Assembly (NCBI RefSeq): GCF_007004665.1
Contig: NZ_ML660052.1
Location: 186,001-250,000, forward strand
DNA: 64,000 nt
Direction: 5' to 3'
From: Denitrobaculum tricleocarpae
GTDB lineage: Bacteria; Pseudomonadota; Alphaproteobacteria; Kiloniellales; Kiloniellaceae
A program made the translations under genes and the position numbers. Within the stretch, counting starts at the first letter, position 1; each line of letters starts with the position of its first letter. Shown here piece after piece: positions 1 to 64,000 of this stretch. Under the pieces are notes generated by a model. It searched no databases. It saw nothing but the letters and a program-made list of their open reading frames with translations, and had not been told where the DNA came from.

Positions 1-1254
1 GAGCGCGTCGCGCACGCCACGCTTGTCGATCGCGTATTCCTTGACCAGGAACTCCGTGACATAAGTACGCTTGGCATCGCCCCATTCCCGGTAGTGGAGA
101 TAAAAGCGGTCCTTGTTGCAGATAAAGAGCTGACGCACGTCCAACGGCGTGACATGGGCCAGCAGATGGTTCACCAGATCCCGGTCGGCATGCGACGCCG
201 AGCGCAGGTGATAAAAATATGAGGGTTCTTCCGGCTTCAGGGGCGGGCGGGCACTGCCCTGATCGATCGCACGCAGGGTCGCCGCGATCTGATGGAATTC
301 TTCCGGCAGCGCATCCAGATGACGATGAACGGCGGAGCGCAGATCGTCGCGTGTCAGCTTCTCGAGGTCACCGGTCTCACCACTCGACGCAAGGTGATCG
401 ACCAGGATAAAATCAAGCCGTTGGCGCAGCAGCCCACGCTCGTCCAGACCCCGCGCATCAAACACCGTCTCGACCAGCCTGTTGGCGCGCAGGAAGTCTG
501 CAACCGCACCTGCATCCTGGATTGAAATCGCCGTCATATCCGCCGTCGCCGGATCGAAACCGGGATCGCAATAAACCAAAGCCGGCTGCCGCACATCCCG
601 GAAGACATAAAGTCCGCCCAGATGGGAAGTAAAGAAATTGCCTTTCCGGTAAGTGACTTCGGTCGGGCTCAGCGGGTGGCGCGAGACATCCCCAACCCGC
701 TCCGCCAGAGACACCATCTCATCCAGCGTATCCTCGTCCCACCAGGCATTGTCGCTCTCCAGAAACCTGCTGATCCCCAGGAGCAGGTCTTCCGCGTCGG
801 ACACCAGTCCGCGCGGTGTGTTGGCCTCGACCCGGATCGTACGGATCGCCAGAAGATCATCGACGCTCTCGATCCGGTAGACCGAGTTCACCAGTTCGCC
901 CATGACCGCGTCGCGGGCCGTCAGCGCAAAAAGCACATCGCGGTTGTCCTCGATGAACTGCTTCAGGATTGCACGGCTGGTGGAAAACTTCGCGCCCATC
1001 AGCGGGCAAGCGGCTTGCGCGAGGGTCAGCAGAATGAACTGCCGGTTACAGCCGTTCGGATTGATGTAGTTTTCGTCTCGAAGTTCCTCTCCGATCTCCG
1101 GCGAGAAACCGGAGAGATCGATGTGAAAGGATTCCAGCGCCGTGCGGCGCCCGGTCAGCTTTTCCAGCGCCGCATTGTAACGCGCGACCTGGGTCGGCGA
1201 AGAGACCTCCACCAGGTTGCCGTACATTAGTCCGCGCTCGATCAGCCTGCGCAT
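1..1254 (-). CDS. Conserved hypothetical protein, probably DUF6638 family (C-terminus cut by window edge)
   Basis: The reading frame is open for 418 codons from an ATG at 1254 and runs off the left edge. The start lies 4 bases after the stop of the AAA+ ATPase gene, and an AAGGAGGG ribosome site lies inside that gene's last codons, so the two are translationally linked. The protein starts MRRLIERGLMYGNLVEV and has no signal peptide or clear membrane segment. I recognise no catalytic motif. From memory it resembles the uncharacterised DUF6638 family, which sits beside an AAA ATPase in other alphaproteobacteria; I could not check this. It is the last gene of a four-gene leftward operon and is probably nearly complete. 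The function is unknown. Confidence 0.75.
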   Translation of the reverse strand, partial: MRRLIERGLMYGNLVEVSSPTQVARYNAALEKLTGRRTALESFHIDLSGFSPEIGEELRDENYINPNGCNRQFILLTLAQAACPLMGAKFSTSRAILKQFIEDNRDVLFALTARDAVMGELVNSVYRIESVDDLLAIRTIRVEANTPRGLVSDAEDLLLGISRFLESDNAWWDEDTLDEMVSLAERVGDVSRHPLSPTEVTYRKGNFFTSHLGGLYVFRDVRQPALVYCDPGFDPATADMTAISIQDAGAVADFLRANRLVETVFDARGLDERGLLRQRLDFILVDHLASSGETGDLEKLTRDDLRSAVHRHLDALPEEFHQIAATLRAIDQGSARPPLKPEEPSYFYHLRSASHADRDLVNHLLAHVTPLDVRQLFICNKDRFYLHYREWGDAKRTYVTEFLVKEYAIDKRGVRDAL

Positions 1255-1258
1255 GACG

Positions 1259-3220
1259 TCAGCCCTCCTTGCCCGCGAAACGCGCACGCGCGGCGGCCAT
1301 GCGGGTCATCTCCTTGACCTGCGCATCGATCGCCGCTTCGTCGGACGCGTTGCCGTAGCGGAATTCACTGTCCGCGTAGCGGTTGATCTCCTGGATCACC
1401 ATCTCCGGCGTGATGGGGCGCGTCAGTTCGCGGATCATGGCCAGCTTGGTGTCGTAGTCCTTTTGCAGGAAGAGCTCGCTGTTCTCCATCCACTCGTCGG
1501 GAAGCTCGAAGTCCATGGCCCGGACCTTGACCGCATCGGTGATGTTCTTGATCGCCCGTCCGGTAAAGCGCTCGTCCGCCTCCTGGATGGCCTTCAGATA
1601 TGCGCCCATCTTCTCGATGGTATCCAGTTCGCCGATGGCATCGCGTGCGCGGTCGAAGACATTTGCCAGTTGCTCTTCCTGCGGACGGCTGTGTTGCGCA
1701 TAGGACGCCGCGACCGCAGACTTGATTTCCTGCGCCGCGAAGAGATCGTGGTCACCGACGGGGATGTTGTGGTTCGAGCCCAGCAGCAGATGCAGAATGT
1801 CGATGTAGTCCGCACGCGTCTGCGGGCCGTCGACCAGAAACCGGGCGCCGGCGCGCTGACGAAGCGCGTCATCCACATTCTCAGGATAGTTGGAGAACAT
1901 ACCGAAGGTGCAGTTGCCCCGCACCACGGTGTTGGCACCCGCGAAGCTCTCCATCAGCACCGCCGTCACTTCCTGCTGGCCCGCGGAGGACTGACGGTCG
2001 CCGCGCTTGCCCGCGATCTGGTCGATGTCGTCGATGGTCCCGAAGCCAATCACATGGGGATCCAGAACCGCGCGGATAAAGGCCTTGGCGTTCTGGCCGG
2101 ATTTTCCCTGATAGCTGTCGATCGAGTCCGAGGAGAGGTTCTCGTAACGGAAGGGATAGCCGGCGTTCTGGCAGTAGTCGTTCAGCAGACCCGCGATCAT
2201 CTGGATCAGGGTCGTCTTACCGGTGCCGGGCTTGCCATCCCCCATGAAGGTGAAGATAAAACCGCCCAGTTCCGCAAAGGGGTTGAGGCGCCGGTCGAAG
2301 TCGTAAGCCATGAGCATCTTCGCCAGCTTGAGCGACTGATACTTGGCGATATGATTGCCCACCACCTCGTGAGGCTTTTTGAAGGTCATGGTCAGGCTGG
2401 TGGACCGCGCCCGGGTCGCCGGGGTGAAGCCGTCGATCTGGAAGTCGTCCGCCTCGACCCGGAAGCTGGCCGCCAGGAAGGCCTCGAGCCCCGGCGCCGA
2501 CTGGGCCCGGATGGAAACCTCCTCCATCAGTCGCTCCATGAAGGCGGCGACTGCCGGGATCAGATCCGCTTCCACCTTGGCCTTCTCGGCGACAACCTGG
2601 TCCAGCTCCCAGAGTGCCCCCTTGAGCGCCAGGGCCGGATTATCGGTCAGGATTTCCTTCAGGTCTTCGACCTGGACCTCGTGCTCTCCCGCCTCGCCGC
2701 TGTGTGCCGCCAGCAGAAACGCGCTCATATTTGCGAAGACATGCAGCACGATCAGCGAAGCGGCCGCGAGCAGTTCACCGAACTCGGCCTTCTTACCGGC
2801 TTCCAGACTGCCGTCGCGATTGCTGCGTTTCAAAGCGCCAAGCGGCGTCTGCTCATCGTATAGATCGCTGACCGCATGGGCCGTGGCGATCGCCCGGCGC
2901 AGGCTCGAGAGAACCGTCGCCTGGGTTGCGCTGACCAGAGGATCCCCGTCATCGGCTGCTTCGATGCGGCCGATCAGAACGACGCCCTCCTTACGGGCGG
3001 GACGGCGTGCGGCCAATCCCGGCGTTGTCGAGCGAAAGGCCCGGCGGGCCGGAATTCCACCGCGTGCAGCAGCCTCCGGAGACGTCGCCGTAACGGCCCC
3101 GGCGCGCGCCGTTCCGATCCGCGGGTGATGCTCGAAACCCTCGAGCAAGTGAAAGGCCGGCTCGTAATGGCTCCGAATATCCTGTTCTCGGATCTCCATC
3201 AGATTTTTAGCGACCGACAT
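1259..3220 (-). CDS. AAA+ ATPase, classical AAA-like, of an uncharacterised four-gene cassette
   Basis: The 653-residue protein has a long N-terminal region (about residues 1-310) and one central AAA+ module. The Walker A motif reads GKPGTGKTT with K335. A pore-loop-like stretch SYQGKSGQNAKAFIRA follows. The Walker B reads GTIDDID, with D397 and with D398 where the catalytic Glu normally stands. A sensor-1-like FSNYPEN and a putative arginine finger in LRQRAGAR come next. This order is typical of classical AAA remodelling ATPases that act on protein substrates. The ATG at 3220 has GGGAGA upstream. It is third of four leftward genes, so its partners are likely the coiled-coil protein at 4433-5536 and the unknowns on either side. 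The substrate is unknown. Confidence 0.9.
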   Translation of the reverse strand: MSVAKNLMEIREQDIRSHYEPAFHLLEGFEHHPRIGTARAGAVTATSPEAAARGGIPARRAFRSTTPGLAARRPARKEGVVLIGRIEAADDGDPLVSATQATVLSSLRRAIATAHAVSDLYDEQTPLGALKRSNRDGSLEAGKKAEFGELLAAASLIVLHVFANMSAFLLAAHSGEAGEHEVQVEDLKEILTDNPALALKGALWELDQVVAEKAKVEADLIPAVAAFMERLMEEVSIRAQSAPGLEAFLAASFRVEADDFQIDGFTPATRARSTSLTMTFKKPHEVVGNHIAKYQSLKLAKMLMAYDFDRRLNPFAELGGFIFTFMGDGKPGTGKTTLIQMIAGLLNDYCQNAGYPFRYENLSSDSIDSYQGKSGQNAKAFIRAVLDPHVIGFGTIDDIDQIAGKRGDRQSSAGQQEVTAVLMESFAGANTVVRGNCTFGMFSNYPENVDDALRQRAGARFLVDGPQTRADYIDILHLLLGSNHNIPVGDHDLFAAQEIKSAVAASYAQHSRPQEEQLANVFDRARDAIGELDTIEKMGAYLKAIQEADERFTGRAIKNITDAVKVRAMDFELPDEWMENSELFLQKDYDTKLAMIRELTRPITPEMVIQEINRYADSEFRYGNASDEAAIDAQVKEMTRMAAARARFAGKEG

Positions 3221-3264
3221 TTTGTCTCCCGTCGTTATTCAAGCGCCGAACTCAAGCAATGGAT

Positions 3265-4407
3265 TCAAGCGCCGGTCATGACGCTGCCATCGGCGGCGAC
3301 CACGTACTTGCGAACATTCCGCAAACTGGAAAAGTCTTTGTCGATCAGCACCTGGTAGGGCCGGTGTGGTAAAATGATCGAGCGTTCCAAATGAGTGACA
3401 CCGGCTTCCTGAGAGGCCGTGTCATAGGGATCGATGTGAAAGACCTCGGTCTCGACTTTTCCGAAAATCCCGGCGGCTTTCTGCTCTGTCTTTTTGGACA
3501 GCAGGGTTTCAACCGACCATGACATGGTCCAGTCGAGACCTGGCGCCCCGGAGGCCTCGGCCAGGATCTCGCGCAGCGGCCCCTGCTGCCGGGTAAAGGT
3601 ATGAGAATACATCGGGCCGACATGGACTCTGCGCAAAAACTTCGGATGAAGGTCGGGAAAGTCCTTATCGAAACCGCGGGCGATGGTCAGCAGTTTCAGA
3701 TCCGACAAGGACTGCGCCAGAAGATGAGTCTGTACCTTGGGCCATCGGAATTCATCGGTTGAGAGCGCCCGGTCGCTGCTGTCCTCCATCATCATCTGAT
3801 AGAGCACGGGAAGATTCTGCGAGCTGTCGTAGACCGCCCAATGGACGAAATAGCGGCGCCGCTTGGAGGTGTCGACCGGCTTGTCCTTGCCCAGCCACAC
3901 CAATTGCGGATGGTTCTGCGCCAGGAACAGGTTCCGGTCGCGCAGCATCTCGTAGTAGACCCGCTGGCTCATGGCATACTGCAGATCGCGCGGCTTTTCG
4001 CGCTTCTGCAGGATGTGCTGCACCATCTCCTGCTTGAGGACATCGCGTGAGGGCAGACTGCCCAGATGATGATCGACTTGAGACAGATCGTTGGCCATCT
4101 GCAGGAGCTCGCGGAATACGGGGAAGCCCGAGTCCGTCCTGTCGATTTCCAGCGCCGAGGAGACGGCTTTTCCGAGGGTTCCGGTCAGGAGATACTTGGT
4201 GGAGAGAGCCTCGAAGCTGTTCGAGAGCGCTTTGAGATAGCCCTCGATGACATCGAGCTGCAAAGCGCCGAAACTCTCCGCGTCATCGGGACGGTCGAGC
4301 GCGGCCACGGCCCGCAGGTTCCCGACAATCCGCTCAAATTTCGCAAAGTAACGCCGGCAAGCTGCGTTGTCGCGCAATTCGAGTGTCTCACTTCCTGAGT
4401 CTGTCAC
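3265..4407 (-). CDS. Hypothetical protein of the AAA+ cassette
   Basis: I do not recognise this protein of about 380 residues. I chose the GTG at 4407, which is preceded by GGGGAACGGA and lies 25 bases after the upstream stop; the open frame itself extends to 4509 but would then overlap the upstream gene. The sequence is soluble-looking with a helical N-terminal half and many aromatic and basic residues (YFVHWAVYDSS, YSHTFTRQQ). There is no signal peptide or membrane segment. It lies between the coiled-coil gene and the AAA+ gene, 44 bases from the latter, so all are probably co-transcribed. It may be an adaptor or substrate of the ATPase; that is inference. Confidence 0.75.
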   Translation of the reverse strand: MTDSGSETLELRDNAACRRYFAKFERIVGNLRAVAALDRPDDAESFGALQLDVIEGYLKALSNSFEALSTKYLLTGTLGKAVSSALEIDRTDSGFPVFRELLQMANDLSQVDHHLGSLPSRDVLKQEMVQHILQKREKPRDLQYAMSQRVYYEMLRDRNLFLAQNHPQLVWLGKDKPVDTSKRRRYFVHWAVYDSSQNLPVLYQMMMEDSSDRALSTDEFRWPKVQTHLLAQSLSDLKLLTIARGFDKDFPDLHPKFLRRVHVGPMYSHTFTRQQGPLREILAEASGAPGLDWTMSWSVETLLSKKTEQKAAGIFGKVETEVFHIDPYDTASQEAGVTHLERSIILPHRPYQVLIDKDFSSLRNVRKYVVAADGSVMTGA

Positions 4408-4432
4408 AGCGTCCGTTCCCCAGCCTGCAACC

Positions 4433-5536
4433 TCAGAGACTCTCCTCGCCGTAGAGATTCTTATCGTGCTTTTCGACGATCTTGGCGAAGCGGCGGACGA
4501 AGCGCTCATCGGACTTCGCCTTTTCCTCGAGAACCTTCCGCGCGAAGACCATGTGATCCTCGTGGTTTTCCATCATCTCGGCCATGCGGCTCTGCGTCGC
4601 AGATCCAATGGCCGCCATTGCGGCCTGGGCCTTCTCGTCGGTTGCAACGCCGATTTCGTTGATGCGGTGCGCAACGTCCTGCTGCTGCGCGGTCTTCAAC
4701 GACTTGGTCAGGGCGTCGTAGAGAACGACCCGCTGCTTGGTATCGGTCTGCAGTTTGTTGATCAGCACCATTTGAGTGGCGGCCTGGTTCTGCAGAGAGT
4801 CGACCCAGGACTTGCCCTTTTCAATATAGCGCTCCAGGGTCTGAGACCGCGCCAGCTTGACCTGCTCGCCTTGCACCAGCTCGTTATAACGGGTGTTGAG
4901 CGCAGCAAGTTCAGTCTCGAGCGCTGTACGGGCGGCCGCGTCCTGCTCCATGGAAATCCGGTTTTCGAGATCGATGATCTGAGGATCCATGGCCAGGATT
5001 TCGGCCCGCTCGGCCTCCAGTTCGGCAACCACGATCTCCCGGTCGTTCAGAGTCTCGGTCAGGTTGGTATTGACCTGCTCTTTGTGCATGTTCAGGACAT
5101 CGAGCTGATCGCTCAGCATTTTGATGATGACGTCCGATTTGGAAATCAGATCCTGCAGCTTATCGTCGACGGAAGAATTGCGGATCCGCTCTTCGCGCAT
5201 AGAGTCCGACTTTGCGCTGGAAAAAAAGCCGACGAACGTCTCCATGCCAGAGCGTTCGCGCATCTCGTCGAAGTCTTTTGAAAATCCGGCCGTGACCTCG
5301 TCCAGCCCCATAATCAAATCCGCGATGTTCGCATTCATCGCTTCATTGTGGGAATGAACGTCGTCCAGGGTCGCATTTTCGATATCGATGTCGATGTCTC
5401 CACCTTCCTTAAGACGCGATCGCGTCCCTTCAATCTGGCTCGAGAGGGCAGCGACCTTTGCCTTGGCCTCACGGACTTCTGCTTCTGCCGATTGAATAGC
5501 GGTGTCGAATTTCTGCATCGATGTGAAAACTCCCAT
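4433..5536 (-). CDS. Coiled-coil protein of the AAA+ cassette (PspA/TelA-like architecture)
   Basis: The 367-residue protein is strongly helical and charged, with long coiled coils over about residues 10-50 and 125-330. It has no signal peptide or membrane segment, so it is cytoplasmic or peripheral to the membrane. The stretch around NQAATQMVLINKLQ and the following helix recall TelA-type toxic-anion-resistance proteins, and the general build recalls PspA; neither match is firm. Homologues are, from memory, sometimes annotated as microtubule-binding proteins merely because of the coiled coil. It is the first gene of the leftward cassette. The start is the ATG at 5536; the ATG seven codons in, with GGGAG upstream, is an alternative. 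Confidence 0.8.
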   Translation of the reverse strand: MGVFTSMQKFDTAIQSAEAEVREAKAKVAALSSQIEGTRSRLKEGGDIDIDIENATLDDVHSHNEAMNANIADLIMGLDEVTAGFSKDFDEMRERSGMETFVGFFSSAKSDSMREERIRNSSVDDKLQDLISKSDVIIKMLSDQLDVLNMHKEQVNTNLTETLNDREIVVAELEAERAEILAMDPQIIDLENRISMEQDAAARTALETELAALNTRYNELVQGEQVKLARSQTLERYIEKGKSWVDSLQNQAATQMVLINKLQTDTKQRVVLYDALTKSLKTAQQQDVAHRINEIGVATDEKAQAAMAAIGSATQSRMAEMMENHEDHMVFARKVLEEKAKSDERFVRRFAKIVEKHDKNLYGEESL

Positions 5537-5815
5537 AGCGAGAAGGACCTGTTCGAGAACAGCACTCTACATATCTGAGTATTCTGGGCCAGAGTTTAAA
5601 GATGAAACCAACCGGATACGCGCGTTTTACGCCGGAAGCGGGGAGAAATCCTGGATGCCTCGAAAATGCCTTAGCTATTGATATTACAAGTAAATTTTTT
5701 GTTACCCACAGGCAAAACTATACCGTTGGTTGCATACAATATCTTGCGTCCGTTAACTATTTCCCGGAGGAAACCGGTCATGAAAGTCGCATCTTGATCG
5801 TATCAGTCCAACACT

Positions 5816-5952
5816 AGAGCGCGTCATGTTTTAACGGAAACACTCTGTGTTTTCGCTAAAACATGTGAACCCGCTCTACATCTTATAATAAGAGCAGATT
5901 CACCGGTACGACGGATCGCCGAAGGCGATTCCAACTAAACCGGGTCTGCTCT
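5816..5952 (-). repeat. Two-hairpin palindromic repeat, copy 1
   Basis: Two adjacent stem-loops fill most of the gap 5537-5950. Hairpin B (5891-5952) has outer arms AGAGCAGA/TCTGCTCT and a core ATCGCCgaaGGCGAT. Hairpin A (5816-5877) has outer arms AGAGCG/CGCTCT and an inner stem CATGTTTTA/TAAAACATG. Read in the direction of the sulfotransferase gene, B follows the gene directly and shares bases with its TAG stop (5951-5953), then A follows. A diverged copy lies at 19478-19608. The rest of the gap (5537-5815) is AT-rich and presumably carries the promoter of the leftward cassette; I see no gene in it. Confidence 0.8.
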
Positions 5953-6853
5953 AACGCTCGCCCAATAACCATGTCGCGCAGTCGGGCCCGAGCTCCTCTT
6001 CCGCCCGTTGCCGGTAAGCCATGTTGTCCTCAGCACTGAGGACATCACGCCAACGGCCGTTTTCACCCTTGTGCAGAAAGGTTTTGGCTCCGCCTTCCCA
6101 AAAAGCGCCGCCCATAGCGACAATCGGCGCCGCATGCTCTCTCATGTAGTCGAAGCCGCAATGCTCGAGGATGGCATCCCAGTTTTCCTTTTTGACAGGG
6201 ATCTCCAAAAAGGCCGCGATGCGCCGGATTTCACCCGGCAGATCGGCTTTCATATCGGTAAAATGAACCAGCAATACATTCGGCAGGTCCCGAACCTGCC
6301 ACCAGGACCTGACATTCTCCCAAAAGGGCCAGAAGGGATAGCCGTTGCTCTCAATCCAGTCATAGTAGTACTGCCGGACAGAGTGTGACGGCCGTTCGAT
6401 CGGTGGACCCTCGCGGCCGGGTGTGTCGTTCAGCAAATCGTACCAGAGCTGGCTGGCATTGGCGTGGTGGTTATGCAGGCTCCAGGCGATGTCACGCCCG
6501 TCCCTGCCGACATAGATGTACTTGGCCTTGGGAGAGAACACGAGTGCATCGACCGGCAAATGCGTTTTCACAAAGCGCCGATGCTTCTGTTTCTCCAGTT
6601 CAGCCAGCTTCACTTCCTTTGGTGGCACGCGCAGATCAACCCAGGGCGAAATCTGCGCAACCGGCACCTTGGGCCTTCCCTTGAAGATTAGCTGCCCGAC
6701 AATCTGCTGCAGCCAGGTTGCGCCTGACTTTGCATAAGTCGCGATAACAATGTCATCGTTCCGAAAGGCAAAGTCGTTCCAAACACTTGAGTCGATATGA
6801 TGGTTATGCAGTTCTCTGGTCTTTTCCGGCCAGGTCAGATTGTCCACGGTCAT
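5951..6853 (-). CDS. Sulfotransferase domain protein
   Basis: The 300-residue protein belongs to the PAPS-dependent sulfotransferases (PF00685), which move sulfate from 3'-phosphoadenylyl sulfate to a hydroxyl or amine of a small molecule. The 5'-phosphosulfate loop is TYAKSGATW (residues 39-47). A catalytic His is likely in FVKTHLP (H98). The 3'-phosphate loop is YVGRDGRD (114-121), and the C-terminal cofactor motif is HKGENGRWRD (261-270). The start is the ATG at 6853, seven bases after AGGGAG; an in-frame ATG at 6913 lacks a ribosome site. It stands alone between repeats. The acceptor substrate is unknown. Its stop codon overlaps the repeat at 5816-5952. Confidence 0.88.
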   Translation of the reverse strand: MTVDNLTWPEKTRELHNHHIDSSVWNDFAFRNDDIVIATYAKSGATWLQQIVGQLIFKGRPKVPVAQISPWVDLRVPPKEVKLAELEKQKHRRFVKTHLPVDALVFSPKAKYIYVGRDGRDIAWSLHNHHANASQLWYDLLNDTPGREGPPIERPSHSVRQYYYDWIESNGYPFWPFWENVRSWWQVRDLPNVLLVHFTDMKADLPGEIRRIAAFLEIPVKKENWDAILEHCGFDYMREHAAPIVAMGGAFWEGGAKTFLHKGENGRWRDVLSAEDNMAYRQRAEEELGPDCATWLLGER

Positions 6854-7034
6854 GCTGCACTCCCTAAAATCTGATCGTTCTCGCCGGATAGGCGGAAAAC
6901 GAACACACTTCAAAAGCGTATTAGAGAGAAACCATGACTCTAAATAATTAACAAAAACAACTCTAAATGCATTTTTCGAGAGCCTGAAAACAACTTTAAT
7001 AGAGTCATCAGGATTGCATCATCACCGGCACGTC

Positions 7035-7352
7035 CTAGGTTGAGGACTCATATTCTTTGACGGTCTTGACGATAAAATTATGTTTTCTGGCAAGGAGTTA
7101 GGAATGGAGCGATGCTGTAGCATCGTGCTTAGCCAGAATTGGACTGACGACACGACGCTGCCCAGAACGTGGTTCCCAGAACGTGGTTCCCAGAACTCAT
7201 AATCTCGCCGCCCCTTTGGGGTCTTGTTTTGCCTGGTTTTAGGGGCGTCGAGCCCTCTCACCGGGCCTACGGGCCCGCTTTCGAGACCTCTCCTGCCTAA
7301 AACCAGGCAAAACACGATCAAGACCATCAAGGAATATGAGTCCTTAACTTAG
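7035..7352. mobile_element. MITE-like element with about 35-bp terminal inverted repeats
   Basis: The left end (7035-7070, CTAGGTTGAGGACTCATATT and onward to GGTCTTGA) and the right end (7318-7352) are near-perfect inverted repeats differing at only a few bases. Inside, a second inverted repeat, GTTTTGCCTGGTTTTAGG at about 7226-7243 against its complement at about 7296-7313, makes a long hairpin. A short direct duplication (CCCAGAACGTGGTT) lies near 7160-7190. The element is about 318 bp and has no convincing gene, so it looks like a non-autonomous transposon derivative. Its right tip supplies the TAA stop of the lysR gene (7349-7351). The outermost bases CTAG and TTAG fit a YTAR-type target, as used by some IS5 relatives; that is inference. 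Confidence 0.7.
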
Positions 7353-8224
7353 TGACGTTCCTTCATCAGTTCGGCAAGGAGCGGGTTGGGGAAGCGCCGC
7401 TCTACGGTTACACCGTAAAAAGTCTCCGTCAGATTGGAGAGCTGCGCGCTTTCTACAAGCGCGCCGCTCGCGAGTTCATCGCGCACAACAATCGGCGGCA
7501 TGACCGCCAAGCCGATCCCCTCACGCGCCAGGAGACGCATCATCGCCATGTCATCGACTTCGGCAACGATCTGCGGCCGGACGCCGAGCCGGTCGACGAG
7601 GGCATCGAATCCCATTCGCAGGCCGCTGGCGGCAGTGGGCAGAATGAGGGCCGACCGGCTGAAGCGCTCAGGCAGAGTGAGATCCGGCGGACAGAGTTCC
7701 GGGACGCCGATCAGGCTAAGCGTCTGTTCATCCAGCCGCTGCACGACAAATGAGGTGAGGGCATCGGCGGGTGGTGGCTGGTTGGTCAGGACGAGATCCA
7801 GATGCAGCGCCGAGAGTGCGCTGAAGAGCTCCCCGGCGCTTCCCGAGCGCAGAATGACCTCCACGTCCGGCCGGCCCAGCACAGGGCGCAGGAAAGCCAG
7901 CTGAAAGTTCCGCGAGAGTGTGGCCAGAGAGCCGACACGCAGAGCCTGCCGCTGCTCGCCGCTCTGTTGGAGAGTGGCAATCAGCTCCCGTCCGGTCGCG
8001 AAGATGGAGTCGGCATGGTCGAGCGCGATCCGGCCGGCCTCGGTCAGGTATAGAGCGCGTCCCCGGCGCTCGAAGAGAGCCTGGCCCAAGCGCTCCTCCA
8101 GTTGTCGGATCTGGGTCGAGATAGCGGACTGAGACACGTTCAGCTGCGCCGCTGCCCGGGTCAGGTTGCCTTCGTGGGCGACGGTCTGGAAATACCGAAG
8201 ATGGTGATAGTTCAATTCAGTCAT
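7349..8224 (-). CDS. LysR-family regulator, probable regulator of dabB-dabA
   Basis: The 291-residue protein has an N-terminal winged helix-turn-helix (LNYHHLRYFQTVAHEGNLTRAAAQ, residues about 4-60) and a C-terminal LysR substrate-binding domain. I use the ATG at 8224; a GTG nine bases upstream also fits. It is divergent from dabB with about 106 bases between, and an inverted repeat TACA-N5-TGTA lies between them. It therefore probably controls the dab operon, as CbbR-type or similar LysR proteins control carbon-uptake genes; the effector is unknown. The stop codon lies in the end of the MITE-like element, so the last residue may not be ancestral. Confidence 0.88.
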   Translation of the reverse strand: MTELNYHHLRYFQTVAHEGNLTRAAAQLNVSQSAISTQIRQLEERLGQALFERRGRALYLTEAGRIALDHADSIFATGRELIATLQQSGEQRQALRVGSLATLSRNFQLAFLRPVLGRPDVEVILRSGSAGELFSALSALHLDLVLTNQPPPADALTSFVVQRLDEQTLSLIGVPELCPPDLTLPERFSRSALILPTAASGLRMGFDALVDRLGVRPQIVAEVDDMAMMRLLAREGIGLAVMPPIVVRDELASGALVESAQLSNLTETFYGVTVERRFPNPLLAELMKERH

Positions 8225-8250
8225 AACGTTCACTTAAACAGAACAAAAAC

Positions 8251-8265
8251 TTACAAACAATGTAT
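8251..8265. promoter_or_regulatory. Candidate LysR operator between lysR and dabB
   Basis: The sequence TTACAAACAATGTAT is an interrupted palindrome of the T-N11-A type bound by LysR regulators. It lies in the divergent lysR-dabB intergenic region, 66 bases before the dabB start. Confidence 0.5.
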
Positions 8266-8330
8266 TTTTCTTGAGTCAAAGAGACGCGTAGAACCTTGAG
8301 CGTTTTGAACCCTGCTGGAACGCCCCTGTT

Positions 8331-9905
8331 ATGCTTTACAACCTGATTCCCCTGATCGCGCCTGCTGCCCTGCTTTCGGTGGCCGTTTTCGCATTGAAGC
8401 GGCAGGGAATGCGTCCGGACCTCGTCCCGAAGCTCACGGAAGCGGCTGCATTGATCGCGCTCGCAACAGCAATTGCCTCGGCTGTGCTCCTGCTGGTTCA
8501 GGGCGCCGGCAGCGGTCCGCTGCTGGGAATCGCCGGCGTGGGGATTGCGACCCGGCTCGATGTGGTGAGTGCGACGATGCTGGTTCTCGTCGCCTTCGTT
8601 GGCTGGGTGGTCGTGCGCTACTCGGCCTCCTATCTCGACGGTGACGCGCGTCAGGGCGCTTTTCTTGGTTGGATGGCGACGACACTTGCCGTGGTGCTGT
8701 TGCTGGTTCAGGCGGGCAACCTCGTCCATTTGGTCGCAGCCTGGATCGCGACCAGCCTCTGCCTGCATCGGCTCATCCTTTTTTACAGCGACCGTGTCAA
8801 AGCCGCCCGTGCGGCGCGCAAAAAGTTCATCGTCGCGCGGGTTGGCGATGCCGCTCTCGTCTTGGCGGCGGTTCTGCTTGCCTTCGGCTATGGAACCTTC
8901 GACATCCCGGCGATCCTGACCGCCGCGCGGGAGGGCGTGACGCCTGCCGTTGCGCCCTGGGCGGCGGGCCTGATTGCATTGGCCGCGATCCTCAAGTCCG
9001 CGCAGTTTCCGACCCATGGCTGGCTGACCGAAGTGATGGAGGCACCGACGCCGGTATCCGCGCTGCTCCACGCCGGTGTCATCAACGCGGGTGGTTTCGT
9101 GCTCATCCGCTTCGCCGATGTGATGCTGCTCTCCCCGGGCGTGCTCGCCGTTCTGGTGATGATCGGCGGTTTCACGGCACTGTTCGGCGGCCTCGCCATG
9201 CTGGCGCAGCCGGCCGTCAAGACATCGCTGGCCTGGTCGACGATCGCGCAGATGGGCTTCATGATCATGCAGTGCGGCCTGGCCCTGTTCCCGCTGGCGC
9301 TCCTGCACATCGTTGCCCATTCGCTCTACAAGGCCCATGCCTTCCTGGCGTCCGGCACGGCGGTGGATCTCGTGGCGGCGATCCGCCGGCCCGGCCCTAT
9401 CGCGATCCCTGATAGCCGGGCGGTCGCCCGTGCCTTTGCGCTAGCACTCACCATCTATGTGGTGATCGGCTTCGCCTTTGGGTTCGACGCCAAGTCGCCG
9501 CAGGCCATTGCACTGGGTGCGATCTTGATCTTCGGCGTCGCCTATCTAATCGCGCAGGGTCTCGCCGACGCTGCGCCTCGGGTGCTGACTCAGCGCACGG
9601 CGCTCTACGCGGTCGCCGCCTCGATCAGCTACTTTGCTCTGCAGACGGCGACGGAATGGCTCACTGCCGGGACCCTTCCCGCGACCCCAGCGCCGGGGCC
9701 GCTCGAGTGGGCGTTGCTGGTCCTCGCGCTCGTCAGCTTCGGTCTTGTCGCCATTGCTCAGGCGACATTCCCGCTCTGGGCTTATCACCCGGCAGCCGCC
9801 GGCCTGCGTGTGCATCTGTCGAACGGACTCTATGCCAATGCGGTCTTTGACCGCCTGATCGGCAATGGGTCGCTCCGCCGCTCCACCACCCCGACCGATT
9901 CCTGA
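8331..9905 (+). CDS. dabB: DabB, proton-conducting membrane subunit of the DAB inorganic-carbon transporter
   Basis: The 524-residue protein is a NuoL/MrpA-type membrane protein (proton-conducting transporter family, PF00361) with about a dozen or more hydrophobic helices. A typical stretch is KSAQFPTHGWLTEVMEAPTPVSALLHAG, which carries the conserved Lys, His and Pro of the proton channel. It is shorter than true NuoL (about 610 or more) and is not next to other nuo genes. DabA follows 21 bases later. In known DAB systems DabB passes cations down the proton gradient and drives one-way CO2 hydration by DabA at the inner membrane. The ATG at 8331 is the first in frame. An older annotation would be NADH-quinone oxidoreductase subunit L. 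Confidence 0.9.
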   Translation: MLYNLIPLIAPAALLSVAVFALKRQGMRPDLVPKLTEAAALIALATAIASAVLLLVQGAGSGPLLGIAGVGIATRLDVVSATMLVLVAFVGWVVVRYSASYLDGDARQGAFLGWMATTLAVVLLLVQAGNLVHLVAAWIATSLCLHRLILFYSDRVKAARAARKKFIVARVGDAALVLAAVLLAFGYGTFDIPAILTAAREGVTPAVAPWAAGLIALAAILKSAQFPTHGWLTEVMEAPTPVSALLHAGVINAGGFVLIRFADVMLLSPGVLAVLVMIGGFTALFGGLAMLAQPAVKTSLAWSTIAQMGFMIMQCGLALFPLALLHIVAHSLYKAHAFLASGTAVDLVAAIRRPGPIAIPDSRAVARAFALALTIYVVIGFAFGFDAKSPQAIALGAILIFGVAYLIAQGLADAAPRVLTQRTALYAVAASISYFALQTATEWLTAGTLPATPAPGPLEWALLVLALVSFGLVAIAQATFPLWAYHPAAAGLRVHLSNGLYANAVFDRLIGNGSLRRSTTPTDS

Positions 9906-9926
9906 GAGAAGAAGAAAGCCATAACC

Positions 9927-12359
9927 GTGGAAATTAAAACCGAGTTACTCGATCTCTCGACCGTGAGCACCGCTGCCGACGGGGCCGCGCGCCAGATCCC
10001 GCCGGTATGGCCCCTCGCGTCCTACGTTGCGGTCAATCCCTTTTTGGGTCAGACGGAGCAGACACTTGCCCAGGTGGGAGCCCGGCTCGGGCGTATCGGC
10101 GGAACGCCGGTGGCCATGCCGCGTGACTGGTATCTGGAGCGCATCGCGGCAGGAAAAATTTCTGATGCCGACCTCGTTGCGGCCCTGGCCGCGTCGCCCC
10201 ATGCGGATAAGCCCTCCGACGTGGCTGCACTGAAGGCGGCAGCGGCGAAAACACGGCCCGCGCCTGCGGCTCTGCCCACGATTGCCGATCTCGCCGCCAG
10301 AGACCATGGCGAGGACTGGCCCGGTCTGATTGCCGACTGCTTCGGAAACTGGGCCGCGGGCTATTTCGACGAAGGTCAAGCGCTCTGGGCCGCGCCGCGC
10401 GGACGGCGGGCATGGACCGCATATTTGGCTCATGCGACCCACGATTTGACGCCTGAGATCATGGGGCTCCATGACTTCGGCCGCTTTGCCGCGGATGCAC
10501 CGCAGAATCCGCTTGAGGCCATTGCCCGCGCGGCTCAGCGGCTTGGGCTGAGCGAAGCTGCCCTCGACAGCTATTTTCATCAGCTTCTCTTTTCGCTCAG
10601 CGGCTGGGCGCAATATGCGCGCTACCAGCTCTGGCGTGCCGAGTTGGGAGGGGAAAGCGACACCACGATCACCGATTTTCTTGCGATCCGGCTCCTTTGG
10701 GAAGAAGCCGTGTTCATACAGCATGAGGCTGCGATCGAAGATGAGTGGGCGAAAGTGCGCGCGCAGCACCAGACCCCCATTGCCGCTGGTGAGGCTGAAA
10801 TCATTGATGAGATCCTGCAGGAGGCCGCCGAACGCGCGGTACAGCGGGGTCTTGTGGAGACGCTCGCGGCGCCAACGCCTGCGGGAGATGAGACACGGCC
10901 CGCCCTGCAGGCCGCCTTCTGCATTGACGTGCGTTCGGAAGTTTTCCGCCGTGCGCTGGAGGCGGTCGATCCGGCGATCCGTACTCTGGGGTTCGCCGGT
11001 TTCTTCGGCGTTTTCGCCAAGCACCGGCGCTTTGCGTCGGACGTCGAGGAACTGCGGCTTCCTGTGCTTCTGAACCCGACCATTTCTTCGACCTCGGGCG
11101 ATGCCGCAGATGAAAAAGACGATCTGGCCACGCGCTATTCCGCCCGCGCCAAGCGCGCCTGGGGTCGTTTCAAGCTGGCTGCGGTCTCCTCCTTTGCTTT
11201 TGTCGAAGCCATGGGGCCCGTCTATATCGGCAAGTTGCTGCGCGATGCGCTGGGACTGAATCCAACGCCCGTGCCGAACGATCCCGCACCGCGTTTCGAC
11301 CCTGAACTTGATTTGGAAACGCGGATCGCTTCAGCTGAGACCGTCCTGCGCGCCATGTCGCTGACCAATGGTTTTGCACGGCTGGTTCTGCTCGCCGGTC
11401 ACGGCGCGAATGTGGTCAACAATCCGCACGCCAGCGGCCTGCACTGCGGAGCTTGTGGCGGCTACTCGGGTGAGGTCAACGCACGCTTGCTGGCGTCGCT
11501 TTTCAACGACCCGGACGTTCGCAAAGGTTTGGTCGATCGGGGAATTACCATTCCCGAGGACACGCTGTTTGTCGGTGCCTTGCATGATACGACAACCGAT
11601 GCGGTCACACTTTACGACAAGGACGCGCCGGCCTTCAATTATGCGGCGTCCGATCATGGTGCCGATCTCAAGCAGGCGCGTCAGTGGTTGGTGGCGGCGG
11701 GCAAGGTGACCCGCGGCGAGCGGGCGCTGCGCCTGCCGCGCGCCGGAGGTCAGGGTGACATTGCCGCTCGAGCCCGCGACTGGGCCGAGGTCCGTCCCGA
11801 GTGGGCTCTAGCCGGCTGTAAGGCCTTCATCGCCGCCCCACGCACCCGCACCGCGGGACGTAATCTCGAAGGCCGCGCTTTCCTGCATGACTACGACTGG
11901 AAACAGGACAGCGAGAAGGGCTTCGGTGTGCTGGAACTCATCATGACCGCTCCGGTTGTGGTTGCGAGCTGGATCAGCCTCCAGTATTACGGCTCGACCG
12001 TCGCGCCGGACACTTTCGGCTCCGGCAACAAACTGCTGCACAACGTGGTCGGCGGCATCGGAGTCTTTGAGGGGAACGGCGGGCCCTTGAGAGCCGGTCT
12101 TCCCTGGCAGTCGGTCCATGACGGCGAGAACTATATCCACGACCCGCTGCGTCTGTCCGTCTGCATTGAGGCGCCACGCGAAGCCATGACCGGCATTCTC
12201 CAGCGGCATGAGGGGGTGCGGGCACTGTTCGACAACCGCTGGCTCCATCTCTTCGCGCTTGATGACGAGGGCCGGATCGCCTATCGCTACAGCGGTGATT
12301 TGACCTGGGAAGCGGTTGAGGCAGCGATCTCCACGGAGAGCCTTGAAGCGGTTGCGTAG
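9927..12359 (+). CDS. dabA: DabA, beta-carbonic-anhydrase-like subunit of the DAB inorganic-carbon transporter
   Basis: The 810-residue protein is of the DUF2309/UPF0753 family. It has the zinc site known from Halothiobacillus DabA: C332 and D334 in CIDVRSE, H492 in GHGANVV and C507 in LHCGACGG. The H-to-C spacing of 15 equals that of the characterised protein (H524, C539). Together with DabB it is thought to convert CO2 to bicarbonate in the cytoplasm, energised by the membrane potential, and so to accumulate inorganic carbon. The start is the GTG at 9927 with a GAGAGAAG-type site upstream. No RuBisCO or carboxysome gene is in the window, so the role may be anaplerotic supply at low CO2. Confidence 0.93.
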
Positions 12360-12542
12360 CGGGTAACTCAATGTCCTTCCCGACTGCGGGCTCGATTCCG
12401 GTCCGATAGGTCAATGCCGTATCGCGGGTGCGGTGGGAACTTGCTTTAATGGCTGTGCTGTTGGGAGAAAATTCAAACCCTGAGGGCTCTCGTCATTTCT
12501 TCGAAACGACTGCCGCTCGGCTGACTATTGTAGATGCTGCAG

Positions 12543-12563
12543 GCGTTTCGCCCTGCGAAACGC
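12543..12563 (-). terminator. Hairpin just downstream of tRNA-Ser
   Basis: GCGTTTCG and CGAAACGC form an 8-bp stem with a 5-base loop, four bases beyond the CCA end of the leftward tRNA. There is no U-tract after it, so it may be a processing or weak termination hairpin. Confidence 0.4.
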
Positions 12564-12566
12564 TAG

Positions 12567-12657
12567 TGGCGGAGGGAGAGGGATTCGAACCCTCGATACG
12601 CTATTAACGTATACACACTTTCCAGGCGTGCGCCTTCAGCCACTCGGCCACCCCTCC
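12567..12657 (-). tRNA. tRNA-Ser (anticodon GGA)
   Basis: The minus strand reads GGAGGGGTGGCCGAGTGGCT at the 5' end, followed by a D-arm, the anticodon loop CTGGAAA with GGA, a long variable arm typical of serine tRNAs (GTATACGTTAATAGCGTAT region), the TTCGAATCC T-loop and a templated CCA end. The length is 91 bases. It reads UCC/UCU serine codons. Confidence 0.96.
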
Positions 12658-12987
12658 ATCTTTTGCCGTTTTCCCGGCATCTTTCGGGATTACGACCGCG
12701 CGTATCATGCGCGGCGGGAAATTAGCCGAGCCGTTCCCAAGATGCAATGCCCGAAAGCAGAGAAAGTAAAATGCCGGTCTGCCCCGCGATAGCCTGAACA
12801 GTGCATTTGTGTGAATTGGCACAGCCCGCCAATAGCTGATATGCTTCGCGCGCTTGGGGTCAGGCCCTCGTATTTCAGAGACGGCGGTATCTAAATAAGC
12901 CGCTAAATCATAGATTTAGAGTGTGATTGCGCGCTCGGTTGCGGCTTCCGGCAGACGTTTGACGAATCAGTATTCTTGAGGCGTGAA
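12658..12987. other. Intergenic stretch
   Basis: No gene is supported here. It contains the promoter side of tRNA-Ser and a small palindrome CTAAATcatagATTTAG near 12904-12920. Short open frames in it overlap the tRNA or have no ribosome site. Confidence 0.5.
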
Positions 12988-13302
12988 GTGAGAGTTTTCG
13001 GTCGTTTTCTTGGATGGTTTCTGCTTGCACTTGCCTTCATTGCGCTCGGCCGGGATCTGGTTGCAGTCGCGGCCGGTGAAACCTTTCGGCTGGCTCCTCT
13101 GGGGGAAGTCTGGTTCAAACTTCATTCCGCGAGCCTGAACATGCTGCAGGCCGGTGTCGAGCGGCGGATTGCACCCGAGGTTTGGGATTCTGTCATCGCG
13201 CCGGTACTGCAATGGCCGACGGTCGCAGTCTTCGCGGTTCCGGGCCTGTTGCTAGTGCTGCTCTGTCGTGACTGGCAGGGCCAAAAACGGCGCTTTCGCT
13301 GA
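12988..13302 (+). CDS. Small inner-membrane protein
   Basis: The protein is about 104 residues, with a hydrophobic helix near the N-terminus (FLGWFLLALAFIALG) and a second near the C-terminus (VAVFAVPGLLLVLLC) ending in basic residues. The region between, LGEVWFKLHSASLNMLQAGV, recalls a widespread uncharacterised alphaproteobacterial two-helix protein. The GTG at 12988 is eight bases after a GAGG site; a TTG at 12976 is an alternative. It converges on fetB. The function is not known. Confidence 0.65.
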   Translation: MRVFGRFLGWFLLALAFIALGRDLVAVAAGETFRLAPLGEVWFKLHSASLNMLQAGVERRIAPEVWDSVIAPVLQWPTVAVFAVPGLLLVLLCRDWQGQKRRFR

Positions 13303-13320
13303 GACCGGGACCCAAACTGA

Positions 13321-14127
13321 TCAAGCAGCTTTGCCCGCTTGCAGCCTATCCAACCGCAGACGGTGCCGTGCATCCGTCAAACGCCGGCCTCCGGCCAGAA
13401 CCACGCCGGTTGCGCCGATAGAGGTGCCACCGGCAATCAGGAACATGACCAGAATCTGATACTTTACGGCTTCGGCTGGATCAGCACCGGCCAGGATCTG
13501 CCCGGTCATCATGCCGGGCAGGGCCACAAGACCGGTGGCGGCCATGGAATTGATGATCGGCATCATGGCTGCCTTCATGGCGGTTCGCGTCACCGGCAGC
13601 AGCGCCTCATGGCGGTCAGCGCCCAACATCAGGCGGGCTTCGACGGCGGCACGTTCGCGGGTGAGCGTCGAGGTGAGGGTGTGCAGACCAAGGCTGACGC
13701 CGGTCATGGTGTTGCCAAGAACCATTCCCAGCAGAGGGATTGCATAGCGCGGATGGTACCAGGGGTCCGGACTGACCTGGGTCGAGAGCGCGAAGATCGT
13801 CACGACACCGGCAGCGAACAGCATGCAGCCCGTTCCGAGGCCGTAGCTCCACCCTCCTGTGAGACGGCGTTCCTGTCTTGCCGTGACCTCGTGTCCCGCA
13901 AAGGCGATCATGGCGAGAGCGGCAAGACTGGTCCAGAGCGGCGACACATGGGAAAAGAGCGTCGTCAGAACCAGTCCGACCAAGGTGAGTTGAACGATCA
14001 TTCGGATCGTCGAGATCAGCAACTGGCGCTCAAGGCGCAGGGAAAGGGCGAGGGAGAGTCCGCCGTTGATCACGATCAGAAGGGCCGCCAGGGCGAGATC
14101 CCAGTTGGAAAGAGCGATTGCGTTCAT
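13321..14127 (-). CDS. fetB: FetB-like ABC transporter permease (UPF0014)
   Basis: The 268-residue protein has about seven hydrophobic segments and belongs to the FetB/YbbM family (PF03649). A family-typical segment is GMVLGNTMTGVSLGL, and GLVALPGMMTGQILAGADP lies near the C-terminus. With FetA it forms an ABC exporter that in E. coli lowers free iron and raises resistance to hydrogen peroxide. The ATG at 14127 overlaps the fetA stop (ATGA), which indicates translational coupling; an in-frame upstream ATG at 14250 lies inside fetA and is not used here. Confidence 0.9.
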   Translation of the reverse strand: MNAIALSNWDLALAALLIVINGGLSLALSLRLERQLLISTIRMIVQLTLVGLVLTTLFSHVSPLWTSLAALAMIAFAGHEVTARQERRLTGGWSYGLGTGCMLFAAGVVTIFALSTQVSPDPWYHPRYAIPLLGMVLGNTMTGVSLGLHTLTSTLTRERAAVEARLMLGADRHEALLPVTRTAMKAAMMPIINSMAATGLVALPGMMTGQILAGADPAEAVKYQILVMFLIAGGTSIGATGVVLAGGRRLTDARHRLRLDRLQAGKAA

Positions 14128-14801
14128 TGCACGGCCTTTCCCGATATCTCTGCAGAGTGGCTGGATAAAGGCGCTTCGGGCTCGCGCGGCACTGCCTCCC
14201 CGGGAAGAGGCAATGCCTGTCGAAGCCGGCCGTTTTCCAGATAGAGCCAACGATCCGCCACACGTTCGGCCTGGACAGGATCATGGGTCACCCAGATAAC
14301 GCCGGTCCCGGTCTGCAGGCGTTCCGCGATCAGACCTTCCACCGCCGTGATAGCGGCCTGATCCAGACCCGATGTCGGTTCATCGAGCAACAGCACGCGC
14401 GGATTGATTGCCAGTGCCCGGCTGAGAGCAAAGCGCTGGCGTTCGCCGGTTGAAAGCCGGGCAATTGGCCAGTCCTTTCGGGCGTCTTCGAGCCCGAGGC
14501 GTTGGAAGAAGGCTGAGGCGCGGTCCCAATCGTTGAAGTGTGCGCCCAGGTCGTCTGCCCACCAACCGGCTTCGGCCGGCAGGTAACAGACCTGACGCCG
14601 CCAATCCGGCGCTGGAATGTCCTCCCGGTGAACACCATCCAAGGTGACTTCGCCCTCGTTCGGGTCAAGATCGGCGATGGCGCGCAGCAGAAGGCTCTTG
14701 CCTGAACCGGAAGCGCCGCGGATAGCGAGACACTCGCCATCGGCAAGGGTCAGGCTCGCTTCGAGCAGATCTGGACGGCGAAGGCGGCGAACGCTGAGCA
14801 T
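14124..14801 (-). CDS. fetA: FetA-like ABC transporter ATPase
   Basis: The 225-residue ATPase has a Walker A GASGSGKS, a signature LSTGERQRFALSRAL, a Walker B VLLLDEPTSGLD and the switch His in VTHD. It is the nucleotide-binding partner of the FetB permease, the coupled downstream gene. Position and size match E. coli FetA (YbbL), an iron exporter ATPase; other substrates cannot be excluded. The region 14802-15100 upstream holds no gene that I can support and should carry the promoter. Confidence 0.9.
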   Translation of the reverse strand: MLSVRRLRRPDLLEASLTLADGECLAIRGASGSGKSLLLRAIADLDPNEGEVTLDGVHREDIPAPDWRRQVCYLPAEAGWWADDLGAHFNDWDRASAFFQRLGLEDARKDWPIARLSTGERQRFALSRALAINPRVLLLDEPTSGLDQAAITAVEGLIAERLQTGTGVIWVTHDPVQAERVADRWLYLENGRLRQALPLPGEAVPREPEAPLSSHSAEISGKAVQ

Positions 14802-15100
14802 ATATTCTCTCTGGAGTGCCGCGGTTTTTCGTAGGTTTGAGGGAAAGCACTCCGACTGTGACGTGCAGAACTACATTTCGTTTGTGCGGCGGTACGGCTT
14901 CTCTTGAGCAGCTTTGAGCGTTATGAGCATAGACCAGATGAATAGTCTGCCGCCATAGCGTCTGCGATTACGCCGCTGCTAAAGCCTGAGGTGACATCTT
15001 TTCAGCGAGGATTTTTGGTGGAATTTCAGCGGGTTCACTTGAATACGCCAGATCTGGAGCCGCGTCTCGAGGAGGATCGGTCGAGTGCATTGGAGCTTCG

Positions 15101-15920
15101 GTGACGTTTATTGCTAAGGCGCGGAAATTCTTTGCGCAATTGGGCGTCGGATTGATTGGGACGCTTCTCGCGGCCACAGCAAGCGCCCGTTAACAGATGG
15201 CGGCCGCACTTTTGGAAAGGCGTTGTAATGCCGGAAGAGTGGATGCCTGTCGCCTATGCTTCGGTCATCGTCAATGGGCTGGATCTCCATACGGTTCCCG
15301 AGGAGAGGGGGATGGCGTTTTTCAATGAGAGATCGCTGTTCAATCGATTTTCCGGGTCTTGTAAGAAAATCGGTAGCCTGGGCGAGACCCTTTCGGAGGA
15401 TGCCACTCAGCCTGGGTTCCGGCAGCGGCAAAGAACTCAAACTGGACAGGTTCTCAACGAGAAAGAAGATGGGGTCACCTTCGCATCCATCTTCGACGCC
15501 CGGCTTTCCGCTCTCAATACAGACGGGCGGACGGGGGTCGCGATCGGCCCCTACAGCGTTTCAGAAGACCTGAATATCCTCTTCGCGCCCGGCATCAACG
15601 CGGTCGCGTTTGATCTCTACCAAATGGCCGACGGGCTTAAAGACATTACCGTCAGCCTATTCGACATGTCCGACCATTTGATCGCGGCCAAGGAGATGAA
15701 GACCCTCCATAAGGGCGGGTTTTTCGGCGCAATTGACCACTCAAACCTGATCGGCCGTATTTCGCTGCACGCGAATTTCACGGGCCGTGCTGAAGGGAGC
15801 AAGAACGCTGCGCCGGACCTCGGTTCGATTGGGCAGGTCGCGAATGACAACCCCGAACCCGCTGTCCAGGTGCTCTTCAGCATTGCGTTGGCCAGTCTCG
15901 GCGTTGCGCGACGGTCCGGT

Positions 15921-15950
<30 letters not shown>
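15101..15950 (+). pseudogene. Frameshifted PEP-CTERM-type exported protein
   Basis: A GTG at 15101 opens a 30-codon frame reading like a signal peptide (FFAQLGVGLIGTLLAATASA) and stops at 15191-15193. The body continues in another frame up to 15950. There the pattern INAVAFDLYQ, ITVSLFD, GGFFGAIDHSNLIGRISL and a tail NDNPEPAVQVLFSIALASLG followed by basic residues matches the usual build of PEP-CTERM surface proteins. The body has its own ATG at 15228 but then lacks a signal peptide. The likely reading is a decayed gene with at least one frameshift; a sequencing error is possible. Its 3' end overlaps the end of lepA on the other strand by about 30 bases. Confidence 0.55.
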
Positions 15951-17723
<1,773 letters not shown>

Positions 17724-18038
17724 GGTCTGCTGGCTATAGCATCGGCACGGCCGAACGCCAAGAGGTGATGCGCGGTGATCGGTGATTCCGGGGGGTTATA
17801 TGACCGATTTTGCTGCGAAGTGTTTTCAAGCTATGGCGTGAAAGGAAGTGAAGTGTTAAGCCGTTGACTTTACCCTGATCCGTAAATGCTTCGGATCAAG
17901 GCGCTGAAGCCGGTGAAATACTGTGCAACTCTATGTTTTTGAAAAATATTTGGCAGAAAGGGCAGTTGGCTTTCAGAGTTTTGCGGTCTGTTCCGATCTG
18001 TTTCTTTACTTCTAAGGCACCACCATGGCTGGCATCTG
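17724..18038. other. Divergent intergenic region, lepA/BLUF
   Basis: No gene is visible. An inverted repeat TGATCCG/CGGATCA with a 9-base loop lies at 17876-17898 and could be an operator or a small hairpin. The promoters of lepA and the BLUF gene should be here. Confidence 0.4.
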
Positions 18039-18467
18039 ATGATCTACCAACTGATGTATTACAGCACTGCGCGCAAGGAACAGAGCGACGCTGAACTGCG
18101 CGATATTCTCGAAGCGTCCCGGCGCGGCAACCGCCAACGGCAGATCACCGGCCTGCTGCTGTACGGGGACGGTGTTTTCTTTCAAGTCCTGGAAGGCTCG
18201 GAAGTGGACGTGAAGGCTCTTTATGACAAGATCGGGGCTGACGACCGCCATCACAGTATTCTGCATGCCGCGGCCCGTGAAGTCCCCGAGCGGAGTTTCG
18301 CCGATTGGGCCATGGGCTACACGCCGCTGAGTGGCGAACTTCAGGCCGGTGTGGACTCGCTCATGGATGTCAGCCGTCGGCAAGCGGACCCCGAGGTGAG
18401 TCTCGATTGCGATCCGCTTGTGCGTCTCCTGGTGAAGAGCTTCATAGACAACCAGCAACTGGCATGA
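18039..18467 (+). CDS. BLUF-domain blue-light sensor
   Basis: The 142-residue protein is a stand-alone BLUF domain (PF04940) that binds FAD and senses blue light. The key residues are all present at AppA-like spacing: Y7, N31, Q49, W90 and M92, within RQRQITGLLLYGDGVFFQVLEG and SFADWAMGY. The C-terminal 40 residues are helical and could contact a partner; there is no fused enzymatic or DNA-binding domain. The neighbours are divergent lepA and the downstream spondin/PEP-CTERM gene, which gives no clear functional link. The ribosome site is weak. Confidence 0.93.
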   Translation: MIYQLMYYSTARKEQSDAELRDILEASRRGNRQRQITGLLLYGDGVFFQVLEGSEVDVKALYDKIGADDRHHSILHAAAREVPERSFADWAMGYTPLSGELQAGVDSLMDVSRRQADPEVSLDCDPLVRLLVKSFIDNQQLA

Positions 18468-18630
18468 TCTTTGATGATCTCGCGCAGCAGCGTCCAGTGG
18501 TTGTATCAACTCCGGATCAATAAAATTTTATCTATCGTGACGCCTGCCTTTTATTGAAACGAGGCAGACTGCCCCCGAGTGCTATCAACCGAGCTCTCCA
18601 AAATTGAGCTCATGAGGGGACAATTTTATC

Positions 18631-19470
18631 ATGTTAAAAGGTATCAAAACCGCGGCGCTCGCGGTCGCGCTGGGGACCGCGGCCTTTGCGTCCGGCGGTG
18701 CGAAGGACGTGGAGGCGAAAAGGCTCCTGATCACCTTCGAAAATCTGGCACAGAACGGCGGGTTCTTCTTTACGCCGGTGTATGGCGCCTTCCACGATAA
18801 CTCCGGTTTCGACATCTTCAACGTCGGCGAAGCGGCGAGCCCGGTCTTCGAACGTCTCGCAGAAGATGGTACTTTCACGCAGCTGCGGGATGACCGCGTA
18901 GCCAATTTTCCGGACTCACAAGGCTTCGCGCTGAATGCCGGCGTCGGGCCGATCGGTCCGCAATCGAGCGTGTCCTTCGAAATCGACGTTGACGGCAACA
19001 TCAACACCCACTTCGTCTTTGCCACCATGCTGATTCCGTCGCAGGACGCCTTTATCGGCCTGGACGACTCGGTTGAGCTCTTTGATTCGAACGGCAGTTT
19101 TATCTCGCCCTTCTCTCTGACCTTCGACCGTACCGATATTTACGATGCAGGCACCGAGGACAATGCGGACAACTCCGCCGTCGCCTTCCTGAATCAGGCG
19201 GCTCCCGACACCGGGGTGTCGGAGAACGGCGTCATCGGGCTGCACGAAGGTCTGAGCGCCGAGATCCTCGATGCTGGATTTGTAGGCCCCAATGGCGATA
19301 TTCCCTTCAGCCGTGACGCAGCCGACTTCCTTCGGGACGACTTCGGCCCCTTCGCCCGGCTAACGGTGACGGCGGTCGACGTGCCGGAACCCTCGACCAT
19401 CGCCATGTTCGGCTTTGGCTTGCTCGGTTTCGCAGCCCTGCGTCATCGGAGGCAGCGAAAGGCGGCCTGA
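18631..19470 (+). CDS. Spondin-domain surface protein with PEP-CTERM sorting signal
   Basis: The 279-residue protein starts with a signal peptide (MLKGIKTAALAVALGTAAFA). It continues with a spondin_N-like domain (ITFENLAQNGGFFFTPVYGA, FDIFNVGEAASP, FERLAEDG) and ends with a PEP-CTERM signal at residues 251-279 (VPEPSTIAMFGFGLLGFAAL, then RHRRQRK). Such proteins are exported, processed by an EpsH/exosortase system and placed on the cell surface or in exopolysaccharide; no exosortase gene is in this window. A GAGGGGAC site lies about 13 bases before the ATG. The gene is followed eight bases later by copy 2 of the two-hairpin repeat and then a terminator. Confidence 0.85.
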   Translation: MLKGIKTAALAVALGTAAFASGGAKDVEAKRLLITFENLAQNGGFFFTPVYGAFHDNSGFDIFNVGEAASPVFERLAEDGTFTQLRDDRVANFPDSQGFALNAGVGPIGPQSSVSFEIDVDGNINTHFVFATMLIPSQDAFIGLDDSVELFDSNGSFISPFSLTFDRTDIYDAGTEDNADNSAVAFLNQAAPDTGVSENGVIGLHEGLSAEILDAGFVGPNGDIPFSRDAADFLRDDFGPFARLTVTAVDVPEPSTIAMFGFGLLGFAALRHRRQRKAA

Positions 19471-19477
19471 TTTCCTG

Positions 19478-19608
19478 GATCAGATCAAGTTCAGATGGAA
19501 TCGCCGAAGGCGATGCATCGTGCTTGTGAATCTGATCTAACTATAAGACCAAGAACGGATACACATGTTTAGACGAAAACGCTGAGTGTTTCCGTCTAAA
19601 CATGATCC
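19478..19608 (+). repeat. Two-hairpin palindromic repeat, copy 2
   Basis: Hairpin B (19478-19537) has arms GATCAGAT/ATCTGATC and a core ATCGCCGAAGGCGAT. Hairpin A (19557-19608) has an inner stem CATGTTTAGACG/CGTCTAAACATG and outer arms GGAT/ATCC. The spacer between them contains TATAAGA, as in copy 1. In the sense of the upstream gene the order is B then A, the same as in copy 1 relative to the sulfotransferase. Several differences between the copies are paired changes that keep the stems. Confidence 0.8.
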
Positions 19609-19625
19609 GGTCTGAGGTCTAAAAA

Positions 19626-19663
19626 GAGAAAACGGCAGTCTCGCTGGAGGCTGCCGTTTTCTT
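19626..19663 (+). terminator. Rho-independent terminator, bidirectional
   Basis: The arms AGAAAACGGCAG and CTGCCGTTTTCTT form a strong stem with a T-run on the plus strand and an A-run before it, so it can act on both strands. It ends the spondin/PEP-CTERM transcript after repeat copy 2. Confidence 0.85.
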
Positions 19664-19777
19664 ATGGGCAGAAACCCAAAATTTTCTCGCTGTGGATAAG
19701 GCATATTAATGCTTTAGGTGTTGCGGAAAAAGAATTAATACAATCCTGATTTGAAATGAAATCTTGGTTGTGGCGAT

Positions 19778-21148
19778 ATGGATACTTCCTCCTGGAATGG
19801 GATTGGCCGCCGGGTAGCACTGCACAATTTGGCAGAACTGAAGGCGGTGCATGAAGATGCAAAACCAGCGCCGTCTTTTATGGAGGATACGCGTAGCCCC
19901 GAACTGGCCGAGACCGTGCTTCAGAAGGTTGTAAGCCTTAACGCTGAAGGACGCAGCGGCGAGGTCAGAAGGCAATATGATCCGGCGCATGCGCCCTTTA
20001 TTCCTGAGTTGGAGATGGGAGGGCGCGGTTTGTCGCAGTGCGCGATTTTGGGGCCCGACGAGTTTCTCGTCTGCCAGGGCACTCCTTTCTCGGAGATGAC
20101 AACCTGGCATATCAAGGATGGTTCGATTGAAGTCTGCGATCCGCTTCAGGGATTCACGTGGTCGCGGAACCGCAAGTTTTTTCTATCGATTCAACATGAC
20201 GGTCGTTTGATTGTAAGCAGAGGTTTCGGCGAAACGCCACTTGTCTCGATCCCCAGCGTACCCGGATCCGCATTCATCCCAGAGGGGCTGACTGAAGAAC
20301 TCAGGCTAAGACTTGAGTTCCCGCACGACTCCGCCACCTACACCCATATTTCGATCTCCGACGATGGTGAAAAGATCCTTCTGGCCGACTTTTACAGAGG
20401 CGTCATTTTATTAAGCAAAAGGCAATCTGATTGGACGCATCAGCTTCTCTTCCCTTCTTTGACGTTTGGTCTGGAAGAACAGATGCGGGAAGATTTGCTT
20501 GCTGATGAAAAGTTCAGACCATTCTTAGATATGTTGCATGCAGCGCTTTCGCCTGATGGAAGATTTGCGGCATTTGGTACTCAGACTTCAGGGCACCATG
20601 TGGTTTGCTTAGATGATCTGGAAACTCCTACCTTCTTGGCCGAATTGGGAACATACAGCGATTATCCCCACGACGTGTGCTTCAGTGATGACAGTTTATT
20701 TTTAGCGACAAATTCTTGTAGCTTTTACAATGGCGTAACCTACGTCACGAAATTAACGGATATTGAAGATCGGAGCGATAAGAAGGAGAGGGCGTCAGGT
20801 GAGGATGTAATACTAAACGATTACTTGCGCGTCTATGCTTCCGGTTATCTACCTCTATCAATGACAGCGGAGGAGACCGGAGCATTTCTGCTTGCCGGTG
20901 CAGGTTTTGCGGCCTGTGTGACTCCCGACAGAAAACTTCTCTGGGAGGTTGAGTTCGGGTCAAGTGCGGGTGACGTAGATGTATGCCCGAGTACCGGAAG
21001 AGTGCTGATTGCCAGCTACTCCGGGATGTTGCATCTCTTTGATCCTTCGAAACGACAAGAGGTGCCAATCTTCGCAGGTTATCAGGCGCCGTTGGAAGAA
21101 CGCCGATGGCTTTTCTGGGATCGCCTGGAACGCCCCATTGTCTGGTAG
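19778..21148 (+). CDS. Beta-propeller-like protein of unknown function
   Basis: The 456-residue protein has no signal peptide or membrane segment. Repeated short motifs of the type HISISDDGEKILLAD, ALSPDGRFAAFGT, DVCFSDDSLFLATN and DVCPSTGRVLIASY suggest WD40/YVTN-like beta-propeller blades over about residues 90-440. I do not recognise a family. Codon use and GC are visibly lower than in its neighbours, and the gene is bracketed by two strong terminators, so it is a one-gene transcription unit and may have been acquired. The ATG at 19778 is the first in frame; the ribosome site is weak. Confidence 0.75.
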   Translation: MDTSSWNGIGRRVALHNLAELKAVHEDAKPAPSFMEDTRSPELAETVLQKVVSLNAEGRSGEVRRQYDPAHAPFIPELEMGGRGLSQCAILGPDEFLVCQGTPFSEMTTWHIKDGSIEVCDPLQGFTWSRNRKFFLSIQHDGRLIVSRGFGETPLVSIPSVPGSAFIPEGLTEELRLRLEFPHDSATYTHISISDDGEKILLADFYRGVILLSKRQSDWTHQLLFPSLTFGLEEQMREDLLADEKFRPFLDMLHAALSPDGRFAAFGTQTSGHHVVCLDDLETPTFLAELGTYSDYPHDVCFSDDSLFLATNSCSFYNGVTYVTKLTDIEDRSDKKERASGEDVILNDYLRVYASGYLPLSMTAEETGAFLLAGAGFAACVTPDRKLLWEVEFGSSAGDVDVCPSTGRVLIASYSGMLHLFDPSKRQEVPIFAGYQAPLEERRWLFWDRLERPIVW

Positions 21149-21211
21149 CGTTTAACCGCTTTTAACTCCGGCTTTGGCGGGATACGGGCTAGCAATTTGA
21201 TTGGCGTTTGG

Positions 21212-21256
21212 AAAACATGGCCATCAAGCTTTGTTACTTGACGGCCATGTTTTTTT
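21212..21256. terminator. Bidirectional terminator between propeller gene and pheT
   Basis: AAAACATGGCC and GGCCATGTTTTTTT pair, and the stem is extended by ATCAAG/CTTGAC. T-runs follow on both strands. It separates the convergent propeller gene and pheT. Confidence 0.88.
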
Positions 21257-21265
21257 CCAGAGGGC

Positions 21266-23671
21266 CTAACCCCGCAGTGTGCCGCCTGTCGCCTTGGCAA
21301 CCTGAGCGACAACCTTGGCGGCGACCGCGTCGATTTCTTCGTCGGTCATGGTCTTTTGCGTCGGCTGCAAAGTTACGGAGATCGCGAGGGACTTCTTGCC
21401 CTCTTCGATGCCTTTGCCGCTGTAGACATCGAAGAGCTCCACGTCGGTGATCAGCTGCTTGTCGGCACCTTTGGCGGCGCGCAGCAGCTTCTCGGCCGGC
21501 GTGTCGGCGGCCACGACGAAGGCGAAGTCCCGCTCGACCGGCTGATAGATTGAAAGTTCGAGCGCCGGCTTAATCTTGCCCGAAGCCTTGGCCTTGGGCT
21601 GTGGAACCGCGTCAATGAAGACTTCGAAGGCCACCGCCGGTCCCTTCAGGTCCATGGCGTTCAGCACACGCGGATGCAGTTCACCGAAATACCCCATCAC
21701 CTTCGGACCCAGCCGGAAGGCGCCGGAGCGACCCGGATGGTACCAGGAAGGCGCATCGGCGGAGACCTGCAGATTCGCGACCGGAGCACCGATCACCTCC
21801 AGGGCGGCCATGGCGTCGCCCTTGGCGTCGAAGGCATCGAGCAGGCGGCCCTTGGCCTCCCAGTGACGGCCTTTCGGCGCGCCGCTGCGCAGACCCGCAG
21901 CAACCAGCATCTGGCCGGTCGGGCTGTCATCGTGATATTGCGGTCCGATCTCGAAGAGCGCGTTGTCCGGGAAGCCACGGTCGCTGTTCCGCGCCGCCGA
22001 AGCCACCAGGGTCGGCAGGGCCGAAGGGCGCATCACATCCAGGTCGCTGGAGATCGGATTGACCAGAGTCAGTTCCTCCTTCGCACCGCCGAAGAGCCCG
22101 GCCTGTTTGCGCGAGATGAAGGAGAAGGTGACGCATTCTTCCAGGCCACGCCAGGCCAGGGCATTGCGTACGAAACTGCGCCGTTTCTGGCTGAGGGTCA
22201 GCACGCCTTGCGGCAGAACCCGGTCCCGGTCCAGCGGCACGACGGGAATGTTGTCGAAGCCGTGGATACGCATGATCTCCTCGACCAGGCAGGCTTCGCA
22301 TTCGACGTCGTTGCGCCAGAGCGGCACGACCGCATCCAGGCCTTCTGCGGTTTCGGTGACCTCGAATTCGAGATCCTTGAGAATCCGGACCTGCTCATCG
22401 AAGGGAATTTCGATGCCACCCAGGGTTTGAACCCGGCCCTTGCGCAGCGAGAGCTTGCGTTTGACCGCAGGGTGTTCGCCCGCCGAAACCGTCTCGCTGG
22501 CTTCGCCGCCGCAGAGTTCCAGGATCAGCTTGCTGGCAACCTCGACGCCCCAGAGGGCCGAGTCCGGGTCCAGTCCGCGCTCGAAGCGGTAGCGCGCGTC
22601 GGAGAGAATGCCCAGCTTGCGGCCGGTAATGGCGACCCGCGCCGGATCGAAGAGAGCGACCTCGAGGAAAACCTCTGTGGTTTCTTCCGAGCAGCCGGAG
22701 AGCTCGCCACCCATGACGCCGCCGATCCCCTCGGGACCATTTTCGTCGGCGATGATGACCATCTCGTTGTCGAACTTGTAGGTATCTCCGTCCAGCGCCA
22801 GGATTTCCTCGCCTTCGCGGGCCAGGCGCATGGTTACGTCGCCTTTGACCTTCTGGGCGTCGAAAACGTGCAGCGGGCGGTTCAAATCGTAGGTCACATA
22901 GTTGGTGATATCGACCAGCGCCGAAATCGGACGCAGGCCGATGGCGCGCAGACGGTCCTGCAGCCAGCGGGGGCTAGGGCCGTTCTTAACGCCCCGGAAA
23001 TAACGCCCGGCCACGTAGGGGCAGAGATCCTGCTGATCGGCGGGCAGATCCCGGCGCCACTTGATGGGCGATTCGAAGTCGCCCTTGGTCGAGGGGAAGG
23101 CGAGGGGCTTGAGCTTGCCCAGCCCCGCCGCCGCCAGATCCCGCGCCACACCGCGCACGCCCAGGCAGTCGCCCCGGTTCGGCGTGATGGCGATATCGAT
23201 CACCGGATCGTTCAGGCCCGCGAGCTCCGCATAGGGCACGCCGATGGCCGTGCCTTGAGGCAGTTCGATGATGCCGTCATGCTCGTCGGAGATGCCCATC
23301 TCGCGCTCGGAGACCAGCATGCCGTTGGAGTCCTCGCCGCGGATGTTGCCGGGCTTGAGCACCATGTCGGTGCCGGGCACATAGCTGCCCGAGGGCGCGA
23401 AGACGCCGACCATGCCGGTGCGGGCGTTGGGCGCGCCGCAGACGACCTGAACCTCGCCGTCCTCTGTCTGCACCCGGCAGACCCGCAGGCGGTCGGCGTT
23501 GGGATGCTGTTTGGCCTCGATGACATGGGCGGATTTGAAGGGCGCGAGCGCCGCCGCGCGGTCCTCGATCTCCTCGACCTCCAGGCCGATCATGGAAAGG
23601 GCCGCGGCGATCTCGTCCAGGGAAGCCTCGGTTTCGAGGTGGTCCTTGAGCCAGCTGAGGGTGAACTTCAT
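21266..23671 (-). CDS. pheT: Phenylalanine-tRNA ligase beta subunit
   Basis: The 801-residue subunit begins MKFTLSWLKDHLETEASLDE. It has the N-terminal tRNA-binding fold (AHVIEAKQHPNADRLRVCRV), the B3/B4 editing region, B5, and a C-terminal ferredoxin-fold anticodon-binding domain (ELSIYQPVERDFAFVVAADTP region). The length matches the family. With PheS it forms the alpha2-beta2 synthetase. It starts four bases after the pheS stop and is the last gene of the thrS-to-pheT block. Confidence 0.97.
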   Translation of the reverse strand: MKFTLSWLKDHLETEASLDEIAAALSMIGLEVEEIEDRAAALAPFKSAHVIEAKQHPNADRLRVCRVQTEDGEVQVVCGAPNARTGMVGVFAPSGSYVPGTDMVLKPGNIRGEDSNGMLVSEREMGISDEHDGIIELPQGTAIGVPYAELAGLNDPVIDIAITPNRGDCLGVRGVARDLAAAGLGKLKPLAFPSTKGDFESPIKWRRDLPADQQDLCPYVAGRYFRGVKNGPSPRWLQDRLRAIGLRPISALVDITNYVTYDLNRPLHVFDAQKVKGDVTMRLAREGEEILALDGDTYKFDNEMVIIADENGPEGIGGVMGGELSGCSEETTEVFLEVALFDPARVAITGRKLGILSDARYRFERGLDPDSALWGVEVASKLILELCGGEASETVSAGEHPAVKRKLSLRKGRVQTLGGIEIPFDEQVRILKDLEFEVTETAEGLDAVVPLWRNDVECEACLVEEIMRIHGFDNIPVVPLDRDRVLPQGVLTLSQKRRSFVRNALAWRGLEECVTFSFISRKQAGLFGGAKEELTLVNPISSDLDVMRPSALPTLVASAARNSDRGFPDNALFEIGPQYHDDSPTGQMLVAAGLRSGAPKGRHWEAKGRLLDAFDAKGDAMAALEVIGAPVANLQVSADAPSWYHPGRSGAFRLGPKVMGYFGELHPRVLNAMDLKGPAVAFEVFIDAVPQPKAKASGKIKPALELSIYQPVERDFAFVVAADTPAEKLLRAAKGADKQLITDVELFDVYSGKGIEEGKKSLAISVTLQPTQKTMTDEEIDAVAAKVVAQVAKATGGTLRG

Positions 23672-23675
23672 GAGC

Positions 23676-24743
23676 CTAGAGTCCTCTCACCATGCTGGGG
23701 GTCTCGAGCGGCAGGAAGCCGAAGTGCCGCAGCCACCGCAGGTCGGAATCGTAGAAGGGGCGCAGGTCGGGCATGCCGTACTTCAGCATGGCGATCCGTT
23801 CGATCCCCATCCCGAAGGCGAAGCCCTGGTACTTGGTGGCATCGATCCCGCAGTGTTCCAGCACCTTGGGATGAACCATGCCGCAGCCCAGGATTTCCAG
23901 CCAGTCGGCGCCGCCGATCTTGAGCTGGCCGCCGTCGCGGGTGCAGCCGATATCGACCTCCGCCGAGGGTTCGGTGAAGGGGAAGTAGCTGGAGCGGAAG
24001 CGCACCGGCAGGTCGTCGATGCCGAAGAAGGCCCGGCAGAACTCGATCAGGGTGCCTTTCAGATGGCCCATATGGGTCTTATCGTCGATCACGAGACCCT
24101 CGACCTGATGGAACATGGGCGAGTGGGTGGCGTCGTGATCGGCGCGGTAGGTGCGCCCCGGCACAATGATGCGGATCGGCGGCGTGGTGCTCTGCATGGT
24201 GCGGATCTGGACCGGAGAGGTATGGGTCCGCAGCACCTGCCGGCTGCCGTCCTCGCGCTCGGGCAGATAAAAGGTGTCGAATTCCTGCCGCGCGGGATGC
24301 TCTGGCGGAATGTTCAGGGCGGTGAAGTTGTGAAAGTCGTCCTCGATATCCGGACCTTCGGCCACGGAGAAGCCCATCTCGCCGAAGATGGCGATCAGTT
24401 CCTCGACGGTCTGGCTGAGCGGGTGCAGGTGGCCGAGAGTGCTGGGGCGCGCGGGCAGGGAGACGTCGATGGTCTCCTGCGCCAGACGGGCTTCCAGCTC
24501 GGCTTCCTTAAGGGTTTCGCGGCGGGCGTCGATGGCTTCGGCCAGGGCGGTCTTGACGACGTTGAGGGCCTGACCGGCTTCCCGGCGTTCGTCCGGTGAC
24601 AAGCCGCCCAGCGTTTTCATCAGCTGGGTGACCTGGCCTTTTTTGCCCAGGGCCTGAACGCGGATCGTCTCCAGCGTCTCGACGTCGCCGGCGCCTGCGA
24701 TCTCTGCTGTCAGGCTGTCGCGAAGGTTTTCGAGGTTCTCCAT
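23676..24743 (-). CDS. pheS: Phenylalanine-tRNA ligase alpha subunit
   Basis: The 355-residue catalytic class II subunit has an N-terminal coiled coil ([20 protein letters not shown]) and the class II motifs, including [32 protein letters not shown] and the C-terminal [13 protein letters not shown]. It charges tRNA-Phe together with PheT. It lies 234 bases after rplT; that gap contains a hairpin with a short U-rich tail that could attenuate read-through. Confidence 0.97.
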
Positions 24744-24872
24744 GTGCTTCCCGGTCGGAGTTGCCGGGATCCTGGAGTCTCGCCAGCGTCAGATCCGCCG
24801 GCTTTCCAGCCCCGATCTCCGCCGGTCCCTATTCGCTTTTGTTGGGGCGAGGCCTGCTCGGGCGGGAAAGAC

Positions 24873-24891
24873 AAAACCGGGGGCCGGTTTT
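24873..24891 (-). terminator. Candidate attenuator/terminator between rplT and pheS
   Basis: On the minus strand AAAACCGG-CCC-CCGGTTTT is a perfect 8-bp stem followed by GTCTTT. It lies between rplT and pheS in the 234-base gap 24744-24977. I looked for a phenylalanine-rich leader peptide there and found none. Confidence 0.45.
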
Positions 24892-24977
24892 CGCCTGAAC
24901 GCGCCAAAGGGTCTCGCGGGGTCGTCTGGTCGGCGCGGGCCGCCGCGATCCGTCGCAGCAGCCCATTGCCTTGGTCT

Positions 24978-25340
24978 TTAAGCGGTCTTGAGAGCGGCCT
25001 GAGCCTGATCGACAAGGCTCTTAAACGCGGCCGGCTCGTGGATCGCGAGGTCGGAAAGAACCTTGCGGTCCAGCTCGATGCCGGCGCGTTTCATACCGTT
25101 CATAAACTGCGAATAGGACAAACCGTGCTCCCGGGCGCCAGCATTGATGCGCTGGATCCACAGGCCACGGAAATTGCGTTTTTTGACCCGGCGGTCGCGG
25201 TAAGCGTACTGGAGACCCTTCTCCACCCGCTCGACGGCCACCCGGAAAACGTTTTTACCGCGTCCCCGATAGCCCTTGGCCATCTTGACGACTTTTTTAT
25301 GGCGCGCACGTGCCGTGACGCCTCGACTTACTCTTGCCAT
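24978..25340 (-). CDS. rplT: 50S ribosomal protein L20
   Basis: The 120-residue basic protein begins [20 protein letters not shown], with [13 protein letters not shown] following, as in all L20 proteins. L20 is an early-binding 23S rRNA assembly protein and in several bacteria represses its own operon. It follows rpmI by 13 bases. Confidence 0.98.
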
Positions 25341-25353
25341 CTGTCAGGTTTCC

Positions 25354-25554
25354 TTAAGCGTAGGGGAGGAAGTTGCGTTTGATGATCCGGGCATCGGCGT
25401 CGCACATGATGGTCGTGCCGCGCGCCTTGCGCTTCATCGACTGACTGCGGCGGCGCAGCATATGGCGTTTACCAGCCTGATTCATCACAACTTTTCCGGA
25501 TCCGGTGAGCCGGAAGCGCTTCTTGGCGCCTGACTTGGTCTTCAACTTGGGCAT
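25354..25554 (-). CDS. rpmI: 50S ribosomal protein L35
   Basis: The 66-residue protein begins [20 protein letters not shown] and has the usual [16 protein letters not shown]. The ATG at 25554 gives the family length; the frame is open further upstream, but that part is not L35. A promoter at 25637-25665 precedes it, and rplT follows. Confidence 0.98.
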
Positions 25555-25636
25555 TTTGCATTCCTTTCGTTGGAAACGAACCTTTCGTGAGCCGCTGGGC
25601 ATGCCCTTTCGCCCGACCGCTCGTTTGAAGCCGCAG

Positions 25637-25665
25637 GTTATAGCGGCCGAAGTCACGCAATGCAA
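25637..25665 (-). promoter_or_regulatory. Sigma-70-type promoter of rpmI-rplT
   Basis: On the minus strand TTGCAT and TATAAC are separated by exactly 17 bases, about 85 bases before the rpmI start. Just upstream on that strand lies an inverted repeat GAGATCCC/GGGATCTC (25666-25694) that could end the infC transcript. Confidence 0.6.
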
Positions 25666-25810
25666 GAGATCCCGGCGCGGCGCGCAGGGATCTCCATGAC
25701 TTATTCTATCTCATTGATAAGTAAGTCAATTTCAGAGCCGTTTGAGGCTCGCTCCAACCGGCGGGTACGGGCACCCGGCCGGGGGCTGGCGGTTCCGGCG
25801 GCCCTTTACA

Positions 25811-26347
25811 TCAACGGGGCGCCAGAACCATGATCATCTGACGGCCTTCCAGCTTGGGAAACTGCTCAACCTTGGCAACTTCCTCCAGCTCGCCGCGGAC
25901 CTTGTGCAGGACCTTCAGGCCCAGATCCTGGTGGACCATCTCGCGGCCCCGGAAGCGCATGGTCACCTTGACCTTGTCGCCTTCGCCGATGAAGCGGTTG
26001 GCGGCGCGCATCTTCACGTCGTAATCGTGCGAATCGATATTCGGTCGCATCTTGATCTCTTTGACGTCGATGACCTTCTGCTTCTTCCGGGCCTCGTTCT
26101 TTTTCTTCTGCGCCTCGTAGCGGAATCGCCCGTAATCCAGGATTTTACAGACGGGTGGGTCTGCATTGGGCGAAATCTCAACGAGATCCAAACCGGCGGC
26201 GAAGGCGCGCTGCAGCGCATCGCTCTTGGAAACGACCCCGACCTGCTCGCCGTTTTCATCGACGAGGCGGACCGTTGGAACGCCAATTTGTTCGTTCACA
26301 CGCGGTCCATCTCGGGACGGCGTGAGATCTACGGGTGGACGTGCTAT
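25811..26347 (-). CDS. infC: Translation initiation factor IF-3 with ATA start codon
   Basis: The 178-residue protein has the IF-3 N-domain ([19 protein letters not shown]), the lysine-rich linker ([17 protein letters not shown]) and the C-domain ([12 protein letters not shown], ending MIMVLAPR). The family's usual N-terminal sequence, ending [11 protein letters not shown], is only obtained from an ATA codon at 26347, which has a perfect GGAGGAG seven bases upstream and no ATG, GTG or TTG nearby that would do. Rare starts are known in infC (AUU in E. coli) and let IF-3 repress its own synthesis. The gap of 256 bases to rpmI holds a promoter. Confidence 0.93.
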
Positions 26348-26602
26348 TGCTAAACTCCTCCGTTAGCCAAATAATTCTTTGAGACCGGCCGTTCCCTCTG
26401 AAGCGAAGGAAACGCCCGTCAGCCTCATCTTCTCTATAATAGAGCGCAAATCGTGTTTTGGGATGATTGATTCCGTTAAACCCGACGTCACTCTGTTCCA
26501 TAACGGATGCCACCCGCGGCCGTGAAAACAGCCGGGCCGGAGAGCCGATATGGTATTTTCCCCTCTCGCCGGACCAAAAAAGTCCGGTTTTACTTCATGT
26601 TA

Positions 26603-26837
26603 GAGAGCTCTCGCTCTCTTTACCCTTTTATCGGAGGCTGATTCACGCACTGCCTTTCGGCGGTGCGATCAGGCTCCCTGGAGAGCTTTCGCTCTCCATA
26701 CCCTTTGAATTCGGAGACTGATTCACGCGCTGCCTTTCGGCAGTGCGATCAGGCTCCCTGGAGAGCTTTCGCTCTCCATATCCTCTAAACTCGGAGGCTG
26801 ATTCACGCATTGCCTTTCGGCAATGCGATCAGGCTCC
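26603..26837 (-). repeat. 80-bp tandem repeat with two hairpins per unit, three units
   Basis: Three near-identical units of about 80 bp carry a small hairpin (GAGAGCtttCGCTCTC type) and a larger one, CTGATTCACGC-ACTGCC-tttc-GGCGGT-GCGATCAGG. The three large hairpins begin near 26638, 26718 and 26798. The stem centre varies (CACTGCC, CGCTGCC, CATTGCC) with matching changes on the other arm. The unit nearest thrS overlaps the gene: the last two thrS codons and its TGA are part of the repeat. The array fills much of the 481-base gap between thrS and infC. A further hairpin CCGGACC/GTCCGG lies at about 26571-26587. Confidence 0.9.
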
Positions 26838-28748
26838 GGACGGCGATGTCGCCTCTTCCCCCAACAGGGCGACGGCGTCTTCCAGGCTCAGGATCTGCTG
26901 TTCCTTGCTGCCCAGACGCCGCAGCGCCACCTTGCCTTCTTCCGCCTCGCGCCGGCCCACGACTGCGATCACAGGGACCTTGGCCAGGCTGTGTTCACGG
27001 ATCTTATAATTGATCTTCTCGTTACGAAGGTCAATTTCCGTACGCAGACCCGCGGATTTTAGCGCAGCCTGCACCTTACGGCCATAGTCGTCTGCATCCG
27101 AGGTGATCGGGGCCACCGCGACCTGCACCGGCGCAAGCCAAAGCGGGAAGCGCCCGCCGAAGTGCTCGATCAGGATCGCCAGGAAGCGCTCGAAGGAACC
27201 AATGATTGCGCGATGCAGCATCACCGGGCGGTGACGCTTGTCGTCCTCACCGATATAGGTGGCGTCCAGGCGCTCCGGCAAGACGAAATCGACCTGCAGC
27301 GTACCGCACTGCCAGTCGCGGCCGATGGCGTCGCGCAGCACGAATTCCAGCTTCGGCCCGTAAAAGGCGCCCTCGCCGGGATTGAGCGAATACTCGATGC
27401 CGGTCTTCTCGACCGCCTCTTTCAGGGCCGTCTCGGCCTTGTCCCAGGTCTCGTCAGTTCCCGCGCGCACGTCCGGCCGGTCCGAGAACTTCACGACGAA
27501 GTCCTCGAAGCCCAGATCCTTGTAGATGCTGGACAGCAGCTCGCAGAAGATCACCGTCTCGCTGTTAATCTGGTCTTCCGTGCAGAAGATATGGGCGTCG
27601 TCCTGGGTAAAGGCGCGCACCCGCATCAGGCCGTGCAGCGCGCCCGAGGGCTCGTTGCGGTGGCAGTTGCCGAATTCGGCCATGCGCAGGGGCAGGTCGC
27701 GGTAGCTGGTCTGACCCTGACGGAAGATCTGGACGTGGGCCGGGCAGTTCATGGGCTTGACCGCCAGCACCCGGTCGTCGTCGCTGACCGCCGTGAACAT
27801 ATGCTCGCGGAACTTCTCCCAGTGGCCCGAGGCCTCCCAGAGGGAGCGGTCGATCAGCTGCGGCGTCTTGACCTCGACGTAGTCGGCGGCCTCCAGGCGC
27901 GCGCGGATGTAGCGCTCAACCGCCCGGTAAAGCTCCCAGCCCTTGGGGTGCCAGAAGACCGAGCCGACCGCCTCTTCCTGCAGGTGGAAGAGGTTCATCT
28001 CCTTGCCCAGGCGCCGGTGGTCGCGCTTTTCGGCCTCTTCCATCATGTGGAGGTAGGCTTTCAGCTGCTTTTCGCTCGCCCAGCAGGTGCCGTAGATGCG
28101 CTGCAACTGCTCGTTCTTGGAATCGCCGCGCCAGTAGGCGCCGGACACCCGCAGCAGCTTGAAGGCGTGGCCCAGCTTGCCGGTGGAGGGCAGGTGCGGC
28201 CCCGTGCAGAGGTCGAGCCAGTTGCCCTGCCGGTAGATCGAGATCTCCGCGTCGCGGGGCAGGGTCTCGATATGCTCGGCCTTGTATTTCTCGCCCATCT
28301 CCATGAAGAGGCGGATGGCGTCATCCCGGTCCCAGACCTCGCGCGTGATGGCCTCGTCGCGGTCGACGATCTCATGCATGCGCTTTTCGATGACCTCCAG
28401 GTCCTCGGTCGTGAAGGGCTCCTTGCGCGCGAAGTCGTAAAAAAAGCCGTTTTCGGTCGCGGGGCCGAAGGTCACCTGGGTCTCGGGATAGAGCTCCTGC
28501 ACGGCCTCGGCCAGCACATGCGCGCAGTCGTGACGCAGCAGTTCAAGGCTGTCCTCGTGCTTGGTCGTGACGATTTCGACGGTGGTGTCCTGCTCGACAA
28601 GAAAGGCCAGATCCTTGACCGTGCCGTCAGCCTTCAGCGCCAGGGCGTCTTTCGCCAGGCGCGGGCCGATGGCGGCGGCGATTTCGGCGCCGGAAACCGC
28701 CGCTTCGAAATCGCGCCGACTTCCGTCGGGCAGATTGATTGCAACCAT
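26829..28748 (-). CDS. thrS: Threonine-tRNA ligase
   Basis: The 639-residue enzyme has the N-terminal TGS domain ([20 protein letters not shown]), the editing domain with its HxxxH site ([10 protein letters not shown]), a class II catalytic core with zinc ligands ([28 protein letters not shown]) and an anticodon-binding C-terminus. It is the first gene of the leftward thrS-infC-rpmI-rplT-pheS-pheT block. Its stop codon and last residues lie within the 80-bp repeat array. A promoter lies at 28824-28851. Confidence 0.97.
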
Positions 28749-28823
28749 GAAACTTAGCTTCTTAACCTCTTGTGTCTGGACATGAAAACAACCACCGCAG
28801 CTCTGCCGCAGTGCGAAACGCGC

Positions 28824-28851
28824 AATGTAGAAGGATTCCAGGGACTGTCAA
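28824..28851 (-). promoter_or_regulatory. Sigma-70-type promoter of thrS
   Basis: On the minus strand TTGACA and TACATT are separated by 16 bases, leaving a leader of about 70 bases before thrS. The leader can fold (CGCACTGCGGCAG/CTGCGGTGG region); I see no T-box motif. The remainder of 28749-28995 shows no gene. Confidence 0.65.
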
Positions 28852-28995
28852 GAATGGTGGGGGCTTAGGACGCCATCGGGGATCAGGCTGCGGAAACGTC
28901 GCAGGTTAATCGGCATTACGCGATTGAACCGACTTCGAGCCTACGACGGCGTTCTTTCCGTCGCGTTTGAACAGATAGTGTTTTTATCAGGCAGA

Positions 28996-29532
28996 CTATT
29001 TGTCAGGGAATTTATCTATGAAAGTCGTAAGCCAATGCCGCATCTCTTCTTTGCGTGAAGAGAGTTCTATCCCATTTCTGTCAATTTGCTGGATCGCAGC
29101 TTTGGAAATGCTTACCAGTTCACATGTGAATTCGTGGTTGCTTCGAAAATAGTCGCTTTCAGCCGAGATGACATTTGCAAGCAAATCGCCCGGATAGAAA
29201 TCCCCCTCAGTGAAGGGGGCTCTCTTGAGGACATCAAGCGCTTTTGGCATCAGGTGCTTTCAGCCGATGTTCTGGCCGATCATGATTCGGAGATCCTCGA
29301 CGGTGAACTCCTCTAGAGGTTTGCGCCGAAGTTCGTGGCAAGTCAGAACCAAATGAGAATCGAACTCCGGCTCTCTCCATATCTGATTTTCAAGTTCTTC
29401 AAGAGTGGCATTCAATTTGGCGGCCCACCGCTAGTCGAGTTGTTTTTTCTCGCTTTGATCGTCTAGCATTCGTGTCCTCAGCTCAACAAGTGATCCGATC
29501 GGTCCCGACTCGGTTTTTTTCAAAGATTCCAT
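28996..29532 (-). pseudogene. Degenerate CdiI-type (CdiI_3 family) immunity gene with two in-frame stops
   Basis: A single frame from ATG 29532 (or ATG 29469, which has GAGGACACGA upstream) runs to the stop at 28996 but is broken by a TAG about 12 codons after 29469 and by a TGA further on. Across both stops the frame keeps a recognisable contact-dependent-inhibition immunity pattern: LVLTCHELRRKPLEEFTVED, LRIMIGQNIG, then LMPKALDVLKRAP and EGDFYPGDLLANVI. No frameshift is needed. It follows the urea-carboxylase-associated gene by two bases. No toxin (CdiA) gene is near. It is likely an orphan immunity gene in early decay. Confidence 0.7.
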
Positions 29533-29534
29533 GT

Positions 29535-30242
29535 TTATTCACCTACCTTGACCACCAATTCCGCCGGAACCGTCCCTACGCCATTCACGCTGGTCATATC
29601 CTGCGGGCAGGCGGACATGATCGCGATGCAATCCTCCAGTGCCCGCAGCACCACATAATCCCCCGGCTTTGACACCGGGGCTGCCCAGTCATACGTCCCG
29701 TCCTTGGCGACCGGGATGTTCATCCAGATGTTGAAGGGGCAGGGCACGTGGCGCGGGGTTTCGCCGATGGCGGCGAGGCTCATGCGGAAGTTGTCGGCGC
29801 AGTTGTCGTGGTAGTCGGTACAGCCGAGTTGCTGGTAGCGGGTGTGGTCGCAGGCGGCGATCAGGATGTCGTGGACTCCGGGGGAGCTGTCTTCCGCGAT
29901 CTCGATCAGGGGGCGGCGGCGGTTGGTGACCAGGCGGTCGCCTGACTTCACAAAGATGCGGCCCAAGGCGGTGCGGCAGTGCTCCATGGAGAGGAATTCC
30001 GCCGGGGAATTTGCTGTGATAGCGAAGAAATCGCAGACCTGATGGCCCTGGGGATTGGTGATCGTGAGGCGCTGGCCGCGCTTCAGGCGGACGGCCCGGC
30101 CCTGGCGGGCGGGGATGAGATAGTCCCGATCGAGCTGTGGCGTGCCGTCCGGGGCGATCGGATTGTCGGCGGTCGGATTGCTGCCGTCGGGCTGCGCGGC
30201 GCGGTAGGGGGCGGCGCCTGCTGAGGCTCGGGTGGGGCTCAT
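29535..30242 (-). CDS. Urea carboxylase-associated family protein (DUF1989)
   Basis: The protein is about 235 residues and belongs to PF09347, found next to urea amidolyase as UAAP1/UAAP2 and elsewhere as a stand-alone protein. Conserved metal-ligand-like residues appear in SMEHCRTA, VHDILIAACDHTRY and TDYHDNCADNF, and a late motif is CPFNIWMNIPV. The exact reaction is not settled; a role in urea or related small-amide metabolism is inferred from the family. No urea carboxylase or allophanate hydrolase gene is in the window. The ATG at 30242 has AGGAGAAGCC upstream. Confidence 0.85.
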   Translation of the reverse strand: MSPTRASAGAAPYRAAQPDGSNPTADNPIAPDGTPQLDRDYLIPARQGRAVRLKRGQRLTITNPQGHQVCDFFAITANSPAEFLSMEHCRTALGRIFVKSGDRLVTNRRRPLIEIAEDSSPGVHDILIAACDHTRYQQLGCTDYHDNCADNFRMSLAAIGETPRHVPCPFNIWMNIPVAKDGTYDWAAPVSKPGDYVVLRALEDCIAIMSACPQDMTSVNGVGTVPAELVVKVGE

Positions 30243-30364
30243 GGCTTCTCCTGGCATCGTCAAATCAGGTTATTTCCCTCTCCAGTCTAGTAGAAGTCGA
30301 CCGGGGTGCACATCTCGGTCAAAGCAGGTTCAAACAACCAACCCGGCATGAGAGGGAAAACGGC

Positions 30365-30781
30365 GTGTCGAATGAGGCTGGAGCAGAGCTCAAGGCGGCG
30401 GCCAAGAAGGCTGAGTTCAGGTCCTTGACCGAGTCTTTCAGGCGGATGTCCATCTGGGAGCGTGGGCACTTCGCCAACAGCTTCCGTCTGAACCCTGTCA
30501 CGGAAATCGACATTTCAACTGAGTCTTTGCGGCTCAAGCGCAGGTATGGGGAGGACCGCAGCTATGCCTGGAGCGACATCGAAGACTCCTTTTTCATCAA
30601 AAAACGCGCGCACAAAGCCTATGGCGCGGGCACGGGCGGCACTTTCACCAAGCGAGAGCTGCATATCGTCACGCGGGACGAGACCTACAAAATCGATGTT
30701 TCGGCTAACTTTCCCGACTTCAAGCATACGCGCAAAATGCTGATGGCCCTGAAAAAGTACCTCTTCATTTTTGATCGTTGA
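30365..30781 (+). CDS. Hypothetical protein with PH-like fold pattern
   Basis: I do not recognise this 138-residue protein. It has a helical, charged N-terminus and then an alternating strand pattern with a final helix (DISTESLRLKRRYGEDRSY, ELHIVTRDETYKIDVSAN, HTRKMLMALKKYL) that resembles bacterial PH-like domains. There is no signal peptide or membrane segment. The GTG at 30365 has GAGAGGG upstream; the longer open frame starting at 30137 runs into the neighbouring gene. It is divergent from the DUF1989 gene. Confidence 0.6.
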   Translation: MSNEAGAELKAAAKKAEFRSLTESFRRMSIWERGHFANSFRLNPVTEIDISTESLRLKRRYGEDRSYAWSDIEDSFFIKKRAHKAYGAGTGGTFTKRELHIVTRDETYKIDVSANFPDFKHTRKMLMALKKYLFIFDR

Positions 30782-30853
30782 ACGCGCTGGCTGCGGGCTG
30801 GCTGGATGCGGGCAGACAGCCGACTCTCCGCGCTTCACCCAGTCTCATGTGCA

Positions 30854-32050
30854 TCACCCGATCTTGTGGGCATCCTTGCGCATCAGCTCGTTGTAGAGCC
30901 CGAGCGTGGCGTTGCACATGCGGTCCTTGGAGAAGAGGGTCTGCACGCGGTTGATGGCGATCTGGGAGAGCTTGGCGCGCTCCTCGGTGCTGAGGGTCAG
31001 GGCCGTGCGCAGTGCTTTCGCGAAGGAGGAGGCGTCGTTGTTCTCAAACAGGAAGCCTGTGGTGCCGGGGATCACCTGCTCGCGGGCGCCGCCGTGATCG
31101 CTGGCCACCACCGGGCGGCCCATGGCCTGACCCTCGCTGACCACGCGGCCGAAGCCCTCCGGGTCGGTGGAGGCGGAGACCACCACGTCGGACAGCATGT
31201 AGGCCGCCGCCATATCGGTGCAGTTGTCGAAGATGAAGGCCTTGCCGGCCAGGTCGTTGGCGATGATCTGGCGCTCCAGCTCCTGACGGTAGCTGGTCCG
31301 GCCCTGGTCCGAACCCACCAGGGCGCAGCAGAAGTCCAAGTCGCGGAGTTCCTTCAGGGCCTCGAGCAGGATCGTCTGGCCTTTCCAGCGGGTCAGTCGG
31401 CCCGGCAGCATGACCAGCGGCACGCCGTCCGGCAGGCGCCAGTCGGTCGCCAGCTTGATCACCCGCTCGGCGCTGACCTGATCCGGGTCAAAGTGGCGCA
31501 GGTCGACGCCGCGCTGCACGACCCGCAGCTTGGTGCGCTCGACCTTGTAGTTCTCTTCGATGTGCGCCGCGATGAACTGGGAGATCGCGATGACCCGCTC
31601 GCCCTTGGTCATGATCGCGTTGTAGCGCCGCTTGAAACCGTTGCCGATGTTGTAGGGCGCGTGAAAGGTGGTTATGAAGTGCCGCCCGGTGCCCTTGGCC
31701 GCGAAGTAGGCGGACCAGGCAGGCGCCCGGGAACGGGCATGGACGATGTCCACGTCGTGCTCGAGGATGACCTTTTTCAGGCGCGTGACGTTGCGCGCCA
31801 TCACCAGTGGATTCTTGGAGGCCATGGGCAGACGCAGGTGAGTCGCGCCGATCCGCTGCAGCTCGTACTCCAGGTGGCCGCCCTCGGACGCGATGATGGC
31901 CGTCCCGCCGGCCTTGGTCAGTGCGGCGGCCATATCCACGGCGCCGCGCTCCACACCGCCCGTGACCAGGCTTGGAACAACCTGCAGAACCGTCGGCGCG
32001 CCATCTTTTGTCCCGGCTGCTGGGGTGATAACCTGCGTGACAGTTGTCAT
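30854..32050 (-). CDS. Glycosyltransferase family 4-type protein
   Basis: The 398-residue enzyme has the GT-B fold. The N-terminal Rossmann domain begins VLQVVPSLVTGGVERG, and the acceptor-side motif is HARSRAPAWSAYFAAK. The C-terminal donor-binding half has PGRLTRWKGQ and the E-x7-E motif in DPEGFGRVVSEGQAMG. Such enzymes transfer a sugar from a nucleotide donor in LPS or exopolysaccharide synthesis at the cytoplasmic face. It is a single gene, divergent from the hydrolase gene 27 bases away. The donor and acceptor are not predictable. Confidence 0.92.
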   Translation of the reverse strand: MTTVTQVITPAAGTKDGAPTVLQVVPSLVTGGVERGAVDMAAALTKAGGTAIIASEGGHLEYELQRIGATHLRLPMASKNPLVMARNVTRLKKVILEHDVDIVHARSRAPAWSAYFAAKGTGRHFITTFHAPYNIGNGFKRRYNAIMTKGERVIAISQFIAAHIEENYKVERTKLRVVQRGVDLRHFDPDQVSAERVIKLATDWRLPDGVPLVMLPGRLTRWKGQTILLEALKELRDLDFCCALVGSDQGRTSYRQELERQIIANDLAGKAFIFDNCTDMAAAYMLSDVVVSASTDPEGFGRVVSEGQAMGRPVVASDHGGAREQVIPGTTGFLFENNDASSFAKALRTALTLSTEERAKLSQIAINRVQTLFSKDRMCNATLGLYNELMRKDAHKIG

Positions 32051-32077
32051 TGCCAGGCCATAGGTGATTGAACGTTC

Positions 32078-32968
32078 ATGTCTTCCGCAGAATTCCCCAC
32101 AGGACCGAAGTCCTCAAGCCAAGAGCTCCCGGGTAGCCAAGTTTCCTCGGCCAGCCAGCAGCCAGATTCCCATCGGGACGCAAAGCCCGACGCTCAGTCC
32201 CCGAATCCTAAAACTTTAACACGCAAAGACGGCGCGAGCATCGCGTATCATAAGATCTCGAGCGATAAAAGCGGATCTGCGCAACCCGGTGTCGTATTTC
32301 TGGGCGGCTTCATGTCGGATATGACCGGAAGCAAGGCCTTGACGCTGGAAGAACACTGCCGTGGGCGGGGGTTGGACTTTCTCCGCTTTGACTATCTGGG
32401 TCATGGCCAGTCCTCGGGGAACTTCGCGGATGGGACGATTGGCCGCTGGGCCGAGGACGCAGTCGCTGTGCTCGATGACCTGACCGACGGGCCGCAGATT
32501 CTGGTGGGTTCCTCCATGGGCGGCTGGATCATGCTGCTGGCGGCACTGGCTAGGCGCGAGCAGATCGCGGGCCTGATCGGCATTGCCGCGGCGCCGGATT
32601 TCACCGAGGACCTGATGTGGGCGGAATTCACGCAAGAACAACGGGATCAGGTTCTGAGTACGGGCCGTTTCGAGCAGCCCAGTGAATACGGTGACGATCC
32701 TTACATTATCACGCGTGCGCTGATTGAAGACGGGCGCGAACACCTGCTACTGCGCGCGCCGCTGCCGATTCGCTGTCCCGTGCGTCTGCTGCAGGGCATG
32801 CGCGATGACGACGTACCCTGGAAGACCGCCCTGCGCCTGACCGATGCCCTGGAGAGCGAAGACGTCGAGGTGACCCTGGTCAAGAAGGGCGACCACCGGC
32901 TCTCGGAGCCCGAGGATCTCGCCCGGCTGATGCGGGTATTGGATGAATTGGTGGCAGAAGTGGGTTAG
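32078..32968 (+). CDS. Alpha/beta hydrolase, ABHD10-like
   Basis: The 296-residue protein has a disordered Ser/Pro-rich N-terminus of about 45 residues and then an alpha/beta hydrolase fold. VVFLGGFMSDMTGSKA and FLRFDYLGHGQS are close to the ABHD10 group. The nucleophile is S146 in GSSMG; the acid is likely in the MRDDDVPW region and the His in KKGDHRLSE. Human ABHD10 is a mitochondrial thioesterase/acyl-glucuronidase, and alphaproteobacterial relatives are its likely ancestors. A later start would remove the low-complexity leader. It is divergent from the glycosyltransferase. Confidence 0.85.
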   Translation: MSSAEFPTGPKSSSQELPGSQVSSASQQPDSHRDAKPDAQSPNPKTLTRKDGASIAYHKISSDKSGSAQPGVVFLGGFMSDMTGSKALTLEEHCRGRGLDFLRFDYLGHGQSSGNFADGTIGRWAEDAVAVLDDLTDGPQILVGSSMGGWIMLLAALARREQIAGLIGIAAAPDFTEDLMWAEFTQEQRDQVLSTGRFEQPSEYGDDPYIITRALIEDGREHLLLRAPLPIRCPVRLLQGMRDDDVPWKTALRLTDALESEDVEVTLVKKGDHRLSEPEDLARLMRVLDELVAEVG

Positions 32969-33028
32969 GCGCTTTTGACGGCGTGTTTTTTTTGATTAGG
33001 TTCGACGAGCGTCGAACCGGCACCACGC

Positions 33029-33901
33029 CTACAACAAACTCGCCAGTCCGGCTTTGTAGTCCGGGTAGCGCAGCTCCACGCCTAACTCCTCGTGCAGGCG
33101 CCTGTTCGAGACCCGCTTGTTGTCGAGCCAGAAGGTGCGGCCCATGGGCGAGAGCCCGGCTTCCTCGAAGGGCACCAGGGGCGGCGGCTCCACCCCCAGC
33201 AACGCGCAGGCATGGGCGGTGACTTCCGCCGGAGAGGCGGCCTTGTCGTCGCAGACGTTGTAGATGCGCCCCGGGTTGGGCCTGGCGATGGAGGCCTCCA
33301 GCACGCTTGCGATGTCTTCCACGTGGATGCGGCTGAAGACCTGTCCCGGCCGGTCGATGCGCTTGGCTTTCCCGGCTTTGACCGTATCCAGCAGGCTGCG
33401 GCCGGGTCCGTAGATTCCGGCCAGGCGGAAGAGGTGGACCGGGAGCGCCTGTTCGGCATAGAGGTCCAGCCATGCGCGCTCGGCGGCGACCCGGTATTCG
33501 CTGCGCGGGCTGCTGGGGCTCAAGGGCGCGTCTTCATCGACCCAGGCGCCGTCGTGATTGCCATAGACCCCTGTGGTCGAGAGGTAGCCAAGCCATTTCA
33601 GCCCGGGCATGGCCGCGATGTCGGCGGCGTGCTGATTAATCACCGAGTCTCCCTCGGCGTCCGGTCCCGCCGAAATCAGGACATGGGTGACGTCGTGGAG
33701 GGTCTGTGAAGCATCGTCCAGGCACCGATCTCGGTCGAAGATGACAACGTGATCAAAGCCCTGCTCTGCAAGGGCGTGTTTTTTCTCCGGCGTGCGGGTC
33801 GTGCCCGTGATTCTCCAGCCCTTTGCCTGCAGGCGCTTGGCGATTGTCCGGGCGGAAAAGCCCAGACCGAAGCAAAAGAGATGGTTTTGGGTTTGGCTCA
33901 T
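33029..33901 (-). CDS. NAD(P)-dependent epimerase/reductase, SDR superfamily
   Basis: The 290-residue protein has an atypical SDR Rossmann start, LFCFGLGFSARTIAKRL, and YLSTTGVYGNHDGAWVDE with the active-site Ser/Thr and Tyr region. It then has LAGIYGPGRS and RIHVEDIASVLEA, typical of YeeZ-like extended SDR proteins. The substrate is unknown. The ATG at 33901 has AGCAGAG upstream; the longer frame to 33967 lacks a site. It is convergent with the hydrolase gene. Confidence 0.85.
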   Translation of the reverse strand: MSQTQNHLFCFGLGFSARTIAKRLQAKGWRITGTTRTPEKKHALAEQGFDHVVIFDRDRCLDDASQTLHDVTHVLISAGPDAEGDSVINQHAADIAAMPGLKWLGYLSTTGVYGNHDGAWVDEDAPLSPSSPRSEYRVAAERAWLDLYAEQALPVHLFRLAGIYGPGRSLLDTVKAGKAKRIDRPGQVFSRIHVEDIASVLEASIARPNPGRIYNVCDDKAASPAEVTAHACALLGVEPPPLVPFEEAGLSPMGRTFWLDNKRVSNRRLHEELGVELRYPDYKAGLASLL

Positions 33902-34068
33902 AAACTCTGCTTCTGCCCTGCCTATGTGGGTTCGGGATTGATTGCGGTTATCGGCGCATGCCACCAACTTCGCACTTGATCATGGTGTCTCGACAGCCGA
34001 TTTTAAGCGCCCGGTTCGAAGATATGACACCGAACAGGTCTGATTTGAAGTGATTTTGGGGTGTTGAT

Positions 34069-34842
34069 TTGGCGTTTTCCAGGATAGCGGATGTGACCGT
34101 CGGTCTGACGGCTTTGCTGTTCGTGGTGCAGGCACTGTTGCCCGCATCCGCGCAGGAGATCGATCACGCCGAACAGTATGCCGCCTGCATGCAATTGAGC
34201 CAGATCCAGCCGGAGGAGGCGTTCGAGGCCGCGCTGGCGTGGGAATCCCAGGGCGGCGGCGATGCGGCGCGCCATTGCGGCAATGTCGCGCTGATCGGAC
34301 TCGGGCAGTACAGGAAGGCGGCGGAGCGTCTGGAGGCGTTGGCACAGAACATGACCGGCTCGCCGAACGCACTGCGCGCCGACGTGCTGGCGCAGGCGGC
34401 CCAAGGCTGGTTGCTGGATGGCAACGTCGAGCGTTCCTATCAGGTGCTGACGGCGGCGCTGAAGCTCGATCCGGAAAATGTCGAGCTGCTGATCGACCGC
34501 AGCGTCTCCCTGGCGGCGGCCTCGAACTACTGGGAAGCCATCGATGATCTCAACCTGGCCGAAGAGCTGGCCCCGGAGCGCGTCGATGTGCTGATTTTCC
34601 GTGCCACGGCTTACCGCTATCTGGACGCCAACGAGTTGGCACTGGAAGATGTCAACCGTGCGCTCACATTGCGGCCCGAAAATGCCGAAGCTCTGCTTGA
34701 GCGGGGGATTCTGCGGCGTCTCGGAGGCGACGAACAGGGCGCCAGAACCGATTGGCTGACCGCCGCGCGGGTTGCCGAGGGCACGCCGACCGGCGATGCC
34801 GCCCAGAAGAACCTGGAAAAGCTCGATGTGAAGGTCGAGTAA
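34069..34842 (+). CDS. Exported TPR-repeat protein
   Basis: The 257-residue protein starts with a signal peptide (VGLTALLFVVQALLPASAQE) and carries about four tetratricopeptide repeats (for example SYQVLTAALKLDPENVELLI, AIDDLNLAEELAPERVDVLI and ALEDVNRALTLRPENAEALL). It is probably periplasmic and binds a protein partner. The start is a TTG at 34069 with GGGGTG upstream, and no better start is in frame. The nitroreductase gene follows after 21 bases, so the two are likely co-transcribed. Confidence 0.8.
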   Translation: MAFSRIADVTVGLTALLFVVQALLPASAQEIDHAEQYAACMQLSQIQPEEAFEAALAWESQGGGDAARHCGNVALIGLGQYRKAAERLEALAQNMTGSPNALRADVLAQAAQGWLLDGNVERSYQVLTAALKLDPENVELLIDRSVSLAAASNYWEAIDDLNLAEELAPERVDVLIFRATAYRYLDANELALEDVNRALTLRPENAEALLERGILRRLGGDEQGARTDWLTAARVAEGTPTGDAAQKNLEKLDVKVE

Positions 34843-34863
34843 CGCTTTGCCTGGGGAGACGTC

Positions 34864-35718
34864 ATGGCAGATCTTGAGAGACTCTTCGCGCAGCTGGATG
34901 CGCGCTATGGCGATGCCAGCGCAAGGATCGAAAGTACGGACCTAGCGGCGGAAGATCCGGTGCCGGCGTTCTGGACGCAGCTGGCGGGGCGCGGCTCGGT
35001 GCGCCGCTTCGCGCCGGCGCCGCCACCCTTGGCACAGCTTGAACTGCTCGCGGGACTTGCCCTCGCGGCGCCGACCAAGAGCGACCTGCAACAGCGCGAT
35101 ATCATCATCGTAACGGACGCGCAGCAGATGCGTGCCCTGAAAGATATTCTGTCCGATCAGGCATGGGTCGAGGGTGCGCCGGCGCTGATTGTTTTCTGCG
35201 GCAATCACCGGCGGCAGCGCAGTCTTCATGAATTGCGGGGTCATGCCTTTGCCAACGATCACCTCGATGCTTTCTTCAACGCCAGCGTCGATGCCGCGAT
35301 TGCCCTGACGGCTTTTGTCCTCGCGGCGGAGGCCGCCGGGCTCGGCACCTGTCCCATCTCCGCGATCCGCAACCGTGCCCGGGAGGCAAGTGACCTCCTC
35401 GACTTGCCTGATCTGGTATTCCCGGTCGCGGCCTTGGCGGTCGGCCGTCCTTTGGAACCAGGCGAGCCGAGCCTACGTCTGCCGCTTTCGGCGACCATCC
35501 ATCACGATCGCTTTCGCGATGAGGAAGCCGGGGAGACCATTGCCGCCTACGACCAACGGCGCGCCGAATCGCAACCCTACGAGCAGGAACGCTTCGCTTC
35601 GGAGTGTGTTCCGGTCGAGGACTATGGCTGGTCGGAAGACAAAGCGCGCCAATACAGCCGCCCGGAACGTGCCGATTTCGGCCGTTTTATCCGGCGCAAG
35701 GGTTTCCGCCTGGATTGA
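34864..35718 (+). CDS. Nitroreductase-family FMN oxidoreductase
   Basis: The 284-residue protein belongs to the NfsA/FRP-like nitroreductases. RGSVRRFAP near residue 43 is the FMN-binding RxSxRxF motif, followed by LALAAPTKSDLQQRDII. AAEAAGLGTCPISAIRN is the family's glycine-rich second FMN motif, and LPDLVFPVAALAVGRP follows. It reduces flavin-accessible substrates with NAD(P)H; the natural substrate is unknown. It lies 21 bases after the TPR gene and converges with the GST gene. Confidence 0.9.
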   Translation: MADLERLFAQLDARYGDASARIESTDLAAEDPVPAFWTQLAGRGSVRRFAPAPPPLAQLELLAGLALAAPTKSDLQQRDIIIVTDAQQMRALKDILSDQAWVEGAPALIVFCGNHRRQRSLHELRGHAFANDHLDAFFNASVDAAIALTAFVLAAEAAGLGTCPISAIRNRAREASDLLDLPDLVFPVAALAVGRPLEPGEPSLRLPLSATIHHDRFRDEEAGETIAAYDQRRAESQPYEQERFASECVPVEDYGWSEDKARQYSRPERADFGRFIRRKGFRLD

Positions 35719-35729
35719 CAGGTTGCGCG

Positions 35730-36401
35730 TTAAAAGTCCGGGTCGGCGTAGTGCTCGGGCGGTTTGGTGCCGACGACGTGATCGGCCAGGATCGGCCGCA
35801 TGCTGGGACGGGATTTCACGCGCGCGTACCAGTCTTTTGCATCCGGATGCTTTTCCCAGGGCACGTCGCCGATGAAATCCAGGCATGAGAGCTGGGCGGC
35901 GGCGGCAATGTCGGCGAGCGAGAAGGAATCCCCCGAGAGCCAGCGGCGCCGGTCGCAGAGCCAGGCAATGTATTCAAGATGGTAGTGAATGTTGCTGTGT
36001 CCGGCTCGGATCGCCCCTGAGTCGGGCTGGCCGCTCTTATACAGGCGTTTCGTTACCTTCTGCTCGACCAGATTGGCCGTGACTTCCCGGTGAAACTTGC
36101 CCTCGAACCAGAGCACCATGCGCCGGGTCTCCGCCCGTTCCGTAGGCGTCTTGCCCAGAAACGAAGTCTCGTCGTAGGCATCTTCCAGATACTCCGCGAT
36201 CACCGGTCCCCCGGAAATGGCGGTGCCGTCCGTTTCGGTCAGAACCGGGACTTCGCAGGCCGGGTTGAGCTGCAGAAAACCCTCGCGCCGCTCCCACACG
36301 GGTTCGACCTCGAGATCGAACTCAAGCTTTTTCTCGGCCAGCAGGATCCGGATTTTGCGGCATTGGGGATCGATAGGCAGATGAAAGAGGTAACGCATCA
36401 C
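35730..36401 (-). CDS. Glutathione S-transferase family protein
   Basis: The 223-residue protein has an N-terminal thioredoxin fold (MMRYLFHLPIDPQCRKIRIL) with PACEVPVLTETDGTAISGGP as the cis-Pro and glutathione-binding ES/TS region. The C-terminal all-helical domain carries SFSLADIAAAAQLSCLDFIG. It probably conjugates or reduces small molecules with glutathione in the cytoplasm. It is a single gene. Confidence 0.9.
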   Translation of the reverse strand: MMRYLFHLPIDPQCRKIRILLAEKKLEFDLEVEPVWERREGFLQLNPACEVPVLTETDGTAISGGPVIAEYLEDAYDETSFLGKTPTERAETRRMVLWFEGKFHREVTANLVEQKVTKRLYKSGQPDSGAIRAGHSNIHYHLEYIAWLCDRRRWLSGDSFSLADIAAAAQLSCLDFIGDVPWEKHPDAKDWYARVKSRPSMRPILADHVVGTKPPEHYADPDF

Positions 36402-36480
36402 AGAAAATTACAGAACTCTTGAAAATCTGTCGGCGCCGAAGTGAATAACCCGACTTGAGCTCTCTGACACTCAAAATCTC

Positions 36481-36516
36481 AAAAAAATTGGGCGCTTCCA
36501 TCGTGAGAAGCGCCCA
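36481..36516 (-). terminator. Rho-independent terminator of the gltD-gltB transcript
   Basis: On the minus strand GGGCGCTTC and GAAGCGCCC form a stem followed by AATTTTTTT. It lies about 115 bases after the gltB stop. The gap 36402-36629 contains no gene. Confidence 0.85.
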
Positions 36517-36629
36517 TTCCAGTTCTACAGCAGTTACAGGGTATGCTGCTTCGTTGTTGTCACCGGGGTGCGATCCGTCCTGATTGCAATTTCTGGATCG
36601 ACGGCACCCTGGCTTTATCAGCAGCCTTT

Positions 36630-41201
<4,572 letters not shown>

Positions 41202-41312
41202 ATTCTTGCTTCCCTCAAGAGCTGTCGTTGATGCGACAACCCCTTGCTCCTCAACACGGAGCGATCTGTTTTTCGAACCCGGATGTCAGGTCCATGATGC
41301 GGCTGCGCGTCG

Positions 41313-42782
41313 TCAGGCGACGGCGCGCTCCCCGGTGACCGGCTTGGCGATTGCCGGTTCGGCCACCGCGTTCTTTTGGATATAGCTGTGGATCTGCTCC
41401 GCGACATCCCGGCCGTCGCGCACTGCCCAAACCACCAGCGAGGCACCGCGGACGATGTCACCGGCTCCGAAAACACCATCCAGGCTTGTCATCATGGTGC
41501 GGAAATCGACTTTCAGGGTGCCCCAGCGGGTCACTGTGAGATCTGCGGAGTCGAACATCTGCGGCAGATCCTCAGGATCGAAGCCCAGGGCCTTAATGGC
41601 AATATCGGCTTCCACCGTGAAGCTCGAGCCCTCCAGAATCTGGGGCGTCTGGCGTCCGGTCGCATCGGCGACGCCAAGATGCACCCGCGATGCACGCACG
41701 GCCTCCACTTCGGTATCGCCCATAAAAGCCTCCGGAGCGGAGAGCCAGATGAATTCGACGCCTTCTTCCTCAGCGTGCTTCACCTCGCGCTGGGAGCCGG
41801 GCATGTTCTGACGGTCCCGGCGATAAAGGCATTTGACGGACTTGGCACCCTGGCGCACCGCGGTGCGCACGCAGTCCATGGCAGTGTCGCCGCCGCCAAT
41901 CACGACAACGTTCTTTCCGGCGGCGTTTAAGCTTCCGTCGTCGAATGCAGGCACATCGTCGCCCAACCCTTTGCGGTTTGAAGCGGTCAGGAAATCCAGC
42001 GCGGGCAGGATATTCTTTAGGCCGACTCCGGGCATTTTGATGTCCCGGCCCTTGTAGACACCGGTCGCGATCAGAACGGCGGCGTGTTTGGCACGCAGCT
42101 CTTCCAGCGTCGAATCTTTTCCGATTTCGAAATTCAGATGAAACGTCACGGCGGAGTCTCTCAGCAGATTTGCCCGCCGCTCGACAATGTCCTTCTCGAG
42201 CTTGAAGTTCGGGATTCCATAGATCATCAACCCGCCGACCCGGTCGTAGCGGTCGTAGACATGAACCTGATAGCCTTTGCGGCGGAGTTCTTCCGCGGCG
42301 GCAAGCCCGGCGGGGCCCGCACCGATGATGCCCACCGATTCCGTACGCTCACGCAGGGGCTTGACCGGCTTGACCCAACCTTTTTCCCAGGCCGTGTCGG
42401 TGATGTATTTTTCCACGGATCCAATGGTGACGGTGCCATGGCCCGCCTGTTCGATGACGCAGTTGCCTTCGCACAAGCGGTCCTGCGGACAGATTCTTCC
42501 ACAGATCTCCGGAAAATTGTTGGTCGATTGGGAGAGCTCGTAAGCTTCTTCCAGGCGGTCTTCCGCGGTCAGCATCAGCCAATCGGGAATGTTGTTATGC
42601 AGCGGGCAATGCACCTGGCAAAAGGGTACGCCGCACTGCGAGCAACGGCTCGCCTGCTCCGCGGCGGCGGCCGGATCGTACTCCTGGTATATCTCGTCGA
42701 AATCCTGACGCCGTTTTGAGGCGTCTCGTTTCTCCGGCAGATGCTGGTCCCGGTGGACAAACTGCAGCATTTTTTTTGTCAT
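41313..42782 (-). CDS. gltD: Glutamate synthase small subunit
   Basis: The 489-residue protein has an N-terminal ferredoxin-like region with two 4Fe-4S cysteine sets (CSQCGVPFCQVHC and CGRICPQDRLCEGNC). It then has two nucleotide-binding motifs: VGIIGAGPAGLAAAEEL for FAD and VVVIGGGDTAMDC for NADPH. It passes electrons from NADPH to GltB. The ATG at 42782 has GAGGTCGGAAA upstream; the frame is open to 42848 but that part has no ribosome site. It is transcribed first in the gltD-gltB pair. Confidence 0.96.
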   Translation of the reverse strand: MTKKMLQFVHRDQHLPEKRDASKRRQDFDEIYQEYDPAAAAEQASRCSQCGVPFCQVHCPLHNNIPDWLMLTAEDRLEEAYELSQSTNNFPEICGRICPQDRLCEGNCVIEQAGHGTVTIGSVEKYITDTAWEKGWVKPVKPLRERTESVGIIGAGPAGLAAAEELRRKGYQVHVYDRYDRVGGLMIYGIPNFKLEKDIVERRANLLRDSAVTFHLNFEIGKDSTLEELRAKHAAVLIATGVYKGRDIKMPGVGLKNILPALDFLTASNRKGLGDDVPAFDDGSLNAAGKNVVVIGGGDTAMDCVRTAVRQGAKSVKCLYRRDRQNMPGSQREVKHAEEEGVEFIWLSAPEAFMGDTEVEAVRASRVHLGVADATGRQTPQILEGSSFTVEADIAIKALGFDPEDLPQMFDSADLTVTRWGTLKVDFRTMMTSLDGVFGAGDIVRGASLVVWAVRDGRDVAEQIHSYIQKNAVAEPAIAKPVTGERAVA

Positions 42783-43459
42783 TTTCCGACCTCGTTCCTG
42801 ACGGCTCTTGAGCTGCGCCGCTTTTGTGTTTTGTCGTGTATCCAGCATCTGACCCAGCCGGGTGTCCGCCGGGCGGTGTCTCCGGAATTTAGCCGCGCCG
42901 CCAGCGCATTAGCCCGTGCAGCCGCTCACATCCGCAAGCTTTCTAGATTCCGAAATCCTCACCTCTGAAGCCTGAAGAGCTCACGCCCTTGGGCCGTTTG
43001 TTCTGGAGAAGGCATTGCGCCGCCTGGACGGCACGAAGCATCTCCTGCCCGTTTTGGAGCATCGTTTCACCAGAGCTATACCCGATCCCGCGGAAGAAGG
43101 CGACAGGAATTTGCAAAATATGTCATATATACTGACCTATTTTGATTAACGGTTCGGGGGAGATCGACGTTACGAGAAATTTCCGAGTCCCGAAATTGAT
43201 ATATAGTACCGAAAGTGGACTAAAATTTATCTATGTCAAAGCTTGTGTCAAAATTGCAGCGTAGTGTTATAAGGCGCACGGATAGCAATTGTTCCGAAAC
43301 TCCAAAAACGCATTGCAAACCGAAAGTTAGCCGGTGGACTCGGGTCTTTGATGCCGAGTGGCGAGAACCGGATTTTTGGTTAACGAAATGTGGAGAATGT
43401 TTGAGTACATGATTGGGTGTGAAAGCAGGCGATCAGCAAAAGTCTAAGAGGAAAACGCC
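42783..43459. other. 677-base AT-richer intergenic region between gltD and uppP
   Basis: This is the divergent region of gltD and uppP. It is richer in A and T than the flanks, with stretches such as TATATACTGACC and GATATATAGTACC. It should hold both promoters; I cannot assign a firm one. The only candidate gene is the short frame at 43233-43412. Confidence 0.5.
43233..43412 (+). CDS. Candidate small protein (59 residues)
   Basis: A short frame from ATG 43233 to TGA 43412 encodes a basic, Trp- and Cys-containing peptide (starting MSKLVSKLQRSVIRRTD and ending in a KCGEC motif). It lies 47 bases before uppP on the same strand. There is no strong ribosome site, and I know no homologue. It could be a leader or chance open frame. 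Confidence 0.25.
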   Translation: MSKLVSKLQRSVIRRTDSNCSETPKTHCKPKVSRWTRVFDAEWREPDFWLTKCGECLST

Positions 43460-44281
43460 TTGGCGCTCCTTCATGTATTTGTCCTCGCAATCGTGCAGGG
43501 ACTTACAGAATTCCTTCCTATCAGCTCGTCCGGACACCTCGTGTTGGTCTGGGGGGGCGTGGATTACCTCGGTCTGAAGGTGCCGCAAGAGACCGCGCAT
43601 TCACGGCTCCTCCTGGATATCGCTGTCCACGTTGGAACCCTCCTGGCGGTTTGCCTGTACTACTACCGCGACCTGATCGCGATGCTTGGCGGCTTCTTCG
43701 CCCTGGCGACCGGGCGCATTACCCCGGGCGCGCGACTGGCGTTGCTGGTTGTGATCGCAAGCATTCCGCTGGCTCTGGTGGGGTATTTCTTTCTGGAAGA
43801 GATTGCCGGGTCTTTGCACAACATTGAGGTTGTGGCCTGGGCGACGATCATTTTCGCCCTTGTTCTCTTCGTCACGGATCGTGTCGGCATGACCTTGCGC
43901 CGGATCGAACATATGACCGTATGGGCGGCGCTTCTGATCGGTTGCTGTCAGGTGTTGGCACTTATACCGGGGGCAAGCCGCTCGGGCATCACTATGTCGG
44001 CGGCACGTCTGCTCGGCTATGAGCGGACCGAGGCCGCGCGTTTTTCGCTGCTGATGGCGATCCCGGCCATTGCCGGCCCGGGACTGCTGTTGGCGCACGA
44101 TGTGACCCAAACACCGGATGTGCAGTTCGGTTATGAGGTCGTTCTGGCTGCGGGAATGTCTTTCGCAGTGGCTTTCTTGACCATCGCCCTGATGATCCGC
44201 TGGCTGCAATATGCCGGCTTCGCACCCTTCGTGGTTTACCGGCTCTTGCTGGGTGCCGCCCTTCTTTACTGGATTGCCTGA
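43460..44281 (+). CDS. uppP: Undecaprenyl-diphosphate phosphatase
   Basis: The 273-residue polytopic membrane protein of the BacA/UppP family has about eight helices. Both signature motifs are present: EFLPISSSGHLVL and PGASRSGITMSAARLLG. It recycles undecaprenyl diphosphate for peptidoglycan and LPS/O-antigen synthesis and can give bacitracin tolerance. The start is a TTG at 43460 with AGAGGAAAA upstream. Confidence 0.96.
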   Translation: MALLHVFVLAIVQGLTEFLPISSSGHLVLVWGGVDYLGLKVPQETAHSRLLLDIAVHVGTLLAVCLYYYRDLIAMLGGFFALATGRITPGARLALLVVIASIPLALVGYFFLEEIAGSLHNIEVVAWATIIFALVLFVTDRVGMTLRRIEHMTVWAALLIGCCQVLALIPGASRSGITMSAARLLGYERTEAARFSLLMAIPAIAGPGLLLAHDVTQTPDVQFGYEVVLAAGMSFAVAFLTIALMIRWLQYAGFAPFVVYRLLLGAALLYWIA

Positions 44282-44317
44282 TTCAAAGATCGTTGGCCAG
44301 ACTAGAAATCCACTCCA

Positions 44318-45268
44318 TCAGCGGGATGTTTTCGCACTGAAGCGGCCGCCGGCTCGATGCCGTTCCAGGTAGGTCGGGATGATGGTCTCTACGGATTTCG
44401 GCGTTATTCCCAGTTCCGCGAAGCCTTTTGCGCCCTCGGAGACGATATTGTCACTGCGCAGCATCCGCACCTGATCACGGGTCAAGGGCGGGACGGGCAG
44501 CAATTCCAGAAAGGTGGCCTGAAGGCTGGCGATTGCGAAGGGCAGGGGGAGCAGCAACCGGCGTCTGCCTATCTCCTTCAGGAGCATTTGCAGAAGCGCC
44601 TTGAAGCTGTAGACACCGGGACCTCCGAGTTCGTAGGTTTGTCCCACTAAGCCATTTTGCTCAAGGCCCATCTGGATTGCCTGGGCGACGTCACCAACAT
44701 AAACCGGTTGAAAACGTGTCTTCCCGCCGCCCACTAGGGGTAGAAAGGGAGAGATGCGTGTCATGTCCGCGAAGCGATTGAAAAAGCCATCCTCGGGTCC
44801 GATCACGATGCTGGGGCGCAAGATCGTGGCATCCGGAAAAGCTTGCCGGACGGCTTCCTCTCCTTTGCCTTTTGAGCGCGCATAGTCCGCCTCCGAGTCG
44901 GGGTCCGCCCCGATCGCGGAAACCTGCACGAGACGTTTAACCTGAGCGCCGGCTGCAGCGCGGGCGATGTTTGCCGCGCCAGTCGTGTGAACGCCGTCAA
45001 AGCGTTGGTTTCCCGACTCATACAGAATGCCCGTCAGGTTCACCACGGCATCCGCACCCGCGACGACCTCGGCCACACGGGCCTCGTCCTGCACCCGTGC
45101 CGCCACAGCCGCGATTTGGCCCACATCGCCAAGGGGCTGCAGGAAGTGCGCGCGCGAGGGATGCCGTTCCGCCAGCAGGATCGACCAGCCCGTTCGTGCG
45201 AGACGGGTGACCAGGTGGCGTCCGAGAAAGCCCGATCCGCCGAAGATAGTGACTTTTTGGCGCGGCAT
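44318..45268 (-). CDS. Complex I NDUFA9-like NAD(P)H-binding protein
   Basis: The 316-residue atypical SDR begins VTIFGGSGFLGRHLVTRLA (dinucleotide-binding loop). It has SAIGADPDSEADYARSKGKG and LRPSIVIGPEDGFFNRFADM, the pattern of NDUFA9-type proteins. In alphaproteobacteria these are accessory or assembly-linked subunits of complex I and are encoded away from the nuo operon. It is convergent with uppP. The next 325 bases upstream (45269-45593) show no gene. Confidence 0.88.
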   Translation of the reverse strand: MPRQKVTIFGGSGFLGRHLVTRLARTGWSILLAERHPSRAHFLQPLGDVGQIAAVAARVQDEARVAEVVAGADAVVNLTGILYESGNQRFDGVHTTGAANIARAAAGAQVKRLVQVSAIGADPDSEADYARSKGKGEEAVRQAFPDATILRPSIVIGPEDGFFNRFADMTRISPFLPLVGGGKTRFQPVYVGDVAQAIQMGLEQNGLVGQTYELGGPGVYSFKALLQMLLKEIGRRRLLLPLPFAIASLQATFLELLPVPPLTRDQVRMLRSDNIVSEGAKGFAELGITPKSVETIIPTYLERHRAGGRFSAKTSR

Positions 45269-45593
45269 AACGTCTCCGTTGTTTTGGAACTCTGTTTTTT
45301 TGGGTCTGACTCTCGAGGGCGCCTCGTTTCAACAACCCTACGGACAAACTGAGCCCCGTTCCGGAAAAGTCCAGGGTTAGGACGCAAGCGTCAGGGTAAA
45401 AGCAATCGTTGACGCGGACAACAGGCTTCATCCCGCCGCGCGACTTACTGCCGTTCGGCTGGAATGGTCCGTTTCAGTGCCGAACATCCATGAGGCGTAG
45501 AGCTTGACAGGCCTTCCGGCGTTGTGAGAATGCCCTCCACAGAGTTTTTACAGGCCGGTTGTGAATTTCCGGCCACTGCAAAGGTCCAACCGC

Positions 45594-46214
45594 GTGAACG
45601 CACCCGAGATACATTTACACCAGGACGATCTGCCAGATGCTGTCCGTTTTGGTGATTCCGTTGCCATAGATACCGAGACCATGGGGTTGAATCCGCTGCG
45701 TGACCGTTTATGTCTGGTACAGCTTTCCGCCGGTGACGGCGTTTGCCATTTGGTTCAACTGCGTGATGGCACCTTTGCCGCGCCAAATCTCAAAGCCCTG
45801 CTGACGGACCCGAAAGTAACCAAACTCTTTCACTTTGCGCGTTTCGACCTCGCGGCTTTGAAACACTATCTGGATGTGGACTGCAGCCCTGTTTACTGCA
45901 CGAAGATCGCTTCAAAACTCGCACGGACCTTTACCGACCGGCACGGATTGAAAGACCTCTGCCGGGAACTGATCGGCAAGGATATGTCGAAGCAGCAGCA
46001 GTCGTCGGACTGGGGGGCTGAGACACTGACCCCCGAGCAGTTGAAGTACGCTGCGTCCGACGTGCTTTATCTGCACGAAATCCGCCGCAAGCTCGACGAA
46101 ATGCTGGCGCGCGAAGGCCGTAGCGAACTGGCGAAGAGTTGTTTCGAGTTTTTGCCCACGCGTTCGGCACTCGATCTGACGGGTTGGAGCGACGTTGACA
46201 TCTTCGCGCACTGA
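45594..46214 (+). CDS. rnd: Ribonuclease D, short form
   Basis: The protein is about 206 residues and consists only of the DEDD 3'-5' exonuclease domain: AIDTETMGLNPLRDRLCLVQ (ExoI), FHFARFDLAAL (ExoII) and KYAASDVLYLHEI (ExoIII). The HRDC domains of E. coli RNase D are missing, as in many alphaproteobacteria. It trims tRNA and other RNA 3' ends. I use the GTG at 45594; the GTG at 45561 is also possible. The kdsD gene follows after 163 bases. Confidence 0.88.
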   Translation: MNAPEIHLHQDDLPDAVRFGDSVAIDTETMGLNPLRDRLCLVQLSAGDGVCHLVQLRDGTFAAPNLKALLTDPKVTKLFHFARFDLAALKHYLDVDCSPVYCTKIASKLARTFTDRHGLKDLCRELIGKDMSKQQQSSDWGAETLTPEQLKYAASDVLYLHEIRRKLDEMLAREGRSELAKSCFEFLPTRSALDLTGWSDVDIFAH

Positions 46215-46377
46215 TCGGGCTGATGCTCCGGCTGCCCGATCGTTTGACGTCAATCATGTCATCGGGCCCTGAAGAGGTATAGTCTGGGAACCAGGTTGAG
46301 TTCCGTGGATGACATCAGGCTGTGGTGAGGATTCGGTTCCGCGTGACTGTGATGAGAAATGAAATGAGAGCGCCGGC

Positions 46378-47481
46378 ATGAAGCCACTAGCAACCGATTC
46401 TTCTTCCAATTCCTCTTCCCTGGCCGCGCCGAGGGACAGCGAAGGTCCGACCGGGATTGAAGCCCGGGCGGGCGACGCTTCGGCGCAGGGCGCGGGAATG
46501 GCCGATAACAGTCGTCCCGCGGTTGACACCGGCCGCGGGCTTGAATTTGGCCGCCGCGTTCTCGCGCGGGAAATCTGCGGCCTGCAGGAACTGACCGAAC
46601 ACCTGGACGGGAGTTTTGTCCAGGCACTCGATCTTTTGGCGTCCTTGAGGGGCCGTGCCATCATTACCGGCATGGGGAAAAGCGGCCATATTGCCCGCAA
46701 GATCGCCGCGACACTGGCCTCGACCGGCACGCCGTCCCAGTTCGTTCACCCCGGCGAGGCGAGCCACGGGGATTTGGGCATGATTGCCCGGGATGATGTG
46801 GTCCTGGCTTTGTCGAACTCCGGAAACACGACCGAGTTGACAGACATCGTCGGCTATACGCGCCGCTTCTCCATTCCCCTGATTGCCATGACCAGCCGGG
46901 CAAAGAGCGCGCTGGCCGAGGCGGCTGATGTGGCCTTGATCCTGCCGCGTGCGGCGGAAGCCTGTTCAATCACTGAAGCGCCAACGACTTCAACGACCAT
47001 GGCGCTCGCTCTTGGCGATGCTCTTGCGGTTTCCCTTCTGGAATGCAAAGGCTTTTCCGCGCAGGATTTTCACGTCTTCCATCCGGGAGGAGCGCTGGGC
47101 ACGAAGCTGGTGCGCGTGTCCGAGATCATGCGTGGCCGGGACGAGCTGCCGCTTTGCGAGCCCGATACGACTGTTGCCGACGCCATTCTGATTATGACTG
47201 GTGGCGGTTTCGGCTGTGTTGGAGTGGCCGATCGGACCGACAGACTGATCGGCATGGTAACCGATGGCGATCTGCGCCGGCACATGGATCCTTCACTCCT
47301 GCAACGCACCGCACGGGAGGTCATGACGCCGGCGCCGAAATCGATCAGGCCGCAAGCCCTGGCCGCGGAGGCTCTGGGAGTTATGAACGACAACAAGATC
47401 ACCAGCCTTTTTGTGCTTGAAGATGACCACCCGGTGGGGATCATCAGGATGCATGACTGTCTGCACATCGGCGTCGCGTAA
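46378..47481 (+). CDS. kdsD: Arabinose-5-phosphate isomerase
   Basis: The 367-residue protein has a sugar isomerase (SIS) domain (GMGKSGHIARKIAATLASTG, HGDLGMI, LSNSGNTTEL) and two C-terminal CBS domains (GGFGCVGVAD, MTPAPKSIRPQALA). It converts ribulose 5-phosphate to arabinose 5-phosphate, the first step to Kdo. It is about 40 residues longer than usual because of a Ser/Ala-rich N-terminus, so a later start is possible. It heads the kdsD-lptC-lptA-lptB-rpoN-hpf-ptsN cluster. Confidence 0.93.
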   Translation: MKPLATDSSSNSSSLAAPRDSEGPTGIEARAGDASAQGAGMADNSRPAVDTGRGLEFGRRVLAREICGLQELTEHLDGSFVQALDLLASLRGRAIITGMGKSGHIARKIAATLASTGTPSQFVHPGEASHGDLGMIARDDVVLALSNSGNTTELTDIVGYTRRFSIPLIAMTSRAKSALAEAADVALILPRAAEACSITEAPTTSTTMALALGDALAVSLLECKGFSAQDFHVFHPGGALGTKLVRVSEIMRGRDELPLCEPDTTVADAILIMTGGGFGCVGVADRTDRLIGMVTDGDLRRHMDPSLLQRTAREVMTPAPKSIRPQALAAEALGVMNDNKITSLFVLEDDHPVGIIRMHDCLHIGVA

Positions 47482-47498
47482 AGGGACCGGACGGACGT

Positions 47499-48170
47499 AT
47501 GGCGCAGGCATTTATCACTGATGAGGTCGAAGCCGAACCCGCTGGTGAACGTCAGCCGCCGCCGCGCCTCTCCCGGCGCAGCAGCTATAGCCGGTTTGTG
47601 GGCGTTCTCAAGGTGTTGCTGCCCGCAGTAGCCGTGGGCCTGATTATTCTCGTGATCGCCTGGCCGAGGCTTGACGGAACCACACCACAGGAAATTGTGC
47701 TGCCGGAGATCGATCTGCAGGGCGGGGAAGTCAGCGTCCTGAACCCCCGCTGGAATGGCGTCGACGATGAGGACCGGCCATTCACTGTCACCGCCGATCT
47801 GGTTTCTCAATCCAAAGAAGACCGCAACCTCTACGAACTTGAGCTGCCGAAAGCCGATATTACGCTGGAGGATGAAACCTGGCTGGCCCTCACGGCCCGG
47901 GCAGGCCGTTTCTTTTACGAAGAGCAGCAGCTGCAGCTGACCGGCGACGTCGATATGTTCCACGATCAGGGTTTTGAAATCCGGACTGAATCCGCCTCTA
48001 TTGACCTTAAATCAAAGGATGCCTGGGGCGAGGAAGCTGTCGAAGGCCATGGCCCGGCCGGGCGTCTGAACGCTGAGGGCTTTCGCATTACGCAGGAAGG
48101 TGCGAGAATCCTCTTTACAGGCAAAAGCCGCCTGATTGTCTATCCGGACGCGCAGGAGGCCATCCGATGA
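47499..48170 (+). CDS. lptC: LPS export protein LptC
   Basis: The 223-residue bitopic protein has one N-terminal helix (VLLPAVAVGLIILVIAWPRL) and a periplasmic beta-jellyroll domain with alternating strands (FFYEEQQLQLTGDVDMFHDQ and following). It hands LPS from LptBFG to LptA. It starts 17 bases after kdsD, and its stop overlaps the lptA start by 4 bases. Confidence 0.9.
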   Translation: MAQAFITDEVEAEPAGERQPPPRLSRRSSYSRFVGVLKVLLPAVAVGLIILVIAWPRLDGTTPQEIVLPEIDLQGGEVSVLNPRWNGVDDEDRPFTVTADLVSQSKEDRNLYELELPKADITLEDETWLALTARAGRFFYEEQQLQLTGDVDMFHDQGFEIRTESASIDLKSKDAWGEEAVEGHGPAGRLNAEGFRITQEGARILFTGKSRLIVYPDAQEAIR

Positions 48171-49027
48171 CGGTGAGCGATTTCGAGCGAGGGGCGGTGT
48201 TTCAGCATTTGAGAGTGTTTCAAAATCTGAAGACTCTTGTTCTCGGCCTTGCAATTCTTGTGTTGGCAGGAACACCGGCGCTCCAGTCCCAGGGGCTCTC
48301 CGGTCTGGAAGAAGGCGATTCGCCCCTGGAGATCAATGCGGAAGACGGCATCGAATGGCGCCGTGACGAGCAAACCTATGTTGCACGCGGCAATGCAAGG
48401 GCGGCGCGCGGGGAACTCGAAGTCTTCGCGGACGTCATGATCGCCAGCTACAGGGCGAGTGAGCAATCGAGCACCGACATCTATCGGATCGATGTGCATG
48501 GCAATGTGCGGATCGTGACACCAAATGAGGTGGTCTACGGCGAGAACGGTGTCTACGACGTCGAAAACGGGATCCTGGTTCTAACGGGCAATAACTTGAA
48601 GCTGACCAGCGGACAGGACGTTCTGACGGCGCAGGATAGCCTGGAGTATTGGGAAGGCAAACAGCTTGCCGTTGCGCGCGGCAATGCCGTTGCGACCCGG
48701 GAAGATAAGCGGATCCGTGGTGACGTTCTGACTGCGCACTTCGAACAGGGTGCGGATGAACAGCTGGAACTGGCGCGAGTCGACGCTTTCGACAATGTCG
48801 AAGTGGCTACGCAGCAGGAGTTTGCGCGGGCTGATAAAGGCCAGTACTTCGTCAAGCGGGAAGTCGCGCGCCTGATTGGGAATGTTAAGATTACGCGGTG
48901 TGGCAACCAGATGAACGGAAGCGAAGCGGAGGTCAATCTGGCCACGGGCGTCAGTCGAATGCTTGCGGGGCAGGACGGCCGGGTCGATGCTCTGATCGTC
49001 GGTTCACAGGATACCTGCGCAGAGTGA
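48167..49027 (+). CDS. lptA: LPS transport periplasmic protein LptA
   Basis: The 286-residue protein has an N-terminal signal (TLVLGLAILVLAGTPALQS) after a hydrophilic leader of about 20 residues. It is followed by an OstA/LptA domain (INAEDGIEWRRDEQTYVARG, TLTGNNL-type strands, KVTR-like NVKITRCGNQMNGSE). It bridges the periplasm in LPS export. The ATG overlaps the lptC stop. It is longer than E. coli LptA (185 residues), as is common in alphaproteobacteria. Confidence 0.9.
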   Translation: MTVSDFERGAVFQHLRVFQNLKTLVLGLAILVLAGTPALQSQGLSGLEEGDSPLEINAEDGIEWRRDEQTYVARGNARAARGELEVFADVMIASYRASEQSSTDIYRIDVHGNVRIVTPNEVVYGENGVYDVENGILVLTGNNLKLTSGQDVLTAQDSLEYWEGKQLAVARGNAVATREDKRIRGDVLTAHFEQGADEQLELARVDAFDNVEVATQQEFARADKGQYFVKREVARLIGNVKITRCGNQMNGSEAEVNLATGVSRMLAGQDGRVDALIVGSQDTCAE

Positions 49028-49153
49028 AACGCGAAGCTCCAGTAGCGCAAAGCCTGCAAAATGAGAAAAGTAAGGGCGGTTTTTGACTGTTCGTGTTAAC
49101 TATCAAGAAATGAAGCTGCGGTGGATTGCGGTGAGGGAATTGAGAAAGTTGCA

Positions 49154-49948
49154 ATGCGGGAAATAAAAAGCGGTCGAACCGATGAAGCGGACGACGAACG
49201 CGGAAAACCAAGACTTGTCGCCGATAACTCCGGGCTGATGGCTGTCAACATCGGCAAGAGCTTCAAGAAGCGGCCCGTCCTGCGGGGGATCTCGATGGAA
49301 CTCCAGCGTGGCGAGGCCGTAGGACTTTTGGGGCCGAACGGCGCCGGTAAAACGACCAGTTTCTATATCATCACAGGTCTGCTTTCGCCGGACTACGGCT
49401 GGGTCACCCTAGACGGAAACGACATCACCGATATGCCAATGTACCGGCGCTCGCGCATGGGAGTCGGTTACCTGCCCCAGGAAGCCTCGATTTTTCGGGG
49501 CTTGAACGTCGAGCAGAATATCCGGGGCGTGCTGGAAGTAACCGAGTCAGACCGGGAGCGGCGCGAGGTCATGCTCGAAGACCTGATGGCCGAGTTTTCG
49601 ATCACGCATCTGCGGCAGACGCCCGCTATGGCGCTTTCCGGCGGCGAACGGCGCCGGGTGGAAATCGCGCGCGCGCTGGCGTCCCAGCCAAGTTTTATCC
49701 TGCTGGACGAACCCCTGGCTGGTATTGATCCGATTGCGGTCGGCGATATCCGTGATCTAGTGTCTCACCTCAAAGACAGAGGCATCGGCGTCTTGATCAC
49801 GGATCACAACGTGAGGGAAACGCTGGAGATCGTGGATCGCGCTTACATTATTCACGATGGAATGGTGCTCATGGAAGGCAACCCATCCGAGATCGTCGCC
49901 CATGAAGATGTGCGGCGTGTTTACCTCGGTGAAAGGTTTAGCCTTTAA
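49154..49948 (+). CDS. lptB: LPS export ABC transporter ATPase LptB
   Basis: The ATPase of about 264 residues has a Walker [10 protein letters not shown], the LptB-specific [18 protein letters not shown]-loop, the signature [15 protein letters not shown], a Walker [14 protein letters not shown] and the switch His in [10 protein letters not shown]. It drives LPS extraction with LptF and LptG, which are not in the window. I chose the ATG at 49154 with GAGAAAG upstream; a GTG at 49121 is an alternative. rpoN follows after 12 bases. Confidence 0.95.
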
Positions 49949-49960
49949 GGGTTTAACCAT

Positions 49961-51574
49961 ATGGCGGTGACCCAAAGGTTAGAACTCCGACAGGGCCAGA
50001 CCCTTGTCATGACGCCGCAGCTGCAGCAGGCAATCAAACTGCTGCAACTCTCCAACGTAGAGCTTGCGGCTTTTATCGACAGGGAGCTTGAGCAGAACCC
50101 GTTGCTCGAGCGAGACGACGGTCCTGATGGCGGAGCCAGCGAGAACGCAGCACTTGATGGTGCCGCGGCACCCGAGGCTACGCTCATGAACGGTCACGAC
50201 ACAGGCGTTCCAGGCGAATCCGCGGCGGGCTCCGAAGCCACAGCAGAGCAAATGGCCGAAGTCTCGGCGGCAGATCTGACTGAGTCTGCGCCTGATTCCC
50301 TTGACCTTGCCAACGCGGAAAGTCTGCCCGGCGACAATGATGCGCCGCTCGACACCGATTTTGAGAATGTTTACCAGAGCAGCCCCGGCGACGACCGGGG
50401 ACAGGATGACACGTCGTTTTCGAACTGGGGTGCGGGTGGAAACACGCGCTTCGAAGATAGTGACCAGTCGATCGAGAGTCAGCTGACCGAGGCGGTAACT
50501 CTTCGGCAGCACCTGCTTGACCAGCTTCAGATGGATGTGACCGACCCGGTCGACCGAATGATTGGCGTCCATTTGATCGATATGCTCGATGTCAGCGGTT
50601 ACCTTGTCGGTGATCTGAACGACCTGTCCGAAACCCTTGCCTGTGATATCGGCCGGGTTGAGGCAACGCTGGCAAAAATGCAGAAGATGGAGCCGGCAGG
50701 CGTCTTTGCCCGTTCACTGCGCGAATGCCTCGCCTTGCAGTTATCGGAGCAGAACAGGCTTGATCCGGCTATTGAGCGGTTGCTCGACAATCTCGATCTG
50801 TTGGGCAAACGTCAGTTTGCCGAGTTGCGTAAGATCTGCGGAGTCGACGAAGAAGACTTCATGGAGATGATCGCCGAGATCAAAGCGCTCAACCCGCGGC
50901 CCGCGGCAACCTTCGATGATAATGCCGCAGAACCGATTATCCCGGACGTTCTCATGCGGGCGCAGCCCGATGGAACCTGGCTGGTCGAATTGAACAGCGA
51001 TACCTTGCCGCGCGTGCTGGTGAATACCCGCTATTTCACTAACGTTTCCGAGCGTGTCAGGACCAAGGAAGAGCGCGAATACCTCTCGAACCAGTATCAG
51101 ACCGCAAACTGGCTGGTGAAATCCCTGCATCAGCGTGCGACGACGATTCTGAAGGTGGCTGCCGAGATCGTGCGCCAGCAGGATGCGTTCTTCCGCAAGG
51201 GTGTGCAGCATATGAAACCGCTCACCCTCAGGCACATTGCGGAAGTGATCGAGATGCATGAATCGACGGTGAGCCGCGTCACATCCAACAAGTATATTGT
51301 CACCCCCCGAGGCACTTACGAACTGAAGTACTTCTTCACGGCCTCGATCGGAGGGGCTGATGGCGAAGCCCACTCGGCGGAAGCGGTGCGTTACCGGATC
51401 AAAGTCCTGATCGACGCCGAAAACGCGTCCAAGATTCTGTCCGACGATACCATAGTCGACATGCTGCGGGGCGATGGTATCGACATCGCGCGCCGGACGG
51501 TGGCTAAATATCGCGAGTCGATGCGCATTCCATCATCGGTGCAACGCCGCCGCGAGAAAGCCGCGCAACGCTGA
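49961..51574 (+). CDS. rpoN: RNA polymerase sigma-54 factor
   Basis: The 537-residue protein has the Q/L-rich region I (RLELRQGQTLVMTPQLQQAI, LEQNPLLE), an acidic low-complexity region II (about residues 50-170), the core-binding domain and the helix-turn-helix region (TLRHIAEVIEMHESTVSRVT). The C-terminal RpoN box is ARRTVAKYRE. It directs nitrogen- and stress-related promoters with enhancer proteins. It is placed between lptB and hpf, as in most proteobacteria. Confidence 0.97.
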   Translation: MAVTQRLELRQGQTLVMTPQLQQAIKLLQLSNVELAAFIDRELEQNPLLERDDGPDGGASENAALDGAAAPEATLMNGHDTGVPGESAAGSEATAEQMAEVSAADLTESAPDSLDLANAESLPGDNDAPLDTDFENVYQSSPGDDRGQDDTSFSNWGAGGNTRFEDSDQSIESQLTEAVTLRQHLLDQLQMDVTDPVDRMIGVHLIDMLDVSGYLVGDLNDLSETLACDIGRVEATLAKMQKMEPAGVFARSLRECLALQLSEQNRLDPAIERLLDNLDLLGKRQFAELRKICGVDEEDFMEMIAEIKALNPRPAATFDDNAAEPIIPDVLMRAQPDGTWLVELNSDTLPRVLVNTRYFTNVSERVRTKEEREYLSNQYQTANWLVKSLHQRATTILKVAAEIVRQQDAFFRKGVQHMKPLTLRHIAEVIEMHESTVSRVTSNKYIVTPRGTYELKYFFTASIGGADGEAHSAEAVRYRIKVLIDAENASKILSDDTIVDMLRGDGIDIARRTVAKYRESMRIPSSVQRRREKAAQR

Positions 51575-51860
51575 GGCGATTGCCCCGAGTTTGAACTTTC
51601 ATTGGCTGGGTGATAGCCGCGTGTCTCTCCAATAGACTGGCTTCTCATGACGCTCGTTGGCGGAGCAACACCCCGGTGCCGCAAAAAGGAGACTTCTCCG
51701 CTGAGTCAGCCGGACCTGGCCTCACTTTGGTTAATTGTGATGCGAGTATGCTGGCAAAGTGCCTTTGAAGGGTTTAGAATTCGGTTACGGTTTTGTTGAG
51801 CGTATTCACTTCCGGGGCTAGTAAATCGGGGTGCAAATCGCTAACTAAGTTATTGAACAA

Positions 51861-51908
51861 GAGGCTGATTCACGTAGTTTGCCGGTCCGGCAAAATACGA
51901 TCAGGCTC
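51861..51908. repeat. Single hairpin repeat related to the thrS array
   Basis: GAGGCTGATTCACG and CGATCAGGCTC are the same outer arms as in the units at 26638-26837, here around a different core, TTTGCCGgtcCGGCAAA. It lies in the 485-base gap between rpoN and hpf (51575-52059), about 150 bases before the hpf start. The remainder of the gap has no gene and should carry the hpf promoter. Confidence 0.75.
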
Positions 51909-52059
51909 TAGAGCTGAGGTTCGACGGAAACGGGAGTCTCATCAGTGATAGCGCTACTATTGACTCCGTCCAGGCCCGACACTAATGTGCGCCGTCCTGG
52001 GCAGAGCAGAAGCCGAAAAACTTCGAAAACCCACAGAAATCCTAGAGAAATATAGAAAC

Positions 52060-52647
52060 ATGCAGCTATCCGTAAAAGGGAAGCAGCTCGATGTCGGTGA
52101 CGCAATGCGCACTCATATCGAGGACAGTCTGTCGCGAACTCTCGACAAGTATTTTGGCGATGCCATAGATGTAAACGTGACCCTCACGCGCGAGGCCCAT
52201 CTCTATCACGCGACCGTCTCTGCCCATGTCGGGCGGAACATTCGCTTGCAGGCGAATGGCGCGGCGGCGGAGCCCTATCCCGCCTTTGATGTTGCGGCCG
52301 AACGTCTGTCCAAGCGGCTGCGCAGGCATAAGCGTAAGCTTCGTGATCACGGAAATTCCAACGATCATGATGTTGAGACTCAGATGGCGCAGCAGTATAT
52401 TCTATCTGGAGATGCTGAAGCGCATGAAGGCGATGACAGCGAGGGAGATGGAAAGCCCTTGATCGTCGCAGAGATGGCGACGGATATCCCAAGCCTGACA
52501 GCTGGACAAGCGGTCATGCGTATGGATTTGGAGGATCTACCGGCGATGATGTTCCGAAATAGTTCTCATGGTGGTCTGAATATGATCTACCGGCGGCCCG
52601 ATGGTCACATCGGCTGGGTGGATCCCCGCGGCAATCGCGGCGAATAG
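52060..52647 (+). CDS. hpf: Ribosome hibernation-promoting factor, long form
   Basis: The 195-residue protein has the N-terminal HPF/YfiA domain (MQLSVKGKQLDVGDAMRTHI, VTLTREAHLYHATVSAHV) and a C-terminal dimerisation domain (FRNSSHGGLNMIYRRPDGHI GWVD region). Long HPF forms 100S ribosome dimers in stationary phase. The ATG at 52060 gives the family N-terminus; the frame is open upstream to 51985 without family similarity. It lies between rpoN and ptsN. Confidence 0.94.
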   Translation: MQLSVKGKQLDVGDAMRTHIEDSLSRTLDKYFGDAIDVNVTLTREAHLYHATVSAHVGRNIRLQANGAAAEPYPAFDVAAERLSKRLRRHKRKLRDHGNSNDHDVETQMAQQYILSGDAEAHEGDDSEGDGKPLIVAEMATDIPSLTAGQAVMRMDLEDLPAMMFRNSSHGGLNMIYRRPDGHIGWVDPRGNRGE

Positions 52648-52670
52648 TCTTTCACAACCAAGATATTATC

Positions 52671-53132
52671 ATGGAAATTGCCGATCTCATCAGCCACGGG
52701 AGTGTTGTTGCCAACTTGCGGGTGACCAGCAAGAAGCAGGCACTCCAGGAGCTCGCCAAGCGTGCTTCCGAACTGACCGGGCAACCTGAACGTGTTCTGT
52801 TCGAAGTCCTGATCGAGCGGGAGCGCTTGGGAACCACCGGAGTCGGCAATGGGATTGCCATCCCGCACGGAAAACTCTCAGGGTTGGACCGTCTCTACGG
52901 CATGTTTGCGCGCCTGGAGACGCCGATTGACTTCGATGCTATCGATGAGCAGCCTGTCGATCTCATCTGCATGCTCCTGGCGCCGGAAACGGCTGGTGCG
53001 GATCACCTGAAGGCCCTTGCGAGGGTGTCGCGTCTGCTCAGGAACCGGAGTGTTTGCGAGAAGCTTCGCGGGACGGACAGTACTGATGGCATCTACGCCC
53101 TGCTGACCGAATCGACGGCTAACGCCGCCTGA
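52671..53132 (+). CDS. ptsN: Nitrogen-regulatory PTS EIIA protein
   Basis: The 153-residue EIIA-Ntr has its phospho-acceptor H66 in NGIAIPHGKL and the family segment CMLLAPETAGADHLKALARV. It receives phosphate from EI-Ntr and NPr and regulates potassium transport, stress and nitrogen responses. It starts 23 bases after hpf and ends the cluster. Confidence 0.96.
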   Translation: MEIADLISHGSVVANLRVTSKKQALQELAKRASELTGQPERVLFEVLIERERLGTTGVGNGIAIPHGKLSGLDRLYGMFARLETPIDFDAIDEQPVDLICMLLAPETAGADHLKALARVSRLLRNRSVCEKLRGTDSTDGIYALLTESTANAA

Positions 53133-53144
53133 TTTCCTCCGCAT

Positions 53145-53167
53145 AGGGGAAGAGCATCTCTTCCCCT
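53145..53167. terminator. Perfect 10-bp hairpin between ptsN and the sugar ABC operon
   Basis: AGGGGAAGAG-cat-CTCTTCCCCT lies 12 bases after the ptsN stop. There is no T-run after it on the plus strand, so termination is plausible but not typical. Confidence 0.45.
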
Positions 53168-53258
53168 AAAAACTTATTGTTCCGCACTTTGCCGCTCATG
53201 AGACGTTCTTGGCCAGAGCGGCCCGCTTTGAAACCCCGGCGTTCTGACGACATTCATC

Positions 53259-54350
53259 TCACCTCGTGAGCGGGAGCGCTTTACCGCTCTCCGTCGAGAA
53301 GAGGTGCATGTGACTCGTATCGATTGTCAGCAAGATCTGTGATCCGGGCTCGATTTCAGTTTGTCCCGGACTGTGTACGGTGATGGCATCTCCATTGGGC
53401 ATGGCCGCATAGATATAGGATTCGCCGCCCAGGCGCTCCACGCTCTTAACGTCGACGTGAACGGCGCCGGTATCCGCGGACGATGCCAGATGAAGACCGT
53501 TGGGACGGATTCCGAGCGTCACCGCCATGGCGTCTGAAGCCTGTGGCGTATCGTCCGGCAGTTCGATCTTGTCTCCGGTTTCCAGTACAAGCCTTGTGCC
53601 GGAGCCCTTTTCCATCACGCCCTTTAAAAAGTTCATCTTCGGTGAGCCGATAAAGCCGGCGACAAAGATGTTGTCCGGTTCATTATAGAGGTCCAGCGGT
53701 GTTCCGAACTGCTCCACTACGCCGTCCCGAAGCACGGCGATCTTGTCGGCCATGGTCATGGCCTCCACCTGGTCGTGGGTCACGTAGATCATCGTGTTCC
53801 CCAAGCGCTTGTGAAGCCGTGCGATCTCGCCCCGCATGTCCACGCGCAGTTCGGCATCCAGATTCGAGAGTGGTTCGTCGAACAGAAAAACCCGAGGTTC
53901 ACGCACGACGGCCCGTCCGATAGCAACCCGTTGGCGCTGGCCACCGGAGAGATCTTTCGGCCGGCGTTGAAGGAGTTGATCAATCTGCAGCATCCGGGAA
54001 ACCTCTTCGATCTTCTTGGCGATCTGCGGCTTGGGCGTATTGAGGTTTTCCAGTCCGAAAGACAGGTTTTGCTGTACCGTCATATGGGGATAGAGGGCAT
54101 AGGACTGGAACACCATGGCCAGTCCCCGTTCGGCGGCGGGTATCCGGTTCACAAGCTCGTCGTCGATCAGGATGGAGCCGTCCGTAATGCTCTCAAGGCC
54201 GGAAATCATGCGCAGCAGGGTCGATTTTCCGCATCCCGATGGTCCGACAAACACACAGAATTCCCCGTGTTCTATATGCAGGTCGATCCCCCTGATGACC
54301 TTGGCCGCACCGTAAGCTTTCTCAACGTTGCGCAGCTCCAGTTTTGCCAC
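53259..54350 (-). CDS. Sugar ABC transporter ATPase, UgpC/MsmK type
   Basis: The 363-residue ATPase has a Walker A GPSGCGKST, the signature LSGGQRQRVAIGRA, a Walker B VFLFDEPLSNLD and the switch His in YVTHDQVEAMTMAD, followed by a C-terminal TOBE/regulatory domain. It energises the two permeases upstream. The start is the GTG at 54350 with GGGAGGT upstream; the frame is open to 54713, which overlaps the permease gene. It is the last gene of the leftward operon. Confidence 0.95.
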   Translation of the reverse strand: MAKLELRNVEKAYGAAKVIRGIDLHIEHGEFCVFVGPSGCGKSTLLRMISGLESITDGSILIDDELVNRIPAAERGLAMVFQSYALYPHMTVQQNLSFGLENLNTPKPQIAKKIEEVSRMLQIDQLLQRRPKDLSGGQRQRVAIGRAVVREPRVFLFDEPLSNLDAELRVDMRGEIARLHKRLGNTMIYVTHDQVEAMTMADKIAVLRDGVVEQFGTPLDLYNEPDNIFVAGFIGSPKMNFLKGVMEKGSGTRLVLETGDKIELPDDTPQASDAMAVTLGIRPNGLHLASSADTGAVHVDVKSVERLGGESYIYAAMPNGDAITVHSPGQTEIEPGSQILLTIDTSHMHLFSTESGKALPLTR

Positions 54351-54421
54351 GTAACAGACCTCCCATACTATTTTTTGCGCCCGTTTTACGACCGCCCGTT
54401 TTTTGATGTCGCTTCGCGCAT

Positions 54422-55474
54422 CTACTTGCCGCCCGTCGATGCGATTCCGGTTGCGATGTATTTTTGCAAGAACGCGAACACCAGTGCGATCGGCAGCAGT
54501 GTGAGAACCGTCATGGCAAGCAGGCTGCTCCAATTGGTATCCATCTCGCCCTGAAAGGCGTTCAGGGCCAGTTGCAGCGTGAACTTTTCCGGCCTTGATA
54601 GGGCGATCAGGGGCCACAGGAAGTCGTTCCAGCGCCACATGATGGCCAGGATCGCGAGCACGGCGAGGGCCGGCGCGCTCAGGGGCAGGACGATCCGCCA
54701 GTATATCTTCCACTCGCTCGCCTTATCCATGCGCGCGGCGTCCAGGATCTCATCCGGGATGGTCAGCATGTACTGGCGCAACAGAAATACACCGGTGGGC
54801 GTCGCGGCACCTGGGATGATGACGCCCCAGAGACTATCCAGCATCCCCAGCTCTCGCGTAACCAGAAACAGCGGTACCAGCACGACGGTTTGCGGAACCA
54901 TCAGGACGCCGATGACGAGAGCCATCACGGTGCCCCGTCCACGAAATTCGTACTTGGAGAGGGCAAAAGCGGCCATGGAGTTGACCAGCAGCATGATCAG
55001 GGTGGCCATGACCGTGATGAAGGTGCTGTTCCAGAGGAACCGCATAAAATTGAAGCGAGCGAAGAGTTCCGTGTAGTTCTTCGTTGCCAGGGAAACGCTC
55101 TCGACGGCTTGACGGTCCTTAATGCTGATCTTGATAACTTCACTCGGGTTTTCCGGGCGCACCACCTGTGCGACCAGGCCGATGCGCCTGACCTGCGCCA
55201 CCCGCGCACCCGCCAGTTCACCTGTCGTTACGGTAAAAACAGGCAGGGGTTTGTCATAGCCCTCTACCTCGGTCATTTCCTGTGCGTAGGGCAGAAACCG
55301 CGGCGGGAAGCGCTCCAGTTCGGCATCGGTTTTGAAAGAGGAAAGGGTGAGCCAAAGGACGGGACCGAACATCAGAAGAACGCCCGAGAAGAGATAGCCG
55401 TAGGTAAACCAGTCGGTCCAATGCAGCCGGCCCCGGCCGCGCGTTCTGGTGAGAAACGAGATGACTCTAGCCAT
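54422..55474 (-). CDS. Sugar ABC transporter permease, MalG type, with extracytoplasmic insertion
   Basis: The 350-residue protein has six expected membrane helices and the EAA loop DAARMDKASEWKIYWRIVLP. Between helix 1 (about residues 25-45) and helix 2 there is an insertion of about 65 residues (about 64-130) with a beta-rich look, which makes it longer than the usual 270-280 residues. Such insertions are known to me from some relatives. It overlaps the preceding permease gene by 8 bases. It pairs with the MalF-type permease. Confidence 0.92.
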   Translation of the reverse strand: MARVISFLTRTRGRGRLHWTDWFTYGYLFSGVLLMFGPVLWLTLSSFKTDAELERFPPRFLPYAQEMTEVEGYDKPLPVFTVTTGELAGARVAQVRRIGLVAQVVRPENPSEVIKISIKDRQAVESVSLATKNYTELFARFNFMRFLWNSTFITVMATLIMLLVNSMAAFALSKYEFRGRGTVMALVIGVLMVPQTVVLVPLFLVTRELGMLDSLWGVIIPGAATPTGVFLLRQYMLTIPDEILDAARMDKASEWKIYWRIVLPLSAPALAVLAILAIMWRWNDFLWPLIALSRPEKFTLQLALNAFQGEMDTNWSSLLAMTVLTLLPIALVFAFLQKYIATGIASTGGK

Positions 55475-56435
55475 TCGCGTTCTTCTTCGTCGCCCAGAGT
55501 TGCAGGCCCGTCAGCACCACCAGCACCACCGCCAGGATAATCGATGCAGCCGAGGCCAGCCCGAACAGTCTGGGCGCGCCAGCAAAGCCGGTTTCATAAA
55601 TGTACTGAATGATCAGTGTCGTTGCTGAGCCCGGTCCGCCGCCGGTAAAGGCGTAGACTTCATCGAAGGTCTGAACGCCCTTGATAAGAGCCAGAACCAT
55701 GACGACCAGCATGGTCGGCATCAGAAGGGGGAGTGTGATGCGGTAGAAGGTACGGAACGGCGATGCCGCATCCATCACGGCAGCCTCGTAGACATCCCGC
55801 GGGATCGCCTGCAGGCCGGCGAGAAGGATCAGTGTATAAAAGCCCATGTGGGCCCAGACCGAGAGGAACACGGACCAGCCGAAGGCCCATTGGCGGTCGA
55901 GGAGCCACAGAAAACTGTCATATCCCATGCCTTCGAGACCGGCATTGAGGATGCCCTGCCGTTGCAGGATCCATTTCCATATCAGGGCGACGACAACGGG
56001 AGACAGGAGAACCGGAAAAAAGAAAACACTGCGGAAAAAACCGCGTGCCCGGATCTTTTGATTGAGAACCAGCGCGGTAATCAATGAAAAGCCAACCATG
56101 AAGCCGACCTGCAGGATCACAAATACGACCGTGTTGTGAACCGCCCGCCAGAAAAAATCCTTCTCGCAACTATTCGGGTCGAGATAGTTCTCACAAGCCG
56201 CGAGAGTGCCAAAGTTTTCCAGCCCGACAAAGGGCCGGTCACGCAACAGAATTTGATCGCTGCCGGTCAGGGCATATACGAGATTCAAAATGATGGGCAG
56301 GAAAGCGAAGAGGGCGAAGAGAAGCAAGTTGGGGGTCAGAAAAACCCAGGCCAGCTTTTGAATCCCAAACCTTCGCTGCGCAGCCAGCATCGGAACTTCG
56401 ATCAGCCGCATGACGGGTGACAGCAATCCGAGCAT
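55467..56435 (-). CDS. Sugar ABC transporter permease, MalF type
   Basis: The 322-residue protein has six helices and the EAA loop YEAAVMDAASPFRTFYRITLP. There is a periplasmic loop with two cysteines (CENYLDPNSC) that may form a disulfide. It forms the translocation pore with the MalG-type permease. It follows the binding-protein gene after 64 bases and overlaps the next permease by 8 bases. Confidence 0.93.
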   Translation of the reverse strand: MLGLLSPVMRLIEVPMLAAQRRFGIQKLAWVFLTPNLLLFALFAFLPIILNLVYALTGSDQILLRDRPFVGLENFGTLAACENYLDPNSCEKDFFWRAVHNTVVFVILQVGFMVGFSLITALVLNQKIRARGFFRSVFFFPVLLSPVVVALIWKWILQRQGILNAGLEGMGYDSFLWLLDRQWAFGWSVFLSVWAHMGFYTLILLAGLQAIPRDVYEAAVMDAASPFRTFYRITLPLLMPTMLVVMVLALIKGVQTFDEVYAFTGGGPGSATTLIIQYIYETGFAGAPRLFGLASAASIILAVVLVVLTGLQLWATKKNANG

Positions 56436-56499
56436 GTCTCTTCCCCCGGGTTTGAGCGTTCGAAGGGCGCAAACGGAGAGCCGCGCCCTTCTTCAAACT

Positions 56500-57786
56500 C
56501 TAGTTGGCGGCAGCCGCCAGGGCCTGTTTCAAGTCGTCTTTGGCACGTTTCATCGCTTCTTCGACGCTCATCTCGCCGACGATGGCCTGTGAAACGCGTT
56601 GCAGGGTAATGTTGAACATCGCGCGATTGTTCTTGTAACCCTGATAGGCGTAAGCAACAGGGGATATGGTCGACACCTGCTGGCCCCAGGTATTCAACGC
56701 CTTCGCAGCCGTCGGGGAGGCGCCCGCATAGTCGACACCTTTCGCGGCGACAGCTGCATGAGCCGGGATGTTCAAGGACTTTGCAGTGAGGTCGGCGTAG
56801 TTCTGTTCCTGAGCGAGGAAGTCGATCAGCCTGGCCACGGTCTCAGGAGACTTCGTCGCTTTAAATCCGACGATCCCCGCACCGCCCGGCATGCCGGAAC
56901 AGGCAGCCGGACCGCAGGGAGAGCCCACGACTTTCCAGTCAAAAGCATCGCCGATGCCCGTATCCATGCGCTGCACCTGCCAACTGCCCGAGTAGTAGTA
57001 AACCAACTCGCCGTTGATGAACTCCTGAGCGGCATCCTGGTAGCTGGTACCCCCGCTGCCGCCCCAGACGTCGCGTGCCATGGTGCCGTCATTGTGCCAT
57101 CGGACAAATTTCTCGACGAATCCGGTAAAGCCGTCGTCGACCAGAATGGGCTCACCTTTATCGTCGAACAGCTTGGCGCCATTGGAGATAGCGGGTCCGG
57201 CGATTCTGTGGCCGGAACGGTCCATGGCCATGGGGAAGCGTGTCTCTGTTGCTTTTGCGACCTGGCGGGCGGCTTCCGCCCAGCTGTCCCAATCCGCATC
57301 TGCCGCCGGGACCGCGACACCGGCCTGCTCGAACAGGGTCTGATTGATGTAGGGGCCGGTGATCGTTAACTGCGAGTGCATGCCGTAGATGCCATCGTCA
57401 TCCGGGCCGCTGCGATACCAGTTGAGGGTTTCGCCAAATGACTCTTCCCAGTAGTTGGCGTCAACGTAGGGCTTTATATCGAGGTAGTATTTGTTCAGAC
57501 CTCCGAGATCCGTGACCTTCGCCAGATCCGGCCCCGTGCCCGCGGCCAGTTGCACAGGCAGGCTTTCCAGAACTGCTTTATAGGAAACCTCATCCATGAT
57601 GACATCGACACCCGGGTTCTCGGCCTCGAAGCGTTTGATAATCTCCTCGATCGCAACGCACTCGTTTCCATCCGAAGAGCACATAAAACGGATCTCCTCG
57701 CCGACTGCGCTCGAGAACGCGCCGGGCGCAATCGTCAGGACTGCCGCCGTCAGCGTTGTTGCCGCCACGAGTTTTGCTTTCAACAT
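56500..57786 (-). CDS. Extracellular sugar-binding protein of the ABC transporter
   Basis: The 428-residue protein is of solute-binding family 1. It has a signal peptide (LVAATTLTAAVLTIAPGAFS) and the typical ENPGVDVIMDEVSYKAVLES and AAGTGPDLAKV pattern. Two cysteines in CSSDGNEC near the mature N-terminus may form a disulfide. It binds a sugar or polyol in the periplasm; the ligand cannot be told from sequence. It lies between the dehydrogenase genes and the permeases. Confidence 0.94.
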   Translation of the reverse strand: MLKAKLVAATTLTAAVLTIAPGAFSSAVGEEIRFMCSSDGNECVAIEEIIKRFEAENPGVDVIMDEVSYKAVLESLPVQLAAGTGPDLAKVTDLGGLNKYYLDIKPYVDANYWEESFGETLNWYRSGPDDDGIYGMHSQLTITGPYINQTLFEQAGVAVPAADADWDSWAEAARQVAKATETRFPMAMDRSGHRIAGPAISNGAKLFDDKGEPILVDDGFTGFVEKFVRWHNDGTMARDVWGGSGGTSYQDAAQEFINGELVYYYSGSWQVQRMDTGIGDAFDWKVVGSPCGPAACSGMPGGAGIVGFKATKSPETVARLIDFLAQEQNYADLTAKSLNIPAHAAVAAKGVDYAGASPTAAKALNTWGQQVSTISPVAYAYQGYKNNRAMFNITLQRVSQAIVGEMSVEEAMKRAKDDLKQALAAAAN

Positions 57787-57820
57787 TCGGTTCCTCCCAT
57801 CTAATTTATTTTCAGTCGTT

Positions 57821-58891
57821 CTAGGTCTCCGTTGGAATCCAGCTTTCGTAGAGTGTGGTGCCTGCAGCCAGAGGTAATTTTACCACCTTATCAAATCTAC
57901 TGGCGTGATAGATAGCGGTCACCAGTTCAATCGAACGCCGTCCGTCGGCGAGCGTTACTTCGCGGCCGCCCTGTCCCGCCAGCGAGTCCGCCAATGCCTC
58001 GAAGAAACCCGTGAAGCCGGTCTTTACCGCCGGTACCGAAGCCACCACTTCGTCAACTCGCGTCTGATCTGCGGGTTCTCTCGCTTCGAAGCGCCAGGGT
58101 CCGGTTGCCGGTGCATAGGGTTCCGGGCCGCTTTCGGCCGTCAGACCCTCGAAGCAGATACGCAGACGCGTCGTATCGCTGGCGGCGCCCAGGGTGATGG
58201 AGCTGGAGGCCACGGCCCCGTTTTCCATTTGAAAAGAGATTGCGGCGCAGTCTTCCACTTCGATTCCGTTGACCCGGGTTGTCGTCATTGCCGAGAGCCG
58301 TGCCACCGGTCCCAGGATATGCATGAGGAGATCGTGATTGTGGATCGCATGTCCGAGAACCGCGCCGCCCTGTTCCCCCGCCCAGGTGCCGCGCCAGGGC
58401 ACGGCGTAGTACTCGGCATTCCGGTTCCAGTGGGTTTCCAGGCTTGCGGCATAGGGTCGTCCGGTCAGACCGGCTTCCATCAGCGCATGCAGCTGCGTGA
58501 TCGCAGGGCCGTAGCGATATTGAAAGACGGGGATCAGGCTGCCTTTTGAGCCAGCTGCGACCTCGATCAGGGCATCTGCTTCTTTCAGTGAGCAGACTAA
58601 GGGCTTTTCGCAGACGACGTGTTTGCCGGCCTGCAGGGCGCGCACCGCCATCTCGAAGTGCAGGTGCGGGGGAAGGCATACATCGATCAGATCTATTTCA
58701 GGATCCGAGAGCATTCTCGCGGCGTCCGTCTCGATTCTGATGGCGTTGTCTTGGATAATCGAAGCCGCCCGGTCGCGGTCAAGATCACAGACCGCCTTTA
58801 CCTCGAACCGCTCAGGCAATTGCCGGTATGCGGCGAGATGTTCACGGCCTATGCCTGCGCCCAGGATTGCGACGCGGATTGCTCCACTCAT
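57821..58891 (-). CDS. Gfo/Idh/MocA oxidoreductase, first copy by position
   Basis: The 356-residue protein has an N-terminal Rossmann fold (RVAILGAGIGREHLAAYRQL) and the catalytic Lys motif CEKPLV. The C-terminal alpha/beta domain includes GGAVLGHAIHNHDLLMHILG. It probably oxidises or reduces a sugar or polyol with NAD(P). The ATG at 58891 overlaps the stop of the next copy (ATGA), so the two are translationally coupled; the frame is open upstream but lies inside that gene. Confidence 0.92.
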   Translation of the reverse strand: MSGAIRVAILGAGIGREHLAAYRQLPERFEVKAVCDLDRDRAASIIQDNAIRIETDAARMLSDPEIDLIDVCLPPHLHFEMAVRALQAGKHVVCEKPLVCSLKEADALIEVAAGSKGSLIPVFQYRYGPAITQLHALMEAGLTGRPYAASLETHWNRNAEYYAVPWRGTWAGEQGGAVLGHAIHNHDLLMHILGPVARLSAMTTTRVNGIEVEDCAAISFQMENGAVASSSITLGAASDTTRLRICFEGLTAESGPEPYAPATGPWRFEAREPADQTRVDEVVASVPAVKTGFTGFFEALADSLAGQGGREVTLADGRRSIELVTAIYHASRFDKVVKLPLAAGTTLYESWIPTET

Positions 58892-59913
58892 CTCGGTGCG
58901 TCCGCTACGCCCTCTGCCTTCATCTGCGCTTTCAAGGCGAGTTCCATCACCTTGAAAGCATGGGCCTGCGGCATGGCGGTTTCCGTCCGGTTTCTGATGT
59001 CGTCGGCAAGTTTCCCGAAATAAGGGAAGCCGGCGTCCGAGCAGTCGATCTTTTCGCATCTTTCGCCGTTGACGAGGTAGAGGTGATCGATGCCGTCATC
59101 CCGGGCCACGTCGACGTACTTGCGCAGTTCGATGTAGCCCTCGGTTCCCAGAATCGTGAGCCTGCCGTCGCCCCAGGTCGGCAGGGCGTCAGGCGTGTAC
59201 CAGTCGACACGGATGTAGGCATGCCCCTTATCGTTGCGCAGCGCGACTTCACCAAAGTCCTGTAGACCGGGATGCTTGGGGTTTGCGTAATTCGCGACGG
59301 AACTCAGCGTGATTTCCGCGTCGTTTGAACCGGTGAAGTAGAGGAACTGGTCGATTTGGTGAGAGGCGATGTCGCAGAGAATACCGCCGTACTTCTCGCG
59401 CTCGAAAAACCAGCCGGGCCGTGTCTGCTCGTTCAATCGGTGCGGTCCGAGACCGACAGTCTGTATCACCCTTCCAATCGCGCCGGCCTGAACAAGCTCC
59501 GCTGCGCGCGTCACACTTGCAACTTCGAACCTCTCGGAAAAATCGATGGACCAGATCCGGCTGCTGCGGCTTACAGCTTCCCTGATGGCGCTCAGCTGGT
59601 CCAGGGTGGTACAGCCCGGCTTGTCGGTCATCACGTCCTTGCCATGCTCCATGGCTTCAATCGCGAGGCCGGCCCGGTCGACGGGAACCGATGCAATCAG
59701 GATCAGGTCAATCTCCGTATCCCTCAGCAGGTCGACCCTGTTTTCATATCGCGGGGCGTCCGGAAAGCGTTTTAAAAAACCGTCCAGCGTTCCGGGTGTT
59801 CCTTCAGTCCACCAACCGGCGAATTCGCCGCCGACGTCCAGCATGTTCTGGATCTGGCCGAAGATATGCCGATGATCAATTCCCAATGCGGCGAATTTCA
59901 GTGGCTTGGTCAT
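58888..59913 (-). CDS. Gfo/Idh/MocA oxidoreductase, second copy
   Basis: The 341-residue paralogue has an unusual Rossmann start (FAALGIDHRHIFGQIQNML) with no GxGxxG: the first Gly positions are replaced. The conserved Lys lies in MTDKPGCT (DKP in place of EKP), and the substrate-side His is in CDIASHQIDQFLYF. It is coupled to the downstream copy by a 4-base overlap and lies 3 bases after the upstream one. It may prefer a different substrate or cofactor mode. Confidence 0.88.
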   Translation of the reverse strand: MTKPLKFAALGIDHRHIFGQIQNMLDVGGEFAGWWTEGTPGTLDGFLKRFPDAPRYENRVDLLRDTEIDLILIASVPVDRAGLAIEAMEHGKDVMTDKPGCTTLDQLSAIREAVSRSSRIWSIDFSERFEVASVTRAAELVQAGAIGRVIQTVGLGPHRLNEQTRPGWFFEREKYGGILCDIASHQIDQFLYFTGSNDAEITLSSVANYANPKHPGLQDFGEVALRNDKGHAYIRVDWYTPDALPTWGDGRLTILGTEGYIELRKYVDVARDDGIDHLYLVNGERCEKIDCSDAGFPYFGKLADDIRNRTETAMPQAHAFKVMELALKAQMKAEGVADAPR

Positions 59914-59916
59914 ATA

Positions 59917-60957
59917 TTACTCCGCTGCGGGAAGGGTGACCGCGCGCTCCTCACGTGATGATTCTAGCAACGCATCGATAAGTCTGTGAACAGCAAGCGT
60001 CTCGCGGCCGGAAGCAACCGGTTGACTGTCCTCTGCAACGGCTTGTGCAAAACGCTCGATGATCTTTTGGTGCCATTCATGGGTAAAAGCCATCGGGTCG
60101 GCACCGCCGCCGGTCGCAGTTTCTTCGCCGAAGCTCTCCTGCTGTCCGTCGTGCCAGTCAACATCGAGCTTGCCGGACTCGAGCTTTACCGAAGCCTTTG
60201 TAAAGTGCAGGGCAATGGATTCGGCCCGGCCCGGATAACTCGCGGTGCTGGCAACCAGAGACCCGGCAGCGCCGTTGCCGAACTCCAGGCCTGCCGACAC
60301 GAAGTCTTCGGATTCCATCTTGTGCAGTGCGCTTGTCCGCGCGAAGGCTTGTACTTTCCGGACGGGGCCTGTGAACGTGAGGGCGAGATCGAGGGTGTGA
60401 ATGGCCTGTGAGATCAGGACACCGCCGCCGTCCCGGGCATAGGTCCCGCGGCCGGGTTCGTCGTAATAGGACTGTTCGCGCCACCAGGGCACAAGAATTT
60501 CGGCGACGGCGAGCTCCCCGAGCGCACCGTTGCTGAGGAGTGCCTTGAGCTTGATCGCCGATGCGCGCATCCGATGCTGAAAGACAATCCCGAGTTTGAC
60601 GCCGGCCGCTTCGCATGATGTGACGATTTCCGTCGCCGCGACAGAGCTGCGTTCGATAGGTTTTTCCAGGAGGATGTGTTTGCCGCTGTTTGCAAGAATC
60701 TGCACGATCTCGGCGCGGGCGTTTGGCGGTGTGGCGACAATGACGAAGTCAATCTCAGGATCTTCCGCAATTTCCCGTGGTGTAGCGTAGGCTTTCGGAA
60801 CAATGCCCAGCTCACTGGAAATGTCCTTCGCGAAGGCTGCGGCTCTACCCGCGTCGCGAGAGCAAACCCCTTGCAAGGTGATTTTGCCTTTTGTTGCGGC
60901 AATAGCGCGGACGTGGGTGCGTGCGACCATACCCAGTCCTATCAAAGCTGTCTTCAT
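59917..60957 (-). CDS. Gfo/Idh/MocA oxidoreductase, third copy, first gene of the operon
   Basis: The 346-residue enzyme has TALIGLGMVARTHVRAIA as the dinucleotide loop, LLEKPIERSSVAA with the catalytic Lys, and DGGGVLISQAIHTLDLALTF with the substrate His/Asp. The ATG at 60957 has GGGGGGAAG directly upstream; the frame extends to 61017 without a ribosome site. It is the promoter-proximal gene of the seven-gene sugar operon, divergent from the GntR regulator. Confidence 0.92.
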   Translation of the reverse strand: MKTALIGLGMVARTHVRAIAATKGKITLQGVCSRDAGRAAAFAKDISSELGIVPKAYATPREIAEDPEIDFVIVATPPNARAEIVQILANSGKHILLEKPIERSSVAATEIVTSCEAAGVKLGIVFQHRMRASAIKLKALLSNGALGELAVAEILVPWWREQSYYDEPGRGTYARDGGGVLISQAIHTLDLALTFTGPVRKVQAFARTSALHKMESEDFVSAGLEFGNGAAGSLVASTASYPGRAESIALHFTKASVKLESGKLDVDWHDGQQESFGEETATGGGADPMAFTHEWHQKIIERFAQAVAEDSQPVASGRETLAVHRLIDALLESSREERAVTLPAAE

Positions 60958-61015
60958 CTTCCCCCCGCACAAACGTCGAAATGCTTTTGGCTCGACCTTG
61001 AGGAGTTTTTGTAGC

Positions 61016-61025
61016 ATACCAGTAT
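61016..61025. promoter_or_regulatory. Candidate GntR operator
   Basis: ATACCAGTAT (within GCATACCAGTATACCGGC) is an ATAC/GTAT inverted repeat in the 125-base divergent region between the dehydrogenase operon and the GntR gene. Its shape fits FCD-type GntR sites. Confidence 0.45.
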
Positions 61026-61082
61026 ACCGGCTGCAAATTCTCTCGTGCGGCAGCCGGGTTATCGGAAGCGGATGGATGCCGG

Positions 61083-61823
61083 ATGCCTCAGACCGTTAGA
61101 GCCAATGCGAAGAGTTTACCGGGCCCAGACCCGGTTTCCGGTCTGCGCTTTGCGCCGCTTGATTTCACCCGTCCGGCCGGGAGTCAGATCTTCGATACGC
61201 TCAAGGCAGCGATACTAAGAATGATTTTGCCGCCCGGTTGTTTTCTCTCGGAAAGCGAAATCGCATCCAAGTTCGGAGCAAGCCGAACACCGGTACGCGA
61301 AGCTTTCATGCAACTGCGTGAAGCCGGATTGGTCACCACACTGCCAAGCCGCGGGAACTTCGTGACCAGGTTGAACCGTGAAAAGATCCTCGAGGCCCGG
61401 TTCCTCCGCGAAGCTATAGAGGTCGCGAATGTCTGCAGGCTCGTCGAGGTGGGATTGCCGCCATCATCTCAGGCCGCTCTGAGAAAAAACCTGATTGACC
61501 AGGGGCTTGCGATTACCCAGCAGGATGACCTGCGCTTTCGCCTGTTGGATGACAGGTTCCACGGTCTGCTGGCTGAGGCGACTGGTTATCCCAGGGTTGC
61601 GCACGTTCTCGAGCGGGAAAAGATGTTGCTGGACCGCCTGCGCGCGCTCTCCCTGCGCGACAAGGGCCACCAAAACAGACTTCTCTCGGAACACCGGCAG
61701 ATCCTTGATGCCGTCTTGCTTCAAGATCAAGCGGCAGCGCTCGCCATCACCAAGGCGCATCTGAGTTCGATCCTCGAGACCCTCTCGAGTCTCGCCGCCA
61801 GGCACCAGGACTATTTCGATTGA
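61083..61823 (+). CDS. GntR-family regulator with FCD domain
   Basis: The 246-residue protein has an N-terminal winged helix (LSESEIASKFGASRTPVREA) and a C-terminal all-helical FCD domain with metal/ligand residues (DDRFHGLLAEATGYPRV and SEHRQILDAV). It is divergent from the seven-gene sugar operon and is probably its repressor, with a pathway intermediate as inducer. The ATG at 61083 is used; an ATG nine bases upstream also fits. Confidence 0.92.
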   Translation: MPQTVRANAKSLPGPDPVSGLRFAPLDFTRPAGSQIFDTLKAAILRMILPPGCFLSESEIASKFGASRTPVREAFMQLREAGLVTTLPSRGNFVTRLNREKILEARFLREAIEVANVCRLVEVGLPPSSQAALRKNLIDQGLAITQQDDLRFRLLDDRFHGLLAEATGYPRVAHVLEREKMLLDRLRALSLRDKGHQNRLLSEHRQILDAVLLQDQAAALAITKAHLSSILETLSSLAARHQDYFD

Positions 61824-61906
61824 AGGCGATGAGGGCACGGCGTGCCCTCAGGGTCTCAGGCCGCAAGAGCCGCCCTTCATTCCGCGACGAGCGACCTGCT
61901 GGTATC

Positions 61907-62125
61907 CTAGTGGATGCTGGCCGGTTCCATGTTGTTCTGGCGTACCGTTACCACCGCAACTTCGCGTTCAGGTACACGGGCCACTTCTGTCCCATCGGCG
62001 GCGTGGATGGTGTAATACACTTGGCCGTCCGACTCTTGAGGCTTGATGTAAGCGACTTCATTGATCCCGAGAACGCGAAGATCATGAGTCGAAATGCTAT
62101 TCGCGAATTCCAAAGAGTTCTGCAT
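61907..62125 (-). CDS. DUF1150 family protein
   Basis: The 72-residue protein belongs to PF06620, typically encoded right after an Hsp20 gene in alphaproteobacteria. The pattern LGINEVAYIKPQ, YYTIHAADGTEVA and RQNNMEPASIH is characteristic. The function is unknown, but conserved pairing suggests a heat-shock or protein-quality role. It starts 92 bases after hsp20. Confidence 0.9.
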   Translation of the reverse strand: MQNSLEFANSISTHDLRVLGINEVAYIKPQESDGQVYYTIHAADGTEVARVPEREVAVVTVRQNNMEPASIH

Positions 62126-62217
62126 TTTACGTTACCTCCATCCTGGATCGTACCGCCCAGATGTTAACAAGCTCCATATATGGCGGCATTTGTGTGGGAT
62201 TTTCCAAGTAAGGGCGT

Positions 62218-62682
62218 TCAGCTCTTTGGCTCGGAGTTTTCCAAGGTTTTCATATTCACCTGCTTTTGGTCGCCACCGTTGCGGATCGCAATGGTTTTGA
62301 TGGCAGGTTCGGTCAGGGGCCATTCCAGGTCGATGTGCAGCAGGCCATTGTCGAGCGCGGCACCGCTGACCTCGACTCCGTCGGCGAGCACAAAACTGCG
62401 ATGAAACTGGCGTGCCGCGATGCCGCGGTGGAGGTAGACACGGCCTTGCTCGTCGTTTTGCTTGCCGTGGATGACAAGTTGATTGCTTTCAATTTGAACT
62501 TGCATATCGTCGGTCGTAAAACCCGCAACGGCGAGCGTAATCCTCAGCCGATTGTCCGCAAGTTTTTCAACGTTGTAAGGCGGATATCCGTCCGATGCAG
62601 TCTTCGAAATCCGGTCTATAGCTTGTTCGAACTGCTCGAAACCAAGCATTAACGGGCTGTTGAATAGAGACATCCGTGTCAT
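62218..62682 (-). CDS. Small heat-shock protein Hsp20 (IbpA type)
   Basis: The 154-residue protein has an alpha-crystallin domain: YPPYNVEKLADNRLRITLAV, AGFTTDDMQVQIESNQLVI and the GLLHIDLEWP strand. The final helix-like tail carries the I-x-I-type motif (IKTIAIRN). It holds unfolded proteins as an ATP-independent chaperone. The DUF1150 gene follows. A possible heat-shock promoter lies at 62793-62820, which leaves a leader of about 105 bases that could hold a thermosensor; I cannot fold it here. Confidence 0.95.
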   Translation of the reverse strand: MTRMSLFNSPLMLGFEQFEQAIDRISKTASDGYPPYNVEKLADNRLRITLAVAGFTTDDMQVQIESNQLVIHGKQNDEQGRVYLHRGIAARQFHRSFVLADGVEVSGAALDNGLLHIDLEWPLTEPAIKTIAIRNGGDQKQVNMKTLENSEPKS

Positions 62683-62792
62683 CTACCAGCGTCCTCCTCT
62701 CCCATGAGCAAGGGCTGTGGTGTTTTTCCTTGGACCTGCCATGCAGCATCCGGTGTCATGGCGTCTGCATTCCAGCACGGCGCCTACTTCCT

Positions 62793-62820
62793 ATTTGGGA
62801 GGTTTTTCCTCATGATCAAG
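62793..62820 (-). promoter_or_regulatory. Possible sigma-32 promoter of hsp20
   Basis: On the minus strand CTTGAT and CCAAAT are separated by 16 bases, upstream of hsp20. The -35 fits alphaproteobacterial RpoH promoters (CTTGAA); the -10 fits only partly. Confidence 0.3.
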
Positions 62821-63070
62821 CTCTGTTACTGCGGATACGCTGGCAGGTTGCCGCCGGCGCCGGCGTGAGAGATATTTCAGTTGTGTTCCTGCAATCTAAG
62901 GATTGCGGAAATTATCCCCAGTTTGGGTGCGGAATTGCTTCAATCAGAAACTATCTTTTGTTGTCATGACCTTAGCGGTCTTCAAGCTAAATTATAGTTA
63001 CTGAAACCTTTCGATTAACGCTTTGTTAACCCCAGATAAGGTAGGTTAAGTGATCGAACATACTACATCT

Positions 63071-63091
63071 TGTGGATAAGGCTGTGGATAA
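63071..63091 (-). other. Two DnaA-box sequences
   Basis: TGTGGATAA occurs at 63071-63079 and 63083-63091 (TTATCCACA on the minus strand, the consensus DnaA box), 12 bases apart in the same orientation, next to AT-rich DNA (63000-63060). They lie in the sparse 900-base region 62683-63582. The flanking genes are not those of a known alphaproteobacterial oriC. Confidence 0.4.
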
Positions 63092-63092
63092 G

Positions 63093-63275
63093 ATGCTAAA
63101 GAATAAATTTAATCAATCTCTTAGTCCCTATCTCAATCGACCCCTGCGCAGCCTTCACGAGGTCCTTGGTAACCGACTTGAAACTCAGCCGGCGGGCCGA
63201 GACGAGCCCAGTGTGAATTGCACGCGGGGCGATCTCCGGAAACAGCCGGAAAACGCGCAAGACTCAGCTGTTTAG
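63093..63275 (+). CDS. Candidate small hypothetical protein
   Basis: A 60-residue frame from ATG 63093 begins MLKNKFNQSLSPYLNRPLRS and is hydrophilic. It has no clear ribosome site, and the DnaA-like boxes lie directly before it. I do not recognise it. The following stretch 63276-63582 shows no supported gene on either strand. Confidence 0.3.
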   Translation: MLKNKFNQSLSPYLNRPLRSLHEVLGNRLETQPAGRDEPSVNCTRGDLRKQPENAQDSAV

Positions 63276-63582
63276 ATAGCGGACGATTTTACGTTGTCGG
63301 CGCTATCGCCGGTCTGAGTTTTGGCAGTTGCATGCCCCGCATTGATCGCGTTTCGATCTGCCAGACCCCGAAACATCAGTGCTTTAGCCCGAAGTTTCGA
63401 TTGCTCCCCGCGTTGTGGTCTCACGCCATCATCATAAGCACCAATACAGATGAGAGGACTCAGCCCCCTGAGGCGCGGCCCCGGGAGACGACTGGCGTTT
63501 AACCTCCGCCGATGGGGTTGCCTGTGCTTTGACGGGTTCGATAAGGGTTGTCGCGTCTGATGAGGCAAGTTAGGACATGCTT

Positions 63583-64000
63583 ATGCGCGGCTCTCTATCT
63601 TCCCTGAAACGATTTTTTTCCGGCACCAGTGCCTCTTCCCGAGGTGGCTTTCGGGTTCCTGAGGGGCAGCGGGTTTACGCGATCGGTGACATTCACGGCC
63701 GTGCCGACTTGCTCACCGAGCTTCACAGTCAAATCCTCGACGACCATCAGGCTGCCGGAGGGCGCAACTCAGCGGTGGCCGTTTACCTGGGCGACTACAT
63801 TGATCGTGGCACGGAAAGCCGGAAGGTCATAGACCTGCTGCTTGACGAACCCTTAGCAGGCCTGGAGTCGGTGCACCTCAAGGGTAACCATGAGGAGGCG
63901 ATGCTCAGATTTCTCGAGCATCCTGCAATCGGCCCGCAGTGGTTCGGCTTTGGCGGAGAGGCCACGGTCATGAGTTACGGTGCTAAAGCGCCAAGGTCTC
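63583..64000 (+). CDS. PPP-family metallophosphatase (C-terminus cut by window edge)
   Basis: The frame is open to the right edge for 139 codons. The three metal-binding motifs of calcineurin-like PPP phosphatases are in order: GDIHGRAD, GDYIDRG and GNHEEAM. The closest types are bacterial serine/threonine phosphatases and diadenosine tetraphosphatases; the sequence here does not decide between them. The ATG at 63583 has TTAGGAC about eight bases upstream; an ATG at 63577 is too close to that site. Confidence 0.9.
   Translation, partial: MRGSLSSLKRFFSGTSASSRGGFRVPEGQRVYAIGDIHGRADLLTELHSQILDDHQAAGGRNSAVAVYLGDYIDRGTESRKVIDLLLDEPLAGLESVHLKGNHEEAMLRFLEHPAIGPQWFGFGGEATVMSYGAKAPRS

Follow-up and report, generated by a model that had tools for sequence, protein, structure and literature searches.

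The window analysed here, a stretch of 64,000 nucleotides from Denitrobaculum tricleocarpae, has at its left edge a compact operon that is read leftwards (Table 1). On the basis of open reading frames, a six-gene unit with the order g1-g2-g3-g4-gX-g5 was identified in this genome. The original prediction, made from the letters alone, had described a tight leftward operon of four genes. Remeasuring the spacings of g1/g2, g2/g3 and g3/g4 returned exactly the 25, 44 and 4 bases it had given, and g1 to g4 proved to be real, but its four-gene extent was too short, as the window edge cuts through g4 and leaves gX and the DUF1523 gene g5 outside. gX begins on the final base of the stop codon of g4, so that the two genes overlap. 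The conserved start of g1 is probably Met7, at position 5518. A palindromic REP/MITE-like repeat sits between a sulfotransferase-like gene and g1; many contigs of the genome carry it, in about 40 near-identical copies altogether. The window also holds a gene for a NuoL-like membrane protein and, behind it, a large DUF2309-like gene, with a divergent LysR-type regulator; judged by eye, this pair is a putative DAB-type inorganic carbon transporter. Downstream of the operon, a putative ECF-type sigma factor gene followed by a vWA-domain membrane protein gene was recognised by eye.

Table 1 Coordinates of the operon, its motifs and associated features. Plain numbers are window positions; numbers with an L prefix are positions in the locus named.
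Feature	Location	Strand	Description
g1	4433-5536	minus	ORF, 367 aa; first core gene
g2	3265-4407	minus	ORF, 380 aa, GTG start; second core gene
g3	1259-3220	minus	ORF, 653 aa, AAA+ ATPase; third core gene
g3 Walker A	2201-2245	minus	residues 326-340, MGDGKPGTGKTTLIQ
g3 pore-loop-1 position	2099-2116	minus	residues 369-374, SYQGKS
g3 Walker B	2021-2050	minus	residues 391-400, IGFGTIDDID
g4	<1-1254	minus	DUF6638; fourth core gene, incomplete at window edge
g4, full length	L002:9758-11254		498 aa in the genome
gX	L002:9489-9758		beyond window edge; 89 aa, two TM segments; core gene
g5	L002:8782-9474		beyond window edge; DUF1523, 230 aa, two TM segments; core gene
Repeat	5815-5890		palindromic, REP/MITE-like
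NuoL-like/DUF2309-like pair	8331-12359 with 7349-8233		putative DAB-type transporter
Sigma factor and vWA genes	L002:3210-5884		putative ECF-type sigma factor; vWA-domain membrane protein
pspA-like gene	L091:13691-14404		Stappia-type locus
pspA-like gene	L133:3402-4115		Stappia-type locus
pspA-like gene	L085:4686-5360		upstream of g1
Slot-B family of 13 loci	L192:5940-6872; L090:11070-11969; L031:10933-11787		three members; ten more loci
Slot-B protein	L187:5842-6879		345 aa
DUF559 gene between g3 and g4	L127:12125-12673; L130:11937-12404		MTES_1575-type nuclease; also in L236, L240, L246 and other rhizobial loci

The AAA+ protein g3 scored 51.5 bits against PF00004, for which the curated cut-off is 21.2 (E = 1.8e-13), in agreement with its earlier description as a classical-type AAA+ ATPase with a large N-terminal region. 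About 290 residues without a recognised fold precede the AAA domain, and no MIT family was listed for g3 in Pfam at E ≤ 1. The Walker A motif was conserved in 31 homologues and in Vibrio. The residues at the pore-loop-1 position were invariant in the 31 homologues, and YQGKS was retained there in Vibrio. In the Walker B motif, Asp-Asp replaces the usual Asp-Glu, and this pair was invariant in the 31 homologues and also present in Vibrio. Sensor 1 and the SRH, with its arginines, were likewise conserved across the 31 sequences. The AAA domain showed weak resemblance to those of the i-AAA protease, proteasomal Rpt and katanin ATPases.

The product of g1 is acidic and helix-rich, contains a single proline and no TM segment, and is predicted to form a coiled coil. 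An alignment of 50 sequences gave a mean column identity of 77%. No convincing family match was found for g1 in Pfam, NCBIfam or PADLOC, and a Pfam scan of the 50 members returned only scattered coiled-coil noise. The protein had been called PspA/TelA-like, a likeness that the profile comparison did not uphold. HHalign gave probabilities of 2.0% for PspA/IM30 (PF04012) and 0.9% for TelA (PF05816), so that no relation to either was detectable, while the controls, a half-split of PspA and g1 against Vibrio g1, each gave 100%. TelA was not found in the genome carrying the window. Two Stappia-type loci that are close relatives have a pspA-like gene no more than 1.5 kb from g5, and a third locus (L085) has one 0.9 kb upstream of g1. 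These were the only three of 198 loci with pspA near the operon, the other 195 being without it.

Two further proteins could be assigned to families by curated scores. g4 reached 469 bits against PF20343 (DUF6638; cut-off 27, E = 1.9e-140), which bears out the DUF6638-like assignment made at the outset, and g5 reached 207 bits against PF07509 (DUF1523; cut-off 23, E = 1.9e-61). To our knowledge, no function attaches to the names DUF6638, DUF1523 and DUF2333, the last being that of a membrane protein family met below, and a search of an open-access library found no paper that mentions DUF6638. The 380-residue g2, unrecognised in the original prediction, stayed without a convincing family match in Pfam, NCBIfam or PADLOC. 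By sequence, no convincing solved relative was found for g1, g2, g4 or g5.

Predicted structures were obtained for g2 and g4. The AlphaFold2 model of g2 (pLDDT 90.7) has a helical N-terminal half and a beta-rich C-terminal half, the latter with the order strand-strand-helix-helix-strand that is also found in T-fold proteins. The C-terminal half matched T-fold enzymes (urate oxidase, DHNA, PTPS and QueF-like) only weakly, with VIA Z values of 3.7-5.0 over 87-122 residues, in a method for which calibration showed that Z below 8 can arise by chance. The matches to urate oxidases went up to Z = 5.0 (rmsd 3.6 over 119 residues), and others were at an equal level. The T-fold likeness is accordingly a lead, because Z reaches only 5.0, and the N-terminal half gave PhoU- and BAR-like matches that were equally weak. 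Four polar residues of g2, D194, D247, H254 and R260, were invariant in the alignment. At E ≤ 0.001, Foldseek returned no match for the g2 model against the PDB or against viral models. The g4 model (pLDDT 86.1) had no Foldseek match in the PDB at E ≤ 0.001 and VIA Z values of at most 5, giving no recognised fold.

To describe the distribution of the operon, contigs were scanned with the AAA alignment. As a result, relatives of the AAA protein were found on at least 562 genome contigs. Among the matches listed, the closest named relative by the AAA protein was Pelagibius sp. Alg239-R121, with 90% identity. Of 84 loci, 74 carried genes g1 to g5 with order and orientation unchanged, and most of the remaining loci stopped at a contig edge; this order is fixed far beyond chance. 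In a larger set, all six genes were present in 111 of 158 loci. Conserved co-occurrence across many alphaproteobacteria, for which the original prediction had proposed a neighbourhood survey, was thus found. A MAG contig carrying g3 alone (L041) was an exception to the fixed order, and in a Roseovarius locus (L076) only g1 to g3 were present, g4 and g5 not being found within 9 kb.

The partners that follow g4 differed between lineages, which are here labelled Rhodobacteraceae-type (family f24) and rhizobial (family f160), both labels being based on the loci that bear names and on synteny with Sinorhizobium meliloti. Rhizobial loci kept g1 to g4 and carried, in place of gX and DUF1523, a membrane protein assigned by its curated score to DUF2333 (PF10095); all 34 loci fetched from one rhizobial genus were of this type. 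In Vibrio parahaemolyticus and V. vulnificus, g1 to g4 were present, with about 30% identity in g2, and were followed by mfd; neither DUF1523 nor DUF2333 adjoined g4 in the Vibrio loci. Furthermore, g1 to g5 were found in one genome of another class, whose AAA protein nested beside that of a Rhodobacteraceae-type genome in the AAA tree. Therefore, the operon moves as a unit.

Occurrence was patchy between genera and near-universal within them. g2 was detected in 83 of 198 genomes of one family (that of G022), each genome representing a different genus, and in 71 of 121 genomes of a second family (that of G395); across the phylum as a whole, 26 of 398 genomes carried it. In one genus 144 of 146 species had the operon, and in another all six did, so that the within-genus patchiness known from defence systems was not found. 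Genomes with a full-length match all had one copy, and double g2 matches corresponded to split or partial matches. No match to the core was found in 50,697 phage records or in viral contigs, and in a plasmid collection the operon occurred only on very large replicons.

Within this stable framework, two positions of the Rhodobacteraceae-type loci were variable, namely the g1-g2 gap (slot A) and the g3-g4 gap (slot B). In DUF1523-type loci, slot A was filled in 70 of 117 and slot B in 94 of 119, against 9 of 119 for the g2-g3 gap. In Pelagibius-type loci, the genes were packed. When pairs with at least 95% AAA identity were compared, which were mostly Ruegeria and hence not independent, the inserts were homologous in 10% (slot A) and 17% (slot B), compared with 100% for both the g4-g5 segment and the downstream 1.5 kb and with 68% for the upstream side. 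Comparison of each locus with its nearest relative, in pairs that are phylogenetically non-independent, gave homologous inserts in 16% for slot A (57 loci) and 34% for slot B (97 loci), as opposed to 100% for g4-g5 (98 loci) and 65% and 55% for the upstream and downstream flanks; these figures were unchanged in kind without Ruegeria. Because homology in the slots falls below that of the flanks, turnover is quicker in the slots than among the genes around the operon, although insert homology was called by tblastn at 1e-4, which short, fast-evolving membrane families can escape, so that turnover may be overstated, chiefly for slot A. The DNA of g1 to g4 was 84-92% identical in pairs whose slots shared only short matches, mostly of chance length. 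Turnover depended on the clade: in all six species of one genus, a common three-TM protein of about 113 residues occupied slot B. In rhizobial loci, slot B was either empty or held a short repeat-like sequence or a DUF559 nuclease element, and larger inserts were rare. The two fast-turning positions inside a stable Rhodobacteraceae-type core are newly found here.

With a minimum length of 60 residues, slot B contained 145 sense ORFs, which fell into 74 sequence families including 51 singletons, and slot A contained 81 ORFs in 65 families; some of the short ORFs are expected to be spurious. TM segments were predicted in 83 of 145 sense ORFs of slot B compared with 4 of 165 antisense ORFs, and in 57 of 81 sense ORFs of slot A compared with 2 of 74 antisense ORFs. 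Proteins of slot A had mostly one to three TM segments. In about half of the slot-B ORFs, the start lay no more than 30 nt from the g3 stop and the reading direction was that of the operon. Most slot proteins had no known match. The Pfam families that were recognised in slot B were nearly all of conflict types, comprising DUF559/MTES_1575 (10 members), AbiJ_NTD4 (3), putAbiC (2), Phd/YefM (3), PIN (3), Mrr and NA-iREase1. As a control, 130 flank ORFs were assigned to 97 Pfam families, mostly housekeeping among the matches listed. PADLOC matches were set aside as proof of defence cargo, since the flank controls matched about as often as slot B, and slot-A proteins gave no clear PADLOC match.

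Several slot-B proteins were observed repeatedly or had partial matches. A family found in 13 loci carries TM segments and, in most members, the motif PNE(V/I)GDTLAG...EL..QR.E; two slot-B proteins scored as putAbiC, and the L192 protein scored weakly as AbiP. The 345-residue protein of L187 had a weak DrmA match in PADLOC and, by eye, a putative histidine-kinase-like ATPase fold. The rhizobial DUF559 gene between g3 and g4 has repeat-like flanks, and in other loci the place is taken by a repeat-like segment of about 200 bp alone; the insert looks like a small mobile element.

The region upstream of the operon was examined for a shared regulatory signal. A motif, GATGTAAAT-N4-GTAACATT(C/G)CCTAT, was shared by 43 of 91 loci (for example L009, L023 and L034), where it precedes g1 by about 60 nt; it was not seen in the window. 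Its core had 19 exact matches in 149 Rhodobacteraceae-type genomes, 12 of them at the operon; a regulon sharing the motif was rejected, as the motif is nearly private to the operon and so offers no clue to function. Binding of ChvI inside SMc02733 has been reported in a screen in which most fragments were intragenic (PMC3687685). A link of ChvI to the operon was dropped, because the equation of SMc02733 with g3 was inferred from gene numbering only and the screen was mostly intragenic.

Comparison with known systems gave partial likenesses. In PADLOC, the best core matches were TRIP13 (2e-5) and IetA (1.4e-3), both to the AAA domain only, and nothing was found for g2 or g4. Operons that combine PspA with an AAA+ protein have been described for the phage shock response, and these PspA/PspF operons likewise place an AAA+ ATPase beside a cytosolic helical protein and membrane proteins (PMC11237479). 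In the operon studied here, by contrast, g1 is not PspA by profile and the AAA domain is of the PF00004 type. We know of no counterpart of g2 or g4 in PspA/PspF operons. The ESCRT-III/Vps4 (CdvBC) system shares a classical-group AAA domain with an aromatic pore loop and an adjoining coiled-coil partner, whereas g1 had no relation to PspA, a member of the ESCRT-III superfamily, that profile comparison could detect, and g3 differs in its Walker B Asp-Asp, its large N-terminal region and its membrane partners. TelA/XpaC toxic-anion resistance likewise has a helical cytosolic protein of similar size, but differs by the g1 profile comparison and by the lack of TelA in this genome. The prrC gene has been found embedded within a type IC restriction locus, which is similarly a fixed core operon containing a foreign conflict gene set (PMC12707154). 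Unlike that arrangement, there are two fixed positions with very high turnover here, and the core has no restriction genes and is kept across whole genera. The original prediction of an undescribed system is therefore consistent with Pfam, NCBIfam and PADLOC, which yielded no known named system. By elimination, the operon appears to be of a new kind, given that beyond the AAA domain no core protein matches a known system by sequence; its mechanism, once known, could turn out familiar.

The reading that we favour, with slightly less than even confidence, is that the operon encodes a membrane-linked AAA+ protein-remodelling machine with a standing cell function, in which g1 is the likely substrate and the slots serve as landing sites. 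Among classical AAA proteins, those with an aromatic pore loop are hexameric translocases that remodel proteins. g3 would accordingly be expected to hexamerise and to pull a protein partner with its aromatic pore loop. Its natural candidate substrate, by analogy, is g1, because this protein is the richest in helix among the partners and its gene always comes first, and g1 might be assembled or dismantled through the action of g3. g2 and g4 could act as cytosolic adaptors, and gX together with DUF1523, or DUF2333 in rhizobia, would anchor the machine in the inner membrane. The exchange of DUF1523 and DUF2333 beside unchanged g1 to g4 supports a modular membrane anchor. The retention of the operon by whole genera argues for a standing function, which may be the upkeep of the envelope or of membrane proteins rather than occasional defence. 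In the Rhodobacteraceae-type loci, slots A and B would be landing sites, and the mostly small, fast-changing membrane proteins there, which share the direction of the core, may be clients, sensors or effectors of the machine. The tight or overlapping genes, fixed order, movement as a unit, conserved motifs, single copy, genus-wide retention, slot turnover and lack of matches in phage records and viral contigs count for a membrane-linked machine. Against it count the Vibrio g4 genes without a DUF1523 or DUF2333 neighbour, the lack of a confident fold match for g2 and g4, and the negative profile comparison of g1 with PspA and TelA. Furthermore, a standing cell function alone leaves the variable slots unexplained, and the patchiness between genera allows a non-essential or conflict role.

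For the slots, an explanation compatible with any reading of the core is that they are tolerated insertion points, filled randomly by selfish or neutral genes that have no link to the core. Such random filling would fit the range of the cargo, which spans Abi-like proteins, toxin-antitoxin pairs and the rhizobial DUF559 elements with their repeat-like flanks, as well as the absence of co-variation between the contents of slots A and B (Fisher p = 0.71). Nevertheless, we consider it somewhat unlikely, as only two gaps are used freely and the g2-g3 gap is rarely filled, slot A holds mostly proteins with one to three TM segments, and about half of the slot-B ORFs begin close behind g3 in the operon direction.

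The original prediction had also noted a resemblance to membrane-stress or conflict systems. The conflict part of this claim keeps some footing in the variable slots, but genus-wide retention argues against a typical defence system, and it was on this ground that a defence system was lowered from first choice. In an anti-phage or similar system, the core would sense or be sensed, and the slots would hold exchangeable effectors or guards. The conflict types among the recognised slot-B families against a mostly housekeeping flank control, the turnover of the slots beyond that of the outer flanks, the enrichment of TM segments in slot-B ORFs over antisense ORFs and the documented case of prrC lying inside a type I restriction locus (PMC12707154) all point in this direction. 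The evidence on the other side makes a conflict system unlikely: the core is single copy and nearly universal within a genus, searches of phages and viral contigs did not find it, its proteins lack a good PADLOC match, the majority of slot proteins resemble nothing known, PADLOC matches are about equal in flank controls and slot B, and the rhizobial slot B is empty or holds a DUF559 element or a short repeat-like sequence. A further arrangement, which we think distinctly unlikely, would be a genus-core AAA+ membrane machine with two diversifying positions, where each species would combine a common engine with small membrane proteins of its own, some of them abortive-infection-like, on a standing chromosomal platform for exchangeable effectors or guards. 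Finally, a MoxR-like assembly chaperone, in which g3, g2 and g4 would load a cofactor into, or activate, a membrane enzyme encoded elsewhere while the T-fold-like half of g2 binds a ligand, would suit the strand and helix order of g2, the many T-fold enzymes among its top structural matches and its invariant polar residues, but is improbable in view of Z values in the chance range, the lack of any Foldseek match at E ≤ 0.001, PhoU- and BAR-like matches of equal weakness in the N-terminal half and the absence of a recognised conserved enzyme gene beside the operon.

Carriers of the operon number in the hundreds among marine and plant-associated bacteria, with Ruegeria, Sulfitobacter and Sinorhizobium meliloti as examples, and some vibrios have it as well; beyond the AAA domain its proteins have neither a described function nor a recognised solved relative. 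If the reading as a membrane-linked remodelling machine is true, it would add an AAA+ machine of the inner membrane to those already known. The hypervariable positions would then allow one to ask why a stable, genus-wide operon swaps small membrane proteins between sister species, and since the operon occurs in culturable organisms, this question is directly testable.
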